A DNA stretch of 64,000 nt from Gemmatimonadota bacterium (GTDB lineage: Bacteria; Gemmatimonadota; Gemmatimonadetes; Gemmatimonadales; Gemmatimonadaceae). The position numbers and the translations under genes were made by a program. Under the pieces are notes generated by a model. That model was not told the origin of the DNA. It made no database searches and saw only the letters and a list, made by a program, of their open reading frames with translations. Positions 1 through 64,000 of the stretch are shown piece by piece; positions within the stretch are counted from its first letter, which is position 1, and the number at the start of each line of letters is the position of its first letter. The stretch covers positions 1 through 64,000 of the forward strand of contig JAQBQB010000004.1 of the NCBI GenBank assembly GCA_028287235.1, given 5' to 3'.

Positions 1-1155
1 AAGGACTCCGGACTGCGGGGCCGCGGCGGGGCCGGGTTCCCGACCGGCGTGAAGTGGAGTTTCATGAAGCCGGGCGACGGCAAGCCGCACTACCTGTGCT
101 GCAACGCGGACGAATCCGAGCCCGGCACGTTCAAGGATCGCGAGATCATGCGGTGGACGCCGCACGCCCTGGTCGAGGGGTGCGCGATCGGCGCGTACGC
201 GATCGGCGCCGAAGTGGCGTACGTCTACATCCGCGGGGAGTACACGGAGGCGCTCGAAAAGATGAGCGCCGCCTGCAAGGAGGCGTACGCGGCAGGCATC
301 CTCGGCACCAATGCGATGGGGACCGGCAAGACGGTGCACGTCTACGTGCACAAGGGCGCCGGCGCCTACATCTGCGGCGAGGAGACGGCCCTCATGAACT
401 CCCTGGAGGGGCGCCGCGGCAATCCCCGCATCAAGCCGCCCTTCCCGGCGGTGTCCGGCCTGTTCGGCCAGCCGACGACGATCAACAACGTCGAGACCCT
501 GGTGGCAGTGCCGCACATCCTGAACAACGGCGCCGCCTGGTACAAGACGTTCGGCCGCCCCGACAACCCGAAGAGCACCGGGACGAAGCTGTTCTCCGTG
601 TGCGGCAACATCGCGAAGCCCGGCAACTACGAGGTGCCGCTCGGCTTTCCGTTCAAGGACTTCCTGTACGACCTCTGCGGCGGACCGCTCAAGGGGCGGA
701 CCTTCAAGGCGATCATTCCCGGCGGCATCAGCGTGCCGATCCAGACGCGCGCCGAGGCCGAGAGCTCTCCGATGGACTACGAGGGTTTCGTCGCCAACGG
801 GACGATGCTCGGCTCCGGCGGCGTGATCGTGATCGACGATGCGCAGAATCTCGTGAAGCAGATCGCCCGCGCAGCGCGCTTCTTCGCCCACGAGAGCTGC
901 GCGCAGTGCACGCAGTGCCGCGAGGGCACGGCGTGGACGACGAAGATCCTCGAGCGCATCGTCGCGGGCGACGGCACTCATGAGGACCTGGAGACGCTGC
1001 TCGAGATCGCGGACAACATGACGGGCAAGACGATCTGTGTGCTGAGCGACTCGTGCGCGACGCCGGTGGTGTCAGGGCTCCAGAAGTTCCGCAGCGACTT
1101 TGAAGCGCTCATCAAGAAGAAGAAGGTCCACATGGTGCCGGCGCAGGTGGCCTGA
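1..1155 (+). CDS. nuoF: NADH-quinone oxidoreductase subunit F (NuoF), 5'-truncated
   Basis: NuoF is the NADH-oxidising, FMN-binding subunit in the peripheral arm of complex I. The reading frame is open from base 1, so the start lies outside the window; 384 residues are visible. The first codons give the glycine-rich FMN/NADH motif GRGGAGFPTG (visible residues 8-17). The N3 [4Fe-4S] cluster ligands are C300, C303 and C306 (SCAQCTQC) with C346 (GKTIC). The GTG at 49 is internal to the family, not a start. The stop overlaps the nuoG ATG by one base (TGATG), so the two are translationally coupled. nuoE would be expected just upstream. Confidence 0.97.
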   Translation, partial: KDSGLRGRGGAGFPTGVKWSFMKPGDGKPHYLCCNADESEPGTFKDREIMRWTPHALVEGCAIGAYAIGAEVAYVYIRGEYTEALEKMSAACKEAYAAGILGTNAMGTGKTVHVYVHKGAGAYICGEETALMNSLEGRRGNPRIKPPFPAVSGLFGQPTTINNVETLVAVPHILNNGAAWYKTFGRPDNPKSTGTKLFSVCGNIAKPGNYEVPLGFPFKDFLYDLCGGPLKGRTFKAIIPGGISVPIQTRAEAESSPMDYEGFVANGTMLGSGGVIVIDDAQNLVKQIARAARFFAHESCAQCTQCREGTAWTTKILERIVAGDGTHEDLETLLEIADNMTGKTICVLSDSCATPVVSGLQKFRSDFEALIKKKKVHMVPAQVA

Positions 1156-2723
1156 TGGCGGACGTGAAGATGGTGAACCTGACGATCGAGGGTCGCGCCG
1201 TGAGCGTGCCCGACGGCACGTCGATCCTCGAGGCGGCCAAGGTGGCGGGCGTGCTCGTGCCGCACTACTGCTACCACCCCGGCCTGCCCGTGGTCGGCGT
1301 GTGTCGCATGTGCCTCGTGGAAGTAGAGAGGGCGCCCAAACTCGCGCCGTCGTGCGCCACGACGGTCGCCGAGGGGCAGGTGGTGCACGTGCACTCCGAG
1401 AAGGCACTCGAGGCACGCAAGGGTGTGCTCGAGATGCTCCTCATCAACCACCCGCTCGACTGCCCGATCTGCGACCAGGCGGGCGAGTGCGAGCTCCAGG
1501 ACTACACGTATCAGGAAGGGCGCGCCGAGGGCCGCTACCGCGACCCGAAGCGCTTCAATCCCGTCGAGGATTTCGGCGGCGACGTCATGTACGTCGCCAA
1601 CCGTTGCATCCTCTGCACGCGCTGCGTGCGCTTCATGGACGACGTCGCGCACGACCCGGTACTGTCGGTCGTGGAGCGCGGCGACCGCGCCCTGATCGGG
1701 AAGGCGGAGGGCCACGATCTCACGCATCCATGGGCGGGCAACGTCATCGATCTCTGTCCCGTCGGTGCGCTGCTGAGCAAGGACTCGCTCAACAAGGCGC
1801 GCGCCTGGGACCTCGACCGCTCGGCGAGCGTGTGCCCCAACTGCTCGCAGGGGTGCAACATGATCGTCGAGACGCGCGACAATCAGGTCGTGCGGCTCCG
1901 CCCCCGCTCGAACGAGCAGGTCAACCAGTTCTTCATGTGCGATCACGGCCGGCTGAACTACCGCTGGATGAACCGGCCCGATCGGGTGGACACTCCGCTG
2001 GTGCGCCAGAACGGCGTGCTCGCCGCGGCCGAGTGGGAGATCGCGCTCCGCGCGGCCGCCCAGCTCCTGGCGGGCAAGCGGGCCTTCGTGCTCGCGTCGC
2101 CGAACCTGTCCAACGAAGCGCTGTTCGTGCTCGACCGGATTGCGCGCAAGACCGGCGGCTCCGGTGCGTTCCGCGTGACCCAGGGCCCCGAGGCACCGCT
2201 GGCGGGCGTGGACGATCTGGCGCTCCGTCCGGATCGGGCCGCGAACGTGCGCGGCGCGGAGCTGTTCGGCTTCGCTCGCGCCGACACGCCGCTGTCGGGG
2301 ATGGGAGCCGGTGATGTGCTCATCGTCGCGGACGAGGAGCTGGCCGGCGTCGATGCCGCCGCGGCCGCGAAGGCGGGCGCGATCATCGTCGTGGGCACCA
2401 CACTGCCGGCGTGGGCGCGCCACGGCGCGAATGTGGTGCTCCCGATCGGCAACTGCGTCGAGGAGGAAGGCACGTTCACCAACCTTCGCGGCCGGGTGCA
2501 GCGCTTCCTCCAGGCCAAGGCGGCACCGGGGCTCGCGCGGCCGAGCTACCTCGTGCTGGGTGACCTGCTGGCCGCCATGGGCGAAGGGCAGGGGTACTGG
2601 ACCGCCTCGGCCGTCTTCGACGCGATGGCGGCGGTGCAGCGGGACTTCGCCGGGATGTCATACGACACCCTCGCGCTCAAGGGCGGATCGATCAAGAGCG
2701 CGATGGCCGGAGCGAACGCATGA
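1155..2723 (+). CDS. nuoG: NADH-quinone oxidoreductase subunit G (NuoG), short form
   Basis: Iron-sulfur relay subunit of complex I, 522 aa. Visible clusters: [2Fe-2S] ligands C39, C50, C53, C67; the N5 His/Cys3 set H99, C103, C106, C112 (HPLDCPIC...GEC); N4 ligands C151, C154, C157 plus a later Cys in IDLCPVG. A further CPNCSQGC motif with a downstream FFMCDHG matches the N7 cluster found only in some lineages. Behind it only about 290 residues remain of the molybdopterin-oxidoreductase-like region, so the protein is much shorter than the 700-900 aa of many NuoG. The ORF is intact to its stop, which overlaps nuoH by ATGA, so this looks like a genuine short form rather than a frameshift. Confidence 0.96.
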   Translation: MADVKMVNLTIEGRAVSVPDGTSILEAAKVAGVLVPHYCYHPGLPVVGVCRMCLVEVERAPKLAPSCATTVAEGQVVHVHSEKALEARKGVLEMLLINHPLDCPICDQAGECELQDYTYQEGRAEGRYRDPKRFNPVEDFGGDVMYVANRCILCTRCVRFMDDVAHDPVLSVVERGDRALIGKAEGHDLTHPWAGNVIDLCPVGALLSKDSLNKARAWDLDRSASVCPNCSQGCNMIVETRDNQVVRLRPRSNEQVNQFFMCDHGRLNYRWMNRPDRVDTPLVRQNGVLAAAEWEIALRAAAQLLAGKRAFVLASPNLSNEALFVLDRIARKTGGSGAFRVTQGPEAPLAGVDDLALRPDRAANVRGAELFGFARADTPLSGMGAGDVLIVADEELAGVDAAAAAKAGAIIVVGTTLPAWARHGANVVLPIGNCVEEEGTFTNLRGRVQRFLQAKAAPGLARPSYLVLGDLLAAMGEGQGYWTASAVFDAMAAVQRDFAGMSYDTLALKGGSIKSAMAGANA

Positions 2724-4006
2724 CGCCGCTCTACGCGTTGCTCCAGATCTCCGGCCCCACGACCGAGCCCGGCTTCGGCTTCTGGCTGCTCATGACGGTC
2801 GTGAAGCTGATCGCGATCTTCACCGTGTACATGCTCGGCGCCGCGATGCTCACGCTGGCCGAGCGGAAGATCTCGGCCTGGATGCAGGACCGGCATGGCC
2901 CGAACCGGGTCGGCAAGGGATGGCTCCAGCCGATCGCCGACGGCATCAAGAACTTCGTGAAGGAGGAAACGTACCCCGAGGCGGCGAACCTGCCGATCTT
3001 CATCCTCGCGCCGGTGATCTCGTTCATTCCCGCGCTCGTCACCTGGGCCGTGATCCCGTTCGCGGCCCCGTGGGGCTCGAAGTGGGGCGTCGTCGAGATG
3101 GTGCTGGCGCCTCTGCCGATCGGCTACCTGTTCATCCTCGCCATCTCGTCGCTGGGTGTGTACGGCATCGTACTCGCCGGCTGGTCGTCGAACAACAAGT
3201 ACGCGCTGCTGGGCAGCATCCGCTCCAGCGCGCAAATGGTCTCCTATGAGATCTCGATGGGAATGGCGACGATACCGGTGTTGCTGCTGGCCGGGAACGT
3301 GTCGCTCAGCCACATCGTGACGCAGCAGGCGTTCGAGACGTGGAACGTCATCAACCTCACGGTCGCCTTCTTCATCTTTCTCGTCGCCGCGTTCGCCGAG
3401 ACGAACCGGCTGCCGTTCGACCTTCCGGAGGCGGAGTCGGAGCTCATCACCGGCTATCACACCGAGTACAGCGCGATGAAGTTCTCGCTCTTCTTCATCG
3501 CCGAGTACTGCAACATGATCACGGCGAGCGCACTGATGGCAACGCTCTTCTTTGGCGGATGGGACATCCCGTTCACGCTGTGGGACAACCTCGCGCCGCA
3601 CACCGGCCTGAAGACGCTGCTCACGCTCGGCGCGTTCGCGACGAAGACGCTCTTCTTCCTGTTCCTGTTCATGTGGATTCGCTGGACGCTGCCGCGGTTC
3701 CGGTACGATCAGCTGATGTCGCTGGGCTGGAAGTTCATGCTCCCCCTCGCCCTGGCATATATCGTCGCCATCGCGAGCCTGATCCTCGTGCTGCAGATGC
3801 TGGGTTTCGCCCAGGGGTCGTGGCCGTTCCACCTCGGGCTCGCGATGTTCAACATCGTGGCGGTCATCGTCCTGTTCATGATCCTGGATCGGGGCCGCAT
3901 CATCAGCCCCGCCTATTCGCGGCTCAATCAGCGCGACGTCGAAGAGCTGCGCGCCGTGGCCGGCGCCCGTCGCGCGCCCCCTCTCGTTCCCGAGTCCGGA
4001 GACTGA
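2720..4006 (+). CDS. nuoH: NADH-quinone oxidoreductase subunit H (NuoH)
   Basis: Membrane subunit joining the peripheral arm to the proton-pumping arm and forming much of the quinone chamber. The protein has 428 aa with about eight to nine hydrophobic helices. The hallmark loop after TM1 is present (LAERKISAWMQDRHGPNRVG, about residues 48-67), as is the acidic loop with ETNRLPFDLPEAESEL. The start ATG at 2720 overlaps the nuoG stop by four bases and the stop overlaps the nuoI start by one base. The C-terminus, past the last helix, is an Arg/Pro-rich tail (VAGARRAPPLVPESGD) that looks lineage-specific. Confidence 0.97.
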   Translation: MTPLYALLQISGPTTEPGFGFWLLMTVVKLIAIFTVYMLGAAMLTLAERKISAWMQDRHGPNRVGKGWLQPIADGIKNFVKEETYPEAANLPIFILAPVISFIPALVTWAVIPFAAPWGSKWGVVEMVLAPLPIGYLFILAISSLGVYGIVLAGWSSNNKYALLGSIRSSAQMVSYEISMGMATIPVLLLAGNVSLSHIVTQQAFETWNVINLTVAFFIFLVAAFAETNRLPFDLPEAESELITGYHTEYSAMKFSLFFIAEYCNMITASALMATLFFGGWDIPFTLWDNLAPHTGLKTLLTLGAFATKTLFFLFLFMWIRWTLPRFRYDQLMSLGWKFMLPLALAYIVAIASLILVLQMLGFAQGSWPFHLGLAMFNIVAVIVLFMILDRGRIISPAYSRLNQRDVEELRAVAGARRAPPLVPESGD

Positions 4007-4503
4007 TGTCCATCGGCGTGAAGGTCGTCGCGCGACCCACTGACCAGACGAGCTACGTGCGGGCCACCCTCACGGGGATGGCACACACGCTCAAGCACAT
4101 GCTCAACCCGGAGAAGGTCACGACGCAGTATCCGGAGCAGAAGGAGTCGATCAGTAAGCGGTGGCGCGGCACGCACCGCATGCTCGCGACGGAGGACGGC
4201 AAGGCGAAGTGCGTCGCCTGCGGGCTGTGTCCCACCGTCTGCCCGGCCAACTGCATCAAGCTCGTGCCGGGCGAGGACGAGCAGGGCAACCGCTATCCGC
4301 TGGTGTTCGAGATCGACGAGTTCCGCTGCATCTTCTGCGGCTACTGCCAGGAAGTCTGCCCGGAAGAGGCCATCCACGTCGGGCGGCATTATGAGAATTC
4401 TGAATACAGCCGTGAGGGGTTCGTCTATGACCTCGAGCGCTTGATGGCGCAGACGCATCCGGTCTGCGAGATGTGGGACCCGGCCGATCCCAAGGGCGAG
4501 TGA
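4006..4503 (+). CDS. nuoI: NADH-quinone oxidoreductase subunit I (NuoI)
   Basis: Ferredoxin-like subunit that carries electrons from NuoG to cluster N2 at the quinone site. It is 165 aa from ATG 4006, which overlaps the nuoH stop by one base. Two CxxCxxCxxxC motifs bind N6a and N6b: C69/C72/C75/C79 and C108/C111/C114/C118. A much longer in-frame reading exists upstream (to 3340), but it runs through the end of nuoH in another frame and is not conserved NuoI sequence, so the coupled ATG is preferred. The N-terminal amphipathic segment with TLKHML is where family members lie on the membrane. Confidence 0.96.
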   Translation: MSIGVKVVARPTDQTSYVRATLTGMAHTLKHMLNPEKVTTQYPEQKESISKRWRGTHRMLATEDGKAKCVACGLCPTVCPANCIKLVPGEDEQGNRYPLVFEIDEFRCIFCGYCQEVCPEEAIHVGRHYENSEYSREGFVYDLERLMAQTHPVCEMWDPADPKGE

Positions 4504-5072
4504 TGCAATCAACCAGCATGGCTCACGGGAGCCTCCCGCTCCTCTACACGTTTCATTTCTATCTGTTCGGACTCATCGCCATCGTATCGGCGCTGCTGTT
4601 CGTGACGCGGAAGAGCCCCGTTGCGGCGGCGCTTTGGCTCGTCAACACGATGTTCTGCCTCGCGGCGCTCTACGTGCTCCTCGACGCCCAGTTCATCGGC
4701 GCGATCCAGGTGCTCGTCTACGCCGGCGCGATCATGGTCGTGTTCCTGTTCGTGATCATGCTCCTGAACCTGGGGCAGGGGATCCGCAACGACATCCGCG
4801 GACTGGGCTGGAAGCTCACGGCGGGTGCGGTCTCGCTGGCGATCCTCGCCGAGATCTTCGCGCTGACGAAGGCCAGGACGCCGATGGTCCTCACGCTGCC
4901 GCAGGGTTACATCGCCCAGCAGGTGGCGGAGACTGGAGCCATCACGCCGATCGCCGGTCCATTGTTCAACGAATACCTGCTGGCGTTCGAGGTGACGAGC
5001 GTGCTGTTGCTCGCCGCCGTCGTCGGCGCCGTAATGCTCGGCAAGGAACGCGGAGGCGAACGTGCTCGCTGA
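4503..5072 (+). CDS. nuoJ: NADH-quinone oxidoreductase subunit J (NuoJ)
   Basis: Small membrane subunit of complex I lying between NuoH and the antiporter-like subunits. It has 189 aa and five predicted helices. The conserved glycine-tyrosine helix shows as [20 protein letters not shown]; its unwound pi-bulge region is part of the coupling path in known structures. The start ATG 4503 overlaps the nuoI stop; ATG 4518 (MAHGS) is a possible alternative. The 3' end overlaps nuoK by 11 bp. Confidence 0.94.
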
Positions 5073-5355
5073 GTCGCTCTTCTTTTCGGCCGTGCTCTTC
5101 ACGATCGGCGTGTTCGGCGTGCTCATTCGCCGGAACGTCATCATCGTCTTCATGTGCGTGGAGCTGATGCTCAACGCGGTGAACCTCACGTTCGTCGCCT
5201 TCGCCCAGTCGTACGGCGTGGGCGGGCAGGTGTTCGTGTTCTTTGTGATGACGGTGGCGGCCGCCGAGGCGGCAGTCGGATTGGCGATCATCATCGCACT
5301 CTTCCGCCATCGACAGACCGTCGACCTTCAGAACATCAACCTGCTCAAAGGCTGA
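5062..5355 (+). CDS. nuoK: NADH-quinone oxidoreductase subunit K (NuoK)
   Basis: 97-residue, three-helix membrane subunit (homologue of MrpC/ND4L). It starts at GTG 5062 inside the end of nuoJ, preceded by a purine-rich GGAGGCG, and ends one base into nuoL. The helix containing [19 protein letters not shown] carries the conserved membrane-embedded glutamate, and the third helix has a second acidic residue ([12 protein letters not shown]), both expected for proton coupling. Length is normal for the family. Confidence 0.95.
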
Positions 5356-7565
5356 TGCCTCCCGTGACTCTTCTTCTTCAGGCAGTCGCCGCGGGCCCGC
5401 ATCCGCTCAACGGAACGGTAGCCGAGTGGTTGTGGCTCGTGCCGGTGCTGCCGCTGCTCGGGTTCCTGGTCAACGGCGCCCTCTCGCTCGCGAGCGCGTA
5501 TCATGAGGGTCCGTCGGACCCGACGCTCGCCCATGGCGACAATCACGATGCGCATGCCGGGCACGCGGACGCACATGGCGCGCACGATGAGCTCGACCAT
5601 GAGGTGAAGCGGCATCGGTTCGCCGGCATCACGAGCCTCGTGGGACCGGGCGTGCTCGTGCTCTCCTTCCTGCTCACCGGCGCCATCTTCCTCGCGATGC
5701 GCGCGGCGGGCGGCGGCGAGATCGCCGCGCCATTCATCCAGAAGTACTTCTCCTGGATGCCGGTGGGCGATCTGCAGATCGACGCCACGTTCCATTTGGA
5801 TCAGCTCTCGATGATGATGACGCTCGTCGTCACCGGCGTCGGCATGCTGATCCACTTGTTCAGCGTCGGGTACATGCGGGACGATCCCGGCTATCCGCGC
5901 TACTTCGCGTATCTGAATCTGTTCGTCTTCTTCATGCTGGTGCTCGTGCTGGGTGGCAACTACCCGGTGCTGTTCGTCGGCTGGGAGGGCGTGGGTCTCT
6001 GCTCCTACCTGCTCATCGGCTTCTGGTTCTCCGAGAAGCAGAACGCGGACGCGGGGAAGAAGGCGTTCATCGTCAACCGCATCGGCGACTTCGGCTTCCT
6101 GATCGCGATGTTCCTGCTGTTCGCGAACATCGGCACGCTCGACTTCCGCGGCGTGCAGGCGGCGGCGAGCGGCCTGCCGTTCGGCGGCGCGGTCGTCACA
6201 GCGATCTGTCTGTTCATGTTCTTGGGCTGCGCCGGCAAGAGCGCGCAGATCCCGCTGTACATCTGGCTGCCGGACGCCATGGCCGGTCCAACTCCGGTCT
6301 CGGCGCTCATCCACGCCGCCACGATGGTCACCGCGGGCGTGTACCTGATCGCGCGCAGCAACATGCTGTTCTCGCTCGCTCCAGTCGCACAGATCGTGGT
6401 GGTGGTGATCGGCGCGCTCACGGCCATCTTCGCGGCGACGATCGGCCTCAAGCAGTGGGACATCAAGAAGGTCCTCGCGTATTCGACGGTGTCGCAGCTC
6501 GGCTACATGTTCGTGGGCGTGGGCTCGGGCGCCTACGTGGCCGGTGTGTTCCACCTCGTGACACACGCCTTTTTCAAGGCGCTGCTGTTCCTTGGATCCG
6601 GCTCGGTGATCTACGCGATGCACCAAGCGTATCACCACACCGGGAACCACGACGACGCGCAGGACATGCGGAACATGGGCGGCTTGAAGCGCTACATGCC
6701 CGTGACCTTCTATCTCATGTGGGCGGCCACGCTGGCGATCGCCGGCATTCCGCCGCTCGCGGGCTTTTTCTCGAAGGACGAGATCCTCGGCGCCGTGTTC
6801 GTGCGCGCCGAGCATTCCACGATCGCCAGCGCGCACTTGTTCGGGCTTCCGGGGAGCGTCTGGCTGTACTTCGCCTACGTGCTCGGCGTGGCCGCGGCGT
6901 TCATGACGGCGGTGTACATGACGCGCATGATGCTCTACACCTTCCACGGTCCGAGCCGGACCGGCGACAAGGAGCGCGAGCATCTGCACGAAGCGCCGTG
7001 GATCATGACCGGTCCGCTCGTGGTGCTCGGCGTGCTCACGGTGATCGGCGGGTGGTTGAACCTCCCCGAGTTCGCCAAGGTGCTCGGCCCGGTCGGGATG
7101 CTCGATCACTGGCTCGAGCCGGTGGTGGGACACTCGACGGCGCTCGTCGTCGCCGGTGCGCCGGAGCCGTCGTCGAGCCTCGAGTACGGGCTCGTCGGGC
7201 TGGCGGTGCTGATCGCGGTGTCCGGTATCGCCTTCGCGTGGGCGCGTCTCAAGCCCGAGCGGCTCGTGCCAAAGCGCGACGCGGTGCCCGAAGAGGGCAT
7301 CGAGCGCATGCTGCTCGACAAATACTACGTGGACGAGATCTACGACGAAGCGATCGTTCAGCCGGTGGTCGGTCTGTCGCGCAATCTCCTCTGGCGCGGC
7401 GTGGACAACGGGTTGATCGACGGGCTGCTGGTGAACGGCAGCGCGTACCTGGCGCGCTTCGTGGGATGGATGGGCTCGCAGCTCCAATCCGGCCAGCTCG
7501 GCACTTATGCCTGGGTTCTGGCCGTGGGCGTCCTGGCGGTGCTGGGCGCATTTAGCATGCGCTAA
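5355..7565 (+). CDS. nuoL: NADH-quinone oxidoreductase subunit L (NuoL)
   Basis: Distal antiporter-like proton-pumping subunit, 736 aa from ATG 5355 (overlapping the nuoK stop). The Proton_antipo core is clear: the LVLGGNYPVLFVGWEGVGLCSY region with its key glutamate, the lysine/histidine channel residues in WLPDAMAGPTPVSALIHAATMV, and the C-terminal lateral helix region. The loop between TM1 and TM2 (residues 50-87) is very rich in His and Asp, with nine histidines; most NuoL proteins lack this. The last part (KYYVDEIYDEAIVQP) matches the lateral helix and final TM of the family. Start choice rests on the coupled ATG; a reading open to 5154 overlaps nuoK. Confidence 0.96.
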   Translation: MPPVTLLLQAVAAGPHPLNGTVAEWLWLVPVLPLLGFLVNGALSLASAYHEGPSDPTLAHGDNHDAHAGHADAHGAHDELDHEVKRHRFAGITSLVGPGVLVLSFLLTGAIFLAMRAAGGGEIAAPFIQKYFSWMPVGDLQIDATFHLDQLSMMMTLVVTGVGMLIHLFSVGYMRDDPGYPRYFAYLNLFVFFMLVLVLGGNYPVLFVGWEGVGLCSYLLIGFWFSEKQNADAGKKAFIVNRIGDFGFLIAMFLLFANIGTLDFRGVQAAASGLPFGGAVVTAICLFMFLGCAGKSAQIPLYIWLPDAMAGPTPVSALIHAATMVTAGVYLIARSNMLFSLAPVAQIVVVVIGALTAIFAATIGLKQWDIKKVLAYSTVSQLGYMFVGVGSGAYVAGVFHLVTHAFFKALLFLGSGSVIYAMHQAYHHTGNHDDAQDMRNMGGLKRYMPVTFYLMWAATLAIAGIPPLAGFFSKDEILGAVFVRAEHSTIASAHLFGLPGSVWLYFAYVLGVAAAFMTAVYMTRMMLYTFHGPSRTGDKEREHLHEAPWIMTGPLVVLGVLTVIGGWLNLPEFAKVLGPVGMLDHWLEPVVGHSTALVVAGAPEPSSSLEYGLVGLAVLIAVSGIAFAWARLKPERLVPKRDAVPEEGIERMLLDKYYVDEIYDEAIVQPVVGLSRNLLWRGVDNGLIDGLLVNGSAYLARFVGWMGSQLQSGQLGTYAWVLAVGVLAVLGAFSMR

Positions 7566-7582
7566 TTACGATTCGCTAATAC

Positions 7583-9208
7583 ATGAACGCTCTGTTGACG
7601 TCCATCGGTTACCAGCACTGGGTCCTCCCGGCGCTCCTCCTGATCCCGCTGCTCGGTGCGGCGGCGATCTGGGTGCACGGCGCCATGAACGAACGGCCCG
7701 CGCCCGCCGCGGGCGAACCGCGCGAGGACGAAGTCGCGACCGGCACCGCCTCGACGCCGCGCCTGCTGGCCTTCGGTTTCTTCGCGCTCGAGTTCGTCGT
7801 GTCGGTCGGGCTCTGGTGGAGCTTCGATCCGGCGAACACCGCGTGGCAGTCCGTCGTCGACCTCGCCTGGATTCCGTCGTGGGGCATCCGCTTCACGATC
7901 GGCATCGACGGCATCGCGGTGATGATGGTGCTCCTCACGACCTTCATCATGCTGTTGTCCGTCCTCGGCAGCTGGACGAGCATCCGCGCGCGCACCCACA
8001 GCTACTACGCGCTCCTGCTCGTCCTCACCACCGGGATGCTCGGCGTGTTCCTCGCGCTGGATCTCTTCCTGTTCTACGTGATGTGGGAAGTGATGCTGAT
8101 CCCGATGTATTTCATCGTCGGCATCTGGGGCGGCGAGCGGCGCATCTACGCCAGCCTCAAGTTCTTCATCTATACGATGATCGGCTCGCTGCTGATGCTC
8201 GTCGGCATCGTGTACCTCGGGCTCGCCAGCCGCGACGCGATGACGGGCTTGCCGAACTTCAACTACGACTACGTCCTCCAGCACGCGGCCATCACGTCGA
8301 CCGCGGCGAAGTGGCTGTTCGGCGCCTTCTTCCTCGCTTTCGCGGTGAAGGTGCCGATGTTCCCGTTCCACACCTGGCTGCCCGATGCGCACGTGGAAGC
8401 GCCGACGGCCGGCTCCGTGGTCCTCGCGAGCATCATGCTCAAGCTCGGCACGTTCGGCTTCATTCGCCTCGCCGTGCCGCTGTTTCCCTCGGCGGCGATG
8501 AGCCACACGATCCGCACGGTCATTCTCGTGCTCGCGGTGGTCGGCATCGTCTACGGCGCGCTCGTCTCGCTGGTGCAGCCGGACTTCAAGAAGCTCGTCG
8601 CGTACTCGTCGGTGAGCCACTTGGGCTTCGTGATGCTGGGCATCTTCGCGCTCACCGTGCAGAGCGTGCAGGGCGCGCTCATGGTCATGATCAACCACGG
8701 TATCTCGACGGGCGCGCTGTTCTTCCTCATCGGCATGATCTACGAGCGGCGGCACACGCGGCTCATCGACGACTACGGCGGCATCGCGCGCGTGGTGCCG
8801 ATGTTCGCCGCGCTGCTCACCATCGTGTCGTTCAGCAGCATCGGCGTGCCGGGGACCAACGGCTTCGTCGGCGAGTTCCTCGTGCTGATCGGCGCCTTCC
8901 GCACCCAGCCGATCCTCGCGCTGGTCGCGTCGACCGCCGTCATCATCTCGGCGGCCTACCTGCTGTGGGCCATTCAGCGCATCCTGTTCAACTCGCTCGA
9001 CAAGCCGGTGAACGAGCACATTCCCGATCTCAACGGCCGCGAGCTGGCCATCATGATTCCGCTCGTCGCCTGCATCATCTGGCTCGGCGTTTATCCCAAG
9101 CCGGTGCTCGACCGAATGGAAGGCGCGGCTGAGAAGTTCGTGACGAGCGTCGACGCACGGAGAGACATGCTCATGGCACCGGTCGCGCAGGCGCAGGTGC
9201 AGCCATGA
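7583..9208 (+). CDS. nuoM: NADH-quinone oxidoreductase subunit M (NuoM)
   Basis: Antiporter-like proton-pumping subunit, 541 aa with about 14 helices. Characteristic stretches are LFLFYVMWEVMLIPMYFIVG (key glutamate on TM5), the AVKVPMFPFHTWLPDAHVEAP loop with channel Lys and His, and YSSVSHLGFVMLG. It begins 17 bp after nuoL, the only real gap in the nuo run, and its stop overlaps nuoN by ATGA. A C-terminal tail after the last helix (residues about 515-541) is hydrophilic and variable. Confidence 0.96.
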   Translation: MNALLTSIGYQHWVLPALLLIPLLGAAAIWVHGAMNERPAPAAGEPREDEVATGTASTPRLLAFGFFALEFVVSVGLWWSFDPANTAWQSVVDLAWIPSWGIRFTIGIDGIAVMMVLLTTFIMLLSVLGSWTSIRARTHSYYALLLVLTTGMLGVFLALDLFLFYVMWEVMLIPMYFIVGIWGGERRIYASLKFFIYTMIGSLLMLVGIVYLGLASRDAMTGLPNFNYDYVLQHAAITSTAAKWLFGAFFLAFAVKVPMFPFHTWLPDAHVEAPTAGSVVLASIMLKLGTFGFIRLAVPLFPSAAMSHTIRTVILVLAVVGIVYGALVSLVQPDFKKLVAYSSVSHLGFVMLGIFALTVQSVQGALMVMINHGISTGALFFLIGMIYERRHTRLIDDYGGIARVVPMFAALLTIVSFSSIGVPGTNGFVGEFLVLIGAFRTQPILALVASTAVIISAAYLLWAIQRILFNSLDKPVNEHIPDLNGRELAIMIPLVACIIWLGVYPKPVLDRMEGAAEKFVTSVDARRDMLMAPVAQAQVQP

Positions 9209-10749
9209 TCACGACGCTCAATCTGGCCGTGCCGGCGCAGCTCATGCTCGCGCTCGTGCCCGACCTGATCCTCATTGGCGGAGCGATGATTCTGCTCGTC
9301 TGGGCCGCCTGGCGCCCGGACAGCGACTCGCACCAGCGCAACGTCGGCATGGCGTGCATCGTCCTCGCGGGCCTGACGATGCTCGCCACGCTCAACTGGA
9401 CCGGTCGATACGACGCGGGCCCCGGTCCGATCGCCATCGACAACTTCCGCTGGCTCGTGGACGTCATCGTCCTGCTCGGAACGATCTTCACGATCGCGCT
9501 GAGCATGGACGACAACATGCGTACGCGAATCACGGCGGCCGAGTCGCACGTGCTCGTGTTGCTCGCGTCGTCGGGCATGATGCTCCTCGCCGCGGCGCGC
9601 GATCTCACCATCGTGTTCCTCGGCATCGAGCTCATGTCGATCGCCGTCTATGCGCTCGCCGGCATGAACCGCCGCAGCGAGAAGTCGGCCGAGGGCGCGC
9701 TGAAGTATTTCCTGCTCGGTGCCTTCTCGACGGCATTCCTCCTGTACGGCATCGCGCTGGTGTACGGCGCGACGGGGACGACGAATCTCACGATCATCGC
9801 CGGCCGCATCGCGATCTTCCACCTTGGCGCCAGCCCGCTGTTGGTCGTCGGCATCGCGCTGATGCTGATCGGCTTCGGGTTCAAGGTCGCGACCGTGCCG
9901 TTCCACATGTGGGCACCGGACGTCTACGACGGTGCGCCATCGCCCATCACCGCCTACATGGCGGCAACGGTAAAGGCGGCGGCGTTCGCGGCGTTCATTC
10001 GCATCTGGCTCGAGGCATTTCCGTTCAGCTGGCCCAGCTGGCATCCGGCGCTCAGCGGTCTCGCCATCGCGTCGATGGTGTTCGGCAACGCGATCGGTCT
10101 GGTGCAGAAGAACCTGAAGCGGCTGCTCGCGTACTCGAGCATCGGCCACGCCGGCTACCTGCTCGTGGCGATCGCCGCGGGTACGTTCCAAGGCTCGTCG
10201 GCAATGTTGTTCTACCTCTTCGTCTACACCCTGGCGACGTTCGGCGCGTTTGCCGTCGTCGTCACGCTGCAGCGCGACGGGCAGGGCAGTGTGATGCTCG
10301 AGGATCTCGCCGGCCTGTGGAGCGTGCGGCCCTGGCTCGCCATGGCGATGGGCGTGATCATGTTCTCGCTGCTCGGCTTCCCGATCGTGGGCGGCGCGGG
10401 CTTCTTCGCCAAATGGTACATCTTGCAGGCCGCGCTGCAATCGCCGGTCAAGCAGACGCTCCTCTCGGTGATGCTCGTGCTGACCACGGTGGTGTCGGCG
10501 GGCTATTATCTCTACGTCGTGATGCTGATGTTCATGCGTCCGCGGCCCGACGGCGCGCCGGTGCCCGAGCGCTCCGGCGGACTCACGCAGATGGTGCTCG
10601 CCGTGAGCGTGGCGCTCATTCTGATCCTCGGCATCGTTCCGGAGTACGCGGTGCGTATGACGCGCGCCGGCCGCCCTCGCATGGAGGTCGAGCCGTCGAC
10701 GACGGCGCTGCCGACCGTTTCAGCGCTTCCGGTCGATCCAGTCCGCTAA
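9205..10749 (+). CDS. nuoN: NADH-quinone oxidoreductase subunit N (NuoN)
   Basis: Third antiporter-like subunit of complex I, 514 aa. Family signatures include LTIVFLGIELMSIAVYALAG (key glutamate), VATVPFHMWAPDVYDGAPSP, and YSSIGHAGYLLVAIA. It is the last gene of the nuo run and is followed by a strong hairpin at 10770-10790. The C-terminal 40 residues after the last helix are a Pro/Thr-rich hydrophilic tail. Confidence 0.96.
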   Translation: MITTLNLAVPAQLMLALVPDLILIGGAMILLVWAAWRPDSDSHQRNVGMACIVLAGLTMLATLNWTGRYDAGPGPIAIDNFRWLVDVIVLLGTIFTIALSMDDNMRTRITAAESHVLVLLASSGMMLLAAARDLTIVFLGIELMSIAVYALAGMNRRSEKSAEGALKYFLLGAFSTAFLLYGIALVYGATGTTNLTIIAGRIAIFHLGASPLLVVGIALMLIGFGFKVATVPFHMWAPDVYDGAPSPITAYMAATVKAAAFAAFIRIWLEAFPFSWPSWHPALSGLAIASMVFGNAIGLVQKNLKRLLAYSSIGHAGYLLVAIAAGTFQGSSAMLFYLFVYTLATFGAFAVVVTLQRDGQGSVMLEDLAGLWSVRPWLAMAMGVIMFSLLGFPIVGGAGFFAKWYILQAALQSPVKQTLLSVMLVLTTVVSAGYYLYVVMLMFMRPRPDGAPVPERSGGLTQMVLAVSVALILILGIVPEYAVRMTRAGRPRMEVEPSTTALPTVSALPVDPVR

Positions 10750-10769
10750 CGCGGCTCGTCATCCGGTGA

Positions 10770-10799
10770 CGGGGCCGCACGGCGGCCCCGTTGCATTTA
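10770..10799 (+). terminator. Rho-independent-type terminator after the nuo genes
   Basis: A perfect 9-bp GC stem (CGGGGCCGC, loop ACG, GCGGCCCCG) at 10770-10790 is followed by TTGCATTT. The tail is only partly T-rich. It sits 20 bp after the nuoN stop and 20 bp before the next gene. Confidence 0.75.
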
Positions 10800-10809
10800 G
10801 AAGAGGCTC

Positions 10810-12180
10810 ATGGCACTCGCAGCCGCAATCTTTCGCCAATACGACATTCGCGGCGTCGTCGACAAGGATCTGACGACGGACGCCGCGCGCGCCGTCGGGT
10901 CGGCGTACGCGGCGTTGCTGCGTGAGTGCGGCCTCCACGGCGCCGTTGCGGTGGGACGCGACAATCGCCCCAGCGGCGACGCATTGCGCGACGCCCTCGT
11001 CGACGGGTTGACCACCGCCGGCGTCGACGTGATCGACATCGGCGTCGTGCCCACGCCGCTCACGTATTGGGCGCTGCATCACCTGCCGGTGGTCGGCGGC
11101 ATCCAGGTCACGGGCTCGCACAATCCGCCCGAGTACAACGGGTTCAAGCTCTCGGTCGAGAAGGGCTCGGTGCACGGCGAGGAGATCCAACACCTCTACA
11201 CGCTCGCGCAGCAGGCCCGCCCCGCGGCGCCGACGCGCGGCACCATTCGACACACGCAGGTGATCGACGGCTACATCGACGACGTCGTGCGGCGCGTCGG
11301 CAAGCTGTCGCGCCCCATCCGCGCCGTGTACGACTGCGGCAACGGCGCCGGCGCGCTCGTTGCGCCACAGCTCTTCGAGCGGCTCGGCCTCGTGGGACGC
11401 GGCCTCTTCTGCGAGAGCGACGGCACGTTTCCCAACCATCACCCGGACCCCACGGTCCCCGAGAATCTCGAGGCATTGATCGCGGCGGTCCGAACGGACG
11501 GCGCCGAGATCGGGATCGCCTTCGACGGCGACGCGGACCGCATCGGCGTCGTGGACGGGAAGGGGAACATCATCTGGGGCGACCGGATCCTCATTCTGTA
11601 TGCGCGCGACGTCCTCGAGCGCACGGGTCGCGGCCAGCCGATCATCTTCGACGTGAAGTGCTCGCAATCGCTGCCCACCGCGATCGAGAACGCCGGCGGA
11701 CAGCCGATCATGTGGAAGACGGGCCACTCGCTCATCAAGGAGAAGATGCGCGAGACGAACGCGCCCATCGCCGGCGAGATGTCGGGCCACATGTTCTTCA
11801 GCGAGGGCTTCTACGGCCACGACGACGCGATGTATGGCGCCGCGCGCCTGCTGCGCATTCTCGCCGACTCCGGCCGCACCGTCGACGAGCTGCTCGCCGA
11901 CGTCCCGGATTTCGTCTCTACCCCCGAGCTCCGCATCGACGTGCCCGAAGAGCTCAAGTTCGGTCTCGTCGAAGCGGCGGTCCGCCATTTTCGCGCGCGC
12001 TACGACGTGATCGACGTCGACGGCGTGCGAGTCCTCTTCGGCGACGGATGGGGATTGATTCGCGCGTCCAACACCCAGCCGGTGATCGTCGCGCGCTACG
12101 AGGCCGCGACGCCGGAGCGCCTCGCGGCGATCCGCGGCGAGATGGAAGGCTGGTTGCGCGCCCAGGGCGTCACGGTGTGA
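10810..12180 (+). CDS. Phosphomannomutase/phosphoglucomutase
   Basis: Alpha-D-phosphohexomutase, 456 aa, interconverting hexose 6-phosphate and hexose 1-phosphate for sugar nucleotide and envelope glycan synthesis. The active-site phosphoserine is S103 in TGSHNPPEYNG. The metal loop is D239-G-D-A-D-R. The sugar-binding loop GEMSGHMFF and the C-terminal phosphate loop RASNTQPVIVARYEA are intact. Size and motifs fit the AlgC/ManB group with dual mannose/glucose specificity, but sequence alone does not fix which sugar is preferred. It starts at ATG 10810 after the nuo terminator and ends one base before the UPF0182 gene, so it probably heads a new transcription unit. Confidence 0.93.
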   Translation: MALAAAIFRQYDIRGVVDKDLTTDAARAVGSAYAALLRECGLHGAVAVGRDNRPSGDALRDALVDGLTTAGVDVIDIGVVPTPLTYWALHHLPVVGGIQVTGSHNPPEYNGFKLSVEKGSVHGEEIQHLYTLAQQARPAAPTRGTIRHTQVIDGYIDDVVRRVGKLSRPIRAVYDCGNGAGALVAPQLFERLGLVGRGLFCESDGTFPNHHPDPTVPENLEALIAAVRTDGAEIGIAFDGDADRIGVVDGKGNIIWGDRILILYARDVLERTGRGQPIIFDVKCSQSLPTAIENAGGQPIMWKTGHSLIKEKMRETNAPIAGEMSGHMFFSEGFYGHDDAMYGAARLLRILADSGRTVDELLADVPDFVSTPELRIDVPEELKFGLVEAAVRHFRARYDVIDVDGVRVLFGDGWGLIRASNTQPVIVARYEAATPERLAAIRGEMEGWLRAQGVTV

Positions 12181-12181
12181 C

Positions 12182-14632
12182 ATGACCACGCGCCGGTGGC
12201 TCATGGTCGTCCTGGGTACCGTCGCGGTCTTGTTGATCGTCGGCCGCTCGCTCGCCGGCGTGTACTCCGACTATCTCTGGTACGATTCCCTCGGCGCCGT
12301 GGCACTCTGGCGCACGCGGGTGACGGCCATGATCGCGCTTCGCGTCGGATCGGCGATCGCCGCGGGCCTGTTCGCGTTCGCCAACCTCTACGCCGTGCGC
12401 CAGTCCGTCGTGTCGCTCGTGCTGCCGCGCCGGCTCGGAAATCTCGAGATCGGCGAGGAAGTGCCGGGGCGGTATCTCATGGGCGCGGCGATCGCGCTGT
12501 CGGCGCTGCTCGGTGCATTGCTCGCCGTTCCGCAGAACGATTGGACCTCGCTCGTGCTGGCGCGCGCCGCCCGCCCCTTCGGCGACTCGGATCCATATTT
12601 CGGCGCGGACCTCAGCTTCTTCGTCTACTGGCTGCCGTTCGAGAATTCGCTCTGGACCTGGGCGTTCTTCTCGGTCATCGTCGTGACGGTCGTCGTCATC
12701 CTGCTCTACGCGTTGACGCCAAGTCTCAAGTGGCAGCGCGGCGCGCTGTACGCGTCGACATACGTGCGAAGACATTTCACGGTGCTCATCGGCGTCATCC
12801 TGTTGATGCTGGCCTGGGGCTATCGGCTCGACATGTATTCGTTGGTCATGGAAGGCAGCGGTCCCGATGGCGCCTTCAGCTGGGTCGATCATCGCGTCGG
12901 CGTACCCGGAGATCTGCTGCTGGCGCTGGCGACGCTCGGCGCTGCGCTGATCGTCCTGTGGGCCGGCTTCGCGGGACAGATACGCCTTGCGGGCATCTCG
13001 GTGTTCACCGTGGTCGCGATGTCGCTGCTCATCCGCGAAGTGGTGCCGGCGATCGCACAGCACACCGGCACCGACGCCGAGCGCGCGGCGCATGAGCGGC
13101 CGTACCAGGCGACGCGCGCGGGGTACACGCGACGCGCGTTCGCCGTGGACGCGATCCCGCGCGCCGATTCCTCGTTCGCCTATCCCTCGCTCGCCGCGGC
13201 GCTGCCCTGGGTGCCGGTGTGGGACGCGCCGGCGCTCGCGCGGGCCATCGACGGCGGACGATCGGGCGACGAGCAGAGCGTGGGCATCGAGTGGCGTTGG
13301 TCGCCGGCCGGCCTCGCGGCCGACGTCGTGGAACCGCCGCCCCCCGGCGCCGCACCGCGCGCGCCGTGGACCGTGGCGCGCGTTTTGGCCAACGACGCCG
13401 ACGATCGCGGCGCGCCGGTACGACTCGCCGGTCCGCGCGCCTCGGCCACCGACGACAGCCCGCTCGACGCGCCTCTCGTGTACCCGGGCGCGCCGTCGTT
13501 CCTCATCATTGCCGACTCGCTCAACCACAGCGCCGGCTCCCCGCTCGAGCCTACGCTCGCGCGCGTCGCCAGCGCGTGGACACTTCAGAATTTTCGCATA
13601 CTCTCGCGCGACTTGCCGCAGCCGCGGCCAACGCTGATCGCGCATCGCGACGTGCGCGATCGAATCGACCGCTTCATGCCGTTCTTCGCGCAGGGGCGCC
13701 GGATCGATCCGCTGCTCGTCGGCGACTCCTTGTACTGGAGCGTCGACCTGTATTCGGTGTCGAGCACCTACCCGCTGAGCCGACACGCGCTCCTCGCCGG
13801 CGAGGATCGTAGCTACTTCCGCCACGCCGCGATTGCGATCGTGCAAGCGTCGACGGGCGACATCAGCGTCGTTCCCGATTCCGCGCTCGATCCGATCGCC
13901 GCAACGTGGGTGCGCCGCCTGCCGTCGATCTTCGGCACGTGGAGCGCGCTTCCGACGGGCATTCGCGCGCTGCTCGCTCCGCCCATCGACGGCCTCTATG
14001 CGCAAGCCGCCGCATTCGGCCGGTACGGAAGCCGCAACGATACCGACCCGCCACGGCACGTTCCGACCATCGACGGTGCCGACACCACGTTTCGGAGCGT
14101 GGATCTTCCAATCGTGCTTCCCGGAACACAGACCACGGCGCTCGCGCTCCCTCTGGCCGACGACACCGACCGCTTGCGGGGCCTGTTGATCGGTACTGGC
14201 GGCGCAACGCGGCTCACCGTGTGGTATCCGCTCCCCACGCCGGGACCTCGGTGGACTGCCGTCATCGATCGCCTGCGCTCCGTCGACAGCGCCGGCAGCG
14301 CGGCCCGAGAGGGACCGCTCGCTCATGGACGCATTCGGTCGGTTCCGGTTCGCTCGGGCATCGGGTTCGTCCAGCCGACCTACCGGTGGCGGCCGCCGAG
14401 CGTTCCGACGCTCAACCGCGTCGCCGTCCTCGTGGGCGATACGACCCGGTCGGTCGCCCCGGGATCGGCCGCGCTGGTGCACGTGCCGGCCGGCTCCGGC
14501 GCAGCCGGGAAAGTGTCCGCGGCCGCGTTGTATGCGCTGATGCGCGACGCACTGCGCCGCGGCGACTGGGCCGCCTTTGGGCGCGCCTTCGAGGGGCTCG
14601 GCCGCGCCCTCGGACAACCGACCGTCCCATGA
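12182..14632 (+). CDS. UPF0182 family membrane protein
   Basis: 816 aa. The N-terminal 290 residues hold about seven transmembrane helices, and the remainder is a large, probably extracytoplasmic domain. Recognisable family features are VYSDYLWYDSLGAVALW near the N-terminus, the FGADLSFFVYWLPF helix, and in the soluble part YWSVDLYSVSSTYPLS. UPF0182 (COG1615) has no established function. The gene overlaps the following carbamate kinase by ATGA (14629-14632) and follows the phosphohexomutase by one base, so the three are likely co-transcribed. The C-terminal 20 residues (MRDALRRGDWAAFGRAFEGL) form the short helical end typical of the family. Confidence 0.88.
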   Translation: MTTRRWLMVVLGTVAVLLIVGRSLAGVYSDYLWYDSLGAVALWRTRVTAMIALRVGSAIAAGLFAFANLYAVRQSVVSLVLPRRLGNLEIGEEVPGRYLMGAAIALSALLGALLAVPQNDWTSLVLARAARPFGDSDPYFGADLSFFVYWLPFENSLWTWAFFSVIVVTVVVILLYALTPSLKWQRGALYASTYVRRHFTVLIGVILLMLAWGYRLDMYSLVMEGSGPDGAFSWVDHRVGVPGDLLLALATLGAALIVLWAGFAGQIRLAGISVFTVVAMSLLIREVVPAIAQHTGTDAERAAHERPYQATRAGYTRRAFAVDAIPRADSSFAYPSLAAALPWVPVWDAPALARAIDGGRSGDEQSVGIEWRWSPAGLAADVVEPPPPGAAPRAPWTVARVLANDADDRGAPVRLAGPRASATDDSPLDAPLVYPGAPSFLIIADSLNHSAGSPLEPTLARVASAWTLQNFRILSRDLPQPRPTLIAHRDVRDRIDRFMPFFAQGRRIDPLLVGDSLYWSVDLYSVSSTYPLSRHALLAGEDRSYFRHAAIAIVQASTGDISVVPDSALDPIAATWVRRLPSIFGTWSALPTGIRALLAPPIDGLYAQAAAFGRYGSRNDTDPPRHVPTIDGADTTFRSVDLPIVLPGTQTTALALPLADDTDRLRGLLIGTGGATRLTVWYPLPTPGPRWTAVIDRLRSVDSAGSAAREGPLAHGRIRSVPVRSGIGFVQPTYRWRPPSVPTLNRVAVLVGDTTRSVAPGSAALVHVPAGSGAAGKVSAAALYALMRDALRRGDWAAFGRAFEGLGRALGQPTVP

Positions 14633-15612
14633 GTCACACGCACGCCCGCACGGCGGTCATCGCCCTGGGCGGCAACGCGCTCGCTCCCTCGGGCGAGACG
14701 TCTACGATCTACGACCAGTTCCGCCACACGCGCGAGAGCCTCGGACCCATCGTCGAGCTCGCGCTCGCCGGATGGAGCGTCTGCATCGTGCACGGCAACG
14801 GACCGCAGGTGGGCGACGAGTTGGTGCGGAACGAGGTGGCGCGCGGGGAGGCGAGCCCGCTCCCCTTAGGCGTGCTCGTGGCCGCGACGGCGGGGTGGAT
14901 CGGCTACATGATCCAACAGTCCATCGAGAATGCGCTCCTGCGAGCGCATTCGCCGCGCAGCGTGGCCACGGTGATTACCCAGGTTCAGGTCGATCCCACC
15001 GACCCGGCGCTTCGGAATCCGACTAAATTCATCGGGCGCGCGCTGACGCAGAAGCGCGCGCGGGAGCTGCAGGCCGAAGGACACGTCGTGAAAACCGACG
15101 GCAACGGAAAGCTGCGGCGCGTCGTCGGCAGTCCGGCGCCACAGGGCATTCGCGAGCTGGCGGTCATCAAGCTGCTGGTGGAGCAGGGCATGCTGGTCGT
15201 CGCTTGCGGCGGCGGCGGCGCGCCGGTCTACGAGCATCCGACGTTGGGCTGGGAAGGCATCGACGCGGTCGTCGACAAAGATCTCGCGGCCGCGGTGTTG
15301 GCGCGCGACCTCGGCGCCGAGCTGTTGCTGATCTTGACCGACGTCGACGCGGTGTACGCCGATTGGGGCACGCCGGAACAACGGCCGCTGCGACAGCTCA
15401 CGGTGGACGAAGCGGTAGCGATGGACGAAGCGAAAGCGTTCGGCGAAGGCAGCATGGCGCCAAAGATTCGTGCGGCGGTGGATTTTGTCCGGCGCACTGG
15501 TGGACGTGCGATCATCACGTCGTTGAGCCACGGACAGCAGGCGGTCCACGGCGAGGCGGGAACGACCATAACCGGAACCACGGTAACTACGGTAACTAGG
15601 GAGACCGCGTGA
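14629..15612 (+). CDS. arcC: Carbamate kinase
   Basis: Amino-acid-kinase fold enzyme, 327 aa, that transfers phosphate between carbamoyl phosphate and ADP. Motifs: N-terminal AVIALGGNAL, VHGNGPQVGDE, VVACGGGGAPV, and the VDKDLAAAVLARDLGAELLLILTDVDAVY nucleotide-binding segment. The start is ATG 14629, overlapping the UPF0182 stop; the frame is open further upstream but that region lies inside the other gene. No arcA or arcB accompanies it, so its role here (ATP from carbamoyl phosphate, or purine/arginine breakdown) cannot be told. The C-terminus ends in a Thr/Val-rich tail encoded by a short tandem repeat (15580-15597). The stop overlaps the sucC GTG. Confidence 0.93.
   Translation: MSHTHARTAVIALGGNALAPSGETSTIYDQFRHTRESLGPIVELALAGWSVCIVHGNGPQVGDELVRNEVARGEASPLPLGVLVAATAGWIGYMIQQSIENALLRAHSPRSVATVITQVQVDPTDPALRNPTKFIGRALTQKRARELQAEGHVVKTDGNGKLRRVVGSPAPQGIRELAVIKLLVEQGMLVVACGGGGAPVYEHPTLGWEGIDAVVDKDLAAAVLARDLGAELLLILTDVDAVYADWGTPEQRPLRQLTVDEAVAMDEAKAFGEGSMAPKIRAAVDFVRRTGGRAIITSLSHGQQAVHGEAGTTITGTTVTTVTRETA
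15580..15597 (+). repeat. Two perfect 9-bp tandem copies in the arcC 3' end
   Basis: ACGGTAACT occurs twice back to back and is preceded by degenerate copies (ACCATAACCGGAACC). It encodes the TVTTVT tail of carbamate kinase, a segment not conserved in the family. The ACGGTAA core also appears, inverted, in the intergenic repeat at 27282-27425. Confidence 0.6.
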
Positions 15613-16754
15613 ACATTCACGAGTACCAAGCGAAAGAAATCCTTCGGAACGAAGGCGTTCCGATTCCCCCGGGCGAAGTCGCCAGCACGCCGGAAGAAGT
15701 CGAGCGGATCGCCAAGCAATACGGCGGCACCGTCGTGGTGAAGGCGCAGGTGCACGCCGGCGGCCGCGGCAAGGCCGGCGGCGTCAAGCTCGCCAAGACG
15801 CCGGCCGAGGCGAAAGAAGTCGCTGAGAAAATCCTCAAGCTCCACATCAAGGGCTTGCCGGTGCTGAAGGTGCTCGTCACCCCGGCCGCCGACATCGCCA
15901 ACGAGGCGTACGTCGGGATCATCCTCGACCGCGCGTCGAAAAAGCCGGTGTTCATGGTGAGTCCGGCCGGCGGCATCGACATCGAGGAAGTCGCCGAGAA
16001 GACGCCTGAGAAGATTCTCAAGCTGCCCATCGACACGCGCTACGGGTTGCAGCCGTATCAGGCGAGCCGGCTCGGCTTCTTCCTCTTCGACGACGTGAAG
16101 AAAGTGCGCGCGGCCGCGAAGATCATGCAGTCGCTGTACACGGCGTTCATGAAGAACGGCTGCTCGCTCGCCGAGATCAATCCGCTCGTGACCACGCCGG
16201 CCGGCGACATCGTGGCGCTCGACGCCAAGATGGTGATCGACGACAACGAGCTCGATCGCCACCCGGAGCTCGCGGAGCTGCGCGACGAGAGCGCCGAGGA
16301 GCCGAGCGAGGTGATGGCGCGCAACGCCAACCTCACGTTCATCAAGCTCGACGGCGACGTCGGCTGCGTCGTGAACGGCGCCGGCCTGGCCATGGCGACC
16401 ATGGATCTCGTGAAGTACTACGGCGGCGAGCCGGCGAACTTCCTCGACATCGGCGGCTCGTCGAACCCCGAGAAAGTCGTGAATGCGCTCAAGATCATCA
16501 CGTCCGACCCGAGCGTGAAGGCGATCCTCTTTAACATCTTTGGCGGCATCACGCGCACCGACGACGTGGCGAACGGCATCGTCACCGCCACCAAACAGAA
16601 CCCGCTGAAAGTGCCGATCGTCATTCGGCTCACCGGCACCAACGAAGAGATCGCGATGAAGATTCTGGAGGAGAACGGCTTCTCGGCGTCGTCCGACATG
16701 GATGAAGCGGTCAAGCGAGCGGTGGAGCTGGCGAAGGGAGGAAAGGCCGCATGA
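15609..16754 (+). CDS. sucC: Succinyl-CoA synthetase beta subunit
   Basis: 381 aa ATP-grasp subunit of succinyl-CoA ligase, the TCA-cycle enzyme that makes ATP or GTP from succinyl-CoA. It opens with the classic [13 protein letters not shown] from a GTG at 15609 (overlapping the arcC stop). Further motifs are [27 protein letters not shown], and the CoA/phosphate-side [17 protein letters not shown]. An AAGG-rich Shine-Dalgarno (GGGAGA) precedes the GTG. It overlaps sucD by ATGA. Confidence 0.97.
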
Positions 16755-17620
16755 GCGTCTTCATCGACAAGTCCACGACGGTGATCGTGCAGGGCATCAC
16801 GGGCCGCGACGGCTCGTTCCACACGAAGCAGATGCTCGAGTACGGCACGAAGATCGTCGCCGGCGTGACGCCCGGGAAAGGCGGCCAGCTGTTCGAGGGC
16901 ACGGTGCCGATCTTCAACACCGTGGCCGAGGCGATGGCCGCGACGAACGCCAACACGAGCGTCATCTACGTGCCGCCCCTCTATGCGGCCGACGCGATGC
17001 TCGAAGCCGCGGACGCCGGCGTGAAGTTCATCGTCGCGATCACCGAAGGCGTGCCGGTGCTCGACATGACGCGCGTCTACCCGTTCGTAAAGGAAAAGGG
17101 CGCCCGCCTGCTCGGCCCGAATTGCCCGGGGCTCATCACGCCCGGCGAGTCGAAGGTCGGGATCATTCCGGGACGCATCTGCACGCCTGGGAGCATCGGC
17201 GTAGTCAGCCGTTCAGGAACTCTAACCTACGAAGTGGTATATCAGCTCACGCGTGCCGGCATGGGGCAGTCGACCTGCGTCGGCATCGGCGGCGATCCGA
17301 TCAACGGCACCAACTTCATCGACTGTCTGGCCGCGTTCGAGGCGGACCCGAAGACGAAGGCCGTGGCGATGATGGGCGAGATCGGCGGCACCGACGAACA
17401 GGAAGCCGCGGCATTCGTGAAGCAGCACATGAAGAAGCCGGTCGTCGGCTTCATCGCCGGCCAGACCGCACCGCCGGGCCGCCGCATGGGCCATGCGGGC
17501 GCGATCATCTCCGGCTCGTCGGGTACGGCGGCCGAAAAGATCGCGGCGTTCGAGGAGGCGGGCATTGGCGTCGCCAAGCGCCCGATGGACTTCGTCGAGC
17601 TGCTCAAAGCGCGCATGTGA
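16751..17620 (+). CDS. sucD: Succinyl-CoA synthetase alpha subunit
   Basis: 289 aa CoA-binding and phosphohistidine subunit. The active-site histidine is H248 in [12 protein letters not shown]. The CoA-binding Rossmann segment begins with [22 protein letters not shown], and the second fold has [12 protein letters not shown]. Length matches E. coli SucD. It is paired with sucC by a 4-bp overlap and followed after 19 bp by the EIIA-CBS gene. Confidence 0.97.
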
Positions 17621-17639
17621 GAGTCGTGTTGGGTGTGAC

Positions 17640-18527
17640 GTGAAGCTGGCGGACGTGCTGGCACCCTCGCGGGTGCTCGTTCCGATGTCCTGTGAGACGC
17701 TCGACGCGGCGCGAACGGCGCTGCTCGAGCGGCTCGCGGCGTCGGGCGCCATCGACGATCTCGCGGGGCTGCAGGCCCGCGTGTCGGAGGAGCGGGGGGA
17801 GGACATGGTCGCGATCGCCGACCGCGCCTTTCTGCTGCACTATCGCACCGACAAGGCGTCGTCGCTGCAGGTCGCGATCGGCGTGTGTCGGGACGGCATC
17901 CGTCGCGCACTCGACGAGGGCACGGAACAGCGCGCCCCGGTGGTGGTGGTCGTCGTCGGACCTCCGCGCACGGCTGCGCGACAGCTTCAGGTGGTGCGCG
18001 CCTTCGGACGCTTGCTGCCCAAGGAAGAGGCGATCGCCGCGCTGCTCGATGCACCGAGCGCCGAGGCGCTCGCCACGCTGCCGATGTTCACCGACTACGA
18101 GATTCCGGACCAGCTCCTGGTGCGCGATCTCATGACGGAGCGCCCGCGCACCACCACGGCCGACGTGCCGCTGCGCCGCGCGGCGCGCGAGCTGATTCGG
18201 AGCGGACTCGGCGCGCTGCCCGTAGTCGACGACGATCAGCGGCTGCTGGGCATGTTGAGCGAGCGGGAGTTGATGCGCCACCTGCTCGCCACGGAAGTGT
18301 TGTCCGATGGATCGTCGCGTCCCGGCTCGCCGTCGCTGCAGGGCACGAAGACGGTACGCGACGTCATGACGCGGCAGGTATTGTGTGTGGCGCCCGAGCA
18401 ACGGGTCGCCGAAGTTGCAGCATTGATGAGCAACAAGGACGTCGAGCGCGTGCCGGTGGTGCGGGAGGGCAGACTGGTCGGCTTTCTCACCCGCGGCGAC
18501 ATCGTTCGCAAACTCATAGGATCATAG
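17640..18527 (+). CDS. EIIA(Ntr)-like and tandem CBS domain protein
   Basis: 295 aa from GTG 17640. Residues 1-150 resemble a PTS EIIA type-2 (PtsN-like) fold: a conserved-position histidine (H67 in AFLLHYRTDK), the VVVVVVGPPRTAARQLQVVRAF strand-helix, and LPKEEAIAALLDAPSAEAL. Residues about 160-295 are two CBS motifs (VRDLMTERPRTTTADVPL... and VRDVMTRQVLCVAPEQRV...), which usually bind adenine nucleotides. The combination suggests a phosphorylation- or nucleotide-responsive regulator, but no partner is visible. It sits between sucD and ndk, 2 bp before ndk. A longer reading to 17493 overlaps sucD and is rejected. Confidence 0.8.
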   Translation: MKLADVLAPSRVLVPMSCETLDAARTALLERLAASGAIDDLAGLQARVSEERGEDMVAIADRAFLLHYRTDKASSLQVAIGVCRDGIRRALDEGTEQRAPVVVVVVGPPRTAARQLQVVRAFGRLLPKEEAIAALLDAPSAEALATLPMFTDYEIPDQLLVRDLMTERPRTTTADVPLRRAARELIRSGLGALPVVDDDQRLLGMLSERELMRHLLATEVLSDGSSRPGSPSLQGTKTVRDVMTRQVLCVAPEQRVAEVAALMSNKDVERVPVVREGRLVGFLTRGDIVRKLIGS

Positions 18528-18529
18528 CA

Positions 18530-18958
18530 ATGGCCGGGAACTACACGCTCACGATCGTCAAGCCGGATGCGTTCGGCGCAGGGAAGGCGGGCAAGATCAT
18601 CGCGCACCTCGAGGGCCAGGGCTTCAAGGTCCTCGCCGCGCGCGTGCTGCACATGTCGCAGGCCGAGGCCGGCGAGTTCTACGCCGTGCACAAGGAGCGG
18701 CCGTTCTACGGCTCGCTCGTGTCGTTCATGACGTCGGGCCCATGCATGCCGATGGTGTTGGAGAAGGCGGATGCCGTGGCAGCGCTGCGGGCAGCGATCG
18801 GGGCAACAGATCCTGCGGAAGCCGCGGATGGCACGGTTCGTAAGCTGTTCGCCGAGTCCAAGGAGCGGAACGCGATTCATGCGTCGGACAGCGATGAGAA
18901 CGCACAGCGCGAGGCGACCTTCTTTTTCGCTACTACCGAAATTCTCCGGGCGCGCTGA
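18530..18958 (+). CDS. ndk: Nucleoside diphosphate kinase
   Basis: 142 aa enzyme that equilibrates NTP and dNTP pools through a phosphohistidine. The catalytic residue is H117 in NAIHASDS. Other signatures are YTLTIVKPDAF at the N-terminus and HKERPFYGSLVSFMTSGP. The start ATG 18530 lies 2 bp after the EIIA-CBS stop; upstream in-frame readings run through that gene and are not Ndk. It is the last gene before a structured 3' region and terminator. Confidence 0.97.
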   Translation: MAGNYTLTIVKPDAFGAGKAGKIIAHLEGQGFKVLAARVLHMSQAEAGEFYAVHKERPFYGSLVSFMTSGPCMPMVLEKADAVAALRAAIGATDPAEAADGTVRKLFAESKERNAIHASDSDENAQREATFFFATTEILRAR

Positions 18959-18965
18959 ATAGCTG

Positions 18966-19059
18966 TCTGCTCTCTGGGAAGGGCGGTCAGGGATGCATCG
19001 ATCAGTTCTGTAGCCAGATCCCGGAGAGCAGAGAGCAAGAGTGCCCGTTCCGGGCACTC
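18966..19059 (+). terminator. Structured 3' region ending in a hairpin terminator
   Basis: An inverted repeat pairs 18966-18979 with 19019-19032 (13 of 14 positions) around a 39-nt loop. A second, perfect 9-bp stem follows: GAGTGCCCG, loop TTC, CGGGCACTC at 19039-19059, then AACTCTATT. The second hairpin is the likely terminator of the sucCD-ndk transcripts; the first could protect the 3' end or be regulatory. Confidence 0.65.
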
Positions 19060-19115
19060 AACTCTATTAGGCACACGGACTTGTAAGAGGCAACGATCCT
19101 GAGTAGTTTTCAGGG

Positions 19116-19631
19116 ATGTTGTCCTTTGACATTCGGTCGCTCGATTCGCATGCCGCGGTCGTTGACGAACAGCTTTCAGCAAACGACGAGGTCTGGGAGG
19201 AAGGCGATCCGAAGCCTGTAGACGCGGTGCACGTCACCGGGCGTCTATCGGCGGCGGGACCGGGCCTGTTCTACTGGCACGGCCGGATCGAAGGGGACGT
19301 CGCGCTCGAGTGCAGTCGGTGTCTCACCGGCGCGCAGGCACACGTGAGCGACGAGACGCACCTCATCTACGCCGAAAGCGGAGAGGAGGACGAGAACGAC
19401 GATGCGGACGTCTACCGTCTCGACGCGAACACGCAGTACATCGACCTGCGGAGGGCGATTCGGGAGCAGTGGTTGCTCTCCGCGCCGTCTTTCGCGCTCT
19501 GCCGCGAGGACTGTAAGGGACTCTGTCCGCGCTGCGGCGCGGAGCTGAACGCGGGGCCGCACGACTGTAGTCAGCAGGAAGCGGATCCGCGTTGGAACGC
19601 CCTCCGCAAGCTCGACGAGTCCTCGAATTAG
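19116..19631 (+). CDS. YceD/DUF177 family protein
   Basis: 171 aa. It has the DUF177 layout: an N-terminal half with VTGRL...GLFYWHGRIEGDVALECSRCL and a C-terminal cysteine pattern CREDCKGLCPRCGAELN. The family is nearly always next to rpmF; in plants and E. coli it is linked to 23S rRNA accumulation. Here rpmF follows after an 87-bp gap. The central part is very acidic (ESGEEDENDDADVY). A small stem (CCTGA...TCAGG) sits directly before the ATG. Confidence 0.88.
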   Translation: MLSFDIRSLDSHAAVVDEQLSANDEVWEEGDPKPVDAVHVTGRLSAAGPGLFYWHGRIEGDVALECSRCLTGAQAHVSDETHLIYAESGEEDENDDADVYRLDANTQYIDLRRAIREQWLLSAPSFALCREDCKGLCPRCGAELNAGPHDCSQQEADPRWNALRKLDESSN

Positions 19632-19718
19632 CCGCAAGTCGTTCGCGCAAGTAGCTCGACGTCGTACCAGTGTCATCACACGCAGCACCGATCGAACCTC
19701 AACGCCCTCGATAGTCTC

Positions 19719-19901
19719 ATGGCCGTCCCGAAAAGACGTACCTCGAAGCGGAAAAAGCGCGCCCGGAACACGCACAAGACCGCGCCCTCCATCGCGATCC
19801 AGAAGTGCCCGCGATGCCAGGCGATGAAGCGCCCGCACCACGTGTGTGAAGAGTGCGGGTACTACGCCGGAAAGCAGCGGGTCGAAGCCAGGGAAGCGTA
19901 G
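19719..19901 (+). CDS. rpmF: 50S ribosomal protein L32
   Basis: 60 aa basic protein with the L32 start MAVPKRRTSKRKKRAR and a zinc-ribbon Cys4 motif (CPRC...CEEC). Length and composition are typical. It lies between yceD and plsX, the standard order for this ribosome/fatty-acid junction. Confidence 0.97.
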   Translation: MAVPKRRTSKRKKRARNTHKTAPSIAIQKCPRCQAMKRPHHVCEECGYYAGKQRVEAREA

Positions 19902-19903
19902 CC

Positions 19904-20929
19904 TTGGCGCGCATCGCGTTGGATGCCATGGGGGGTGACTTCGCTCCCCAGGCAACCGTAGCCGGCGCGTTGCTCGCCCTGGGCGAGCTTGATTCCGCAC
20001 ATTCGATCCAGCTCGTCGGCCGCACCGCGGTCGTCAGCGAGCAGCTCGACGCACTCCTCGCCGATCCCGCCTACGCGGCGGCGCGGGCCCAGCGCGAGCG
20101 GATCACGATCGTCGAGGCCCCGGACGTCATCGAGATGACGGACAAACCGGGGGCCGCCGTCCGCGGAAAACCCAATAGCTCCATGATCGTCGGCCTCAAG
20201 CTCCAGGCCGACGGGACATCCGACGCGTTCGTCTCCGCCGGCAACACCGGCGCGCAGATGGCCGCGTCCATGGTCGTGCTTCGCTTGCACGCGGGCCTCA
20301 AGCGCCCCGCTATCGCCACGATCTTTCCGAGCGCGCTGAACCCCGTCGTCGTCCTCGATTCCGGCGCCAACGTGGACTGCTCGGCTGACGAGCTGGTCCA
20401 GTTCGCGCGGCTCGGCGCCGTGTACGCCGAGGACATGCTCGGCCGCGATAATCCGGCGGTGGGGCTGCTCAGTATCGGCGAAGAGCCGGAGAAGGGGAAC
20501 GCCGTCGTCAAAGAGGCGCACCAGCTGCTCCAGGCGGCGGGCCTCAACTTCGTCGGCAACGTCGAGGGGCGCGACCTCCCGGCCGGCGCCTGCGACCGCG
20601 GGCCGATCGACGTCGTCGTCTGCGATGGCTTCGTCGGCAACGTGGTGCTCAAATTCTACGAGGGCACGGCGCCGTTCATCATGGGCCTCCTGAAACAGTC
20701 GGGCATCGATGAGAAAACCATGATGGGCGCGCTGAAGCAGCTCGACTACTCGGAGCACGGCGGCGCGCCGCTCCTCGGCGTGAACGGCGTGAGCATCATC
20801 TCGCACGGCAAGTCGTCGCCGCGCGCCATCAAGAACGCCGTGAAAGTCGCCGTACAGGCGATCGAGACGCGCATGAACGAGCATATCGGACGCCGCCTTC
20901 ACGAAGGCGCGGGCGCGGGGGCAGCGTGA
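19904..20929 (+). CDS. plsX: Phosphate acyltransferase PlsX
   Basis: 341 aa enzyme converting acyl-ACP to acyl-phosphate, the first step of phospholipid synthesis with PlsY. The canonical opening ARIALDAMGGDFAP is obtained from a TTG at 19904, two bases after the rpmF stop; no ATG or GTG gives the conserved N-terminus, so TTG is the best start. Other signatures are FVSAGNTGAQMAASM, VLDSGANVDCSADELVQFA, and DVVVCDGFVGNVVLKFYEG. The stop overlaps the fabH GTG. Confidence 0.95.
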   Translation: MARIALDAMGGDFAPQATVAGALLALGELDSAHSIQLVGRTAVVSEQLDALLADPAYAAARAQRERITIVEAPDVIEMTDKPGAAVRGKPNSSMIVGLKLQADGTSDAFVSAGNTGAQMAASMVVLRLHAGLKRPAIATIFPSALNPVVVLDSGANVDCSADELVQFARLGAVYAEDMLGRDNPAVGLLSIGEEPEKGNAVVKEAHQLLQAAGLNFVGNVEGRDLPAGACDRGPIDVVVCDGFVGNVVLKFYEGTAPFIMGLLKQSGIDEKTMMGALKQLDYSEHGGAPLLGVNGVSIISHGKSSPRAIKNAVKVAVQAIETRMNEHIGRRLHEGAGAGAA

Positions 20930-21930
20930 AGCGCCCGCTGGCGTACATCGCGGGCACCGGCCGGGGCATTCCCGCCAAGGTCATGACGAACCAGGACTTC
21001 GCTGCACTGGGCCTCGAGACGAACGACGAGTGGATCGTCGAGCGCACCGGCATTCGCGAGCGGCACATCACCGCCGAGGGCGAGACCACGTGCTCGATGG
21101 CGGCCACCGCGTCACGACAGGCGATGGAGCGCGCCGGCGTCACGGCAGGGGAGATCGACGCGATCGTCTTGAGCACCGCCACGCCCGACCGTTTGCTCCC
21201 CGCCACTGCCGTCGACCTCCAGGCGGAGCTCGGCGCGTCGCGCGCCGCGGCCTTCGACATCGGCGCAGCCTGCGCGGGATTCATCTTCGCCGCGTCCGTC
21301 GCCGAAGGCTTGATCGCGACCGGCACCGCGGAAACGGTGCTCATCGTCGGCGCCGAACGGATGAGCTCGATCATCGATTGGACCGACCGCGCGACGTGCG
21401 TGCTGTTCGGCGACGGCGCCGGCGCGGCCGTGATGAAACGGACCAATCCGAGCGCCGGGCCGCACCCAAAGGGTGTGCTCGCCACCTACATGCGCAGCGA
21501 CGGCACGCTGGCCGACCTGCTCTATCGGCCCGCCGGCGGCGCGACGATCCCGTTCTCCGCGCAGGTGCTCGCCGACCGGTCGCATCTCGTGAAGATGGCC
21601 GGCCGCGAGGTGTTCAAGCACGCGGTGCGCTCCATGGCCGACGCCACCGACCGCGCGCTCGACCTGGCCAAGCTCACGGGCAAGGACATCGATCTCCTGA
21701 TCCCGCACCAGGCGAACGTGCGTATCATCGAGGCGACGGCCAAGCACGCGAACGTGTCGATGGACAAGGTCTACGTGAACGTCGACCGCTACGGCAACAC
21801 GTCGTCGGCGTCGGTGGCCATCGCGCTGGACGAGGCGATCGAGAAGGGCGTGATCACCGAGGGGAAAACAGTGATGCTCGTCGCCTTCGGCGCCGGCTTC
21901 ACCTGGGCCTCGATGATCGTCCGGTTCTGA
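20926..21930 (+). CDS. fabH: 3-oxoacyl-ACP synthase III (FabH)
   Basis: 334 aa condensing enzyme that starts fatty acid synthesis from acyl-CoA and malonyl-ACP. The catalytic triad is C116 (AACAGF), H261 (PHQANVR) and N291 (YGNTSSAS). It begins at GTG 20926, overlapping the plsX stop by ATGA-type coupling (GTGA). The C-terminal GAGFTWASMIVRF is typical. fabD follows 3 bp later. Confidence 0.97.
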   Translation: MKRPLAYIAGTGRGIPAKVMTNQDFAALGLETNDEWIVERTGIRERHITAEGETTCSMAATASRQAMERAGVTAGEIDAIVLSTATPDRLLPATAVDLQAELGASRAAAFDIGAACAGFIFAASVAEGLIATGTAETVLIVGAERMSSIIDWTDRATCVLFGDGAGAAVMKRTNPSAGPHPKGVLATYMRSDGTLADLLYRPAGGATIPFSAQVLADRSHLVKMAGREVFKHAVRSMADATDRALDLAKLTGKDIDLLIPHQANVRIIEATAKHANVSMDKVYVNVDRYGNTSSASVAIALDEAIEKGVITEGKTVMLVAFGAGFTWASMIVRF

Positions 21931-21933
21931 CTT

Positions 21934-22878
21934 ATGGACATTGTGCTACTATTTCCCGGTCAGGGCTCGCAGAAGCCCGGTATGGGGAAGGACCTTGCCG
22001 AGGCCTTTCCCGCCGCGCGCGACGTCTTTGACCGAGCCGACAAGGCGTTGGGCACGAACCTCAGCCAGCTCTGCTTCGAGGGCCCGGCGGAGGAGCTCAC
22101 GCTCACGCACAACGCCCAGCCCGCGCTCCTGGCACACGGCGCCGCCGTGTGGGCGGCGACGCGCGACGTCATCGGTGCGAACGTCCTGGCGGCCGCCGGC
22201 CACTCGCTGGGTGAGTTCACCGCCTACCACGCCGCCGAGTCGCTGAGCCTCGAGGACGCGGTGCGCGTGGTGCGCCGCCGCGGCGAGTTGATGTACGAGA
22301 GCGGAACCAAGCGCCCCGGCGCCATGGCCGCGATCCTCGGCGACACCAATCGCCCCATCGAAGAGATCTGCGCCGAAGCCAGCCGCGAAGCGGGGCTCGT
22401 CGTGCCGGCCAATTACAACTCGCCGGGGCAGCTCGTGATCAGTGGCGAGGAGGCGGGAGTGGAGCGCGCCATGGTCCTCGCGAAGGACGCCGGCGCCAAG
22501 CGCGCAATCCGCCTCAACGTGAGCGGCGCGTTTCATTCTCCGCTCATGGAAAGCGCAGCGCCCGGACTGGCGCAAGCGCTTGACCGGGCGTCATTTGAAG
22601 ATCCTCACTTCGCGGTCTACGCGAACGTCAACGCCGAACCGGTGTTGAAGGCCGACCGCGCAAAGCAGTTGCTCCTGGAACAGCTGTCGAAGCCCGTTCG
22701 CTGGACCGATGAGATTCAGGCGCTCGCCCACCGCTTTCCCAGCGCGCTGTACGTCGAGATGGGTCCGGGCAACGTGCTCGCCGGGTTGGTCAAGAAGGTG
22801 GCGCCGTCGCTGAAGACCATCGCCTGTGGAACGGGCGCGGAAGTTCAACAGCTCCGGGATCTCGCCGCCGCCGCATGA
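21934..22878 (+). CDS. fabD: Malonyl-CoA:ACP transacylase
   Basis: 314 aa enzyme that loads malonate onto ACP. N-terminal LLFPGQGSQKPGMG, nucleophile S91 in GHSLGEF, and catalytic H201 in SGAFHSPLM are all present, and the MGPGNVLAGL loop is intact. Spacing is 3 bp from fabH and 7 bp to the fabG start. Confidence 0.97.
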   Translation: MDIVLLFPGQGSQKPGMGKDLAEAFPAARDVFDRADKALGTNLSQLCFEGPAEELTLTHNAQPALLAHGAAVWAATRDVIGANVLAAAGHSLGEFTAYHAAESLSLEDAVRVVRRRGELMYESGTKRPGAMAAILGDTNRPIEEICAEASREAGLVVPANYNSPGQLVISGEEAGVERAMVLAKDAGAKRAIRLNVSGAFHSPLMESAAPGLAQALDRASFEDPHFAVYANVNAEPVLKADRAKQLLLEQLSKPVRWTDEIQALAHRFPSALYVEMGPGNVLAGLVKKVAPSLKTIACGTGAEVQQLRDLAAAA

Positions 22879-22885
22879 GGCAATC

Positions 22886-23623
22886 GTGAAGATCGACCTG
22901 ACGGGACGCACCGCCCTCGTGACGGGCAGCACGCGCGGCATCGGCCGCGCCATCGCCGAGACGCTGTCGGCGGCCGGCGCGCGCGTGGCGGTGGTGGGGC
23001 GCGACCAGGCGCGGGCGAGCGCGGTGGCGCAAGCGATCTCCGCCGAGGCGCGCGGCTTTGCCTGCGACGTCGCCGACGTCGCGTCGGTCACCGCGTTGAT
23101 CGAGGCGGTCGAGAAGGAGTTCGGCGCGATCGACATCCTCGTGAACAACGCGGGGCTCACGCGCGACAACATCATCTTCCGCATGAAGGACGAGGATTGG
23201 GACACGGTGCTCGACGCGAATCTGCGCGGCGCGTTCGTCGCGATCCGCGCCGCGTCGCGCGGCATGATGAAGCGGCGCTGGGGACGGATCATCAACATCG
23301 CGAGCGTCGTGGGGCTCGTCGGCAACAAGGGGCAGGCGAACTACGCGGCGAGCAAGGCGGGGCTCATCGGGCTGACCAAGTCGGTCGCCAAGGAGCTCGC
23401 GTCGCGGAACATTCTCGCCAACGTCGTGGCGCCCGGATTCATCGAGACGGACATGACCGCCGCGCTGCCCGACGAGGCGAAGAAAACGCTGTTCACGCAG
23501 ATCCCGCTCGAACGACTGGGCACGCCGAGCGACATCGCGAATGTCGTCGCATTCCTGGCCTCCGACGCGTCGTCGTACATCACCGGACAGGTGTTCGTCG
23601 TCGACGGCGGCATGGTCATGTAG
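22886..23623 (+). CDS. fabG: 3-oxoacyl-ACP reductase
   Basis: 245 aa short-chain dehydrogenase reducing 3-oxoacyl-ACP with NADPH. It shows TGSTRGIGRAIAE (cofactor loop), NNAGLTRDN, and the triad S140, Y153, K157 (ANYAASK). The start is GTG 22886 with GAGG at 22877-22880, giving KIDLTGRTALVTG. A longer reading from 22826 would overlap fabD by 53 bp and is not needed. The C-terminus ends in FVVDGGMVM, typical of FabG. Confidence 0.96.
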   Translation: MKIDLTGRTALVTGSTRGIGRAIAETLSAAGARVAVVGRDQARASAVAQAISAEARGFACDVADVASVTALIEAVEKEFGAIDILVNNAGLTRDNIIFRMKDEDWDTVLDANLRGAFVAIRAASRGMMKRRWGRIINIASVVGLVGNKGQANYAASKAGLIGLTKSVAKELASRNILANVVAPGFIETDMTAALPDEAKKTLFTQIPLERLGTPSDIANVVAFLASDASSYITGQVFVVDGGMVM

Positions 23624-23698
23624 GACAATGACATGCCCCTCGGGGCAGGCTAGATTATTCACACTATACCACCATCACCGCAGAGAGGATCGACTCCC

Positions 23699-23944
23699 AT
23701 GGCCGACAACGCTCAGAAGGTCCGCGACATCATCGAGAAGGAGCTCGGTGTCGAGCGCGAGAAGCTCACCGACGAGGCCAGCTTTATCGAGGACCTTGGC
23801 GCGGACAGCCTCGACATCGTCGAGCTGGTGATGGAGTTCGAGAAGGAGTTCAACATCGACATCCCCGATGAGGACGCGGAGAAGCTCCGCACCGTCGGCG
23901 ACGCGATCGGCTATCTCAACTCCAAGATGGGGAGCAACGCGTAA
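23699..23944 (+). CDS. acpP: Acyl carrier protein
   Basis: 81 aa acidic four-helix carrier. The 4'-phosphopantetheine attachment site is S37 in [19 protein letters not shown] Shine-Dalgarno lies 10 bases before the ATG. The 75-bp gap to fabG contains a small hairpin (TGCCC CTCG GGGCA, 23634-23647) and an AT-rich stretch, so acpP may have its own promoter as in many bacteria; no promoter motif is clear enough to call. Confidence 0.97.
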
Positions 23945-23975
23945 TGCACCGGAGTGTCGAAGCGAGGAATGATAA

Positions 23976-25220
<1,245 letters not shown>

Positions 25221-25224
25221 CGCC

Positions 25225-26406
25225 GTGCCGGTTCCCGTGCAGCTCGACCGTCATCTGATCAGCGATCCGTCGCTCTTTCCGCTGGCCGACAAGGTCGAGC
25301 GCGGCGAACGGCTGTCGATGCAGGACGGCGTCTCGCTGTTCACCAGCGGCGACATCCTGGGCATCGGCCACATGGCCGGCGCGGTGAACTCGGCGAAGCA
25401 TGGCGATCGCGTGACGTTCGCCGCGAATCACCACATCAATCCCACGAACATTTGCACCCTGCGGAAGACCTGCGTCTTCTGCTCGTACGCGCGGCTGCCC
25501 AAGGAAGCGGGCGCCTATCGCTACACGATGGAGCAGGTGTACGCCGAAGCGGCGACCGCCAACACGACGCTGACGCGTGAGTTCCACATCGTGGGCGGTC
25601 TCGACATGAAGGCCGGGTTGGCCTACTACACCGAGATGTTTCGCGGGCTGAAGGAGCGTTTTCCGCACGTCCACATCAAGGCGCTCACGGCGGTCGAGAT
25701 CGCGCACATCGCGCGCATCGACAAGCTGTCGCTCCGCGACACGCTCATTGCGCTCCGTGACGCGGGGCTCGACACGATGCCGGGCGGCGGCGCCGAAGTG
25801 TTCAGCCCCGGCGTCCGCGCCACCATCGCCGACAAGAAGCTTTCCGGCGAGGAGTACATCAACGTGCACCGCGAAGCGCACGCGCTGGGCATTCGCAGCA
25901 ACTGCACGATGCTCTACGGCCACGTCGAGACATACGAGGATCGCATGGCGCATCTCTCGATGCTGCGCGATCTCCAGGACGAGACGGGCGGCTACCTGGC
26001 CTACATCCCGCTCGCGTACCATCCCGACAACAACGAGCTCGGCGAGACCCTGCACCGCACGGGCACGGCGACCACCGGCGTGGACGACCTGAAGAACCTC
26101 GCCGTGGGCCGGCTCTTCCTCGACAACTTCGAGCACATCAAGTCGCACTGGATCATGGTCACGCCCTTCACGTCGCAGATCTCGCTCGCCTTCGGCGTGA
26201 ACGATCTCGAGGGCACCGTGGTGCGCGAGAAGATCTACCACGAGGCGGGCGCGCACACGTCGCAGTCGATGACCCTCGACGCGATCCTGCGGCTGATTCG
26301 CGGCGCGAAGAAGATTCCCGCCGAGCGCGATTCGTTCTATCGCGTCCTTCGAACATTCGACGAACACGACAAGCACGACGAACCATCCGTCGTCGCGGCG
26401 GCGTAG
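25225..26406 (+). CDS. mqnE: Aminofutalosine synthase (radical SAM, MqnE)
   Basis: 393 aa from GTG 25225. MqnE adds the adenosyl radical to the MqnA product to make aminofutalosine in the futalosine route to menaquinone. Supporting sequence: [33 protein letters not shown], and the MLYGHVE segment, all typical of the MqnE/MqnC/CofH group. The iron-sulfur motif reads [10 protein letters not shown], i.e. CX5CX2C, rather than the CX3CX2C usual for radical SAM enzymes and seen in the mqnC product at 27431. The reading frame is clean, so this is not an obvious sequencing indel. mqnA follows 2 bp later. Confidence 0.88.
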
Positions 26407-26408
26407 CC

Positions 26409-27269
26409 GTGCGCGTCGGCCGAATTCCGTACATCAACTGCTACCCGGTCTACGGGGCGATCGACCGCGGCATCGTCCCCATGCCCGCGGAGCTCGTCGA
26501 CGGTGTGCCCACGGCGCTCAACCGCGAGATGGCCGCCGGCACGCTCGACGTCAGCGTCATCTCCGCCGTCGAATACGCGCGCGACGCGAAGAAGTATTTG
26601 CTGCTGCCCGACCTCTCGATCTGCAGCGACGGCCCGGTGCGCAGCGTCGTGCTCTTCTCCAAGCGTCCCGCCTCTGAGCTGCAGGGACGCCGGGTGCTCG
26701 TGAGCCGCAGCTCGATGACGAGCGTCGCGCTGCTCGAGCTGTTGTTCGAGAACGTGTGGGACGCCAAGCCGGCGTTCGTGCCCAGCAACGCGGAGCTCGT
26801 CGACGTCGCGCGCTTCGGTGAAGAAGAGCACGACGCCCGCCTCGTGATCGGCGACGCGGCTCTGCACCTGTGGTCGCGCCTTCGGTCGCCGGAGCTGTAC
26901 CCGGACACCGGCGACCTGACGCAGTATCGCTACGCCTACGACCTCGGCGGCGAATGGAAGCGATGGACCGATTTGCCGTTCGTCTTCGCCGTCTGGGTCG
27001 CGCAGCGCACGGCACCCGTGGCAGAGGCGCTGGCCGTGCACGCCGGACTGATTGCTTCGCGAGACTGGGGGCTGCAGCACCTGGACACGCTTGCCGCGCA
27101 GGCCGCCATTGCCACGGGCGTGCACAGAAGCGTATGTCTCGAGTACCTGTCTGGGCTCGATTACGGGCTGTCGTACCAGCATCTGGCCGGATTGACGGAG
27201 TTTTTCCGGCGGTTGGTGGCGGCAGGGAAGGTGCCGAACGGATCGCTGGCATTTCTGCCGGCGGCCTAG
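26409..27269 (+). CDS. mqnA: Chorismate dehydratase MqnA
   Basis: 286 aa periplasmic-binding-protein-like enzyme that dehydrates chorismate to 3-[(1-carboxyvinyl)oxy]benzoate, the entry step of futalosine-type menaquinone synthesis. N-terminal VGRIPYINCYPVYGAI and SVISAVEYARDAKKY are typical; VLVSRSSMTSVALLELL and VIGDAALHL line the binding cleft in the family. It starts at GTG 26409 immediately after mqnE. Confidence 0.93.
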   Translation: MRVGRIPYINCYPVYGAIDRGIVPMPAELVDGVPTALNREMAAGTLDVSVISAVEYARDAKKYLLLPDLSICSDGPVRSVVLFSKRPASELQGRRVLVSRSSMTSVALLELLFENVWDAKPAFVPSNAELVDVARFGEEEHDARLVIGDAALHLWSRLRSPELYPDTGDLTQYRYAYDLGGEWKRWTDLPFVFAVWVAQRTAPVAEALAVHAGLIASRDWGLQHLDTLAAQAAIATGVHRSVCLEYLSGLDYGLSYQHLAGLTEFFRRLVAAGKVPNGSLAFLPAA

Positions 27270-27281
27270 AGTTGTTTGCAC

Positions 27282-27425
27282 GCTGCCGTTTACCGTTTTG
27301 AGTTGATCCGTTTCCCGTCATCCGTGACACAAACTGCTCGACGATCCGTCCCGGAAGCCAACCGGCGCGACGGAGCTCGGTATCACAGAACTCCGAACAG
27401 AAAACTCGTAACGGAAAACGGCAGC
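27282..27425. repeat. Intergenic element with imperfect 24-bp inverted ends
   Basis: Between mqnA and mqnC, 27282-27305 and the reverse complement of 27402-27425 agree at 20 of 24 positions (both begin GCTGCCGTTT). The interior has more copies of a CCGTTT-CCGT core (for example 27308-27318). The whole 161-bp gap is made of such short words and holds no gene. It could be a small non-autonomous repeat, a strong stem-loop, or a run of degenerate heptamers (ACGGAAA/ACGGTAA). Confidence 0.55.
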
Positions 27426-27430
27426 CTGCC

Positions 27431-28492
27431 ATGAGCCAAAAGGCCAACCCAATGAACGATATTCTCGATTTCTATACCAACGCCTCCCTCATCGAGCTGG
27501 GCGCCGAAGCCGACCGCGTGCGCAAGGAAAAGCACCCGGAGGGGATCGTCACGTACATCGTCGACCGCAACATCAACTACACGAACGTGTGCGTCGCCGA
27601 CTGCGGGTTCTGCGCGTTCTACCGGCGCCCCAAGCACGCCGAGGGATGGACGCTCTCGTACGAACAGATCGGCGCGAAGATCGACGAGGCGAAAGAGCTC
27701 GGCGCGGTTCAGATCCTCATGCAGGGCGGGCACAATCCGTACATCCCGTTCGAGTGGTATCTCGATCTGCTGCGGTACATCAAGACGTATCATCCCATTC
27801 ACATCCATGGGTTCTCGCCGAGCGAAGTGGACTTCTTCGCCAAGACGTTCCGCATGGACGCGCGCGACGTCATTCGCGAGCTGATGAAGGCCGGGCTCAA
27901 CTCGATCCCCGGCGGCGGCGGCGAGATTCTCGTGCAGCGCGTGCGCGATCTGGTGGCCAAGAAGAAGGCCGGCGCCGACCGCTGGCTCGAGATCATGGAG
28001 ATGGCGCACCAGGAGGGCATGAAGACCTCCGTCACCATGATGTACGGCATCGGCGAGACGCTGGCCGAGCGCATCGAGCATCTCGAGCGCGTGAAGGAAG
28101 TGCAGGCGCGGACGAACGGCTTCACGGCATTCATCTGCTGGCCGTTGCAGCCGGAGAACACGCCCACGATGTCGCACATGCAGAAGACCGACGCCGTGGA
28201 GTACCTGCGCACGGTCGCCATCGCGCGCATCGTGCTCGACAACGTGCCGAATCTCCAATCGAGCTGGGTCACGATGGGCATGAAGGTGGGGCAGACCGCG
28301 CTCCGCTTCGGCTGCAACGATTTCGGATCGCTCATGATCGAGGAGAACGTCGTGTCCGCGGCGAACACCACGCATCGCACCTCGACCGACGAGATGGAGC
28401 GCCTGATCCGCGACGCCGGCTTCGTCGCCGCGCGGCGCCGGCAGGACTATTCCATTCTGCAGATGGTCGAGCCGGCGGGCGCCGCCGCGTGA
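27431..28492 (+). CDS. mqnC: Cyclic dehypoxanthine futalosine synthase (MqnC)
   Basis: 353 aa radical SAM enzyme that cyclises dehypoxanthine futalosine. It has the expected motif NYTNVCVADCGFCAFYRRP (CX3CX2C), followed by QILMQGGHNP, HIHGFSPSEV and AGLNSIPGGGGEIL. The ATG at 27431 gives MSQKANPMND; an internal ATG at 27452 is an alternative. Neither mqnB nor mqnD is in the window, so the remaining steps must be encoded elsewhere. Its stop overlaps the most upstream ispF start. Confidence 0.94.
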   Translation: MSQKANPMNDILDFYTNASLIELGAEADRVRKEKHPEGIVTYIVDRNINYTNVCVADCGFCAFYRRPKHAEGWTLSYEQIGAKIDEAKELGAVQILMQGGHNPYIPFEWYLDLLRYIKTYHPIHIHGFSPSEVDFFAKTFRMDARDVIRELMKAGLNSIPGGGGEILVQRVRDLVAKKKAGADRWLEIMEMAHQEGMKTSVTMMYGIGETLAERIEHLERVKEVQARTNGFTAFICWPLQPENTPTMSHMQKTDAVEYLRTVAIARIVLDNVPNLQSSWVTMGMKVGQTALRFGCNDFGSLMIEENVVSAANTTHRTSTDEMERLIRDAGFVAARRRQDYSILQMVEPAGAAA

Positions 28493-29040
28493 CGGGTGTG
28501 GTGGGTTCGCGCCCCGCGCCCAACGCCCAACGCACCACGCGAGTGGGCATCGGCTACGACTCACACCGCTTCGCGCCGCCGGGTCCTCTCATCCTCGGCG
28601 GCGTGCCCATCCCGAGCGACGTCCACCTCGAGGGCCACTCCGACGGCGACGCGGTCGCGCACGCGCTGACGGACGCGATCCTTGGCGCCGCGGCAGCCGG
28701 TGACATCGGCGAGATGTTCTCCGATCGCGATCCGGCGAACAAGGGAAAAGATTCCATCGTGATGCTCGGCGCCGCGGTGGCACGCATTCAGAAACTCGGA
28801 TGGCGCGTGCAGCAGGTCGACGTAACGATCGTCGCCGAGCGGCCGCGGGTGTCGTCGCATCGCGAGCTGATGCGCGCGCGCCTGGCGCCGGCCATGGGCG
28901 TCGACACCGACGCAATCAGCGTGAAAGGCAAGACGAACGAGGGCATGGGGTGGATCGGCCGCGGCGAAGGCATCGCCTGCATCGCCGTGGCCACCATCGT
29001 CTCCGCCGATGACTCTGCCGATGTCGCCGCCGACCGGTGA
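28489..29040 (+). CDS. ispF: 2-C-methyl-D-erythritol 2,4-cyclodiphosphate synthase
   Basis: MEP-pathway enzyme making the cyclic diphosphate precursor of isoprenoids. Family motifs: RVGIGYDSHRF, LGGVPIP, HSDGDAVAHALTDAILGAAA (zinc ligands Asp/His), GDIGEMFSD, and KGKTNEGMGWIG. The start is uncertain. GTG 28489 overlaps the mqnC stop and gives 183 aa with an extra N-terminal segment encoded by the heptamer repeat. GTG 28543 gives MGIGYDSHRF at the conserved position and would leave the repeat between the genes. Both lack a clear Shine-Dalgarno. Confidence 0.93.
   Translation: MTGVVGSRPAPNAQRTTRVGIGYDSHRFAPPGPLILGGVPIPSDVHLEGHSDGDAVAHALTDAILGAAAAGDIGEMFSDRDPANKGKDSIVMLGAAVARIQKLGWRVQQVDVTIVAERPRVSSHRELMRARLAPAMGVDTDAISVKGKTNEGMGWIGRGEGIACIAVATIVSADDSADVAADR
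28510..28537 (+). repeat. Heptanucleotide tandem repeat, copy A
   Basis: Four 7-bp units, CGCCCCG, CGCCCAA, CGCCCAA, CGCACCA, lie between the mqnC stop and the conserved start of ispF. Same unit and orientation as the arrays at 29957, 35084 and 41690. Confidence 0.75.
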
Positions 29041-29956
29041 GCGCGCAGTGGCGGACGAAGGCGCGGTGCTCCGGTTTCAGCTCGACCGGTTCGGCGATTT
29101 CCTGACGCTCGAGCAGGGCACGTCGCCGCTCACGCTGGAGGCGTACCGGCGCGACGTGGAGCGCCTCGTGGACTACGCGCGCGCCAAGGGCGCGGCCGCG
29201 CCGGGCGATGTCACGAGCCGCATCCTTCGCGAGTTCGTGTATCACCTCAAGGACGTCGGTCTCGCGCCGGCATCGATTCGTCGCAATATCTCGGCGGTCC
29301 GGACCTATTTCAAGTTTCTGCTGTCCGACGGCGTCGTGGCGCGCGACCCGAGCGAGCGACTCGAGACGCCGAAGCGGTGGCGAACGCTGCCCGACGTGCT
29401 CACCATCGCCGAGATCGAGGCGCTACTCGCCTCGCCGACGTTGGAGCAACCGCTCGCGTTCCGCGACCGCGCCATGCTCGAGCTGGCGTACGGCGCCGGT
29501 CTTCGCGTGTCCGAATGGATCACGCTCGGCGTGAAGGACGTGCTGTTCGAGGAGAAGCTCGTGCGCGTGTTCGGCAAGGGGAGCAAGGAGCGCCTGGTGC
29601 CTATCGGGCGCTCGGCAATCGGCGCGGTCGCGACGTACATGCGCGAGCTCAGGCCGCGGTTGGAGAAGGGCGCGGGGAAGGGGATCCTGTTTCTCAACGC
29701 GCGCGGCGAGCCGCTGTCGCGCATGGGCGCGTGGAAGATTCTCGCGCGCCACGTCGAGACCGCGAAGATCACGAAGCACGTCTCGCCCCACACGCTGCGC
29801 CACTCCTTCGCCACGCATTTGCTCGAGCACGGCGCCGACCTGCGCGCCGTGCAGGAAATGCTCGGCCACGTCGACATCTCGACGACCCAGATCTACACGC
29901 ACGTCGACCGTGAGTACCTTAGGAAGGTGCACAAGCAGTTCCACCCGCGCGGCTAA
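29009..29956 (+). CDS. xerD: Tyrosine recombinase of the XerC/XerD type
   Basis: Site-specific recombinase, up to 315 aa. N-terminal SAM-like DNA-binding domain (FGDFLTLEQGTSPLTLEAYRRDVERL), then a catalytic domain with R166 (GAGLRVSEW), H261 and R264 (HTLRHSFATHLLEHG), H287 (LGHVDISTT) and nucleophile Y296 (QIYTHVDREYL). These are the full Xer set for dimer resolution at dif, and a dif-like site is present at 50902. Whether it is XerC or XerD cannot be settled from sequence by eye. The ATG at 29009 overlaps ispF by 32 bp; GTG 29048 would avoid this and still keep the domain. Confidence 0.9.
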   Translation: MTLPMSPPTGERAVADEGAVLRFQLDRFGDFLTLEQGTSPLTLEAYRRDVERLVDYARAKGAAAPGDVTSRILREFVYHLKDVGLAPASIRRNISAVRTYFKFLLSDGVVARDPSERLETPKRWRTLPDVLTIAEIEALLASPTLEQPLAFRDRAMLELAYGAGLRVSEWITLGVKDVLFEEKLVRVFGKGSKERLVPIGRSAIGAVATYMRELRPRLEKGAGKGILFLNARGEPLSRMGAWKILARHVETAKITKHVSPHTLRHSFATHLLEHGADLRAVQEMLGHVDISTTQIYTHVDREYLRKVHKQFHPRG

Positions 29957-29984
29957 CGCCCCACGCCCCATGCCCCACGCCCCA
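29957..29984 (+). repeat. Heptanucleotide tandem repeat, copy B
   Basis: Four units, CGCCCCA, CGCCCCA, TGCCCCA, CGCCCCA, begin at the base after the xer stop and run to within 5 bases of the next ATG (29990). They fill the whole intergenic gap and leave no purine-rich ribosome binding site for the following gene. Confidence 0.85.
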
Positions 29985-29989
29985 CGCGC

Positions 29990-30565
29990 ATGATCCTCGT
30001 CATCGACAACTACGATTCCTTCACGTACAACCTCGTCCAGTACCTGGGCGAGCTTGGCACCGACCCGGTGGTGCGGCGCAACGACGCCATCTCGGTGGAC
30101 GAGATCGGCGAGCTCGCGCCGTCGGCGATCGTGCTCTCGCCGGGACCGTGTACGCCGAAGGAGGCCGGCATCACCGTGGAGGCCATCCGCCGCTGGGGGA
30201 GCACGATTCCCATGCTCGGCGTTTGCCTCGGGCATCAAGCCATCGGAGAGGCGTACGGCGGGGTCGTCGTTCGTGCCGACCGCGTCATGCACGGCAAGAC
30301 GTCGCTCGTGCAGCACGATGGAACTGGAGTGTTCGCCGGTCTGCCCTCGCCGCTCGAAGTGATGCGCTACCATTCTCTCATCGTCGAGCGGAGCACGCTG
30401 CCGGACTGCTTCGACGTGGTCGCCGTTGCCGAAGACAACACGGCTGAGATCCACGGCATGAAGCACCGCGAGCATCCCGTGTACGGTGTCCAATTCCATC
30501 CAGAGTCTGTAATGACGCAGCACGGCAAGGATCTGCTCGAGAATTTCCTGGAGCTCGCCCGGTGA
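29990..30565 (+). CDS. Glutamine amidotransferase component of anthranilate/aminodeoxychorismate synthase
   Basis: 191 aa class I glutamine amidotransferase that supplies ammonia to chorismate-using synthases for folate (PabA) or tryptophan (TrpG). N-terminal [22 protein letters not shown], the oxyanion region LSPGPCTP, nucleophile C79 (GVCLGHQ), and H170/E172 (FHPESV) are present. No pabB or trpE is adjacent, so PabA and TrpG cannot be told apart and it may serve both, as in Bacillus. The 33 bp before the ATG are entirely heptamer repeat. The stop overlaps the next gene's GTG. Confidence 0.93.
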
Positions 30566-32097
30566 TCCGTCGGGTGTTGCTCTCCGTCGTGCTGTTCGCG
30601 TGCATCGGGTTTCGCGCCCGGGCACAAGGAACACCAGGAGCCCCAGTCGTCGTGCAGCTTCGCGACGCCGGTCCGGGCAGCGGTCCTCAGATTCTCGCCG
30701 CCGCGCTCGCGGCGCCGCATGACGTCGTTGCGCCCGCATCGAGCCGATACACCGTCCCCGTCGACGCAACCCATCCGCGCACGGTGATCGTGCTCGGCCG
30801 CACTACGTACGTCGAGGGCACGGTGCACGGCGATCTGATCGTCGTGGGCGGCGATCTGTACATGCATCCCGGCGGCAAGATCGACGGCCGCGCCATTGCC
30901 ATGGGCGGCGGCGTATACGAGTCGATGCTCGCGCACACCGGCGGAGTGCTCGCCTTCCGCGATTTTACCTACGACGTCAGCCCTATCGCCGGCGGCTATT
31001 CGCTGAGCTATCACGAGCTGTCGGCCCCCACGCCGGCCGCTCCGATGTTCAGCCTCCCCGGAATTCAGGGCCTTCAGATTCCGTCGTACGACCGAACGAA
31101 CGGGTTGTCGCTGCCGGTGGCCGTGTTGCTCACACCGCCGCACACGCCGTTCGAGATCGAGCCGCGCCTCACCTACCGCTCGCAGCTCGGCAGACTCGAT
31201 CCGTCGGTTGCCGTGGGCGCGCTGCTCGACCGGCGCACCACCGCGCGGCTCGACGTGGGCCGCGGCACCTTCACGAACGACGCGTGGATCTGGTCGAACC
31301 TCGTGAACAGCGGGGAATACCTGCTGCTCGGCGACGACGCCCGCAACTACTACCGCGCCACGCGAGCGCAGGCAATCGTCACGCGGCGCTGGGAGACGGC
31401 GGAGTCGTTGCTCGAGCCGTACGTCGGCGCGCGGCTGGAGCGCGCGACCAGCGTGCGCCCGGGCGCGAACCCCTCCGGCGGCCCGTGGGCGCTGCTCAAT
31501 CGCCACGACCATGACGACGTCCTGCGTTTCAACCCGGCCATCGATCCGGGAACCATCGGGTCGTTCCTGGCGGGCGCGCAGTGGACCTTGACGAGTGATG
31601 GAATCACGGCGCGCGCGCGGCTCGACGAAGAGGTCGGACTCTTCTCACCGCGAGCCGGCGGCGACACTCGCGGCCGCTCGGGCTTCGCCCAGACGACGTT
31701 CGACGGCTCGATCGCGTTCCCGACCTTTGGTACGCAGAGGCTTCGGTTGGAGGCGCACGGCGTCCTAACGGGAGGAACTGCACCCCGCCAGCGGTACGCG
31801 TACGTCGGCGGCCCCGGAACGATCCCCACGCTGGATCTGCTCGAGCGGGGCGGTGACAAGCTCGTCTACTTCGACGCCCGATACGACATCCCAATCGAGC
31901 AGGTGGTCATTCCGCTGGTCGGCTCACCGATCATCACACTGCGCGAGATCCTGGCCGGAGCCACGACGAGCGGCTTCCCGAGCTTGGCGCAGGCAATGGG
32001 CGGCCGGCTGTCGGCTGGCTTCGCTTATTTCGAGCTCCTGGTGGATCCGGTCAACCGCCACGTCTTCAAGGGAGTCGGCATCTCGCTCGCCCGCTGA
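30562..32097 (+). CDS. Exported protein with bactofilin-like repeats and a probable outer-membrane beta-barrel
   Basis: 511 aa from GTG 30562. Residues 1-22 are a signal peptide ending ARAQG. Residues about 65-115 ([23 protein letters not shown] and a matching second copy) have the short repeating Gly/Val pattern of polymer-forming bactofilin beta-helices. The remainder alternates polar and apolar residues with many aromatic girdle positions. It ends in a long strand-rich region similar in style to the BamA/Omp85 C-terminal barrel ([12 protein letters not shown]...[11 protein letters not shown]...FDARYDIP). I do not recognise a named family. Its place before kdsB fits an envelope role. Confidence 0.6.
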
Positions 32098-32203
32098 ACT
32101 TCGTTTGCGTCGGGCCGGTCCGTTTGCACGCCCTAGCCTCGGGGGCTAACTTTCAGAGCGTGAAATTAGCCGCCGTGAGCGCGACCCCGACCGAGCGCCA
32201 CGA

Positions 32204-34635
<2,432 letters not shown>

Positions 34636-34636
34636 C

Positions 34637-35461
34637 GTGGCGCCGCACTTTCGTACCGATGCGCTCTTCCTGATCGCCGGCCCCTGTGTGCTCGAAGACG
34701 ACGCGCTCAATCTGCGCGTCGGCGAGCACCTCGCCCGCCTCGCCGAGTCGGTGCCGGGCGGCATCATCTTCAAGGCAAGCTTCGACAAGGCCAATCGCTC
34801 GAACGCCGGTGCGCACCGCGGCCCCGGATTGGACGAAGGGCTGGCGGCGCTCGCCCGCGTCCGCGCTGCCACCGGCCTGCCGATCCTCACCGACGTTCAT
34901 CTCCCCGATCAGTGCGCGCCGAGCGCTGAGGTCGTGGACGTGTTGCAGATACCCGCCTTTCTCTGTCGCCAGACGGATCTGCTGCTGGCCGCCGGCGCCA
35001 CGAAGGCGGCCGTCAATGTGAAGAAGGGCCAGTGGATGCACCCCGAGGGCATGCGCGGCGCGATCGAAAAGGTTCGGCGCGCGCGCCCCACGCCCCACGC
35101 CCAACGCCCGACCCAGGAGGCAGTCACCGAACGCGGCACCTTCTTCGGCTACGGCGATCTCGTCGTCGACATGCGCTCCTTCGCGCGCATGCGCGAGGCG
35201 TGCGACGCGCCCGTGATCTTCGACGCCACGCACAGCGTGCAGCGGCCAGGGCAGGGTGCGGAGGGAGCGAGCGGCGGTGCGCGCGAGTTCATCCCGCCGC
35301 TCACACTTGCGGCAATCGCGGCCGGCGCCGACGGGCTGTTCCTCGAGACGCATCCCGATCCCGACCACGCGCCGAGCGACGGGCCGAACATGATGCCTCT
35401 CGACAAGCTCGACGATCTCATTCTGCGCGCCGTCGACATCTGGGATCGGGTGCGGCGGTGA
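34637..35461 (+). CDS. kdsA: 3-deoxy-8-phosphooctulonate synthase (Kdo8P synthase)
   Basis: 274 aa from GTG 34637. It condenses arabinose 5-phosphate with phosphoenolpyruvate. Visible motifs: FLIAGPCVLEDD, FKASFDKANRS, LTDVHLPDQ, DVLQIPAFLCRQTDLL, VKKGQWMHPEGM, and DATHSVQRPG. Where other KdsA proteins have a short loop before FGYDNLVVDM, this one has a Pro/Arg-rich segment (RARPTPHAQRPTQEA) encoded by a heptamer repeat. The frame is preserved, so the enzyme is probably still functional. The stop overlaps the kdsC GTG. Confidence 0.95.
   Translation: MAPHFRTDALFLIAGPCVLEDDALNLRVGEHLARLAESVPGGIIFKASFDKANRSNAGAHRGPGLDEGLAALARVRAATGLPILTDVHLPDQCAPSAEVVDVLQIPAFLCRQTDLLLAAGATKAAVNVKKGQWMHPEGMRGAIEKVRRARPTPHAQRPTQEAVTERGTFFGYGDLVVDMRSFARMREACDAPVIFDATHSVQRPGQGAEGASGGAREFIPPLTLAAIAAGADGLFLETHPDPDHAPSDGPNMMPLDKLDDLILRAVDIWDRVRR
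35084..35111 (+). repeat. Heptanucleotide tandem repeat, copy C, inside kdsA
   Basis: Four units, CGCCCCA, CGCCCCA, CGCCCAA, CGCCCGA, lie in frame inside kdsA. They encode RPTPHAQRP in a surface-loop position that is variable in the family. Same orientation as the other three arrays. Confidence 0.85.
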
Positions 35462-36018
35462 TCGATCCGGCTTTGGCGCGGGCCATTCGCCTCGTCGCCT
35501 TCGATGTCGACGGCGTGATGACCGACGGCGGCGCCTACCTCGGCGACGTCGACGGCAGGCGCATCGAGCTCAAACGCTACGACATCCAGGACGGCTTGGG
35601 CATCGCGCTGTTGCGGCGCGCCGGGATTCGGGTGGCCATCGTCACCGGCCGCGTGTCGGAGAGCGTGCGCTTTCGCGCCCAGGAGCTCGGCGTGGAAGAC
35701 GTGGCGCAGGACCCGGACGGCTACAAGATCGTGGGATTCACCCGGATGCTGGCGACGCACGGCATCGAGCCGCGGGAGTGCGCGTTCGTCGGCGACGATT
35801 TTCCCGACCTCCCGGTGCTGCGCATCGTTGGGCTGCCAGTCGCCGTCGCGAACGCCGTGTCCGAGATTCGACACGAATGTCGCGTCCACCTCGACAACGA
35901 GGGCGGCCGCGGCGCGGTGCGCGAGTTCTGTGAGCGTTTGCTCAAGGCGCGCGGCGCGTGGGACGAGACCTGGCGCGGCTACGTGGCCGAACGCTCCGAC
36001 GCCGCGGGATCGCGCTGA
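35458..36018 (+). CDS. kdsC: 3-deoxy-D-manno-octulosonate 8-phosphate phosphatase
   Basis: 186 aa HAD-superfamily phosphatase that releases Kdo from Kdo 8-phosphate. HAD motif I is FDVDGVMTDG (nucleophile Asp), motif II VTGRVSESV, motif III-IV lysine in DGYKIVGF and FVGDDFPDLPVL. It has the short, cap-less form of KdsC. It starts at GTG 35458, overlapping the kdsA stop, and ends one base into kdsD. The longer upstream reading belongs to another frame of kdsA. Confidence 0.93.
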   Translation: MIDPALARAIRLVAFDVDGVMTDGGAYLGDVDGRRIELKRYDIQDGLGIALLRRAGIRVAIVTGRVSESVRFRAQELGVEDVAQDPDGYKIVGFTRMLATHGIEPRECAFVGDDFPDLPVLRIVGLPVAVANAVSEIRHECRVHLDNEGGRGAVREFCERLLKARGAWDETWRGYVAERSDAAGSR

Positions 36019-36983
36019 TGGAATCGCACGACATCGTCGATCGCGGCAAGCGCGTCTTTCGATTGGAAGCCGAGGCGCTCTCCGCCATCGAAGCGCGGCT
36101 CGGCGAGGAGTTCGCGCGTGCAGTAACGCTGATCGCGCGCTCGCCGGGCCGCGTCATCGTGTGCGGCGTGGGCAAGTCGGGATTGATCGGACGCAAGATC
36201 GCCGCGACGCTCACGTCCACCGGCACGCCGGCCAGCTTCCTCCATCCAGTGGACAGCGTGCATGGCGACCTGGGAATCGTGGGCCGCGACGACGTGGCCA
36301 TTTTGATCTCCAAGAGCGGCGAATCCGACGAGCTGCTGGCGCTGTTGGCCCATTTGAAAGGCTTCGGTGTACGAACGATCGCCATTACCGGCGACGTGAA
36401 GTCGGCGCTGGCGCGCAACTCCGATGTGTCGCTCGACGCGGCCGTGCGGGAAGAAGCCTGCCCGCACGATCTCGCGCCGACCACGAGCACCACCGCGGCA
36501 CTGGTGCTCGGCGACGCGCTGGCAGTGGCATTGCTTCAGGAGAAGGGCTTTCAACGCGAGGACTTCGCGCGGATTCATCCGGGCGGGGCGCTCGGGAGAC
36601 AACTCGTCGTTCGTGTCGATGACATCATGCTGCGGCAGGACGTTCCGGTCCTTAGCGGAACCGCCACCATGCGCGAGGCGATCGTGATGATCGCCCGCCG
36701 CCGCGGCATCGCCATCATCGTGGACGACCACCAACGAGTGGAAGGGGTGCTCAGCGCCGGCGATCTCAGCAAGATGATCGAGCGCGGCGGCGACATCCTG
36801 CCCATTCCCGTTCGAACCGTGATGACCAGAAATCCAAAGATCGCTCATAGTGGGGAGTTGGGAAGCGCGGTGGCGTACCGCATGGAGGAGATCGGCATCG
36901 TCGCGATGCCGGTGGTGGACGATGACGAAACGCTCGTCGGCGTGGTGCACTTGCACGACCTTCTGCGCGCGCGAGTACTCTGA
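36018..36983 (+). CDS. kdsD: Arabinose-5-phosphate isomerase
   Basis: 321 aa. A SIS sugar-isomerase domain (VIVCGVGKSGLIGRKIAATLTSTGTPA, DLGIVGRDDVAILISKSGESDELLALL, APTTSTTAALVLGDALAVAL) is followed by two CBS domains from about residue 200 (VDDIMLRQDVPVL and VRTVMTRNPKIAH). It converts ribulose 5-phosphate to the arabinose 5-phosphate used by KdsA. The ATG at 36018 overlaps the kdsC stop. Its length matches E. coli KdsD/GutQ. Confidence 0.95.
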   Translation: MESHDIVDRGKRVFRLEAEALSAIEARLGEEFARAVTLIARSPGRVIVCGVGKSGLIGRKIAATLTSTGTPASFLHPVDSVHGDLGIVGRDDVAILISKSGESDELLALLAHLKGFGVRTIAITGDVKSALARNSDVSLDAAVREEACPHDLAPTTSTTAALVLGDALAVALLQEKGFQREDFARIHPGGALGRQLVVRVDDIMLRQDVPVLSGTATMREAIVMIARRRGIAIIVDDHQRVEGVLSAGDLSKMIERGGDILPIPVRTVMTRNPKIAHSGELGSAVAYRMEEIGIVAMPVVDDDETLVGVVHLHDLLRARVL

Positions 36984-37531
36984 TGCGCCACGTCCTGTTC
37001 GTGCTGGCCGCGTGCGCCGGCATCACCGCCGCCGCTTGCCGGGAAACGAAGGCACCGCCGGTTGCCGCCAACCCGGGGGTTGCCGACAGCGCCGATCAGA
37101 TCCTGTTCAAGACACGCTATCTGCTGTCGACGCACGGCATCCAGCGCGGCGACCTGCTCGCCGACACGGCGTACTTGCTCAACGACGCGACCAAGCTCGA
37201 CTTGCGGAAAGCGCACGTGACGTTCACGAGCGAGACGGGCGCGCCCGAGGGGACCATGGAGGCCAATCGTGGCGTTTACAACACCCAGAGCCAGGTACTC
37301 GAAGGGTGGGGGAACGTCATCGTTCGGCTCGTCGATGGGCGAACGCTCAAGTCGCCGCACGTGACGTTCAATCAGATGACGCACATGATCGTGAGCGACA
37401 CGACGTATTCGATCACCCGGACGAACGACACGCAGACCGGCGTGGGATTCACGTCGAATCAGACGTTTACGAAGTTCACGTGCTTGCGGAGCTGCGCCGG
37501 CAACGGTTCGGTCTTGCTCCCGGAAAAATGA
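36983..37531 (+). CDS. lptC: LPS export protein LptC-like, probable lipoprotein
   Basis: 182 aa. The N-terminus has a hydrophobic segment ending in ITAAAC (Cys 19), a weak lipobox. The rest is a beta-jellyroll pattern like LptC: LFKTRYLLSTHGIQRGDLLADTAYLL, LDLRKAHVTFTSETGAPEG, VRLVDGRTLKSPHVTFNQ. The family part GVYNTQSQVLEGWGNVIV is clear. E. coli LptC has a TM anchor instead of a lipid anchor. It lies between kdsD and lptA with ATGA overlaps on both sides, the order seen in E. coli. Confidence 0.82.
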   Translation: MRHVLFVLAACAGITAAACRETKAPPVAANPGVADSADQILFKTRYLLSTHGIQRGDLLADTAYLLNDATKLDLRKAHVTFTSETGAPEGTMEANRGVYNTQSQVLEGWGNVIVRLVDGRTLKSPHVTFNQMTHMIVSDTTYSITRTNDTQTGVGFTSNQTFTKFTCLRSCAGNGSVLLPEK

Positions 37532-38928
37532 GCATTCGCTCAATTGGTGGTCTCGTCGTGCTGGCGCTCTGCGCGGTCGCTTCGGCAGCCGGCGCGCAAC
37601 GCGCGACGCCCTGCTCGTTCTCGGCGGACCACTTCTCGACCGATTCCACGGCCGTGGGGCAGGTCGTGTTCGCCGCCGGCAACGTGGTGCTCCGCTGCCC
37701 GGCGCGCGGAATCGTCCTGCGCGGCGACAGCGCCGAACGCTATCCGGATCACGAATACATGATCGGGCACGTGATCTACGATGAGCCGCGCTTCCACGTG
37801 ACGTCGAACTACCTGAACTACTTCCCGCTGACCGAGATCGTCAAAGCGGTGGGCGACGTGCACGCCCGGCTTCCGAGCGGCTCCACGCTCGTGGGCCCCA
37901 TCGCCGAATACCGTCGCATCCAACTGCCGGCCCGCCCGCGCGCACAGATGCTGGCCATCGCGCGCCCAACGATCTCCATCGTCGAGAAGGACTCCACGGG
38001 CAAGAAGACCGACCCCACCGTGGTCGTCGCCAACCAGGTCTACATGGACGGCGACAGCCTGATCTACGGCGGCGGACAGGTCGTCATCACTCGCCCGGAG
38101 ATGAGCGCCACCGCCGATTCCGCGTTCATCGACGACGGCCACGAGACCATGCGTCTGATGCGGAACCCGCAGCTGAAGGGGAAGAAGGAGAAGCCCTTCA
38201 CCCTCAACGGCGAGCTGATCGACCTGTTCTCGAAGAGCCACAAGCTCCAGCGCGTCATCTCGCGCGCCAACGCCGTGGCCGTGTCCGACTCGATGACGCT
38301 GCGATCCGACACGATCGACCTGCGGCTGAAGGACGATGCGCTCGACCACGCGTATGCGTGGGGGAAGAAGGGCCGCGCCCGCGTGATCACGACGTCGCAG
38401 AACGTGCTCGCCGACTCGCTCGACGTGATCATGCCCGGTCAAAAAGTTCAACTCGTCCGCGCGGTGCGCGACGCCTTCGCCCAGGGCAAGCCCGATACGA
38501 CGCGCTTTCGCGTGACGCCCCCGGACACCACCAACTGGCTGCGCGGCGACACGATCGTGGCGCACTTCGATTCGCTCCCGCCGACCGACACGTCGAAGAC
38601 GCCGCCCATCAAGCAGCTCGTGGCGAACGGCCACGCGAGCTCGCTCTACCACATCGCGCCCAGCGACAGCACGGAGAAGCGGGCGGCGATCAACTACACG
38701 AACGCTCGCACGATCACCGTGGACTTCGATCAGCAGCGCGTGGCGACCATCACGGCGGTCGACTCGGTGCACGGCATGTTCATCGAGCCCAAGACTGACA
38801 GCACTGCCGCGAAGCGCACGAAAGCGACGAACGCCGCGCCGAAATCCACGCAACCACCAGCGCCTGCAAAGACGCCGGCCAAACCGCCCGCGGCCGCCGT
38901 CGTCCCCCCGCCTCCGAAACGCCCGTGA
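37528..38928 (+). CDS. lptA: OstA/LptA-like LPS transport protein, long form
   Basis: 466 aa from ATG 37528. A signal peptide (to about residue 23, ASAAGAQ) is followed by repeated beta-strand units of the OstA type (VFAAGNVVLRCPARGIVLRGDSAER, FHVTSNYLNYFPLTEIVKAVGDVHARLPSGSTLVG, LIYGGGQVVITRPEMSATADSAFI, HKLQRVISRANAVAVSDSM). It is more than twice the length of E. coli LptA, so it holds more jellyroll repeats or a region resembling the LptD N-terminal domain. The C-terminal 50 residues are a Lys/Pro/Ala-rich tail. It overlaps lptC by ATGA and lptB by GTGA. Confidence 0.8.
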   Translation: MSIRSIGGLVVLALCAVASAAGAQRATPCSFSADHFSTDSTAVGQVVFAAGNVVLRCPARGIVLRGDSAERYPDHEYMIGHVIYDEPRFHVTSNYLNYFPLTEIVKAVGDVHARLPSGSTLVGPIAEYRRIQLPARPRAQMLAIARPTISIVEKDSTGKKTDPTVVVANQVYMDGDSLIYGGGQVVITRPEMSATADSAFIDDGHETMRLMRNPQLKGKKEKPFTLNGELIDLFSKSHKLQRVISRANAVAVSDSMTLRSDTIDLRLKDDALDHAYAWGKKGRARVITTSQNVLADSLDVIMPGQKVQLVRAVRDAFAQGKPDTTRFRVTPPDTTNWLRGDTIVAHFDSLPPTDTSKTPPIKQLVANGHASSLYHIAPSDSTEKRAAINYTNARTITVDFDQQRVATITAVDSVHGMFIEPKTDSTAAKRTKATNAAPKSTQPPAPAKTPAKPPAAAVVPPPPKRP

Positions 38929-40175
38929 CCGGCCCTTCAGACTCCACCAGCGTTCGGTCGCTCGTCGAGCAGCTCGCTCGCGGCGACCGATCCACGGCCC
39001 TCGCCCTGCACGCCGTGATCAGCGCGGCCGACAGCAGCGGCTCCGCCGACCTCGACACCATTGCCCGCGTGTATCGCGACGACCACCTCGGCGCGCTCCG
39101 CGCGCTGGGCAAGGATGCCGATCGAGAAGCCGGCCGTCTGAGCCTCGACGAGGTGCGTCACCATCTATCGTCGTCGGTGCTCCCGCGCCTGGCCGGCGAC
39201 GGCGTCATCGTGCCGCAGCCGAGCGCCGGCGACCCGTGGTCGGCGGTTCGGTTCACCGACCGCGTCTGGAGCTCGATCAGCGCCGCGCGCGACGAGGTCG
39301 CCACGGCACTGCGCGAGACCGGCGAGCATGCGAGCGGCGGCGGCGCGCCCGACCTGGCCGGGGGCGCTCCTGGGCACAAGCCGGTGCCCGGCGGCAGCGT
39401 GCTGGAGGCGACCGGATTGGTCAAGACCTACCGCCGCCGACGGGTCGTCAACGACGTGGCCCTTCGATTGCAACAGGGGGAGATTGTCGGGCTGCTGGGC
39501 CCGAATGGTGCAGGGAAGACGACGACTTTTTACATGATCGTCGGGCTGATCGATCCCCAAGCCGGCAAGATCAGGATGGACGGCGCCGACATCACGTCGA
39601 TGCCGATGTACAAGCGGGCCAGGCGGGGCATCGGCTACCTTTCACAAGAGCCGTCGATCTTTCGCAAGCTCTCGGTCGAAGACAACATCCTGGCGATCCT
39701 CGAGACGCTGGATCTGTCGTCGAGCGAGCGGCGAGCCCGGTTGGAGACGTTGCTGGACGAGCTGAGCATCAAGCATCTGCGCCATAGCAAGGCCTTTGCG
39801 CTGTCCGGCGGAGAGCGGCGTCGTCTCGAGATCACCCGGGCGCTGGTGACCCAACCGAAGTTCATGATGTTGGACGAGCCGTTCGCGGGTGTCGACCCCA
39901 TCGCGGTGCACGACATTCAGAGCATCGTCTCCGACCTTCGGCACCGCAACATCGGCGTGTTGATCAGCGACCACAACGTTGAGCAGACCCTGGACATCGT
40001 CGATCGCGCCTACATCATGTTCGATGGACAGGTCAAGGTGTCGGGCACCGTGCGGGAGCTGGTGTTCGACGATACCGTTGCAGACATCTATCTCGGCCCC
40101 ACGCTGACGGCGCGCCTGCGCGCCCGATTCGCGGCGGCCGATGAAGATAAACCAGGGGAACCGATCGTCACATGA
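38925..40175 (+). CDS. lptB: LPS transport ATPase LptB with N-terminal extension
   Basis: 416 aa from GTG 38925. Residues from about 160 are a normal LptB ABC ATPase: Walker A G192-P-N-G-A-G-K-T (K198), signature LSGGERRRLEI (293-303), Walker B FMMLDEPFAGVDP and H-loop LISDHNV, with the LptB-specific YLSQEPSIFRKL. Ahead of it lie about 155 residues absent from ordinary 240-aa LptB. These contain helices (SVRSLVEQLARGDRSTALAL, DLDTIARVYRDDHLGALRAL, LDEVRHHLSSSVLPRL) and a VRFTDRVW strand that could form a winged-helix fold. An in-frame GTG at 39384 could give a short form. It overlaps rpoN by ATGA. Confidence 0.92.
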   Translation: MTGPSDSTSVRSLVEQLARGDRSTALALHAVISAADSSGSADLDTIARVYRDDHLGALRALGKDADREAGRLSLDEVRHHLSSSVLPRLAGDGVIVPQPSAGDPWSAVRFTDRVWSSISAARDEVATALRETGEHASGGGAPDLAGGAPGHKPVPGGSVLEATGLVKTYRRRRVVNDVALRLQQGEIVGLLGPNGAGKTTTFYMIVGLIDPQAGKIRMDGADITSMPMYKRARRGIGYLSQEPSIFRKLSVEDNILAILETLDLSSSERRARLETLLDELSIKHLRHSKAFALSGGERRRLEITRALVTQPKFMMLDEPFAGVDPIAVHDIQSIVSDLRHRNIGVLISDHNVEQTLDIVDRAYIMFDGQVKVSGTVRELVFDDTVADIYLGPTLTARLRARFAAADEDKPGEPIVT

Positions 40176-41650
40176 AAGCTGGACTCTCCCAGAACACGCA
40201 GCTGAAGCAGGAGCTCAAGATCAATCCGCGCCTGTATCAGGCGATGGACCTGCTCTACATGCCGCTTCTGGATCTTCAACAGCACCTCAAGCAGGAGCTG
40301 CTGAACAATCCGTTCCTCGACATGGTCGAGCCGGAGGAAGAGGAGGAGGAGGCTGAAGGGGACGAAGCCACCGAAGCCGAGGCCGCGCCCGAGGAACAGC
40401 AGGAAGAGAAGACCAACAACGACGAGATCGACTGGGAAGAGATCCTGCTCGACGGCTTCGACGCCGGCGGACGCCGCGAGGAGCACGAGGAGCGCGAGTA
40501 CTACGAGCCGGTCACGGTCGACAGCCGCAACCTCGCCGACCACTTGATCGACCAGATCACGCTGCTCGATCTCACGCCGCGCCAGCAGTTCCTCGCCGAC
40601 GAGTTCATCGGGAACATCAACGAAGACGGCTACCTCGCCTGTCCCCCCGAGCAGGTGCTCAAGAGCGTGAATGAGGAAGTCGAGCGCGCCGCCGAAACGA
40701 TGGAGCGCGATACCGACGACCTGCCGTTTTACACGATGTCCGAGATCGAGGCGATGCTGGTCATCATCCAGAATCTCGATCCGCCGGGCGTCGGCGCGCG
40801 CGACCTGCGCGAATGTCTCATGCTGCAGCTCAAGGAAGCGGGCCTCGAGCAATCCGTGCCCTTCCGCCTCGTGCGCGACTGTTTCGAGGAGCTGATCAAC
40901 CACCGCTGGAGCGAGATCTCCAAGCGCTTCGGCATCAGCCCCAGCGACGTGCAGAAGGCGGCCGACGAGATCAAGAAGCTCGATCCCAAGCCGGGCCTGA
41001 TGTATTCGGACGCGAGCGACAACTACATCATTCCCGATCTCATCGTCGACAAGATCGACCAGCGCTACCACGTCTTCTTGAACGACGCCAACCTCCCGCG
41101 CCTCAAGCTGAGCCGCGCCTATCAGGAGATCGCGCGCGACAAGAAGAAGTTCGAGGGGGAGAGCAAGGAGTTCATCTCGAGCAAGCTGAATTCCGCGAAC
41201 TGGATGATCCAGGCGATCGAGCAGCGCCGGCAGACGATGCTCAAGGTCATGAACTACATCGTCGACCGGCAGCGCGAGTTCTTCGAGAAGGGCGTGCAGT
41301 ACCTCAAGCCGCTCACCCTCCGCGAGGTCGCCGAGGTGATCAACATGCACGAGTCCACCGTGAGCCGCGTGACGAACGAGAAGTTCGTCCAGACGCCGCG
41401 TGGCGTGCTGCCGCTCAAGTTCTTCTTCTCCTCCGGACTATCGACGACGCAGGGCGAAGACGTCTCGGCGCGCGGCATCAAGGCGCAAATCGAGAAGCTC
41501 GTGTCGGACGAAGACCCGAAGCATCCGCTCACCGATCAGGCGATCGTGAACATCCTCAAGGAGAGCGGCGTCCAGATCGCCCGCCGAACGGTGGCGAAGT
41601 ACCGCGACCAGTTGGGAGTGCTGTCGGCACGCATGCGCAAGCGAGTATGA
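40172..41650 (+). CDS. rpoN: RNA polymerase sigma-54 factor
   Basis: 492 aa. Region I is Gln/Leu-rich (LSQNTQLKQELKINPRLYQAMDLLYMPLLDLQQHL). Region II is very acidic (EEEEEEAEGDEATEAEA). The core-binding region is followed by the HTH (LREVAEVINMHESTVSRVTNEKFVQTPRG) and the RpoN box ARRTVAKYR near the C-terminus. The rpoN gene behind lptB is a common order in Gram-negatives. Sigma-54 promoters (GG-N10-GC) and enhancer-binding activators would be needed for function; no activator is in the window. Confidence 0.97.
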   Translation: MKAGLSQNTQLKQELKINPRLYQAMDLLYMPLLDLQQHLKQELLNNPFLDMVEPEEEEEEAEGDEATEAEAAPEEQQEEKTNNDEIDWEEILLDGFDAGGRREEHEEREYYEPVTVDSRNLADHLIDQITLLDLTPRQQFLADEFIGNINEDGYLACPPEQVLKSVNEEVERAAETMERDTDDLPFYTMSEIEAMLVIIQNLDPPGVGARDLRECLMLQLKEAGLEQSVPFRLVRDCFEELINHRWSEISKRFGISPSDVQKAADEIKKLDPKPGLMYSDASDNYIIPDLIVDKIDQRYHVFLNDANLPRLKLSRAYQEIARDKKKFEGESKEFISSKLNSANWMIQAIEQRRQTMLKVMNYIVDRQREFFEKGVQYLKPLTLREVAEVINMHESTVSRVTNEKFVQTPRGVLPLKFFFSSGLSTTQGEDVSARGIKAQIEKLVSDEDPKHPLTDQAIVNILKESGVQIARRTVAKYRDQLGVLSARMRKRV

Positions 41651-42660
41651 CCTCCTCTGCAGGAGCGCACTCGGTGACCGGTACGTTCACGCCCCACGCC
41701 CCAAGCTCCACGCCCAACGCAACGATCGACGTCTCCGTCCTCGTCCCGGCAAAGGACGAAGCCGAGAACCTGCCCCTGTTCATGGAACAGGCGGCGGCGG
41801 CGTTCGCGACCGCGCCGCACCGGTACGAGGTGGTCGTCGTCGACGACGGCAGCACCGATCGCACGTGGGAGGTGCTGCGACAGCTGGCGGAGCAGTACCC
41901 GTTTCTGCGGCTCGCGCGACATCGTGCGCGCCGCGGCATCGCCGACGCGCTGCGCACCGGCTACCTCGCGGCGCGCGGCGACGTGCTGGTTTTCTATCCG
42001 GCCGATCTCCAGTTCAAGCCCGAGGACATTCCGCGCCTCGCCGCGCCGATCCTCGCCGGCGACGCCGACATGGTCACGGGCTTCAAGGAAGGGAAGTACG
42101 AGAAAGCGTTCGTCTCCCGCATCTACAATGGCCTGAGCCGGCTACTCTTCCACGTGCCGGTGAAGGATTTGAATTCCGTAAAGGCCTACCGGCGCGAGAT
42201 CATGGACGGCTTGCCGGTGCGCCCCGACTGGCATCGCTACATGATCGTGATCGCCGCGGCGCAGGGCTTCACGGTCACCGAGATCCCGGTGCCGCTGTAC
42301 CCGCGGCACGCCGGCAAATCGAAGTTCGGCCTGTCGCGCATTCCGGTCGGCGTGCTCGACATGCTCGCCGTGTGGTTCGAGCTGCGCTTCGGCCAGAAGC
42401 CGCTGCTCGCCTTCGGCATGCTCGGCGCCGGGTTGTTCGCCGTGGGCACGCTGTCGGGGCTCATCGCCCTCGGCGTGCTCCTCTACGACGGCGTCGGCTA
42501 TCGCTCGGTGTGGACGATCATCACCACCTGTCTGATCGTCGGCAGCATCTTCTTCGCGACAGGTCTGCTCGGCGAACAAATCGCCGGCCAACGCGCGCAA
42601 CTCCGCGAAATTCGACGGCAGCTCGACGAATTGAGCGCCGCTCGCATCATAGATCGCTGA
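41647..42660 (+). CDS. Family 2 glycosyltransferase, polyprenyl-phosphate type with C-terminal membrane helices
   Basis: 337 aa from ATG 41647, overlapping the rpoN stop. GT-A fold motifs: VSVLVPAKDEAENL, VVVVDDGSTDRTWEVL, and a metal-binding region YPADLQFKPEDIPRL. The C-terminal third has two hydrophobic helices (LLAFGMLGAGLFAVGTLSGL and IITTCLIVGSIFFATGLLG), as in GtrB/ArnC-type enzymes that load a sugar on undecaprenyl phosphate. The sugar is unknown. The first 25 residues are low-complexity and partly encoded by heptamer repeat, so translation might begin later. Confidence 0.85.
   Translation: MTSSAGAHSVTGTFTPHAPSSTPNATIDVSVLVPAKDEAENLPLFMEQAAAAFATAPHRYEVVVVDDGSTDRTWEVLRQLAEQYPFLRLARHRARRGIADALRTGYLAARGDVLVFYPADLQFKPEDIPRLAAPILAGDADMVTGFKEGKYEKAFVSRIYNGLSRLLFHVPVKDLNSVKAYRREIMDGLPVRPDWHRYMIVIAAAQGFTVTEIPVPLYPRHAGKSKFGLSRIPVGVLDMLAVWFELRFGQKPLLAFGMLGAGLFAVGTLSGLIALGVLLYDGVGYRSVWTIITTCLIVGSIFFATGLLGEQIAGQRAQLREIRRQLDELSAARIIDR
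41690..41724 (+). repeat. Heptanucleotide tandem repeat, copy D
   Basis: Five units, CGCCCCA, CGCCCCA, AGCTCCA, CGCCCAA, CGCAACG, lie in the 5' end of the glycosyltransferase gene. They encode TPHAPSSTPNAT just before the conserved first strand. Same orientation as copies A-C. Confidence 0.8.
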
Positions 42661-42664
42661 ATTC

Positions 42665-43834
42665 ATGAAAGTCCTTTTCCTCACGCACTCGTTTCCCCGC
42701 ATGCCCGGGGACGCCCCCGGATCGTTCGTCCTCCGGCTCGCCACGGCGCTGCGCGCCGAGGGCGTCGAGACGAGCGTCGTCGCGCCCGCCGCGCCGGGCT
42801 TGGAGCATCACGACCGGATCGAGAACATCCCGGTCGAGCGCTTCCGCTACGCGCCGCGCAAGTACGAGACGCTCGCCTACGGCGGCAACATGGCCACGCA
42901 GGTGCAAGCCTCGTGGAGCGCGAAGGTCACGATGCTCGGCTTCCTCGGCGCGGAGTTCCGCACGGCGGTGCAGGCCCGCCGCGAGTTCGAGCCCGACGTG
43001 ATTCACGCGCACTGGTGGTTTCCGAATGGGCTCGTCGGCACGTGGCTCGCGAAGATGGCGAACAAGCCGCTCGTGACGACGCTGCACGGTACCGACGTGC
43101 GCCTCGCGCGCACGGTGGCGTTCGCGCGCCCCGGCTTCCGTCATGTGATGAATCACTCGACTGCCGTCACCGCCGTGTCGCGCTGGCTCGCGTCCGAGGC
43201 GCAGCAGGTGGTGTCGTCGCCGGCGCCGGTCGTTGCGCCCATGCCCGTGGCCGCCGAGCTGTTCACGCCTGGCGGAACGCGCGAGCGAAACCGGCTGCTG
43301 TTCGTGGGACGGCTCAACAAGCAGAAGGGCATCGAGCTGCTGCTCCACGCCGTGAGCCGCGTTCCGGATTCATCGATTCATCTCGACGTCGTGGGCGACG
43401 GCGACGACCGTGACGCGCTGCGGGAGCTCGCGCAGGCGCTCGGCATTGGCGATCGCGTGCACTGGCACGGCTCGTTGCCGCAGCCGAAGCTTGCCGATTT
43501 CTATCGCACCGCGGCCGCGCTGGTCGTGCCGTCGGTGGGAGAAGGCCTCGGACTCGTCGCGGTCGAAGCGCAGCTGTGCGAGACGCCCGTCGTCGCCTTC
43601 GACTCGGGCGGGCTGCCGGATATCGTGCAACACGACCGCACGGGTATCTTGGTGAGCGACGTCGACGCCGGTGCGCTCGCCGCCGCGCTGGTCTCGCTGC
43701 TCGAGCGTGACGACCGGGGCGCCGCGTTGGGCGCGGCCGGCCGTCTCCACGCGCTCGCCACCTTTGCCCCCGAGTCGGTTGCCCGACGCTACGCCGACAT
43801 CTATCGGTCCGCCATCGCCCGCTCGCCGAAGTAA
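42665..43834 (+). CDS. Family 4 glycosyltransferase
   Basis: 389 aa GT-B enzyme. The N-terminal acceptor domain has FLTHSFPRMPGDAPGSFVLRLATAL and DVIHAHWWFPNGLVG. The nucleotide-sugar domain has LLFVGRLNKQKGIELLLHAV, VGDGDDRDALREL, and the EX7E segment PSVGEGLGLVAVEAQLCETPVVAFDSGGLPDIV. It likely uses a nucleotide sugar to extend a lipid-linked or envelope glycan; substrate unknown. It starts 4 bp after the GT2 gene and its 3' end is overlapped by the next gene. Confidence 0.92.
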   Translation: MKVLFLTHSFPRMPGDAPGSFVLRLATALRAEGVETSVVAPAAPGLEHHDRIENIPVERFRYAPRKYETLAYGGNMATQVQASWSAKVTMLGFLGAEFRTAVQARREFEPDVIHAHWWFPNGLVGTWLAKMANKPLVTTLHGTDVRLARTVAFARPGFRHVMNHSTAVTAVSRWLASEAQQVVSSPAPVVAPMPVAAELFTPGGTRERNRLLFVGRLNKQKGIELLLHAVSRVPDSSIHLDVVGDGDDRDALRELAQALGIGDRVHWHGSLPQPKLADFYRTAAALVVPSVGEGLGLVAVEAQLCETPVVAFDSGGLPDIVQHDRTGILVSDVDAGALAAALVSLLERDDRGAALGAAGRLHALATFAPESVARRYADIYRSAIARSPK

Positions 43835-44798
43835 GCGCGCGGGGTGGGTCGCCGCGCAGGTCGTCGTCACGGCGATCGTTCTCTGGTTCGTCGCGCGCGC
43901 GCTGTCCGACCAATGGAAGAAGTTTCGCGACGCCCCCGCCATCGAAGTTCATCCGCGATGGGGGATGATCGCGTTCTCCTGCGTCATCGTGCTCGCCACG
44001 TACGCGGTGCTCATCGAGACGTGGCGTCGCATGCTCGCGGCGTGGGGCGAACACCTGCCCTTTGGCGACGCAGCGCGCATCTGGTTCGTCTCGAATCTCG
44101 CGCGATACCTACCCGGCTTGAATCAGGTGTTCGTGCTCGGGGCGCTGGCCGAGTTGGCGCGGCGCCGGCGGATCTCGCCGGCGGCGGCGACGGGCGCGGC
44201 GTTGATCAACACGGCCGTCAACATCGCCTCGGGATTCGTGGTCGCACTGCTGGCTGGTTTCGCGGCGCTCGACGCGCTGTCGGGTGGACACGCAACGCTC
44301 GGCATTTGGATCGCGGTGGTTCTTCTCGTCGGCCTGCTGCTGCTCCCGAGTGTCATGCCGTGGCTCCTCGGCCTCGTTCAGCGAACGACCGGCCGCCAGT
44401 TGGGTCTCGCGGTGCTGCCACGGAACGCGATCTACGTTTCCCTCGTTGGGAACCTCGTCGCGTGGACGATGTACGGATTGGCGTTCCAGTACTTCGTTCA
44501 TGGCATCCTCGGGCACGGCGCGGGCTCCATCGCGGACTACGTCGCGGTATGGTCAGCGGCGTACGTAATCGGTTACCTTGCACTCCTGCTGCCCGCCGGG
44601 GTGGGGGTGCGCGAAGGCGCGCTCGTGAGCGGATTGACAATGTTGCATTTGGCCACGTTCGGGCCGGCGACCGTCGTCGCCATTTCGGCTCGGTTGTGGC
44701 TGACCGTATTGGAGATTCTGCCAGCTCTCATTTACCTGGCGCGAGGCACGCGCCCACGACTTCAGGACACCACACGTCGAGATGGCTCGAACCTCTGA
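43779..44798 (+). CDS. UPF0104/LPG synthase-like integral membrane protein
   Basis: About 339 aa with seven to eight helices and the polar signatures of the AglD/UPF0104 family: WRRMLAAWGEHLPFGDAARIWFVSNLARYLPG near the N-terminus and LLLPAGVGVREGALVSGL near the C-terminus. Members are seen with glycosyltransferases and may move or use lipid-linked sugars. The start is uncertain. There is no ATG or GTG after the GT4 stop, so a TTG at 43779 (56 bp inside the GT4 gene) is the closest candidate; GTG 43671 is further in. It overlaps the YfhO-like gene by 17 bp. Confidence 0.78.
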   Translation: MPDATPTSIGPPSPARRSKRAGWVAAQVVVTAIVLWFVARALSDQWKKFRDAPAIEVHPRWGMIAFSCVIVLATYAVLIETWRRMLAAWGEHLPFGDAARIWFVSNLARYLPGLNQVFVLGALAELARRRRISPAAATGAALINTAVNIASGFVVALLAGFAALDALSGGHATLGIWIAVVLLVGLLLLPSVMPWLLGLVQRTTGRQLGLAVLPRNAIYVSLVGNLVAWTMYGLAFQYFVHGILGHGAGSIADYVAVWSAAYVIGYLALLLPAGVGVREGALVSGLTMLHLATFGPATVVAISARLWLTVLEILPALIYLARGTRPRLQDTTRRDGSNL

Positions 44799-47301
44799 TG
44801 TGACCGCGACCGCCGCGCCCGAGCTCCCCGCACCGCGACATGCGACCGCCTGGGCATCGCTGGTCTACGCGGTGGCCACGATGCTGCTCGCCTATCCCGC
44901 ACTCACTGGCGCGTTTCTCGTCAGCCCGATCAGCGATCAATACAAGATCGGGTACGCCTTCCGCGAATTTGCCGCGGCGTCGCTGAAAGCGGGGCACGGT
45001 TTTCCGGAGTGGAACTCGTACCTGTTCGGTGGTCTGCCGTATGTCGCGGCGATGCACGGCGACATCTTCTATCCGACGTTCTTGTTGCGGATGATCATGC
45101 CGACCGACGTGGCGATGACGTGGGAGTTCGCCATTCATCTCTTCCTCGCCGGCCTGTTCACCTACGGTTTCCTGCGCGCGTGGGGCTTGGGCTTCATGAG
45201 CTCATTGATCGGCGGCCTCGCGTACATGCTGAGCGGGCAGATCGCGTCGCTCGCGTCGCCGGGGCACGATGGAAAGCTCTTCGTGAGCGCGCTGTTGCCC
45301 GCCGCCCTCTGGCTCCTGGTGCGCGGCGTGCGCGACGGCCGGCGGTGGGCGTGGGGCCTGCTCGCCATCGTGGTGGGTCTCGCGGTCCTCAGCCCGCATC
45401 CGCAGCTGCTGCAGTACATGCTGCTCGCCTGCGGATTCTTCGCGCTGTTCCTCGCGTTCGGTGATCTCGACAGCGCCGGCCGGCTCCCGCGCGACGTCGC
45501 GCTCAAGCGCCTGGCGTGTGCGCTTGGCGCGGTGATGCTCGGCGGCGCGATCGGCGCCATTCAGTACTGGCCCGTGTTGGAGTATGCGCCGTTCTCGCCG
45601 CGCGCGGGCGGACGCGGCTACGATTTCGCCACCAGTTTCTCGATGCCGATCGAGGAGCTGATCAACACGTACCTGCCGCAGTTCAGCGGAATTCTCGATC
45701 GCTACTGGGGCCGCAACCAGATTCACTTTCACAGCGAGTACATCGGCGCGGCGGTGCTCGTGCTCGCGGGCGCCGCGTTCGGCGCCGGAACGCGCCGGAG
45801 CTTCAGGCGCTTCTGGGTCATCACCGGCGTGGTCGCGCTCTTCTGGGCCCTCGGCGGTGACACACCGTTCTACCGTATCGTCTACGCGCTGCCGATCGGA
45901 ACGAAATTCTTCCGCGCACCGAGCACGATGTTCTTCGTCGTGTCGTTCGCGGTGGCGGTGTTGAGCGCGCTGGGCGTGGAGCGAATTCTCGCGGGGCGCG
46001 TCGGACGGCGCTACGTCATCGGCTGGGTGGGCGCCAGCCTCGCCTTCACCATTCTCATGTCCGTCGGCGCGGGCACGGTCATCATGCAGGCCGTGACGAG
46101 CGCGATGGCGGACATGTATCCGCCGGAGCAGCATGCCGCGGCCGTCGATGCGTTCATGCAGCGGGCCAGCGAGAATTCGAGCGCGCTCATTCTCGGCGCC
46201 TGGCGATCGTTCTTCGTCGTGGCCATCGCGGGGGCGCTCATCTGGGCGCTCGGGGAGGGAAGGGTCTCGCGCCGCGTGGCGGCGTGGTGTTTCGTCGCGC
46301 TCGTCGGCGTCGATTTGTGGAGCATCGAGCGGTTGTATTGGAGATTTTCGCCGCCCGCGGCGCAGCTGTACGCCTCCGATCCCGCCACCGATTACATGGC
46401 CAAGGCGCCAGATCCTGGCCGGGTGGTCGTGTTGGAGATTCGCCAGCTCGGCAATCTGGCGCCGCAGGATCCCACGCTCACGGGCTGCTCCGGAGGCACC
46501 GGCGGACCGTCGCTCATGGTGCACCGCGTTCGCAACGTGACCGGCTGCCACGGCAACGAGTTTGGCCGCTACCAGCAGCTGGGCGGCTACACCGACGCCA
46601 CGCAGTCGTATGATCCGGCGCGGTACCTCAGCCCCGCGGGAGCGCGACACGAAAACGTGCACTTCCTGCTCACGAACGCGGCCGACACGGTCATGAGCGT
46701 TATTCAAACGCAGTTGCATACGGGGCCGTTCACGCACGTCCTCGGTCCGGTAAAGACCGCGGCCGGTTCCATGGTGCACCTGTATCGCGTCTCGGGCGAC
46801 AATCCGTTGGCCTGGGTTGCGGCATCCATCGTATCCGGTGATTCCGCGCAAACCTTGGCGACCGTGTTGTCCCCCGACTTCGACCCGCACCGCGCCGCGA
46901 TCGTCGACGTCGGAAGCCCTGTTGCGACGGTTCCCATCCAGGCTGTCCCCGCGCCGGCGACGACGCGCGCGACCAGCTCGCACTACGAGCCCGGCGCCAT
47001 CGACATCAACTTGGATCAGCCCGCCTCCAGCGGGCAGGCGCTCGTGGTGTCGGAGAATTACTTTCCGGGTTGGCACGCCACGGCGGACGGCAAACCCGCG
47101 GTGGTGGCACGCATGAACTTCAACTTGATCGGCATCGCGCTCCCCGCGGGCGCTCGTTCGGTTCAACTACGCTTCGACGACGCGGCGTACGAGAAGGGGA
47201 AGGTGCTCACCCTGGTGGCGCTAGTGTTGGCGCTGGGGCTCTGGGCGTGGGGAGCGGTCGTCGAGCGCAGACGGCCGATCGCACTACCGTCCACGACGTG
47301 A
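44782..47301 (+). CDS. YfhO-like multi-span membrane protein (GT-C superfamily)
   Basis: 839 aa with about 12-13 helices and a C-terminal beta-rich extracytoplasmic domain. YfhO-type landmarks are ISDQYKIGYAFREFA, EWNSYLFGGLPYVAAMHGDIFYP, AYMLSGQIASLASPGHDGKLFVSALLPAALWLL and, near the end, VVSENYFPGWHATADGKPA. YfhO in Bacillus and Listeria puts sugars on teichoic acids using a lipid-linked donor. Here the linked GT2/DPM-like enzymes could supply that donor, which is an inference. The last helix is followed by a short basic tail. Confidence 0.85.
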   Translation: MARTSDVTATAAPELPAPRHATAWASLVYAVATMLLAYPALTGAFLVSPISDQYKIGYAFREFAAASLKAGHGFPEWNSYLFGGLPYVAAMHGDIFYPTFLLRMIMPTDVAMTWEFAIHLFLAGLFTYGFLRAWGLGFMSSLIGGLAYMLSGQIASLASPGHDGKLFVSALLPAALWLLVRGVRDGRRWAWGLLAIVVGLAVLSPHPQLLQYMLLACGFFALFLAFGDLDSAGRLPRDVALKRLACALGAVMLGGAIGAIQYWPVLEYAPFSPRAGGRGYDFATSFSMPIEELINTYLPQFSGILDRYWGRNQIHFHSEYIGAAVLVLAGAAFGAGTRRSFRRFWVITGVVALFWALGGDTPFYRIVYALPIGTKFFRAPSTMFFVVSFAVAVLSALGVERILAGRVGRRYVIGWVGASLAFTILMSVGAGTVIMQAVTSAMADMYPPEQHAAAVDAFMQRASENSSALILGAWRSFFVVAIAGALIWALGEGRVSRRVAAWCFVALVGVDLWSIERLYWRFSPPAAQLYASDPATDYMAKAPDPGRVVVLEIRQLGNLAPQDPTLTGCSGGTGGPSLMVHRVRNVTGCHGNEFGRYQQLGGYTDATQSYDPARYLSPAGARHENVHFLLTNAADTVMSVIQTQLHTGPFTHVLGPVKTAAGSMVHLYRVSGDNPLAWVAASIVSGDSAQTLATVLSPDFDPHRAAIVDVGSPVATVPIQAVPAPATTRATSSHYEPGAIDINLDQPASSGQALVVSENYFPGWHATADGKPAVVARMNFNLIGIALPAGARSVQLRFDDAAYEKGKVLTLVALVLALGLWAWGAVVERRRPIALPSTT

Positions 47302-47349
47302 CGACGTAGTCTCGTATTGCGTTTCACACCCGATTGAGGAGTTGGTTTC

Positions 47350-49188
47350 ATGCAGTCAGCTTTGTCTCGTTCTCGCCTTCTATGCGCCGCCACCTTCGGC
47401 GCCGCGTTGACCGTACTCGCCGCCTGTGGCGACTCGGGTCCCAAGAAGGACATCACGCCCGCGACGATCACGCCCAGCACGACCGACACGCTCCGCGCCA
47501 CCGCCGGCTCGGCGGTGAACACCGTGTTGACCGTCACCGTGAAGAACGCGGCGGGCGACCCCGTCGATAGCGCGCTCGTGACCTTTGCGGCCAGTGCCGG
47601 CGGCGGTGCTGTCAGCAATCCGAGCTCACGGACCGACGCGACAGGCAAGGCGTCGACCAGCTGGACGCTCGGCAACACAGCGGGGGTACAGACCGTGACG
47701 GCGACGTCCGGCACGCTGACCACGACCTTCACGGCCATTGCCGCGGCATCGACAGCCGCGACGGTCGCCAAGCTCGCCGGCGATGCGCAGACCGCGGCCG
47801 CCAGCGCGAACGTGGCCGTGGCGCCGTCGGTCAAGGTCACCGACAAGTTCGGCAACGGCGTGTCCGGTGTGCTCGTCACCTTCAGCGTCGCGTCGGGCGG
47901 CGGAGCGGTGACCGGTCCACTGGTGAACACCGATGCGAATGGCGTGGCGACGGTCGGCAGCTGGAAGCTGGGACCCGCCATTGGCCCGAACTCACTCACC
48001 GCGACCGCGACCGGATTGACGGCCGTCACCTTCAGCGCGACGGCATCCGCCGGAGCGGCGACGCAAGTCGTGTTCAGCTCGGCCGCGCCAACGCTCAACA
48101 TTGGCCAGACGGCCACCGTGGTCGCTCAGGTGAAGGACGCGAACAACAACGTCGTCACCGGCGCCGCGCTCACGTACTCGAGCGCCAACACGAATGTTGC
48201 CACGGTCGGTGCGTCGACCGGTGTGGTGACCGGCGTGGCTGGCGGAACGACGACGATCACCGCCACGTCGGGCACGTTGACGGCGCAGCTTGCGGTGAGC
48301 GTCATCGGGCACGCCGCGGGAGCCGTGCTCGGCACCGTCGCGATGACCAGCTCCATCGGCGGCATTGCCGCGGCGGGGAACACCGCGTACGTCGCGCGCT
48401 CGACGGCGAGCGCCGTGGGGGTCGTCGACCTGCCGTCGGCCACCCTCACGACCAGCATCGATCTCGCCGCGCGCACGGTGGACGTCGCGGCGAACTCCGC
48501 CGGCACGCTGGTGGCAGCGGCGACGAGCGGACCGAATCTCGTCTGGTTCATGAACGGATCGACGAACGTCCGCACCGACTCCATCGAGCTCCCGGCCGCG
48601 CCGGTCAAGTTGGCGATGACGTCCACGGGCACGAAGGCGTACGTGGACCTGAACAACTTCTCGCTTCAGGTGATCGACGTCCCGAGCCGGACCATCACGA
48701 CGACCATTCCGGTCGGCGGCACGGTCACGGCAATGAAGATCGGCGCGGGCGACACGCTCATGTACGTCGCGACGAAGCTGGGCGCCCTGTACGAGATCTC
48801 GATCGCGACGAACGCGATCAAGCGCCAGTTCAGCCTCGGGCTGACCACGATCGTTGACCTCGCCGTCGCGCCGAACGGCAAGACCTTGTACGTCACCGAC
48901 GGCACGTCGAACGTGACGATCGTGCGGCTGGCCACCGGCGGCATGGCGGATGGCATCGTCGGCTTCGGCGGCAGCGTGTCGGCCGTGGGCGTCCCGCCCG
49001 ACGGCGGGGCACTGTGGGCTGCCTATCCCGGCGTGATGAGCATCATCCCGATCATCAACGGGGCGTTCGACATCCAGACCACGACGGCGGTGGCCGGCAT
49101 GAACGCGTCGCAGATCGTCTTCAACCGGCTGGGAACGTTGGCCGCGGTCGCCGACGTGTCGGTCAACCAGCTCATTGTATTCAAGTAG
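47350..49188 (+). CDS. Lipoprotein with bacterial Ig-like domains and a YVTN-type beta-propeller
   Basis: 612 aa. Signal peptide with lipobox LAAC (Cys 26). Two BIG1-like domains (about 40-140 and 145-240, each with VTVKNAAGDPVDSALVTFAAS or VKVTDKFGNGVSGVLVTFSV) are followed by a BIG2-like domain (about 245-325, TVVAQVKDANNNVVTGAALTYSS). From about 330 onward, repeated strands of the YVTN/NHL propeller type appear (VGVVDLPSATLTTSIDL, AYVDLNNFSLQVIDV, VAPNGKTLYVTDGTSNV). It is probably a surface or periplasmic binding protein. GAGGAG precedes the ATG by 9 bases. The 48-bp gap upstream contains no clear terminator. Confidence 0.8.
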   Translation: MQSALSRSRLLCAATFGAALTVLAACGDSGPKKDITPATITPSTTDTLRATAGSAVNTVLTVTVKNAAGDPVDSALVTFAASAGGGAVSNPSSRTDATGKASTSWTLGNTAGVQTVTATSGTLTTTFTAIAAASTAATVAKLAGDAQTAAASANVAVAPSVKVTDKFGNGVSGVLVTFSVASGGGAVTGPLVNTDANGVATVGSWKLGPAIGPNSLTATATGLTAVTFSATASAGAATQVVFSSAAPTLNIGQTATVVAQVKDANNNVVTGAALTYSSANTNVATVGASTGVVTGVAGGTTTITATSGTLTAQLAVSVIGHAAGAVLGTVAMTSSIGGIAAAGNTAYVARSTASAVGVVDLPSATLTTSIDLAARTVDVAANSAGTLVAAATSGPNLVWFMNGSTNVRTDSIELPAAPVKLAMTSTGTKAYVDLNNFSLQVIDVPSRTITTTIPVGGTVTAMKIGAGDTLMYVATKLGALYEISIATNAIKRQFSLGLTTIVDLAVAPNGKTLYVTDGTSNVTIVRLATGGMADGIVGFGGSVSAVGVPPDGGALWAAYPGVMSIIPIINGAFDIQTTTAVAGMNASQIVFNRLGTLAAVADVSVNQLIVFK

Positions 49189-49191
49189 ACT

Positions 49192-49965
49192 ATGACCGGT
49201 TCGCACGAGGCGGGTTCTGTCGGACAGGGCCCGCCCCGTGCGGGTGGGGAGCGGGCCCTGATCATCGTCCCGACGTACAACGAGCGGGAGAACATCGCCC
49301 GTCTCATCGAGACGGCGCTGGCGCAGGACGGCCGTCTGGAGATCCTCGTCGTCGACGACGGGTCGCCCGACGGAACCGCCGAGATCGTCGATCGGATCAT
49401 CGCGGCGAATGGGCGCGTCCACATCCTGCGGCGCCCGCGGAAGCTGGGGCTGGGAACGGCGTACATCGCCGGCTTCCGCTGGGCGCTCGAGCGCGGCTAC
49501 GACTACGTGTTCGAGATGGACGCCGACTTTTCCCACGACCCAGCGCACCTCCCGGACTTTCTCCGCGCCATCGAAGGGAACGACCTCGTCCTCGGCTCCC
49601 GCTATCGCGAAGGGAAGGTGACGGTCGTCAACTGGCCGATCGCTCGGCTCATTCTGAGCTATTTTGCAAACGTGTACGCTCGCGCGGTCACCGGGCTTCC
49701 GGTGTGGGACGCGACCGGCGGCTTCAAGTGCTTTCGCCGAGAAGTCCTGGAATCCATTGACCTGTCGAAGGTTGTATCGAACGGGTACATGTTCCAGATC
49801 GAGATGAGCTTTCGGGCGTGGAAGCGCGGATTTCGCATCGTCGAGATCCCGATCGTCTTCGTGGACCGCACCGAAGGCCAGAGCAAGATGTCCAAGTCCA
49901 TCATGTGGGAAGCCATGTGGATGGTCTGGCGGCTGCGGTGGTGGGGCATCACGAAGCGGTATTGA
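49192..49965 (+). CDS. Polyprenol-phosphate mannose synthase-like glycosyltransferase
   Basis: 257 aa GT2 enzyme of the DPM1/Ppm1 type without a C-terminal membrane domain. Motifs: IIVPTYNERENI, VVDDGSPDGTAEIV, FEMDADFSHDPAHLPDFL (metal-binding Asp pair), DLVLGSRYREG, and DATGGFKCFRREVL. In the family it transfers a sugar, usually mannose, from GDP to polyprenyl phosphate. Such a donor could feed the YfhO-like protein. It begins 3 bp after the lipoprotein gene; the first 20 residues are Gly/Pro-rich and not conserved. Confidence 0.88.
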   Translation: MTGSHEAGSVGQGPPRAGGERALIIVPTYNERENIARLIETALAQDGRLEILVVDDGSPDGTAEIVDRIIAANGRVHILRRPRKLGLGTAYIAGFRWALERGYDYVFEMDADFSHDPAHLPDFLRAIEGNDLVLGSRYREGKVTVVNWPIARLILSYFANVYARAVTGLPVWDATGGFKCFRREVLESIDLSKVVSNGYMFQIEMSFRAWKRGFRIVEIPIVFVDRTEGQSKMSKSIMWEAMWMVWRLRWWGITKRY

Positions 49966-49987
49966 CCTCAACATTTGAGGGGAAGCG

Positions 49988-50809
49988 ATGATTCCTGCCG
50001 GCCGGTCGTTTTACAAGATGAGCGGGTCGGGGAACGACTTCGTGGTCGTCGACGCCCGGCATGAGCCTCGGGGCGAGCTCGGGCAGACCGAGGTCATTCA
50101 ACGCATCTGCGCGCGCGGAACCGGAGTCGGAGCCGACGGAATCGTCTTCCTCGAGCCGTCCAGCGCCGCGGCGATCCGGCTGACCTACCTGAACGCCGAC
50201 GGCTCGCGGGCGGACCTCTGTGGCAACGCCACGTTATGCACCACCCGGCTGTCCGTCGAGCTCGGGGTAGGCGCTCCGGATGGGTTCGACATCGAGACAG
50301 ACTCCGGCATCGTGGCGGCCAGGATCAGGGCGGGCCAGCCAGAGATCGACCTCCAGCCAGTTCACGGCGTTCAGGAAGAGGCGCATGGAATCCACCGGGA
50401 GCTGGGCGAGCTGCGGATCGGGTTCGCGCTGGTCGGCGTTCCGCACCTGGTCATCCTGTGCGACGACGTCTCGACGATCGACGTCGTGGGCCGTGGCCGG
50501 CCGCTCCGGCACCATCCGTTGATGACCCATGGAGCCAACGTGAACTTCGTGTCGCCGAGCCTGGACGGGCGGTGGCGGATGCGGACGTACGAGCGGGGTG
50601 TGGAGGCCGAGACGCTCGCGTGCGGGAGCGGATCGGTGGCATCGGCGATTCTGCTGACGGCGTGGGGCGAGGCGAGCGGAACCGTCGAGCTGGAAACTAG
50701 CTCCGGCCGCGTCCTGTCGGTGCGACTCAATCGTGACGGGGATATGTGGATTCCCAGCTTGAGCGGCGAAGGACGGGTGGTATATCAAGCACAACTTTCA
50801 GAGGTCTGA
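49988..50809 (+). CDS. dapF: Diaminopimelate epimerase
   Basis: 273 aa cofactor-free racemase that makes meso-diaminopimelate for peptidoglycan and lysine. N-terminal FYKMSGSGNDFVVVD and TGVGADGIVFLEP are typical. The two active-site cysteines sit in DLCGNATLC (family consensus CGNG-RC) and in LACGSGSVASA (consensus ACGTG). The first motif departs from consensus at the position after Asn and at the residue before the second Cys, so substrate specificity should be treated with some caution. The preceding gap forms a small stem CCTCA/TGAGG that includes the ribosome binding site GAGGGGA. It is the last plus-strand gene before the dif-like site. Confidence 0.9.
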   Translation: MIPAGRSFYKMSGSGNDFVVVDARHEPRGELGQTEVIQRICARGTGVGADGIVFLEPSSAAAIRLTYLNADGSRADLCGNATLCTTRLSVELGVGAPDGFDIETDSGIVAARIRAGQPEIDLQPVHGVQEEAHGIHRELGELRIGFALVGVPHLVILCDDVSTIDVVGRGRPLRHHPLMTHGANVNFVSPSLDGRWRMRTYERGVEAETLACGSGSVASAILLTAWGEASGTVELETSSGRVLSVRLNRDGDMWIPSLSGEGRVVYQAQLSEV

Positions 50810-50901
50810 CCTAAATCGTTGGCAGGGAGTGCGTTAGGCGATTTGGTCGGAAATAGGGGCTCCGCAGGCAACTGAGTTGTCCACAGGATTTCCCCGGGTG
50901 T

Positions 50902-50929
50902 AGTTTACATAATACATCTTATACGAACT
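50902..50929 (-). other. dif: dif-like site (XerC/XerD recombination, chromosome terminus)
   Basis: On the minus strand the 28 bp read as an 11-bp arm AGTTCGTATAA, a 6-bp centre GATGTA and an 11-bp arm TTATGTAAACT. The right arm equals the XerD arm of the Bacillus subtilis dif as I remember it and matches E. coli (TTATGTTAAAT) at 9 of 11. The left arm matches the E. coli XerC arm (GGTGCGCATAA) at 8 of 11. It is an AT-rich island in GC-rich DNA, in the gap between convergent genes, exactly where gene orientation flips. A Xer recombinase gene lies at 29009. Confidence 0.85.
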
Positions 50930-50947
50930 AACTGAACCGGCGACAGA

Positions 50948-50973
50948 AAGGCGCCAACCGAAGCTGGCGCCTT
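50948..50973. terminator. Hairpin terminator between convergent genes
   Basis: A perfect 9-bp stem (AAGGCGCCA, 8-nt loop, TGGCGCCTT) lies 19 bp after the dif-like site and 51 bp beyond the stop of the minus-strand TPR gene. On the minus strand it is followed by TCTG, on the plus strand by GATG, so the T-tract is poor. It could stop transcripts from both sides and keep them out of the dif site. Confidence 0.7.
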
Positions 50974-51024
50974 GATGCTCCTAAAGACTGTCTCTCTGGT
51001 GTCGCTGCTGCGAACCGCCAGAAC

Positions 51025-51693
51025 CTACTTGCTCGCCACCTTCGCCGTCAGCTCACCCAGCCGAACCCGCGCCTCGGCAGCCATCGTCGAATACTTGGGG
51101 TCGGTGGACATGTCCGTCCAGATCTGGCGAGCCTTGGCCGTGTCGCCGGCGGTCTGGTAGGCCCGCGCGGCCTTGGCGCGCTGGAAGGCTTTTTCGGTCT
51201 CGTAGCCGGTCGCGTCGGCGGCGCTCTCGTACTGCTTGGCGGCGTCCGTCAACTTGCCCATCTGGGCATACCCATCGCCCTCGAGGCTCCGGACGGTGGG
51301 CTCGACGCCGTTCGCGGCGCTCGTTCCCGAGACCTTCTGAAGGATCGAGATGCCGTCCTGGAACTTGCCGGCATCGTAGTCGATCTGCGCCAGAAGCATG
51401 GCGGCCTCGACACCGGCCGAGGTGCTGGCGTACTTGGCGAAGACCTTCTGCAGGTCGGTCTGGGCCAGCGGCAGGTTGCCCGCGGTCATCGACTGCTTGG
51501 CGGTCATCAGCGCCTTCTCGGCGTTGGCGGCCTGAAGCTGCTTGGACCGGCCGTAGAACCAGAACCCGGCGCCGGCCACGACGATCAACACCGCTCCGCC
51601 GGTCAGCATCCTGGCGTTGATCCGGGTCCAGTCGACGAACGTTTGGGCACGATCCGCCGCGGCGGACTCGGCATCGGGACGAATGCTTGTCAT
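51025..51693 (-). CDS. Membrane-anchored tetratricopeptide (YfgM-like) protein
   Basis: 222 aa from the ATG whose complement is at 51691-51693, preceded by AGAAGAG. Residues about 28-47 form one transmembrane helix (MLTGGAVLIVVAGAGFWFYG). The rest is helical TPR-like repeats (AEKALMTAKQSMTAGNLPLAQTDLQKVFAKY, EAAMLLAQIDYDAGKFQDGISILQ, EGDGYAQMGKLTDAAKQYESA, AYQTAGDTAKARQIWTDMS). The layout resembles YfgM, an ancillary SecYEG/periplasmic chaperone component, but similarity is mostly architectural. It lies 29 bp downstream of the tRNA gene on the same strand, so the two may be co-transcribed. A longer reading would run into the tRNA. Confidence 0.8.
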   Translation of the reverse strand: MTSIRPDAESAAADRAQTFVDWTRINARMLTGGAVLIVVAGAGFWFYGRSKQLQAANAEKALMTAKQSMTAGNLPLAQTDLQKVFAKYASTSAGVEAAMLLAQIDYDAGKFQDGISILQKVSGTSAANGVEPTVRSLEGDGYAQMGKLTDAAKQYESAADATGYETEKAFQRAKAARAYQTAGDTAKARQIWTDMSTDPKYSTMAAEARVRLGELTAKVASK

Positions 51694-51722
51694 GTCTCTT
51701 CTGTTGGTGAGCCAGTCGTGAG

Positions 51723-51796
51723 TACCCCTGGCGTGACTCGAACACGCGGCCAACGGTTTAGGAAACCGCTGCTCTATCCATCTGAGCTACAGGGGC
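51723..51796 (-). tRNA. tRNA-Arg (anticodon CCU)
   Basis: 74 nt fold cleanly. Acceptor GCCCCTG pairs with CAGGGGT (G-U at 1-72). The D stem is GCTC/GAGC. The anticodon stem GCGGT/ACCGT has loop TTCCTAA, giving anticodon CCU at 51760-51762. The T arm is GCGTG-TTCGAGT-CACGC. The discriminator is A and no CCA is encoded. It reads AGG codons and lies about 0.8 kb from the dif-like site. Confidence 0.95.
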
Positions 51797-52046
51797 AAGA
51801 TCTTCATGGTACCTCGGCTGCCGTTCGACTCGACACGTCACGGCGGCCAACGCCACGTAGGTCCCTGCTCCGGCGCTACCGCCAATCCATGGATAGACGC
51901 GTGTTCGACAGCCTACAAACATACCTTGAGGACTTCGGTCCACGCAATTCCGTCGCTTGACCGGTGCGGGCTTGGCGGCCAGGGTTCAGCGATCTCGATG
52001 AAATGGAGGCGGGAGCCTGGAGTCGCGAACGCTCAGACGATCTGCG

Positions 52047-52886
52047 ATGGTGGCTGCGATGCTCGGCGCCGCGGCTGGAGTCGCGCTGCTGGCCGGTACC
52101 GTTGCCTGGAATCGCGCGACCGAAGGCACCATCGCGCGCCTCGGCGGCGTGGCGCGAGGTCTTGCGCATGAGACCCATTCGTGGCAGGAGCTCGCGTCGC
52201 TTCCGGCGCCTGTCGGCCGCTACTTCCAATTTGCGCTCAGTCCCGGCCAGTTGCTGATCCGGCACGCGCACATCACGCAGCACGGCACGTTCGCGCGGCG
52301 TCCGAATACCTGGGAGCCGTTCACTGCCGCCGAGGACTTCTCGGTCGGTCCACCGGGGTTCGTCTGGGATGCGAGGATCGGGATGGCTCCAGTCTTCGGG
52401 ACGCGCGTGCGCGATAGCTACGTCGCCGGCGTCGGAGCGGTGCGCGCCTCCGTGGCTGGCCTCGTCACGGTCGCCAACCAGACCGGAACGCCCGAGTTGG
52501 CGTCGGGCGCACTCCTTCGCTACCTGGCCGAGGCTGTGTGGCTCCCCACGGCACTTCTGCCAAGCCAGGGCGTTCGATGGACCGCGATCGACAACCGCTC
52601 AGCACGTGCCGCGCTCACCGACGGCGCCACGACGGTTTCCATGGATGTCTCGTTCGCTTCCGACGGAGGCATTCGCACGATCACCGCGATGCGCTATCGA
52701 GACGTGAACGGCCGGCCGGTGCTCACGCCGTGGGAAGCCCATTTCTCCGACTACGAGCGCGTCAACGGGATGCGAGTGCCGCACTGGGGTGAAGTCGGCT
52801 GGGTACTGGCCGACGGATGGTTCCCGTACTGGCGCGGCACGAACGTCACGTGGCTGTTTCAGTTCGATCCAGCCGCGCCGCGCTGA
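52047..52886 (+). CDS. DUF6544/DUF6920-type protein
   Basis: 279 aa with an N-terminal hydrophobic segment (MVAAMLGAAAGVALLAGTVAW), probably an anchor. The rest matches a family of unknown function that I recognise by pattern: PVGRYFQFALSPGQ, FARRPNTWEPFTAAEDF, PPGFVWDARIGM, VRDSYVAGVGAV, GALLRYLAEAVWLPTALLPSQGVRW, and a C-terminal VPHWGEVGWVLADGWFPYWRGT. It is the only plus-strand gene to the right of the dif-like site. Its 3' end overlaps the convergent SulP gene by 41 bp. The 250 bp between the tRNA and this start show no other convincing gene. Confidence 0.72.
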   Translation: MVAAMLGAAAGVALLAGTVAWNRATEGTIARLGGVARGLAHETHSWQELASLPAPVGRYFQFALSPGQLLIRHAHITQHGTFARRPNTWEPFTAAEDFSVGPPGFVWDARIGMAPVFGTRVRDSYVAGVGAVRASVAGLVTVANQTGTPELASGALLRYLAEAVWLPTALLPSQGVRWTAIDNRSARAALTDGATTVSMDVSFASDGGIRTITAMRYRDVNGRPVLTPWEAHFSDYERVNGMRVPHWGEVGWVLADGWFPYWRGTNVTWLFQFDPAAPR

Positions 52887-54513
52887 GGGCGTCGTCGAGA
52901 TTGCCGAAGACGTTCTCCGGGCCGATTTCCTCGAGCACCGGAGAGCCTGACAGCGCGGCGAGCGGTTGTCGTTGCACGTCGGCGAGTAGCACGCGCGTTC
53001 CGTCGCCGCGCGTGCGATGGACGACGTCTCTCAAAGCATGCATTCCGGTGGAATCGAGCGCGTGGACCTGGCGCATGCGGATGATCAGGACCTTCGGCTT
53101 CCGGGCGACTCGTGCTAGCGTGTCCTTGAACGCCTCGGCCGCGCCGAAGAAGAACGGGCCGTTGATCTCGTAGACTTCGACACCGGGCGGAATCGAGCGG
53201 CGGCTTACCGCATCGGGATCGGCGTCGCCGTCGTCCGTCGCGTCGTCGAGCTCGCGAGTGACGTCGCTGACATCGGTCACCTCGGCCATCCGGCGAATGA
53301 AGAGAAACGCGGCGAGCACCATGCCGACCTCGATCGCGACCGTGAGGTCGACGAGCACCGTGAGTAGAAACGTCGTGAGCAGCACCGCGACGTCGCTCTT
53401 GGGCGAGCGCAGCTCCGAACGAAACGCCCGCCACTCGCTCATGTGGTAGGCAACGACGACGAGAATCGCTGCGAGCGCGGACATCGGGATGAGCGACGCC
53501 CACCGGCCGGCGACGAGCGTGATGACGAGCAGCGTCAGCGAGTGTACCATGCCGGCGACGGGAGTCCGGCCGCCGTTCTTCACGTTCGTCGCCGTGCGCG
53601 CGATCGCGCCGGTTGCAGGAATGCCGCCGCACAGCGCCGAAGCGATGTTGGCGATTCCCTGCGCGACGAGCTCCACGTTGGAGCGGTGGCGGCTGCCGAT
53701 CATCCCATCGGCGACGACCGCCGAGAGCAGCGATTCGATCGCCGCGAGCATCGCGATGGTGAATGCCGGACCGACGAGCGATGTGATCTGCGCGACCGTC
53801 AGGTGTGGGATCTGCGGATGCGGGAGTTGCGCGACGATCTGTCCGAACCTCGAGCCGATGGTCTCGACAGGGAGGTGGAATACCTGGACGATCGCGGTGG
53901 CGACAATCAGCGCGACGATTGAGCCGGGCACACGCCGCGTGATTCGCGGCCAGCTGACGATGATCGCGAGCGACAGGATCGAGATGCCGATTGCCGACGG
54001 GTTCACACTTGCGGCATGCGCGGCGAACGACTGCCACTTCGCCAGGAACTCGGCGGGGACCGCGCCCATCTGGAGACCCACAAAGTCTTTGATCTCACCG
54101 GAGAAGATGATGACCGCGATTCCACTCGTGAACCCCGTCGTCACCGGATGCGGGATGAACTTGATCGCCGCGCCGAACTTGGCGATGCCGAAGATGATGA
54201 GAATGACGCCGGCCATGAGCGTCGCGACGATCAGACCGTCGATGCCGTACTTCTGGACGATGCTGTAGACCACGACGACGAACGCGCCCGTGGGGCCGCC
54301 GATCTGCACGCGCGAGCCGCCGAGCGCGGAGATGAGAAATCCTGCAATGATCGCCGTCCACAACCCTCGATCGGGCGAAACGCCGCTCGCAATCGCGAAG
54401 GCGATTGCGAGCGGCAGTGCGACGATTCCAACGATGACCCCCGCTCCGAGGTCGGCGAACAGTTGTTGTCGCGTATAGCCGCGGAGCGTGGTGGCGAGCT
54501 TGGGAACGAGCAT
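52846..54513 (-). CDS. SulP family anion transporter with STAS domain
   Basis: 555 aa. A transmembrane domain of about 12-14 helices carries SulP signatures: FADLGAGVIVGIVALPLAIAFAIASGVSP, LISALGGSRVQIGGPTGAFVVVVYSIV, HPVTTGFTSGIAVIIF, ALCGGIPATGAIARTATNVKNGG. A C-terminal STAS domain follows (VEVYEINGPFFFGAAEAF, VLIIRMRQVHALDSTGMHAL with the DSTG site). SulP proteins move sulfate, bicarbonate or other anions; no linked gene shows which. The ATG at 54511-54513 overlaps the porin stop by ATGA, so porin and transporter form a pair. The start is chosen for that coupling; a longer reading to 54645 lies inside the porin gene. Confidence 0.93.
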   Translation of the reverse strand: MLVPKLATTLRGYTRQQLFADLGAGVIVGIVALPLAIAFAIASGVSPDRGLWTAIIAGFLISALGGSRVQIGGPTGAFVVVVYSIVQKYGIDGLIVATLMAGVILIIFGIAKFGAAIKFIPHPVTTGFTSGIAVIIFSGEIKDFVGLQMGAVPAEFLAKWQSFAAHAASVNPSAIGISILSLAIIVSWPRITRRVPGSIVALIVATAIVQVFHLPVETIGSRFGQIVAQLPHPQIPHLTVAQITSLVGPAFTIAMLAAIESLLSAVVADGMIGSRHRSNVELVAQGIANIASALCGGIPATGAIARTATNVKNGGRTPVAGMVHSLTLLVITLVAGRWASLIPMSALAAILVVVAYHMSEWRAFRSELRSPKSDVAVLLTTFLLTVLVDLTVAIEVGMVLAAFLFIRRMAEVTDVSDVTRELDDATDDGDADPDAVSRRSIPPGVEVYEINGPFFFGAAEAFKDTLARVARKPKVLIIRMRQVHALDSTGMHALRDVVHRTRGDGTRVLLADVQRQPLAALSGSPVLEEIGPENVFGNLDDALSAARLDRTETAT

Positions 54514-55814
54514 CAGAACGCGACCGTTCCCCCGGCCATGAATCCCTTGAACGCGCCGCCGTGCCGGATGTCGGTGATCGGGAAGTCCATGTATTTCTGA
54601 TGCACCCACTCGAGCTTGGCGAGCACGTTCGGCGTGACGAACCATCCGCCGCCGAGCTGGTAGCGAGTTACGCTTTGTGTGTCGCCGCGGTTCGGAATCA
54701 ACTCGCCGGACAGCGTGTTGTATCGGCCGCCGACGTAGAACTTGTTGCTCGCCAAGCGATACAGGCCTTCATATACGTTGTGATGCAGGGTGCGAAGCTT
54801 TGGCTCGGTGAACGCGCCGCCGGTTGCCGTCTCGAAGTTCCCGAAGAATTCGGCATTGCCGACCTTCACGAACGGGTTGACCACTTCGGCATTGACCTTG
54901 TTCGAGAAGCCGGGGCGAATCTGTCCGGACCAGGCATTCGTCGTCTCGCTCGACCCGGTGTTCTCCAGAATGTCGTAGTACGCCGAGCCACCGCGGTCGC
55001 CCGTATACAGCGTGTTGCTCGCCGACTTGTTGTTCGCGTAGAACGACCCGGTGAGACGGACGCGAACGTTTTCAGCGATCTGCTCGTCGAAGCCGAGCTT
55101 GCCGATGACGGCCATCGACCGGGTTTGCGGTGCCGTGACCTGTCCGTGCACTTCCCCGCCGGTCGCCGCCAGCATGGCGAGGAGGCCGTCGGCGCGAACG
55201 TAAGCTTCGGCGCCGATCTCCGTGGTGAACGCGTCGAGGATCGTGTTGCCGACGAAGGGATTGAACATGCCGTTTCCGTTGTCGGTGCGCCGGAAGTGTT
55301 GGTCGCCGTAGTTGATCTCGAAGTGGCCGACGCGAAGTGTGGTGTACTTCATGATCTTCGCCAACAGCGCGTTGTCGATCGGCGAGTCATCGATGAGGAC
55401 GAAGCCGTCCTTGACCCACGTCTCCTGGTGATGGCGCGCCGAGAGGTAGCTCGTCATTTGCACGCGAATACCCTTGGCGAGCTGCGCGTTGAGATACAGG
55501 TTGGCGACCGCGTTATTGAAGCCGTGTCCAATGGTCATCAGCTGATTCTGATTGACGCCGGCGACCATGAGCGGCTGCGCGGCGTTGCCGTGCTGCAGGC
55601 CTTGCCATTCCTGCGTGAATGCGGCGCCAAGGCTCAGGTTCACGCCGGTGAACTTCGCGGTGTCGTTCTTCGGCGGCTCGAAGAGGTTCACACCGCGTTC
55701 GTCCATCGGTCGGATGTGCTGGATCGTGACCGGCATCTGCGCCGCTAGCGGGAACGCAATGGTGACGAACAGCGCCACGGCGGTGCAACGCGTGCGATTG
55801 AGCGAGCTAGTCAT
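54513..55814 (-). CDS. Outer-membrane porin-like beta-barrel protein
   Basis: 433 aa. Signal peptide to about residue 25 (IAFPLAAQ). The remainder shows alternating strand patterns and ends in Phe (AGGTVAF), as outer-membrane barrels do. Recognisable stretches are TLRVGHFEINYGDQHFRRTDNGNGMFNPFVGN and RLASNKFYVGGRYNTLSGEL, the style of phosphate-selective or general porins. It is coupled to the SulP gene, so it may supply the anion across the outer membrane; this is an inference. The 123-bp upstream gap has a modest 6-bp stem (CCCGAC/GTCGGG on the minus strand). Confidence 0.75.
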   Translation of the reverse strand: MTSSLNRTRCTAVALFVTIAFPLAAQMPVTIQHIRPMDERGVNLFEPPKNDTAKFTGVNLSLGAAFTQEWQGLQHGNAAQPLMVAGVNQNQLMTIGHGFNNAVANLYLNAQLAKGIRVQMTSYLSARHHQETWVKDGFVLIDDSPIDNALLAKIMKYTTLRVGHFEINYGDQHFRRTDNGNGMFNPFVGNTILDAFTTEIGAEAYVRADGLLAMLAATGGEVHGQVTAPQTRSMAVIGKLGFDEQIAENVRVRLTGSFYANNKSASNTLYTGDRGGSAYYDILENTGSSETTNAWSGQIRPGFSNKVNAEVVNPFVKVGNAEFFGNFETATGGAFTEPKLRTLHHNVYEGLYRLASNKFYVGGRYNTLSGELIPNRGDTQSVTRYQLGGGWFVTPNVLAKLEWVHQKYMDFPITDIRHGGAFKGFMAGGTVAF

Positions 55815-55937
55815 ACGACGTGTCCTCGTGGGTCGATGGGCGAACTTTCACTCCCATGAGGTTAGGCTTTCCCGACAGGAGCCACAGTCGGGGTTGATGC
55901 GGATCGTTGCGTCAGGGAATACCGGACGGATGTGTGC

Positions 55938-57758
55938 TCAGAGCGGCGCGATCGGCAGCGCAATGGAGAAGGTGCTCCCCTGCCTCGCGGCGCTATGCAC
56001 TTCGAGCACTCCGCGATGCGCGTCCACGATGCCTTTGGCGATCCAGAGACCAAGTCCCGTGCCGGGCGACCGCGATCCGCTCGACGACTCCCAATATCGA
56101 TCGAACACGTGCGGCTGCATCTCGACGTCGATACCGGCGCCGTTATCGGACACGGAGAGCACGACCGAGCCGTCGCGCCGCTCGACGGTGAGAACGATCT
56201 CCCCGCCCCGCGGCGTGAACTTGATTGCGTTTCGGATCAAGTTGCTCAGCACCTGCACGATCCGCGCGCCGTCGGCAGAGACCAACGGCAGCTCATCCGG
56301 CGTGTCGGTCCGAATGGTGATGCCATGCTCCGCCGCTTCGACCTCGAACATGTGTAGCGCCTGCTGCACGAGCTCCGCTGGATTCTGCGGCTGGATCGCG
56401 AGTGATAGCTGGCCGCGCTCGATGCTGGCGACGTCCACGAGATCTTGAATGAGACGATTCATCCACTCCGTGGACTCGCCGATCGTCGCGAGGAGCGCGC
56501 GGCGTTTTTCGGCGTCCTGCGGAGGATCGTCGCGCAGGACCCGGGCGCACATTGCGATGGCGCTGATCGGATTGCGGAGATCGTGTGAAACGACGCTCAA
56601 TACGTCGTCCCGCGCGCGATTGGCCTGCTGTGCCGCGGCATACAGCCGCGTGTTCTGGAGCGTTGTCGCCGCCGCGGCGGCGAACTTGTCGGCAAGCGCA
56701 CGGTGCTCGGGTGTAAACGAGCATCGCGGGTCGGCCGCGATCAACGTCAGCACCACGCGCGTATCGTCCGAGGCGGCAAGCGGAAGAATGAGCAGCGAGT
56801 GCGCGCCTAACGCGCGCCAGTGCGGGATTGCCGCGGGATCTTCGTTCCCGTCGAACCAATCGTCATCCATCGCGGTGACGAGCTCACGGCGCTCGCGACG
56901 AATCGCGTCGACGATGGGCGACGGCGAATCCCAGGTCATGTGATGCGCCGCGAGTGCGCGCAGCGCCGGTGTCAACGACTCACGCTGGCTCGCGCTCGGC
57001 AATCGGCGAAAGGAATTGCCCGCCACGATGTCGACGAGACAGGCGTCGGCCAACCGCGGCACAGGCAAATCGGCGATCGCCTGTAGGGCCGCCTCGACGT
57101 CGAGCGATCGAGCGAGCGTCGCCGATGCGGCAGCAAGAAATCGTTCGTCCTGCTCGGCGCGCCGGCGATCCGTGATGTCGCGGAGCACGACGGTAAACAA
57201 CATGCCGTCGGGCGCGATCAGCTTGGAGATCGAAGCTTCGGCGGGAAACTCGGTCCCGTCGCTGCGAAGACCAAAGATCTCTCGCCGCTCACCCATGCGT
57301 CGTGCTCCTTCAGGGGCGCGCGCGAATCCCTCCATTTGTCCGTCATGTCCGGCACGGTAGCGAGCGGGGATCAGCACACCCAAGTGCCGCCCAATCGCCT
57401 CGGATGCGCTGTATCCGAAAATCTGCTCGGCGCCGCGATTGAAATGGACGATGCGCTGCGACGGATCGACGGAGATGATCGCGTCCGCGGCGATGGCGAG
57501 GATGCCGGAGAACTTGGCCTCGGATAGCCGAAGCGCTTCGTCGAGCTGCTCCCGCCTGCGCACACTCTCTTCGAGCGAGGCCTGTCTGCGGAGCGCGACG
57601 CTCACGGCGACGACGCCCACGAGGAGGGCGCCCAACCGAATCCAGGTGCGGACGCCGCCCGTGCCGAGCTCGCTCAACGAGAGCGCGAACGGCAACACGA
57701 GAGCAGCGACGGCGATCCAGAGGACGCCGCGAAGGGAGCGTGCGTGCGCGAAGGGCAT
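55938..57758 (-). CDS. Membrane sensor histidine kinase with PAS and GAF domains
   Basis: 606 aa. Two N-terminal helices (about 11-30 and 38-56) form a short anchor. A PAS domain follows (79-196: FSGILAIAADAIISVDPSQRIVHFNRGAEQIFGYSASEAIG), then a GAF-like domain (about 207-372), then HisKA with phospho-acceptor H392 (VVSHDLRNPISAIA) and an HATPase (NLIRNAIKFTPRGG, VSDNGAGID, GTGLGLWIAKGIVDAHRG). It is probably a cytoplasmic sensor for a redox or small-ligand signal. It lies 40 bp downstream of a NarL-type regulator, but kinases of this HisKA class usually pair with OmpR-type regulators, so the link is uncertain. Confidence 0.93.
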   Translation of the reverse strand: MPFAHARSLRGVLWIAVAALVLPFALSLSELGTGGVRTWIRLGALLVGVVAVSVALRRQASLEESVRRREQLDEALRLSEAKFSGILAIAADAIISVDPSQRIVHFNRGAEQIFGYSASEAIGRHLGVLIPARYRAGHDGQMEGFARAPEGARRMGERREIFGLRSDGTEFPAEASISKLIAPDGMLFTVVLRDITDRRRAEQDERFLAAASATLARSLDVEAALQAIADLPVPRLADACLVDIVAGNSFRRLPSASQRESLTPALRALAAHHMTWDSPSPIVDAIRRERRELVTAMDDDWFDGNEDPAAIPHWRALGAHSLLILPLAASDDTRVVLTLIAADPRCSFTPEHRALADKFAAAAATTLQNTRLYAAAQQANRARDDVLSVVSHDLRNPISAIAMCARVLRDDPPQDAEKRRALLATIGESTEWMNRLIQDLVDVASIERGQLSLAIQPQNPAELVQQALHMFEVEAAEHGITIRTDTPDELPLVSADGARIVQVLSNLIRNAIKFTPRGGEIVLTVERRDGSVVLSVSDNGAGIDVEMQPHVFDRYWESSSGSRSPGTGLGLWIAKGIVDAHRGVLEVHSAARQGSTFSIALPIAPL

Positions 57759-57798
57759 GAACCGTGAGCCGGAGTGTGCCGAAGGCCGCCCGTTGCGA

Positions 57799-58461
57799 TC
57801 AGGTCTGGGTCAGGAGGCCGAGCTTCAGCGCAAGTTGAACATAGTCCGAGCGGTGGCCGAGCCCAAGTTTTTCGTGAATGCGTTGCTTGTACGTATCGAC
57901 GGTCTTCGGGCTGATGAACAGGCGCTCGCCGATTTCCGGAGCGGAGTAGCCCTGCGCAACGAGGCGCAACACGTCGCGCTCGCGCTCGGTCAACTTCTCG
58001 AACTGCTCGCGCTCCGTCTTGACCGGGTCCTTCTTGGTCAGGTTCTTCGCGAGCACGCGCGCCGCGGACGGCCGAACGTACACGTCACCATTCGCGACCG
58101 CGCGAACCGCGTCGACGAGCTCTCGATCGGCGACACTCTTCATGAGATATCCGGCCGCGCCGGCCTGCATGAGCGGCACCAGATACTCCTCCTCGGTGTG
58201 CATCGTGAGGACGAGCACCCGAGCCGTCAGTCCCTTTTCAGCGATCTCCTTCGTCGCTGCCGTCCCGTCGAGATCGGGCATCGACAGATCCATCACCACG
58301 ACGTCCGGCTTCAACCGCTCGGCGAGATCGACGGCTTCGCGACCGGTCTTTGCCTCACCAACGACCTCAATGTCACGGGCGACGCCGAGTACCGCCTTGA
58401 GTCCGGCGCGCACCACTGCATGGTCGTCGGCCAGCACGACTCGGATCGTATCCCCCGTCAT
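57799..58461 (-). CDS. NarL/FixJ-type response regulator
   Basis: 220 aa. Receiver domain with phospho-acceptor D58 (VVVMDLSMPDLDG), acidic pair DD at 12-13 and the lysine of the AAGYLMKSV loop. The C-terminal LuxR-type HTH reads LTERERDVLRLVAQGYSAPEIGERLFISPKTVDTYKQRIHEKLGL. Its ATG overlaps the stop of the histidine kinase gene upstream on the minus strand (58458-58461), making that NarX-like kinase the clear partner. It probably acts as a transcription activator for local or remote genes. Confidence 0.95.
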   Translation of the reverse strand: MTGDTIRVVLADDHAVVRAGLKAVLGVARDIEVVGEAKTGREAVDLAERLKPDVVVMDLSMPDLDGTAATKEIAEKGLTARVLVLTMHTEEEYLVPLMQAGAAGYLMKSVADRELVDAVRAVANGDVYVRPSAARVLAKNLTKKDPVKTEREQFEKLTERERDVLRLVAQGYSAPEIGERLFISPKTVDTYKQRIHEKLGLGHRSDYVQLALKLGLLTQT

Positions 58462-59537
58462 GTGTATCTCCTAACGCCGATTTCCTGCGCCGCCGACACC
58501 GGGACCGAAGCGATGACCGTCGTGCCACTTCCCTGCCCGGTGAGGATGTCGAGCGATCCGTCGGCGAGGGACATGCGCTCTCCCATCGAGAGCAGGCCGA
58601 TGCCAGCGCGTCGCTTGCGCGCGTCCTGCAGGTCGAAGCCTCTCCCGTCGTCGTGGACCTCGAGGCGTGCCGAGCGCTCGTCGGACGACAGTACGATGCG
58701 AACGGAGCGGGGCGATGCGTGTCGTATCGCGTTGCGTACGGCCTCCTGCGCGATGCGATACAGCGACGCAGCGATGTTGCCGGGCAATCGCTGCCGCGCG
58801 GCAACCAGATCCACGTCGATGTCGATGCCGCTCCCCCGTGACGAATCGCGCGCGAGCTTTTGCAGCGCCGGGCCGAGTCCCAGGTCGTCGAGCACGTGCG
58901 GATACACGGCGTGGGAGAGAAGTCGCACCTCTTCGGTGATCTCTTCCGCGGAGTCACGCGCGGCGAGGAGGCGCTCCGCCAGCGCGGGATCGGTGCAGTC
59001 CCGCGCTGCGGCGGACACCTCGAGCAGCAGACCGGCGAGCCGCTGCGCCGTGGAGTCGTGCAGCTCACGCGCGATCGCGGCGCGCTCGCGATCGCCGACC
59101 TCGATGACTTCGGTGGCCAACGCGCGCATCCGCGCGCGGTCGGCCACGAGCTCGTCGAGCAGCGTGTTGAGCATTACACCGACGCGCACCAGGCCGTGGT
59201 CGGCCACCGCCGACTGTCCAACTCGCGCGCCGTAGTCGCCGTGCCAGAGGCGGGTGGCAACGTCTTCCAATTCGCGAATTGGCCGCAGCGCGATCGTGGC
59301 GGCAATGAAGTGGAGCGCGCTCGCGCCGACGACGACCAGCACGATGATCGCCGGCTCGGCGGTGCGCAACGCGAGCCAGGCGATGCCCAGCAACGCTACG
59401 CCGGCGAGGTTCGCCCCGATGAGCTTGGCGGCGAGCGGCGCGCGGAGCGCAACGAGCTCGACGCTCTGCCCGCGACTGGCGGCGCCAGCCTCACCGAAAA
59501 AGCGCGGGATCGAGAGAGGTGTCGTGTGAGCGCTCAT
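58458..59537 (-). CDS. NarX-type sensor histidine kinase (HisKA_3)
   Basis: 359 aa. Two helices in the first 85 residues (LIGANLAGVALLGIAWLAL, PAIIVLVVVGASALHFIAA), a HAMP-like stretch (LRPIRELEDVATRLWHGDYGARV), then a HisKA_3 dimerisation helix with H160 (ERAAIARELHDSTAQRLAGLL). A HATPase follows with LYRIAQEAVRNAIRHA, VHDDGRGFD and GIGLLSMGERM. It has almost no periplasmic sensor region, so it may respond to the membrane state or to a protein partner. The start lies 15 bp from the stop of the multicopper oxidase gene, suggesting a shared transcript. Confidence 0.94.
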   Translation of the reverse strand: MSAHTTPLSIPRFFGEAGAASRGQSVELVALRAPLAAKLIGANLAGVALLGIAWLALRTAEPAIIVLVVVGASALHFIAATIALRPIRELEDVATRLWHGDYGARVGQSAVADHGLVRVGVMLNTLLDELVADRARMRALATEVIEVGDRERAAIARELHDSTAQRLAGLLLEVSAAARDCTDPALAERLLAARDSAEEITEEVRLLSHAVYPHVLDDLGLGPALQKLARDSSRGSGIDIDVDLVAARQRLPGNIAASLYRIAQEAVRNAIRHASPRSVRIVLSSDERSARLEVHDDGRGFDLQDARKRRAGIGLLSMGERMSLADGSLDILTGQGSGTTVIASVPVSAAQEIGVRRYT

Positions 59538-59552
59538 TGAGAGAATGGTCCA

Positions 59553-60635
59553 CTACGCCTGAACCACGAGCGCCGTGACCATTCCGAACATACCATGTTC
59601 CGACTCGGCGTGCGGCAGGATGTGGCAATGGAAGGCCCACGTCCCCGGATTGTTGCAGTTGACGATGACGTCCCAACGCTCGCCCGGCGCGATGTTGAGG
59701 GTGTCACACCGCCAGGGCGCCGGTACCGGCCAGCCGTCCTTGGTGACGACCGTCATGTGCATGCCGTGCAGATGCATCGGGTGGATCATCATGCCTTCGT
59801 TCATGAAACGGATGCGCAGTTTTTGTCCGAGCTTCGCGACGATCGGCTCCGTGGCCGGAAAGCTCTTGCCGTTGAAGGTGTAGCCGTGCGCGCCGTCGTT
59901 GAGGATGAGCACCTGATCGACGTCCGGCCGATCGTAGGCCGCCTTCACCTTCGGCTCAACGATCAGCGCACCGAGCAAACCCAGGCCGACCTGCTTGGCC
60001 GAGTTGTGGTGCGAGTGATACATGTGCGATCCGGCGTTTGGCACCGTGAACTCGTACGTGTACGACTCACCCGGCTTGACCGGCTGTTGCGTGATGAACG
60101 GCACGCCATCCTGATCGTTCGGCAACTCGAGTCCGTGGCAATGGATCGCCGTGGATTCGGGAAGGTTGTTGTGCAGCACGAGTCGCACGCGATCGCCTTC
60201 GCGCACGCGAATCTGCGGGCCCGGCACCTGTTCGTTGTAGGCCCACGCCTCGACCATGTGGCCGGGCTCCGTCTCCCACTGAATCTTGCTCGCCGTGAGC
60301 TCGAAGATCTTGATGCCCTTTTCGATGCGTGGTGCGAGGACCTGGTTGCCCTTGCCGGCGGTCTTCGCCGGAAAGGCTTTGATCCCCTTTTCGTGCATCG
60401 CGTCCATTGCGTCAGCAGCGGATACGGCTTTCACCGCGTCGTGCGCGCCCATCGCGCCGCTAGTCGCGGCGCCGGCCTGCGCGACGACCGGAGGACGAGC
60501 GTCTGCCGCGCTGTTGCAGGCCGTGCCCACGCCGGCGACGAGCGCCGTCAACGCGCTATTGCGGAGGAAGTGGCGCCGGTCGGTGGTTTTCTCCAGCAAC
60601 GCGGTCGTTCGGTCCAACATCGATTTATCAGACAT
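59553..60635 (-). CDS. Two-domain multicopper oxidase, Tat-exported
   Basis: 360 aa from the ATG at 60633-60635, with GGAGCT 6 bases upstream; an in-frame TTG at 60653 is less likely. The N-terminus has a Tat signal (D19-R-R-H-F-L) ending in GTAC (Cys 40), so it may be a Tat lipoprotein. Copper ligands: H165-C-H167 and H207-S-H209 in domain 1; H285-P-M-H288-L-H290 and H336-C337-H338, H342, M349 in domain 2. A type 1 site in domain 2 only, plus four His pairs for a trinuclear centre, fits a small-laccase-like (type B) enzyme. Likely roles are oxidation of phenolics or metals, or copper defence. Confidence 0.88.
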   Translation of the reverse strand: MSDKSMLDRTTALLEKTTDRRHFLRNSALTALVAGVGTACNSAADARPPVVAQAGAATSGAMGAHDAVKAVSAADAMDAMHEKGIKAFPAKTAGKGNQVLAPRIEKGIKIFELTASKIQWETEPGHMVEAWAYNEQVPGPQIRVREGDRVRLVLHNNLPESTAIHCHGLELPNDQDGVPFITQQPVKPGESYTYEFTVPNAGSHMYHSHHNSAKQVGLGLLGALIVEPKVKAAYDRPDVDQVLILNDGAHGYTFNGKSFPATEPIVAKLGQKLRIRFMNEGMMIHPMHLHGMHMTVVTKDGWPVPAPWRCDTLNIAPGERWDVIVNCNNPGTWAFHCHILPHAESEHGMFGMVTALVVQA

Positions 60636-60727
60636 TTCGTGAGCTCCGTTCAAAGCGTTCGAGGTACGTGTGAAGGGTACCGGTGTGGCCTGTCCGGGTC
60701 CGTCGGGCAGACAAGGGAAACGCGAAC

Positions 60728-60760
60728 GGGGAATCCCTGACGGTAGATCAGGGATTCCCC
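60728..60760 (-). terminator. Strong hairpin between the yceI-like and multicopper oxidase genes
   Basis: A perfect 13-bp stem (GGGGAATCCCTGA, 7-nt loop, TCAGGGATTCCCC) lies 23 bp after the stop of the YceI gene and about 93 bp before the oxidase start. On the minus strand it is followed by GTTCGCGTTT. It is best explained as a terminator for the YceI transcript. Confidence 0.75.
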
Positions 60761-60782
60761 GAGACGTCCAGCCGTCGTGGAG

Positions 60783-61418
60783 CTACGGCTGGCCGGCCGC
60801 GGCCGCGATGGCCTTGGCTCCGATCGTGAGCTCGAAGTTGACCTTCACTTCGTTGCCGGTCTTGAGCGTTCCGAAGAGCGCGGTAGGCGGCTTAATACCG
60901 TAGTCGGTCATCTTGATCGGCACGGTCCCCTTCGCCGTGACGCTGCCGTCGGGCATACGCGTGGCCGTCACGTCCATCGTCACCGGATTCTCCTTCCCCG
61001 CAACGGTGAGCGTTCCCACCGTGTGCAGCGTGAAGGTGTCCTTCATGTCACCTTGCACCGCGTCGAACGTAGCGAGGATGTAGGTGACTTCCGGAGAGCC
61101 GTCGTTGGCCTTGAGCGCTTTGTACATGTTGTCGTCCATGCCGCCGCCGTGACCACACTTGAGCGAGCGCACGGGCACCTTGACCTGAACTTTCTTGAGC
61201 GACTTGGCGGGAGCCGCGCTGAGCGACTGTGCGGCCGCGGCATCGACGTCGATCGCGGCATCGACCTTCTCGGCCTTGCAGCTCCAGCCATGCAAGTTGG
61301 ACGTGCCCTCGATCCACAATTTGCTGTCGGCACCGACGACGAGGCGTGCGTCTTGCGCGCGGGCGGTGGTGCTAATGAGCGCGAGCAGCACGGCTCCCAC
61401 GAGATGCGGTCTGGTCAT
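60783..61418 (-). CDS. YceI-family periplasmic protein
   Basis: 211 aa. Signal peptide to about residue 21 (ISTTARAQ). The body has the YceI lipocalin-like pattern: SKLWIEGTSNLHGWSCKAE, VQVKVPVRSLKCG, MYKALKANDGSPEVTYILATFD, GTLTVAGKENPVTMDVTA, MTDYGIKPPTALFGTLKTGNEVKVNFELTI. Family members bind polyisoprenoids or similar amphiphiles in the periplasm. The ATG follows the MacB-like permease gene after 178 bp that contain a hairpin (61538-61561), so it is likely its own unit. Confidence 0.9.
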   Translation of the reverse strand: MTRPHLVGAVLLALISTTARAQDARLVVGADSKLWIEGTSNLHGWSCKAEKVDAAIDVDAAAAQSLSAAPAKSLKKVQVKVPVRSLKCGHGGGMDDNMYKALKANDGSPEVTYILATFDAVQGDMKDTFTLHTVGTLTVAGKENPVTMDVTATRMPDGSVTAKGTVPIKMTDYGIKPPTALFGTLKTGNEVKVNFELTIGAKAIAAAAGQP

Positions 61419-61537
61419 TTTCTACTCCCTCGAAACTCGATTTCCGCTTGCGCCAGACGGCGCTGTGAGGGGAGTGATCGGCTTGAGAGGAAGAGTAGAA
61501 TTGCCCGACTCGCGATTCTGTCGGGGGGTGCGCGGAA

Positions 61538-61561
61538 CCCGCGTGGGGTGAACCACGCGGG
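61538..61561 (-). terminator. Hairpin after the ABC permease gene
   Basis: A perfect 9-bp stem (CCCGCGTGG, loop of 6, CCACGCGGG) lies 36 bp beyond the permease stop on the minus strand and is followed there by TTCCGCGC. The rest of the 178-bp gap has no gene apart from the short remnant at 61578. Confidence 0.65.
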
Positions 61562-61577
61562 CCGAAGGAGGAAACCC

Positions 61578-61595
61578 TTACTCGTACCGCAGCAC
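61578..61595 (-). pseudogene. Possible 3' remnant of a second MacB-type permease gene
   Basis: One base after the permease stop, the minus strand reads GTG CTG CGG TAC GAG TAA, which is V-L-R-Y-E-stop. The permease itself ends A-L-R-Y-E-stop (CTG CGC TAC GAG TAG). The duplicated ending could be the tail of a deleted tandem paralogue. It is only 18 bp, so chance or slippage is also possible. Confidence 0.35.
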
Positions 61596-61596
61596 G

Positions 61597-62807
<1,211 letters not shown>

Positions 62808-62811
<4 letters not shown>

Positions 62812-63599
62812 GCGGCCTCCTCGAGCACCGCGTCGGGCTCGAGGGCCCGCGCGGCATCCATGTTCCGTAAGTCGTCCGCTGCCCAACGCCGATCGGCGAC
62901 CGGGTGATCGCGAACGATCCTGCCGTCGCGCACATCGACTATTCGTTTCGCGTACTGTGCCACCTCGGGCTCGTGGGTCACGAGCACCACGGTGATGCCC
63001 TGCTCGTTCAGCTCCTGAAAGAGCGCCATGACTTCGACGGTCGTGCGGCTGTCGAGATTTCCGGTCGGCTCGTCGGCGAGCAACAGCGTCGGCTGGGTCA
63101 CCAGCGCGCGCGCGATCGCCACGCGCTGCTGCTGTCCACCGGAGAGCTCACTCGGCTGGTGGTCCAGCCGATCGCCAAGGCCCACCCGACCGAGCGATTC
63201 GGCAGCGAGCCTCCGTGTGTCCAGCTTGCGGCCGCTGCGATCGTAGAGGAGCGGAAGCTCCACGTTGTCGATCGCGCTGGTGCGCGGCAGCAGGTTGAAG
63301 CCTTGAAAGACGAATCCCAACTTGGCGTTGCGCAGGTCGGCCAACGCATTCCCACTCATGCCGTCCACCCGCGTGCCGTCGAGCACGTAACTGCCTTCGG
63401 TCGGCACGTCCAGACATCCGAGAATGTTCATGAGCGTCGACTTGCCCGAGCCCGACGTGCCCATCACGGCGATCAGCTCGCCGCGCTCGACGGTCAGGTC
63501 GACGCCCCGAAGGGCGAAGACCTGGTTCGTGCCCATCGTATATACCTTCTTAACCTTCGAGATCTCGATGACAGAATTCTGATTCGACATGGTTGCCAT
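62808..63599 (-). CDS. ABC transporter ATP-binding protein (MacB/LolD type)
   Basis: 263 aa ATPase: Walker [11 protein letters not shown]-loop [10 protein letters not shown], signature [15 protein letters not shown], Walker [15 protein letters not shown] and H-loop VTHEPE. The [20 protein letters not shown] opening is typical of MacB/LolD-type ATPases. It starts at ATG 63599 (GAGG eight bases upstream; an internal ATG lies at 63590). The C-terminal 40 residues extend past the usual end with a charged tail ([25 protein letters not shown]). Confidence 0.95.
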
Positions 63600-63623
63600 G
63601 GTCGTGTCCTCGGCTCTCGTTGG

Positions 63624-64000
63624 TTACAGTCCGCCCGGTCCGCGACCACCGCCTTGCGGACGCGATGGCTGGAACGGGTTGGTGGTTGCGGCGGTCGGCG
63701 CGGTTGCCGCCGCCTGGCCGCCGCCGGTGACGCTGGTGATCACCTGCAAACCCTCTTCGACTCCCTTCCCCTGCACCTGCGTCTTCGTGCCGTCGGTGAG
63801 ACCAGTGCGAACTCGCGTCGAGTGCAGCGTGCCCTGCGCATCGACATACCAGATCGTGGCGGCGCTGCCCGCGCCGGCCCCGGGCCGCTTTGCTCCCGCG
63901 CCCGCCGCTCCACGGCCGGCTGCACCACTGCCCTGCGCGGTCGCCGGCCTTGGCGTCGCGCCCGCGCTCGAGTCCTTCACCGCCGGCGCCGTCTGCCCAA
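63624..64000 (-). CDS. HlyD/MacA-type periplasmic adaptor, 5'-truncated
   Basis: The frame is open to the window end (GQTAPAVKDSSAG...), so the start is outside. The visible 125 or so residues include an Ala/Gly/Pro-rich linker and the C-terminal barrel-like segment TIWYVDAQGTLHSTRVRTGLTDGTKTQVQGKGVEEGLQVITSV typical of MacA-like adaptors. A Gly/Pro-rich C-terminus follows (PSRPQGGGRGPGGL). It lies 24 bp upstream of the ATPase on the same strand, so it is the adaptor of the same MacAB-type exporter. The exported substrate is unknown. Confidence 0.8.
   Translation of the reverse strand, partial: GQTAPAVKDSSAGATPRPATAQGSGAAGRGAAGAGAKRPGAGAGSAATIWYVDAQGTLHSTRVRTGLTDGTKTQVQGKGVEEGLQVITSVTGGGQAAATAPTAATTNPFQPSRPQGGGRGPGGL

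Follow-up and report, generated by a model that had tools for sequence, protein, structure and literature searches.

Aminofutalosine synthase with a two-residue insertion between the first and second cluster-binding cysteines in Gemmatimonadota

The aminofutalosine synthase (MqnE), an enzyme of vitamin K2 synthesis, that is encoded in the analysed stretch of DNA, 64,000 nucleotides of a Gemmatimonadota genome and called the window below, is ordinary apart from two residues inserted in its cluster loop, and this insertion is real and fixed in the lineage. The mqnE gene (25225..26406, forward strand) has a GTG start and encodes 393 amino acids, and its assignment is based on matches to TIGR03700, Pfam, PDB and Foldseek. 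Judging by the nucleotide sequence, the GAGGAG at 25212..25217 on the same strand is its probable ribosome-binding site. The cluster-binding motif C77-TLRKT-C83-VF-C86 occupies codons 77–86 (25453..25482, forward strand) within a wider motif stretch of 15 residues, and the codons of its cysteines lie at 25453–25455, 25471–25473 and 25480–25482. Five residues lead from the first cysteine to the second, and the protein does not fit the canonical radical SAM motif CX3CX2C. The translation of the open reading frame reproduced exactly the CX5CX2C motif that the initial annotation had placed at this site. The same annotation had left the choice between a lineage-specific variant and a two-residue insertion; it is both, as the alignment with CX3CX2C relatives placed two additional residues between the first and the second cysteine, and the Gemmatimonadota sequences that carry them form a clade with 100/100 support. 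The source genome comprises 5.7 Mb, and the records with the most similar MqnE bear the titles Gemmatimonadaceae or Gemmatimonadetes.

The comparison with NCBIfam models showed that the window protein is most similar to TIGR03700 (MqnE), with a score of 431.2 bits, which is 3.4 bits below the cut-off of 434.55. The next best score, 338.6 bits, belonged to the MqnC model, and the other MqnE model, NF006276, remained far below its threshold (295 of 560 bits). At locus L132, a relative of Gemmatimonadaceae type that shares the motif passes TIGR03700 with 435.5 bits. The small shortfall was not taken as exclusion from MqnE, and the identity of the protein rests on the phylogenetic tree, the conserved residues and the pathway context. 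The Pfam models CofH_C and Radical_SAM both exceeded their cut-offs. The closest solved chains were those of Pedobacter heparinus MqnE (PDB 6xi9/6xig, phmmer E 1.2e-84), the top Foldseek match of the predicted fold was 6xi9_B (TM 0.82/0.84, 37% identity), and one of the best-matching MqnE structure entries has aminofutalosine bound. In the tree, MqnE and MqnC rows were split with 100/100 support, and the window protein was placed on the MqnE side.

Conservation was compared on the 68-row tree set, which contains 39 CX3CX2C MqnE rows and two CX5CX2C clades of 19 (Gemmatimonadota) and 10 (Acidobacteriota) rows. Of 54 columns conserved in at least 95% of the CX3CX2C rows, 51 retain their residue in at least 90% of the rows of each CX5CX2C clade, and the other three dipped merely to 84–89%, in the Gemmatimonadota rows. 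The description of the flanking sequence as strongly MqnE-like is upheld both by these columns and by the nearest structure. The only cysteines common to every row of all three groups are C77, C83 and C86.

The genes that follow mqnE point to the same pathway. An mqnA-like gene of the VitK2_biosynth family (26409..27269, forward strand; PF02621, 225.4 bits) starts two bases past the mqnE stop, and no NCBIfam model matched its product at E 0.001. The gene mqnC (27431..28492, forward strand) encodes cyclic dehypoxanthinyl futalosine synthase (TIGR03699, 470 bits, cut-off 428.1), and the CVADCGFC found in it agrees with the CX3CX2C spacing that had been ascribed to MqnC. A search of the whole source genome showed that MqnE is single-copy and that the futalosine set includes MqnB above cut-off, MqnC and two PF02621 proteins, namely MqnA and an MqnD candidate. 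The mqnB gene adjoins the second PF02621 gene, the mqnD candidate, at G000:C15:62792-64104, on a different contig from the window with its mqnE-mqnA-mqnC block. MenD, the sole protein of the classical pathway that was searched for, gave a best match of 30.3 bits in this genome against a cut-off of 244.2.

Among 17 genomes of the phylum, MenD was found above cut-off in two (G017 and G042). The same two genomes are absent among the MqnE matches, and the other 15 are present. Quinone pathways seem to be split between lineages of Gemmatimonadota. The six cultured Gemmatimonadota are reported to make MK-8 or MK-9, and Gemmatimonadales to prefer the futalosine pathway (PMC9426454). The same source also describes the phylum as holding a full men-like gene set (PMC9426454), which counts against the reading preferred here, namely that of a working MqnE.

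The analysis of related loci showed that the longer loop is widespread within the phylum. A scan of genome contigs with the single window protein gave 66 loci, which by title belong to Gemmatimonadota groups except L078 (titled only 'bacterium'), L095 and the Acidobacteriota loci L096–L098. One MqnE with five residues between the first two cysteines was found in each of 94 loci (L001, L004–L095 and L099). In 30 further genomes of the phylum from outside family f1, motif frames could be read in 28, as L120 ends before the motif and L129 holds MqnC alone; 19 of these frames carry CX5CX2C (families f2, f3, f4, f7 and f9) and nine carry CX3CX2C (families f8, f10 and f11). The Gemmatimonadota families with the longer spacing are thus f1–f4, f7 and f9, and those with the canonical one f8, f10 and f11. 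Altogether, the 180 MqnE frames from loci L001–L186 comprise 114 with CX5CX2C, 65 with CX3CX2C and one without the motif. The 114 frames, all from Gemmatimonadota, represent 94 distinct sequences, and some loci duplicate one genome. When 395 genomes of the phylum were scanned with a DNA pattern of the motif, 220 matched; a minority of these matches may be due to chance, since a reversed control pattern matched in 25 genomes (counted from the table); no match fell in families f8, f10 or f11.

The residues of the loop are strongly conserved. Within the 94 distinct sequences, the second loop position is Leu in all 94, the third is Arg in 89 and Asn in five, and the fifth is Thr in 87 and Val in seven. 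Across 92 distinct DNA stretches, five codons are used for the invariant Leu, a figure that speaks to codon variety only, as the script preselected the residue pattern. On these sequence comparisons, the Gemmatimonadota CX5CX2C motif is old and kept, and selection may be the cause of its retention. One locus, L095/G397 (L132), comes from a 4.0-Mb genome titled Candidatus Kuenenia stuttgartiensis and holds Gemmatimonadaceae-type mqnE and mqnC genes, its MqnE being 73% identical to that of the window; the genome is probably mislabelled.

The same DNA pattern matched in 40 of 396 genomes of the phylum to which G395 belongs, Acidobacteriota according to the title of its locus L096, most of the matches not being MqnE-like by eye. 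Five looked MqnE-like (G597, G723, G715, G412 and G635), and their frames encode an MqnE with NPTN[VL]C[VI]YTY[ND]CKFC; these proteins share 49–50% identity with the window protein and are clearly nearer to MqnE than to MqnC. In one Acidobacteriota class (148 genomes), CX5CX2C was present in 30 of 30 homologues with 66% identity or more to L219, and CX3CX2C in 20 of 20 chosen lower-ranked homologues (48–56% identity). The CX5CX2C proteins of this class (L217–L221 and L225–L254) make up a second MqnE clade with the loop [VI]YTY[ND].

The canonical spacing was found in 51 of 51 other Acidobacteriota frames, a non-random set selected for their score or an unusual length; G412 stood in the same listing outside these 51 and later proved to carry CX5CX2C. 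All three Acidobacteriota loci L096–L098 have CX3CX2C, and so do the single MqnE frames of Streptomyces and Paenibacillus, which together with P. heparinus MqnE from the PDB made up the sample of other phyla. Scans of viral contigs yielded no relatives. The initial annotation had named a common occurrence of CX5CX2C in MqnE as a refutation; within the sample, the motif is uncommon in MqnE as a whole, though it is not restricted to Gemmatimonadota, being present also in one Acidobacteriota class.

Phylogenetic trees built without the motif columns were used to examine the relationship between the two groups. In both free trees, the Gemmatimonadota and the Acidobacteriota CX5CX2C clades were each supported at 100/100 and stood apart, the bootstrap of the second tree being unsettled. 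The AU test did not reject a single CX5CX2C clade, either in the first tree set (p-AU 0.553, the constrained single-clade tree being 3.4 log units better) or in the second (p-AU 0.375, the constrained tree being 5.3 log units worse). Two independent origins were consequently dropped as a firm claim. The loops differ in sequence, with LRKT in one clade and YTYN in the other, which may point to two gains or else to a single ancient gain followed by drift. A search for compensating residues gave no signal, as the five columns common to both CX5CX2C clades and rare elsewhere lie within the range of 0 to 9 found for nine control clade pairs.

It is very likely that the window protein is a working MqnE whose cluster loop gained two residues in the ancestor of the CX5CX2C-carrying Gemmatimonadota families, and that it retains a normal cluster and reaction. 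The insertion between the first and the second cysteine would date from that ancestor. C77, C83 and C86 would then coordinate three of the irons in a single [4Fe-4S] cluster and leave the fourth to bind SAM, and the extra residues would most likely bulge from the cluster loop. The reaction itself is presumably that of other MqnE proteins, in which an adenosyl radical and 3-[(1-carboxyvinyl)oxy]benzoate give aminofutalosine. We infer the role of the three cysteines as ligands from their being the sole cysteines in every row, and such an arrangement matches radical SAM enzymes in general, where three irons of the [4Fe-4S] cluster are each bound by a cysteine and the fourth by SAM (PMC4389238).

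Other cysteines were rejected as ligands, as none occurs in every row. Position 227 holds a Cys in 17 of 19 Gemmatimonadota CX5CX2C rows. All 10 Acidobacteriota CX5CX2C rows have Cys at positions 38 and 202, the latter being Cys also in 33 of 39 CX3CX2C rows; Cys at these positions thus does not follow the insertion within the clade of the window protein. In the AlphaFold model of the window protein, residues 85–95 fall below pLDDT 50, and in a CX3CX2C control (an Acidobacteriota MqnE) residues 77–79, just behind the cysteines, do so as well. Both models are weak at the loop, and the proposed geometry is thus neither supported nor opposed by them. The CX5CX2C enzyme is very probably active, since MqnE is single in the genome, futalosine-pathway proteins are present, MenD was not found and the literature ascribes MK-8 or MK-9 to cultured members of the phylum.

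The explanations that compete with a working enzyme and a neutral bulge differ in probability. That the longer loop tunes the enzyme, through the cluster potential, oxygen shielding or another electron donor, and is kept by selection, appears unlikely. Each clade does show strong conservation of its loop (xL[RN]x[TV] for Gemmatimonadota, [VI]YTY[ND] for Acidobacteriota), and the loop was lengthened by the same two residues in two phyla; however, plain structural fit can also explain conservation within a clade, the loop residues differ between the clades, and the number of columns shared by the CX5CX2C clades does not exceed that of the control pairs. The stronger proposal, that two lineages gained the longer loop independently and that it is adaptive (e.g., in setting the cluster potential or oxygen tolerance) and not a neutral bulge, is still less probable.

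A drift of the window protein to some other reaction of the MqnE/MqnC/CofH family, so that it would be an aminofutalosine synthase no more, could account for the TIGR03700 score slightly below cut-off, but we consider it highly improbable. The gene adjoins mqnA-like and mqnC genes, its product is the sole MqnE candidate in a genome with other futalosine-pathway proteins and no MenD found, the conserved MqnE columns are retained, and the top structural match is an MqnE. An HmdB-like enzyme was ruled out on the basis of TIGR03957, whose cut-off is 320.9 bits: the window protein scored 29.7 bits, and none of 59 relatives exceeded the cut-off. An assembly or sequencing error, the 6-bp artefact by which the motif might have been refuted, has practically no probability left and is likewise ruled out: the extra six bases are common to many separate assemblies and recur in 94 distinct sequences of many genomes and in the 19 frames of five further families.

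The known systems closest to the window MqnE, taken here as a working enzyme with an enlarged loop, share different features with it. The P. heparinus enzyme (6xi9, 6xig) has the same family and fold, but its CVYDCKFC is CX3CX2C, with two fewer residues between the first and the second cysteine. The Acidobacteriota CX5CX2C proteins (L225–L254; 47–51% identical to the window protein) have two extra residues in the same place, but with the loop [VI]YTY[ND] and in a separate 100/100 clade. HmdB/HcgA, which acts in the formation of the [Fe]-hydrogenase cofactor, shares the CX5CX2C spacing (PMC10100467) but belongs to another family and makes a pyridinol precursor. The occurrence of this motif in HmdB, mentioned in the initial annotation, is borne out in print (PMC10100467, PMC4389238), as a matter of shared spacing and not of kinship. 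For HcgA/HmdB with CX5CX2C, both a [4Fe-4S] cluster and the formation of 5'-deoxyadenosine have been reported (PMC10100467). QueE, with CX14CX2C, also has a lengthened loop between the first two cysteines of the canonical cluster-binding motif (PMC4389238), although it is a different enzyme and its loop is far longer.

The CX5CX2C motif has been called unique to HcgA/HmdB (PMC10100467). This statement is too narrow and needs widening, as two MqnE clades carry the motif; no report of CX5CX2C in MqnE was present among the literature matches listed, in a collection holding a minority of the subscription papers. Radical SAM enzymes are recognised by CX3CX2C as their hallmark; filters based on it would miss CX5CX2C MqnE, just as naming by TIGR03700 alone would fail for the window protein. 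The CX5CX2C MqnE represents a variant of an enzyme already known; in Gemmatimonadota it looks essential, and a second such clade exists in another phylum. MqnE thus offers a natural pair of loop lengths in one enzyme, in which the freedom of the cluster loop is simple to probe.

Follow-up and report, generated by a model that had tools for sequence, protein, structure and literature searches.

The window analysed here is a 64-kb stretch (64,000 nucleotides) of a Gemmatimonadaceae chromosome, lying on a 110-kb contig of a draft genome (G000) that comprises 5.73 Mb in 31 contigs with 66% G+C. Between the convergent genes dapF and a TPR_21 protein gene we find a 28-bp sequence built as a XerC-binding arm, a 6-bp centre and a XerD-binding arm (Table 1), in the place and with the architecture that a preliminary description had given for a dif site. 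The hairpin which that description had called an adjacent terminator is real (z -3.7), but scanning for terminators gave no hairpin-plus-T-run at its position. The Xer recombinase gene claimed for the window is xerD. Two short boxes beyond the XerD arm had been overlooked in the preliminary description, and a conserved element lies at this place in the relatives.

Table 1. Features in the vicinity of the predicted dif site; positions are those of the window.
Feature	Position	Strand	Remarks
xerD, tyrosine recombinase gene	29009..29956	+	TIGR02225, 356.6 bits (cut-off 329.6); 21 kb from dif
dapF	49988..50809	+	TIGR00652, 180 bits; conserved neighbour on the XerD-arm side
Box 2, TGTGGACAA (TTGTCCACA on the + strand)	50877..50885	-	starts at +17 from the XerD arm
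Degenerate box 1, GGGGAAAT	50888..50895	-	starts at +7, where relatives carry GTGGAnAA
Predicted dif site, 28 bp	50902..50929	-	AGTTCGTATAA GATGTA TTATGTAAACT; arm/centre/arm match to dif
Putative XerD-binding arm TTATGTAAACT	50902..50912	-	assigned by similarity; 11/11 to B. subtilis, 9/11 to E. coli
6-bp central region GATGTA	50913..50918	-	differs among relatives, arms constant
Putative XerC-binding arm AGTTCGTATAA	50919..50929	-	assigned by similarity; 8/11 to E. coli, 8/11 to B. subtilis
Hairpin, 9-bp perfect stem	50948..50973		TPR-gene side of dif; possible terminator
TPR_21 protein gene	51025..51753	-	PF09976; conserved neighbour on the XerC-arm side

The arms were compared with the dif reference sequences of E. 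coli and B. subtilis taken from Kono et al. (PMC3025954). Their agreement with known arms, put at 8 to 11 of 11 positions before, is confirmed for both species, and a scan of the 110-kb contig gives 17/22 arm matches to E. coli and 19/22 to B. subtilis at this site, with at most 14/22 at the best unrelated position. A general dif pattern matches the window here alone, with an expectation of 0.00 per shuffled window. The 28-mer occurs once in the whole genome even when up to three mismatches are allowed, and no better dif match exists elsewhere in it; several copies or a better match had been named beforehand as findings that would speak against dif. The AT-richness of the spacer in a genome of such high G+C content could suggest a chance match. 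This is refuted by the shuffling expectation and by the conservation of the 28-mer between genomes whose flanks are otherwise unalignable. The 28-mer is almost certainly dif, the site at which dimers of this chromosome are resolved. The dif site of one Gemmatimonadetes genome (1/1) was predicted as early as 2011 by Kono et al. (PMC3025954), and the site by itself is therefore ordinary. The text of that paper gives neither a context nor a flanking element for the Gemmatimonadetes dif.

When related genomes were searched for the same site between convergent genes, it was found in dozens of them. Exactly one strict core per genome is present in 30 of 98 relatives. Allowing two mismatches at most, 24 of 30 genomes examined further have exactly one core, and the core has diverged in most of the genomes that gave no match even then. 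In the phylum Gemmatimonadota, 156 of 200 genomes match dif at one mismatch. The predicted dif is thus kept across the phylum, usually once per genome. CGTATAA and TTATGTAAACT are invariant in a set of relatives that was itself retrieved with that core, and it is the 6-bp centre and, in the XerC arm, the outer four bases that vary. At nearly all dif sites examined in the order Gemmatimonadales, two genes converge on dif, dapF from the XerD side and the TPR gene from the XerC side. The distance from dapF to dif varies widely among relatives. Six drafts (G197, G199, G205, G059, G202 and G012) have two dif matches or a dif at a contig end. The contigs concerned carry dapF / GT2 or TPR flanks, except for the short contig G059:C171, which gave no match. 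In the three contig pairs that were compared, the end sequence is the only part in common, so these cases look like assembly breaks, the second match being a duplicated contig end in the pairs compared.

Similar 28-mers are also used by integrated mobile elements (IMEX phages or pdif modules), and a site of the form CGTATAAN6TTATGTAAACT is present in 39 viral contigs, so the 28-mer could in principle be the Xer site of such an element. This origin is highly improbable here. The site is single, with no second site and no element genes around it; it lies at the terminus, among housekeeping neighbours that are conserved throughout the order; and the contigs that end at dif in some drafts run on into the same chromosomal genes. 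The viral contigs carrying the strict core contain none of the flanking genes that were looked for. As a separate observation, one viral contig (L219, 6582-6994) has two dif-like cores of the above form about 390 bp apart.

The position of dif at the replication terminus, where the skew switches, is seen from complete relatives and from the switches of gene strand and of FtsK-orienting words. By crude gene calls over the whole contig, 38 genes on the plus strand and none on the minus strand lie left of dif, against 4 and 40 on its right, which bears out the flip of gene orientation described earlier. Counted from dnaA, complete relatives with the same locus have dif after about 42%, 45% and 48% of the chromosome. 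In one of them (G026, 4,636,964 bp) dnaA is located at 449 and dif at 1,930,289, and the GC skew, which had been proposed as a check, changes sign within the 10-kb bin holding dif (+0.069 in bin 1,920,001-1,930,000 and -0.012 in bin 1,930,001-1,940,000). In the stretches of G026 that were sampled, nearly every bin before dif has a positive skew and most bins after it have a negative one; G051 has the same pattern with more noise. A 40-kb island of G026 (C1:2130001-2170000) has a GC skew opposite to that of its own replichore and is perhaps inverted or acquired. The plain GC skew of the window's own contig is weak (-0.003 left and -0.021 right of dif) and does not switch sign, and no switch occurs at dif within the 64-kb window, where none had been claimed.

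The word GGGNAGGG, the FtsK-orienting word (KOPS) of E. coli, changes its polarity at dif. Its orientation counts on the window's contig are 9:1 on the left and 2:6 on the right (p 0.013, from a small count), with the nearest copies flanking dif at 46,257 and 58,531. The counts in G026 are 38:10 and 8:52 (p 3e-12). In a set of 56 words with the same composition, none is more polar than GGGNAGGG, so base skew alone is no explanation. The polarity flip and the skew switch in the complete relative support the terminus that had been read from the gene orientation. In those Gemmatimonadota drafts where a weak GC skew leaves the terminus hidden, dif could serve as its marker.

The genome of the window encodes XerC-like, XerD and FtsK-gamma genes. 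The second xer gene, on another contig (C23), matches the XerC model TIGR02224 best, with 319.6 bits and thus below the cut-off of 335; one FtsK-gamma domain is encoded (99.4 bits). KOPS directs FtsK, which joins two dif sites at the septum and activates XerD, and XerC finishes the exchange. We infer from the sequence a corresponding course at the predicted dif. XerC and XerD, the latter encoded 21 kb off and the former elsewhere in the genome, would bind the two arms. FtsK, guided by the GGGNAGGG words oriented towards dif on either side, would pair the dif copies at the closing septum and activate XerD, and the exchange would resolve the chromosome dimer into monomers. The linkage of xerD to dif is itself a constant feature: wherever the two share a contig (41 of 41 genomes), the distance is 16.8-25.9 kb and the orientation of xerD relative to dif is the same. 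According to Kono et al. (PMC3025954), the gene close to dif is usually xerC, with xerD close to the origin, so that the linkage in Gemmatimonadales departs from this trend.

In the flanks of all sites compared, the sequence beyond the XerD arm is unalignable between relatives except for the word TGTGGAnAA. Within 120 bp beyond this arm, GTGGAnAA has 87 copies (93 distinct loci), and 85 of the 87 start at +7, +8, +17 or +18, that is, at two places exactly 10 bp apart. The first 30 bp contain the word in 75 of 93 loci, with 0.1 expected after shuffling, where the loci are related and hence statistically non-independent. On the XerC side, none was found in 88 loci. The information content is 1.6-2.4 bits at most positions of Box 2, and mostly below 0.2 in the XerC flank. 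In the order, the two TGTGGAnAA words of the element thus begin at distances of 6-8 and 16-18 bp from the XerD arm, on its outer side, and Box 2 of our locus is the only TTNTCCACA word in the 64-kb window. A direct scan found the box arrangement in 178 of 395 genomes of the phylum, against 1 for a reversed-pattern control. A sister family (f5) has the box pair mirrored on the XerC side with a spacing of about 10 bp, e.g. TCCACACTTCTCCACAGCGACGTATAA in G303. Many genomes of the class outside the order gave no boxes on either side of dif, and loci of Myxococcota and Aminicenantes with the same core are without them.

The lock in phase to the XerD arm, the independence from the distance to dapF and the mirrored version in the sister family argue that the boxes belong to dif, and they are probably a functional part of it. 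Their place downstream of dapF, and in some loci an inverted copy that could make a hairpin with them (e.g. TGTGGAGAAC...GTTCTCCACA in L027 and L029), would also suit a terminator or processing signal at the dapF transcript's 3' end that had nothing to do with dif. We consider this improbable, since the distance between box and XerD arm is exact where that between dapF and dif varies widely, many loci have no inverted copy, and the pair of the sister family is on the XerC side. As a part of dif, the boxes are most likely a protein-binding accessory element. Being one helical turn apart, they would suit a protein that contacts the same helix face twice; it would do so beside XerD and help to assemble or regulate the synapse. 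In titles and abstracts of the open-access literature we found no paper on accessory sequences at a chromosomal dif, and the phased element may be new.

DnaA is perhaps the protein that binds. Every box fits TTNTCCACA, and dnaA in the same genomes is flanked by words of this class. Over the 5.73-Mb genome the word is scarce, its 21 copies comparing with 54 of its reversed form. DnaA sites usually occur in 10-bp tandem arrays, which also speaks for this assignment. DnaA could act beside dif as an architectural Xer helper, or the boxes could serve DnaA sensing or titration at the terminus. The third position argues against it: it is free at the dif boxes, where E. coli DnaA prefers A/T, and in three genomes of the genus the boxes flanking dnaA are TTTTCCACA while those at dif are TTCTCCACA or TTGTCCACA. 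Since the third base is unlike that of the dnaA-side boxes in the genus, we treat DnaA as a candidate and hold its identification with the boxes to be tentative. A search of titles and abstracts in the open-access literature likewise found no paper linking DnaA with dif. Somewhat more doubtful still is the wider proposal of a composite dif in Gemmatimonadota, in which DnaA, or an oligomeric protein that reads the same word, would sit on the phased boxes and take part in dimer resolution or gate it. Such a composite dif, if true, would link the initiator to the terminus.

Two other places in the genome concern DnaA-type proteins or box-like words. On contig C21 (L343:2624-4546), a predicted protein of at least 640 amino acids with two tandem DnaA-type AAA domains adjoins the gene of a TPR protein, and similar proteins are present in most relatives searched; it was considered as the box binder and dropped, with nothing in its support. 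On contig C28, at position 125154 (L339), an intergenic cluster GTGGATCCTGTGGACAACGAGTGTGGACA away from both dif and dnaA contains three box-like words in steps of about 10 bp.

The predicted dif resembles those of E. coli and B. subtilis in its 11-6-11 architecture, arm sequences, single copy and terminus position, in the encoded XerC, XerD and FtsK-gamma, and in the switch of KOPS polarity. It differs from them in that the dif-linked recombinase gene is xerD and not xerC. Over about 45 bp, neither flank of the E. coli dif contains TGTGGAnAA, whereas in Gemmatimonadales the phased two-box element adjoins the XerD arm. Compared with the DnaA box (TTATCCACA class), the dif boxes share the consensus and a word class that is also found beside dnaA, and they differ in the free third position and the location at the terminus. 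To our knowledge, a chromosomal dif is thought to require the 28-bp core and FtsK only, and accessory sequences are familiar from plasmid Xer sites. An element locked in phase beside dif throughout an order would clearly depart from this, and it raises the question which protein sits beside XerD at the terminus. In layout the site resembles the plasmid sites cer (ArgR/PepA) and psi (ArcA/PepA), where a Xer core also has a conserved accessory sequence on one side. The accessory sequences of cer and psi are plasmid-borne, about 150-200 bp long and on the XerC side; the element in Gemmatimonadales is about 20 bp long, chromosomal and on the XerD side.
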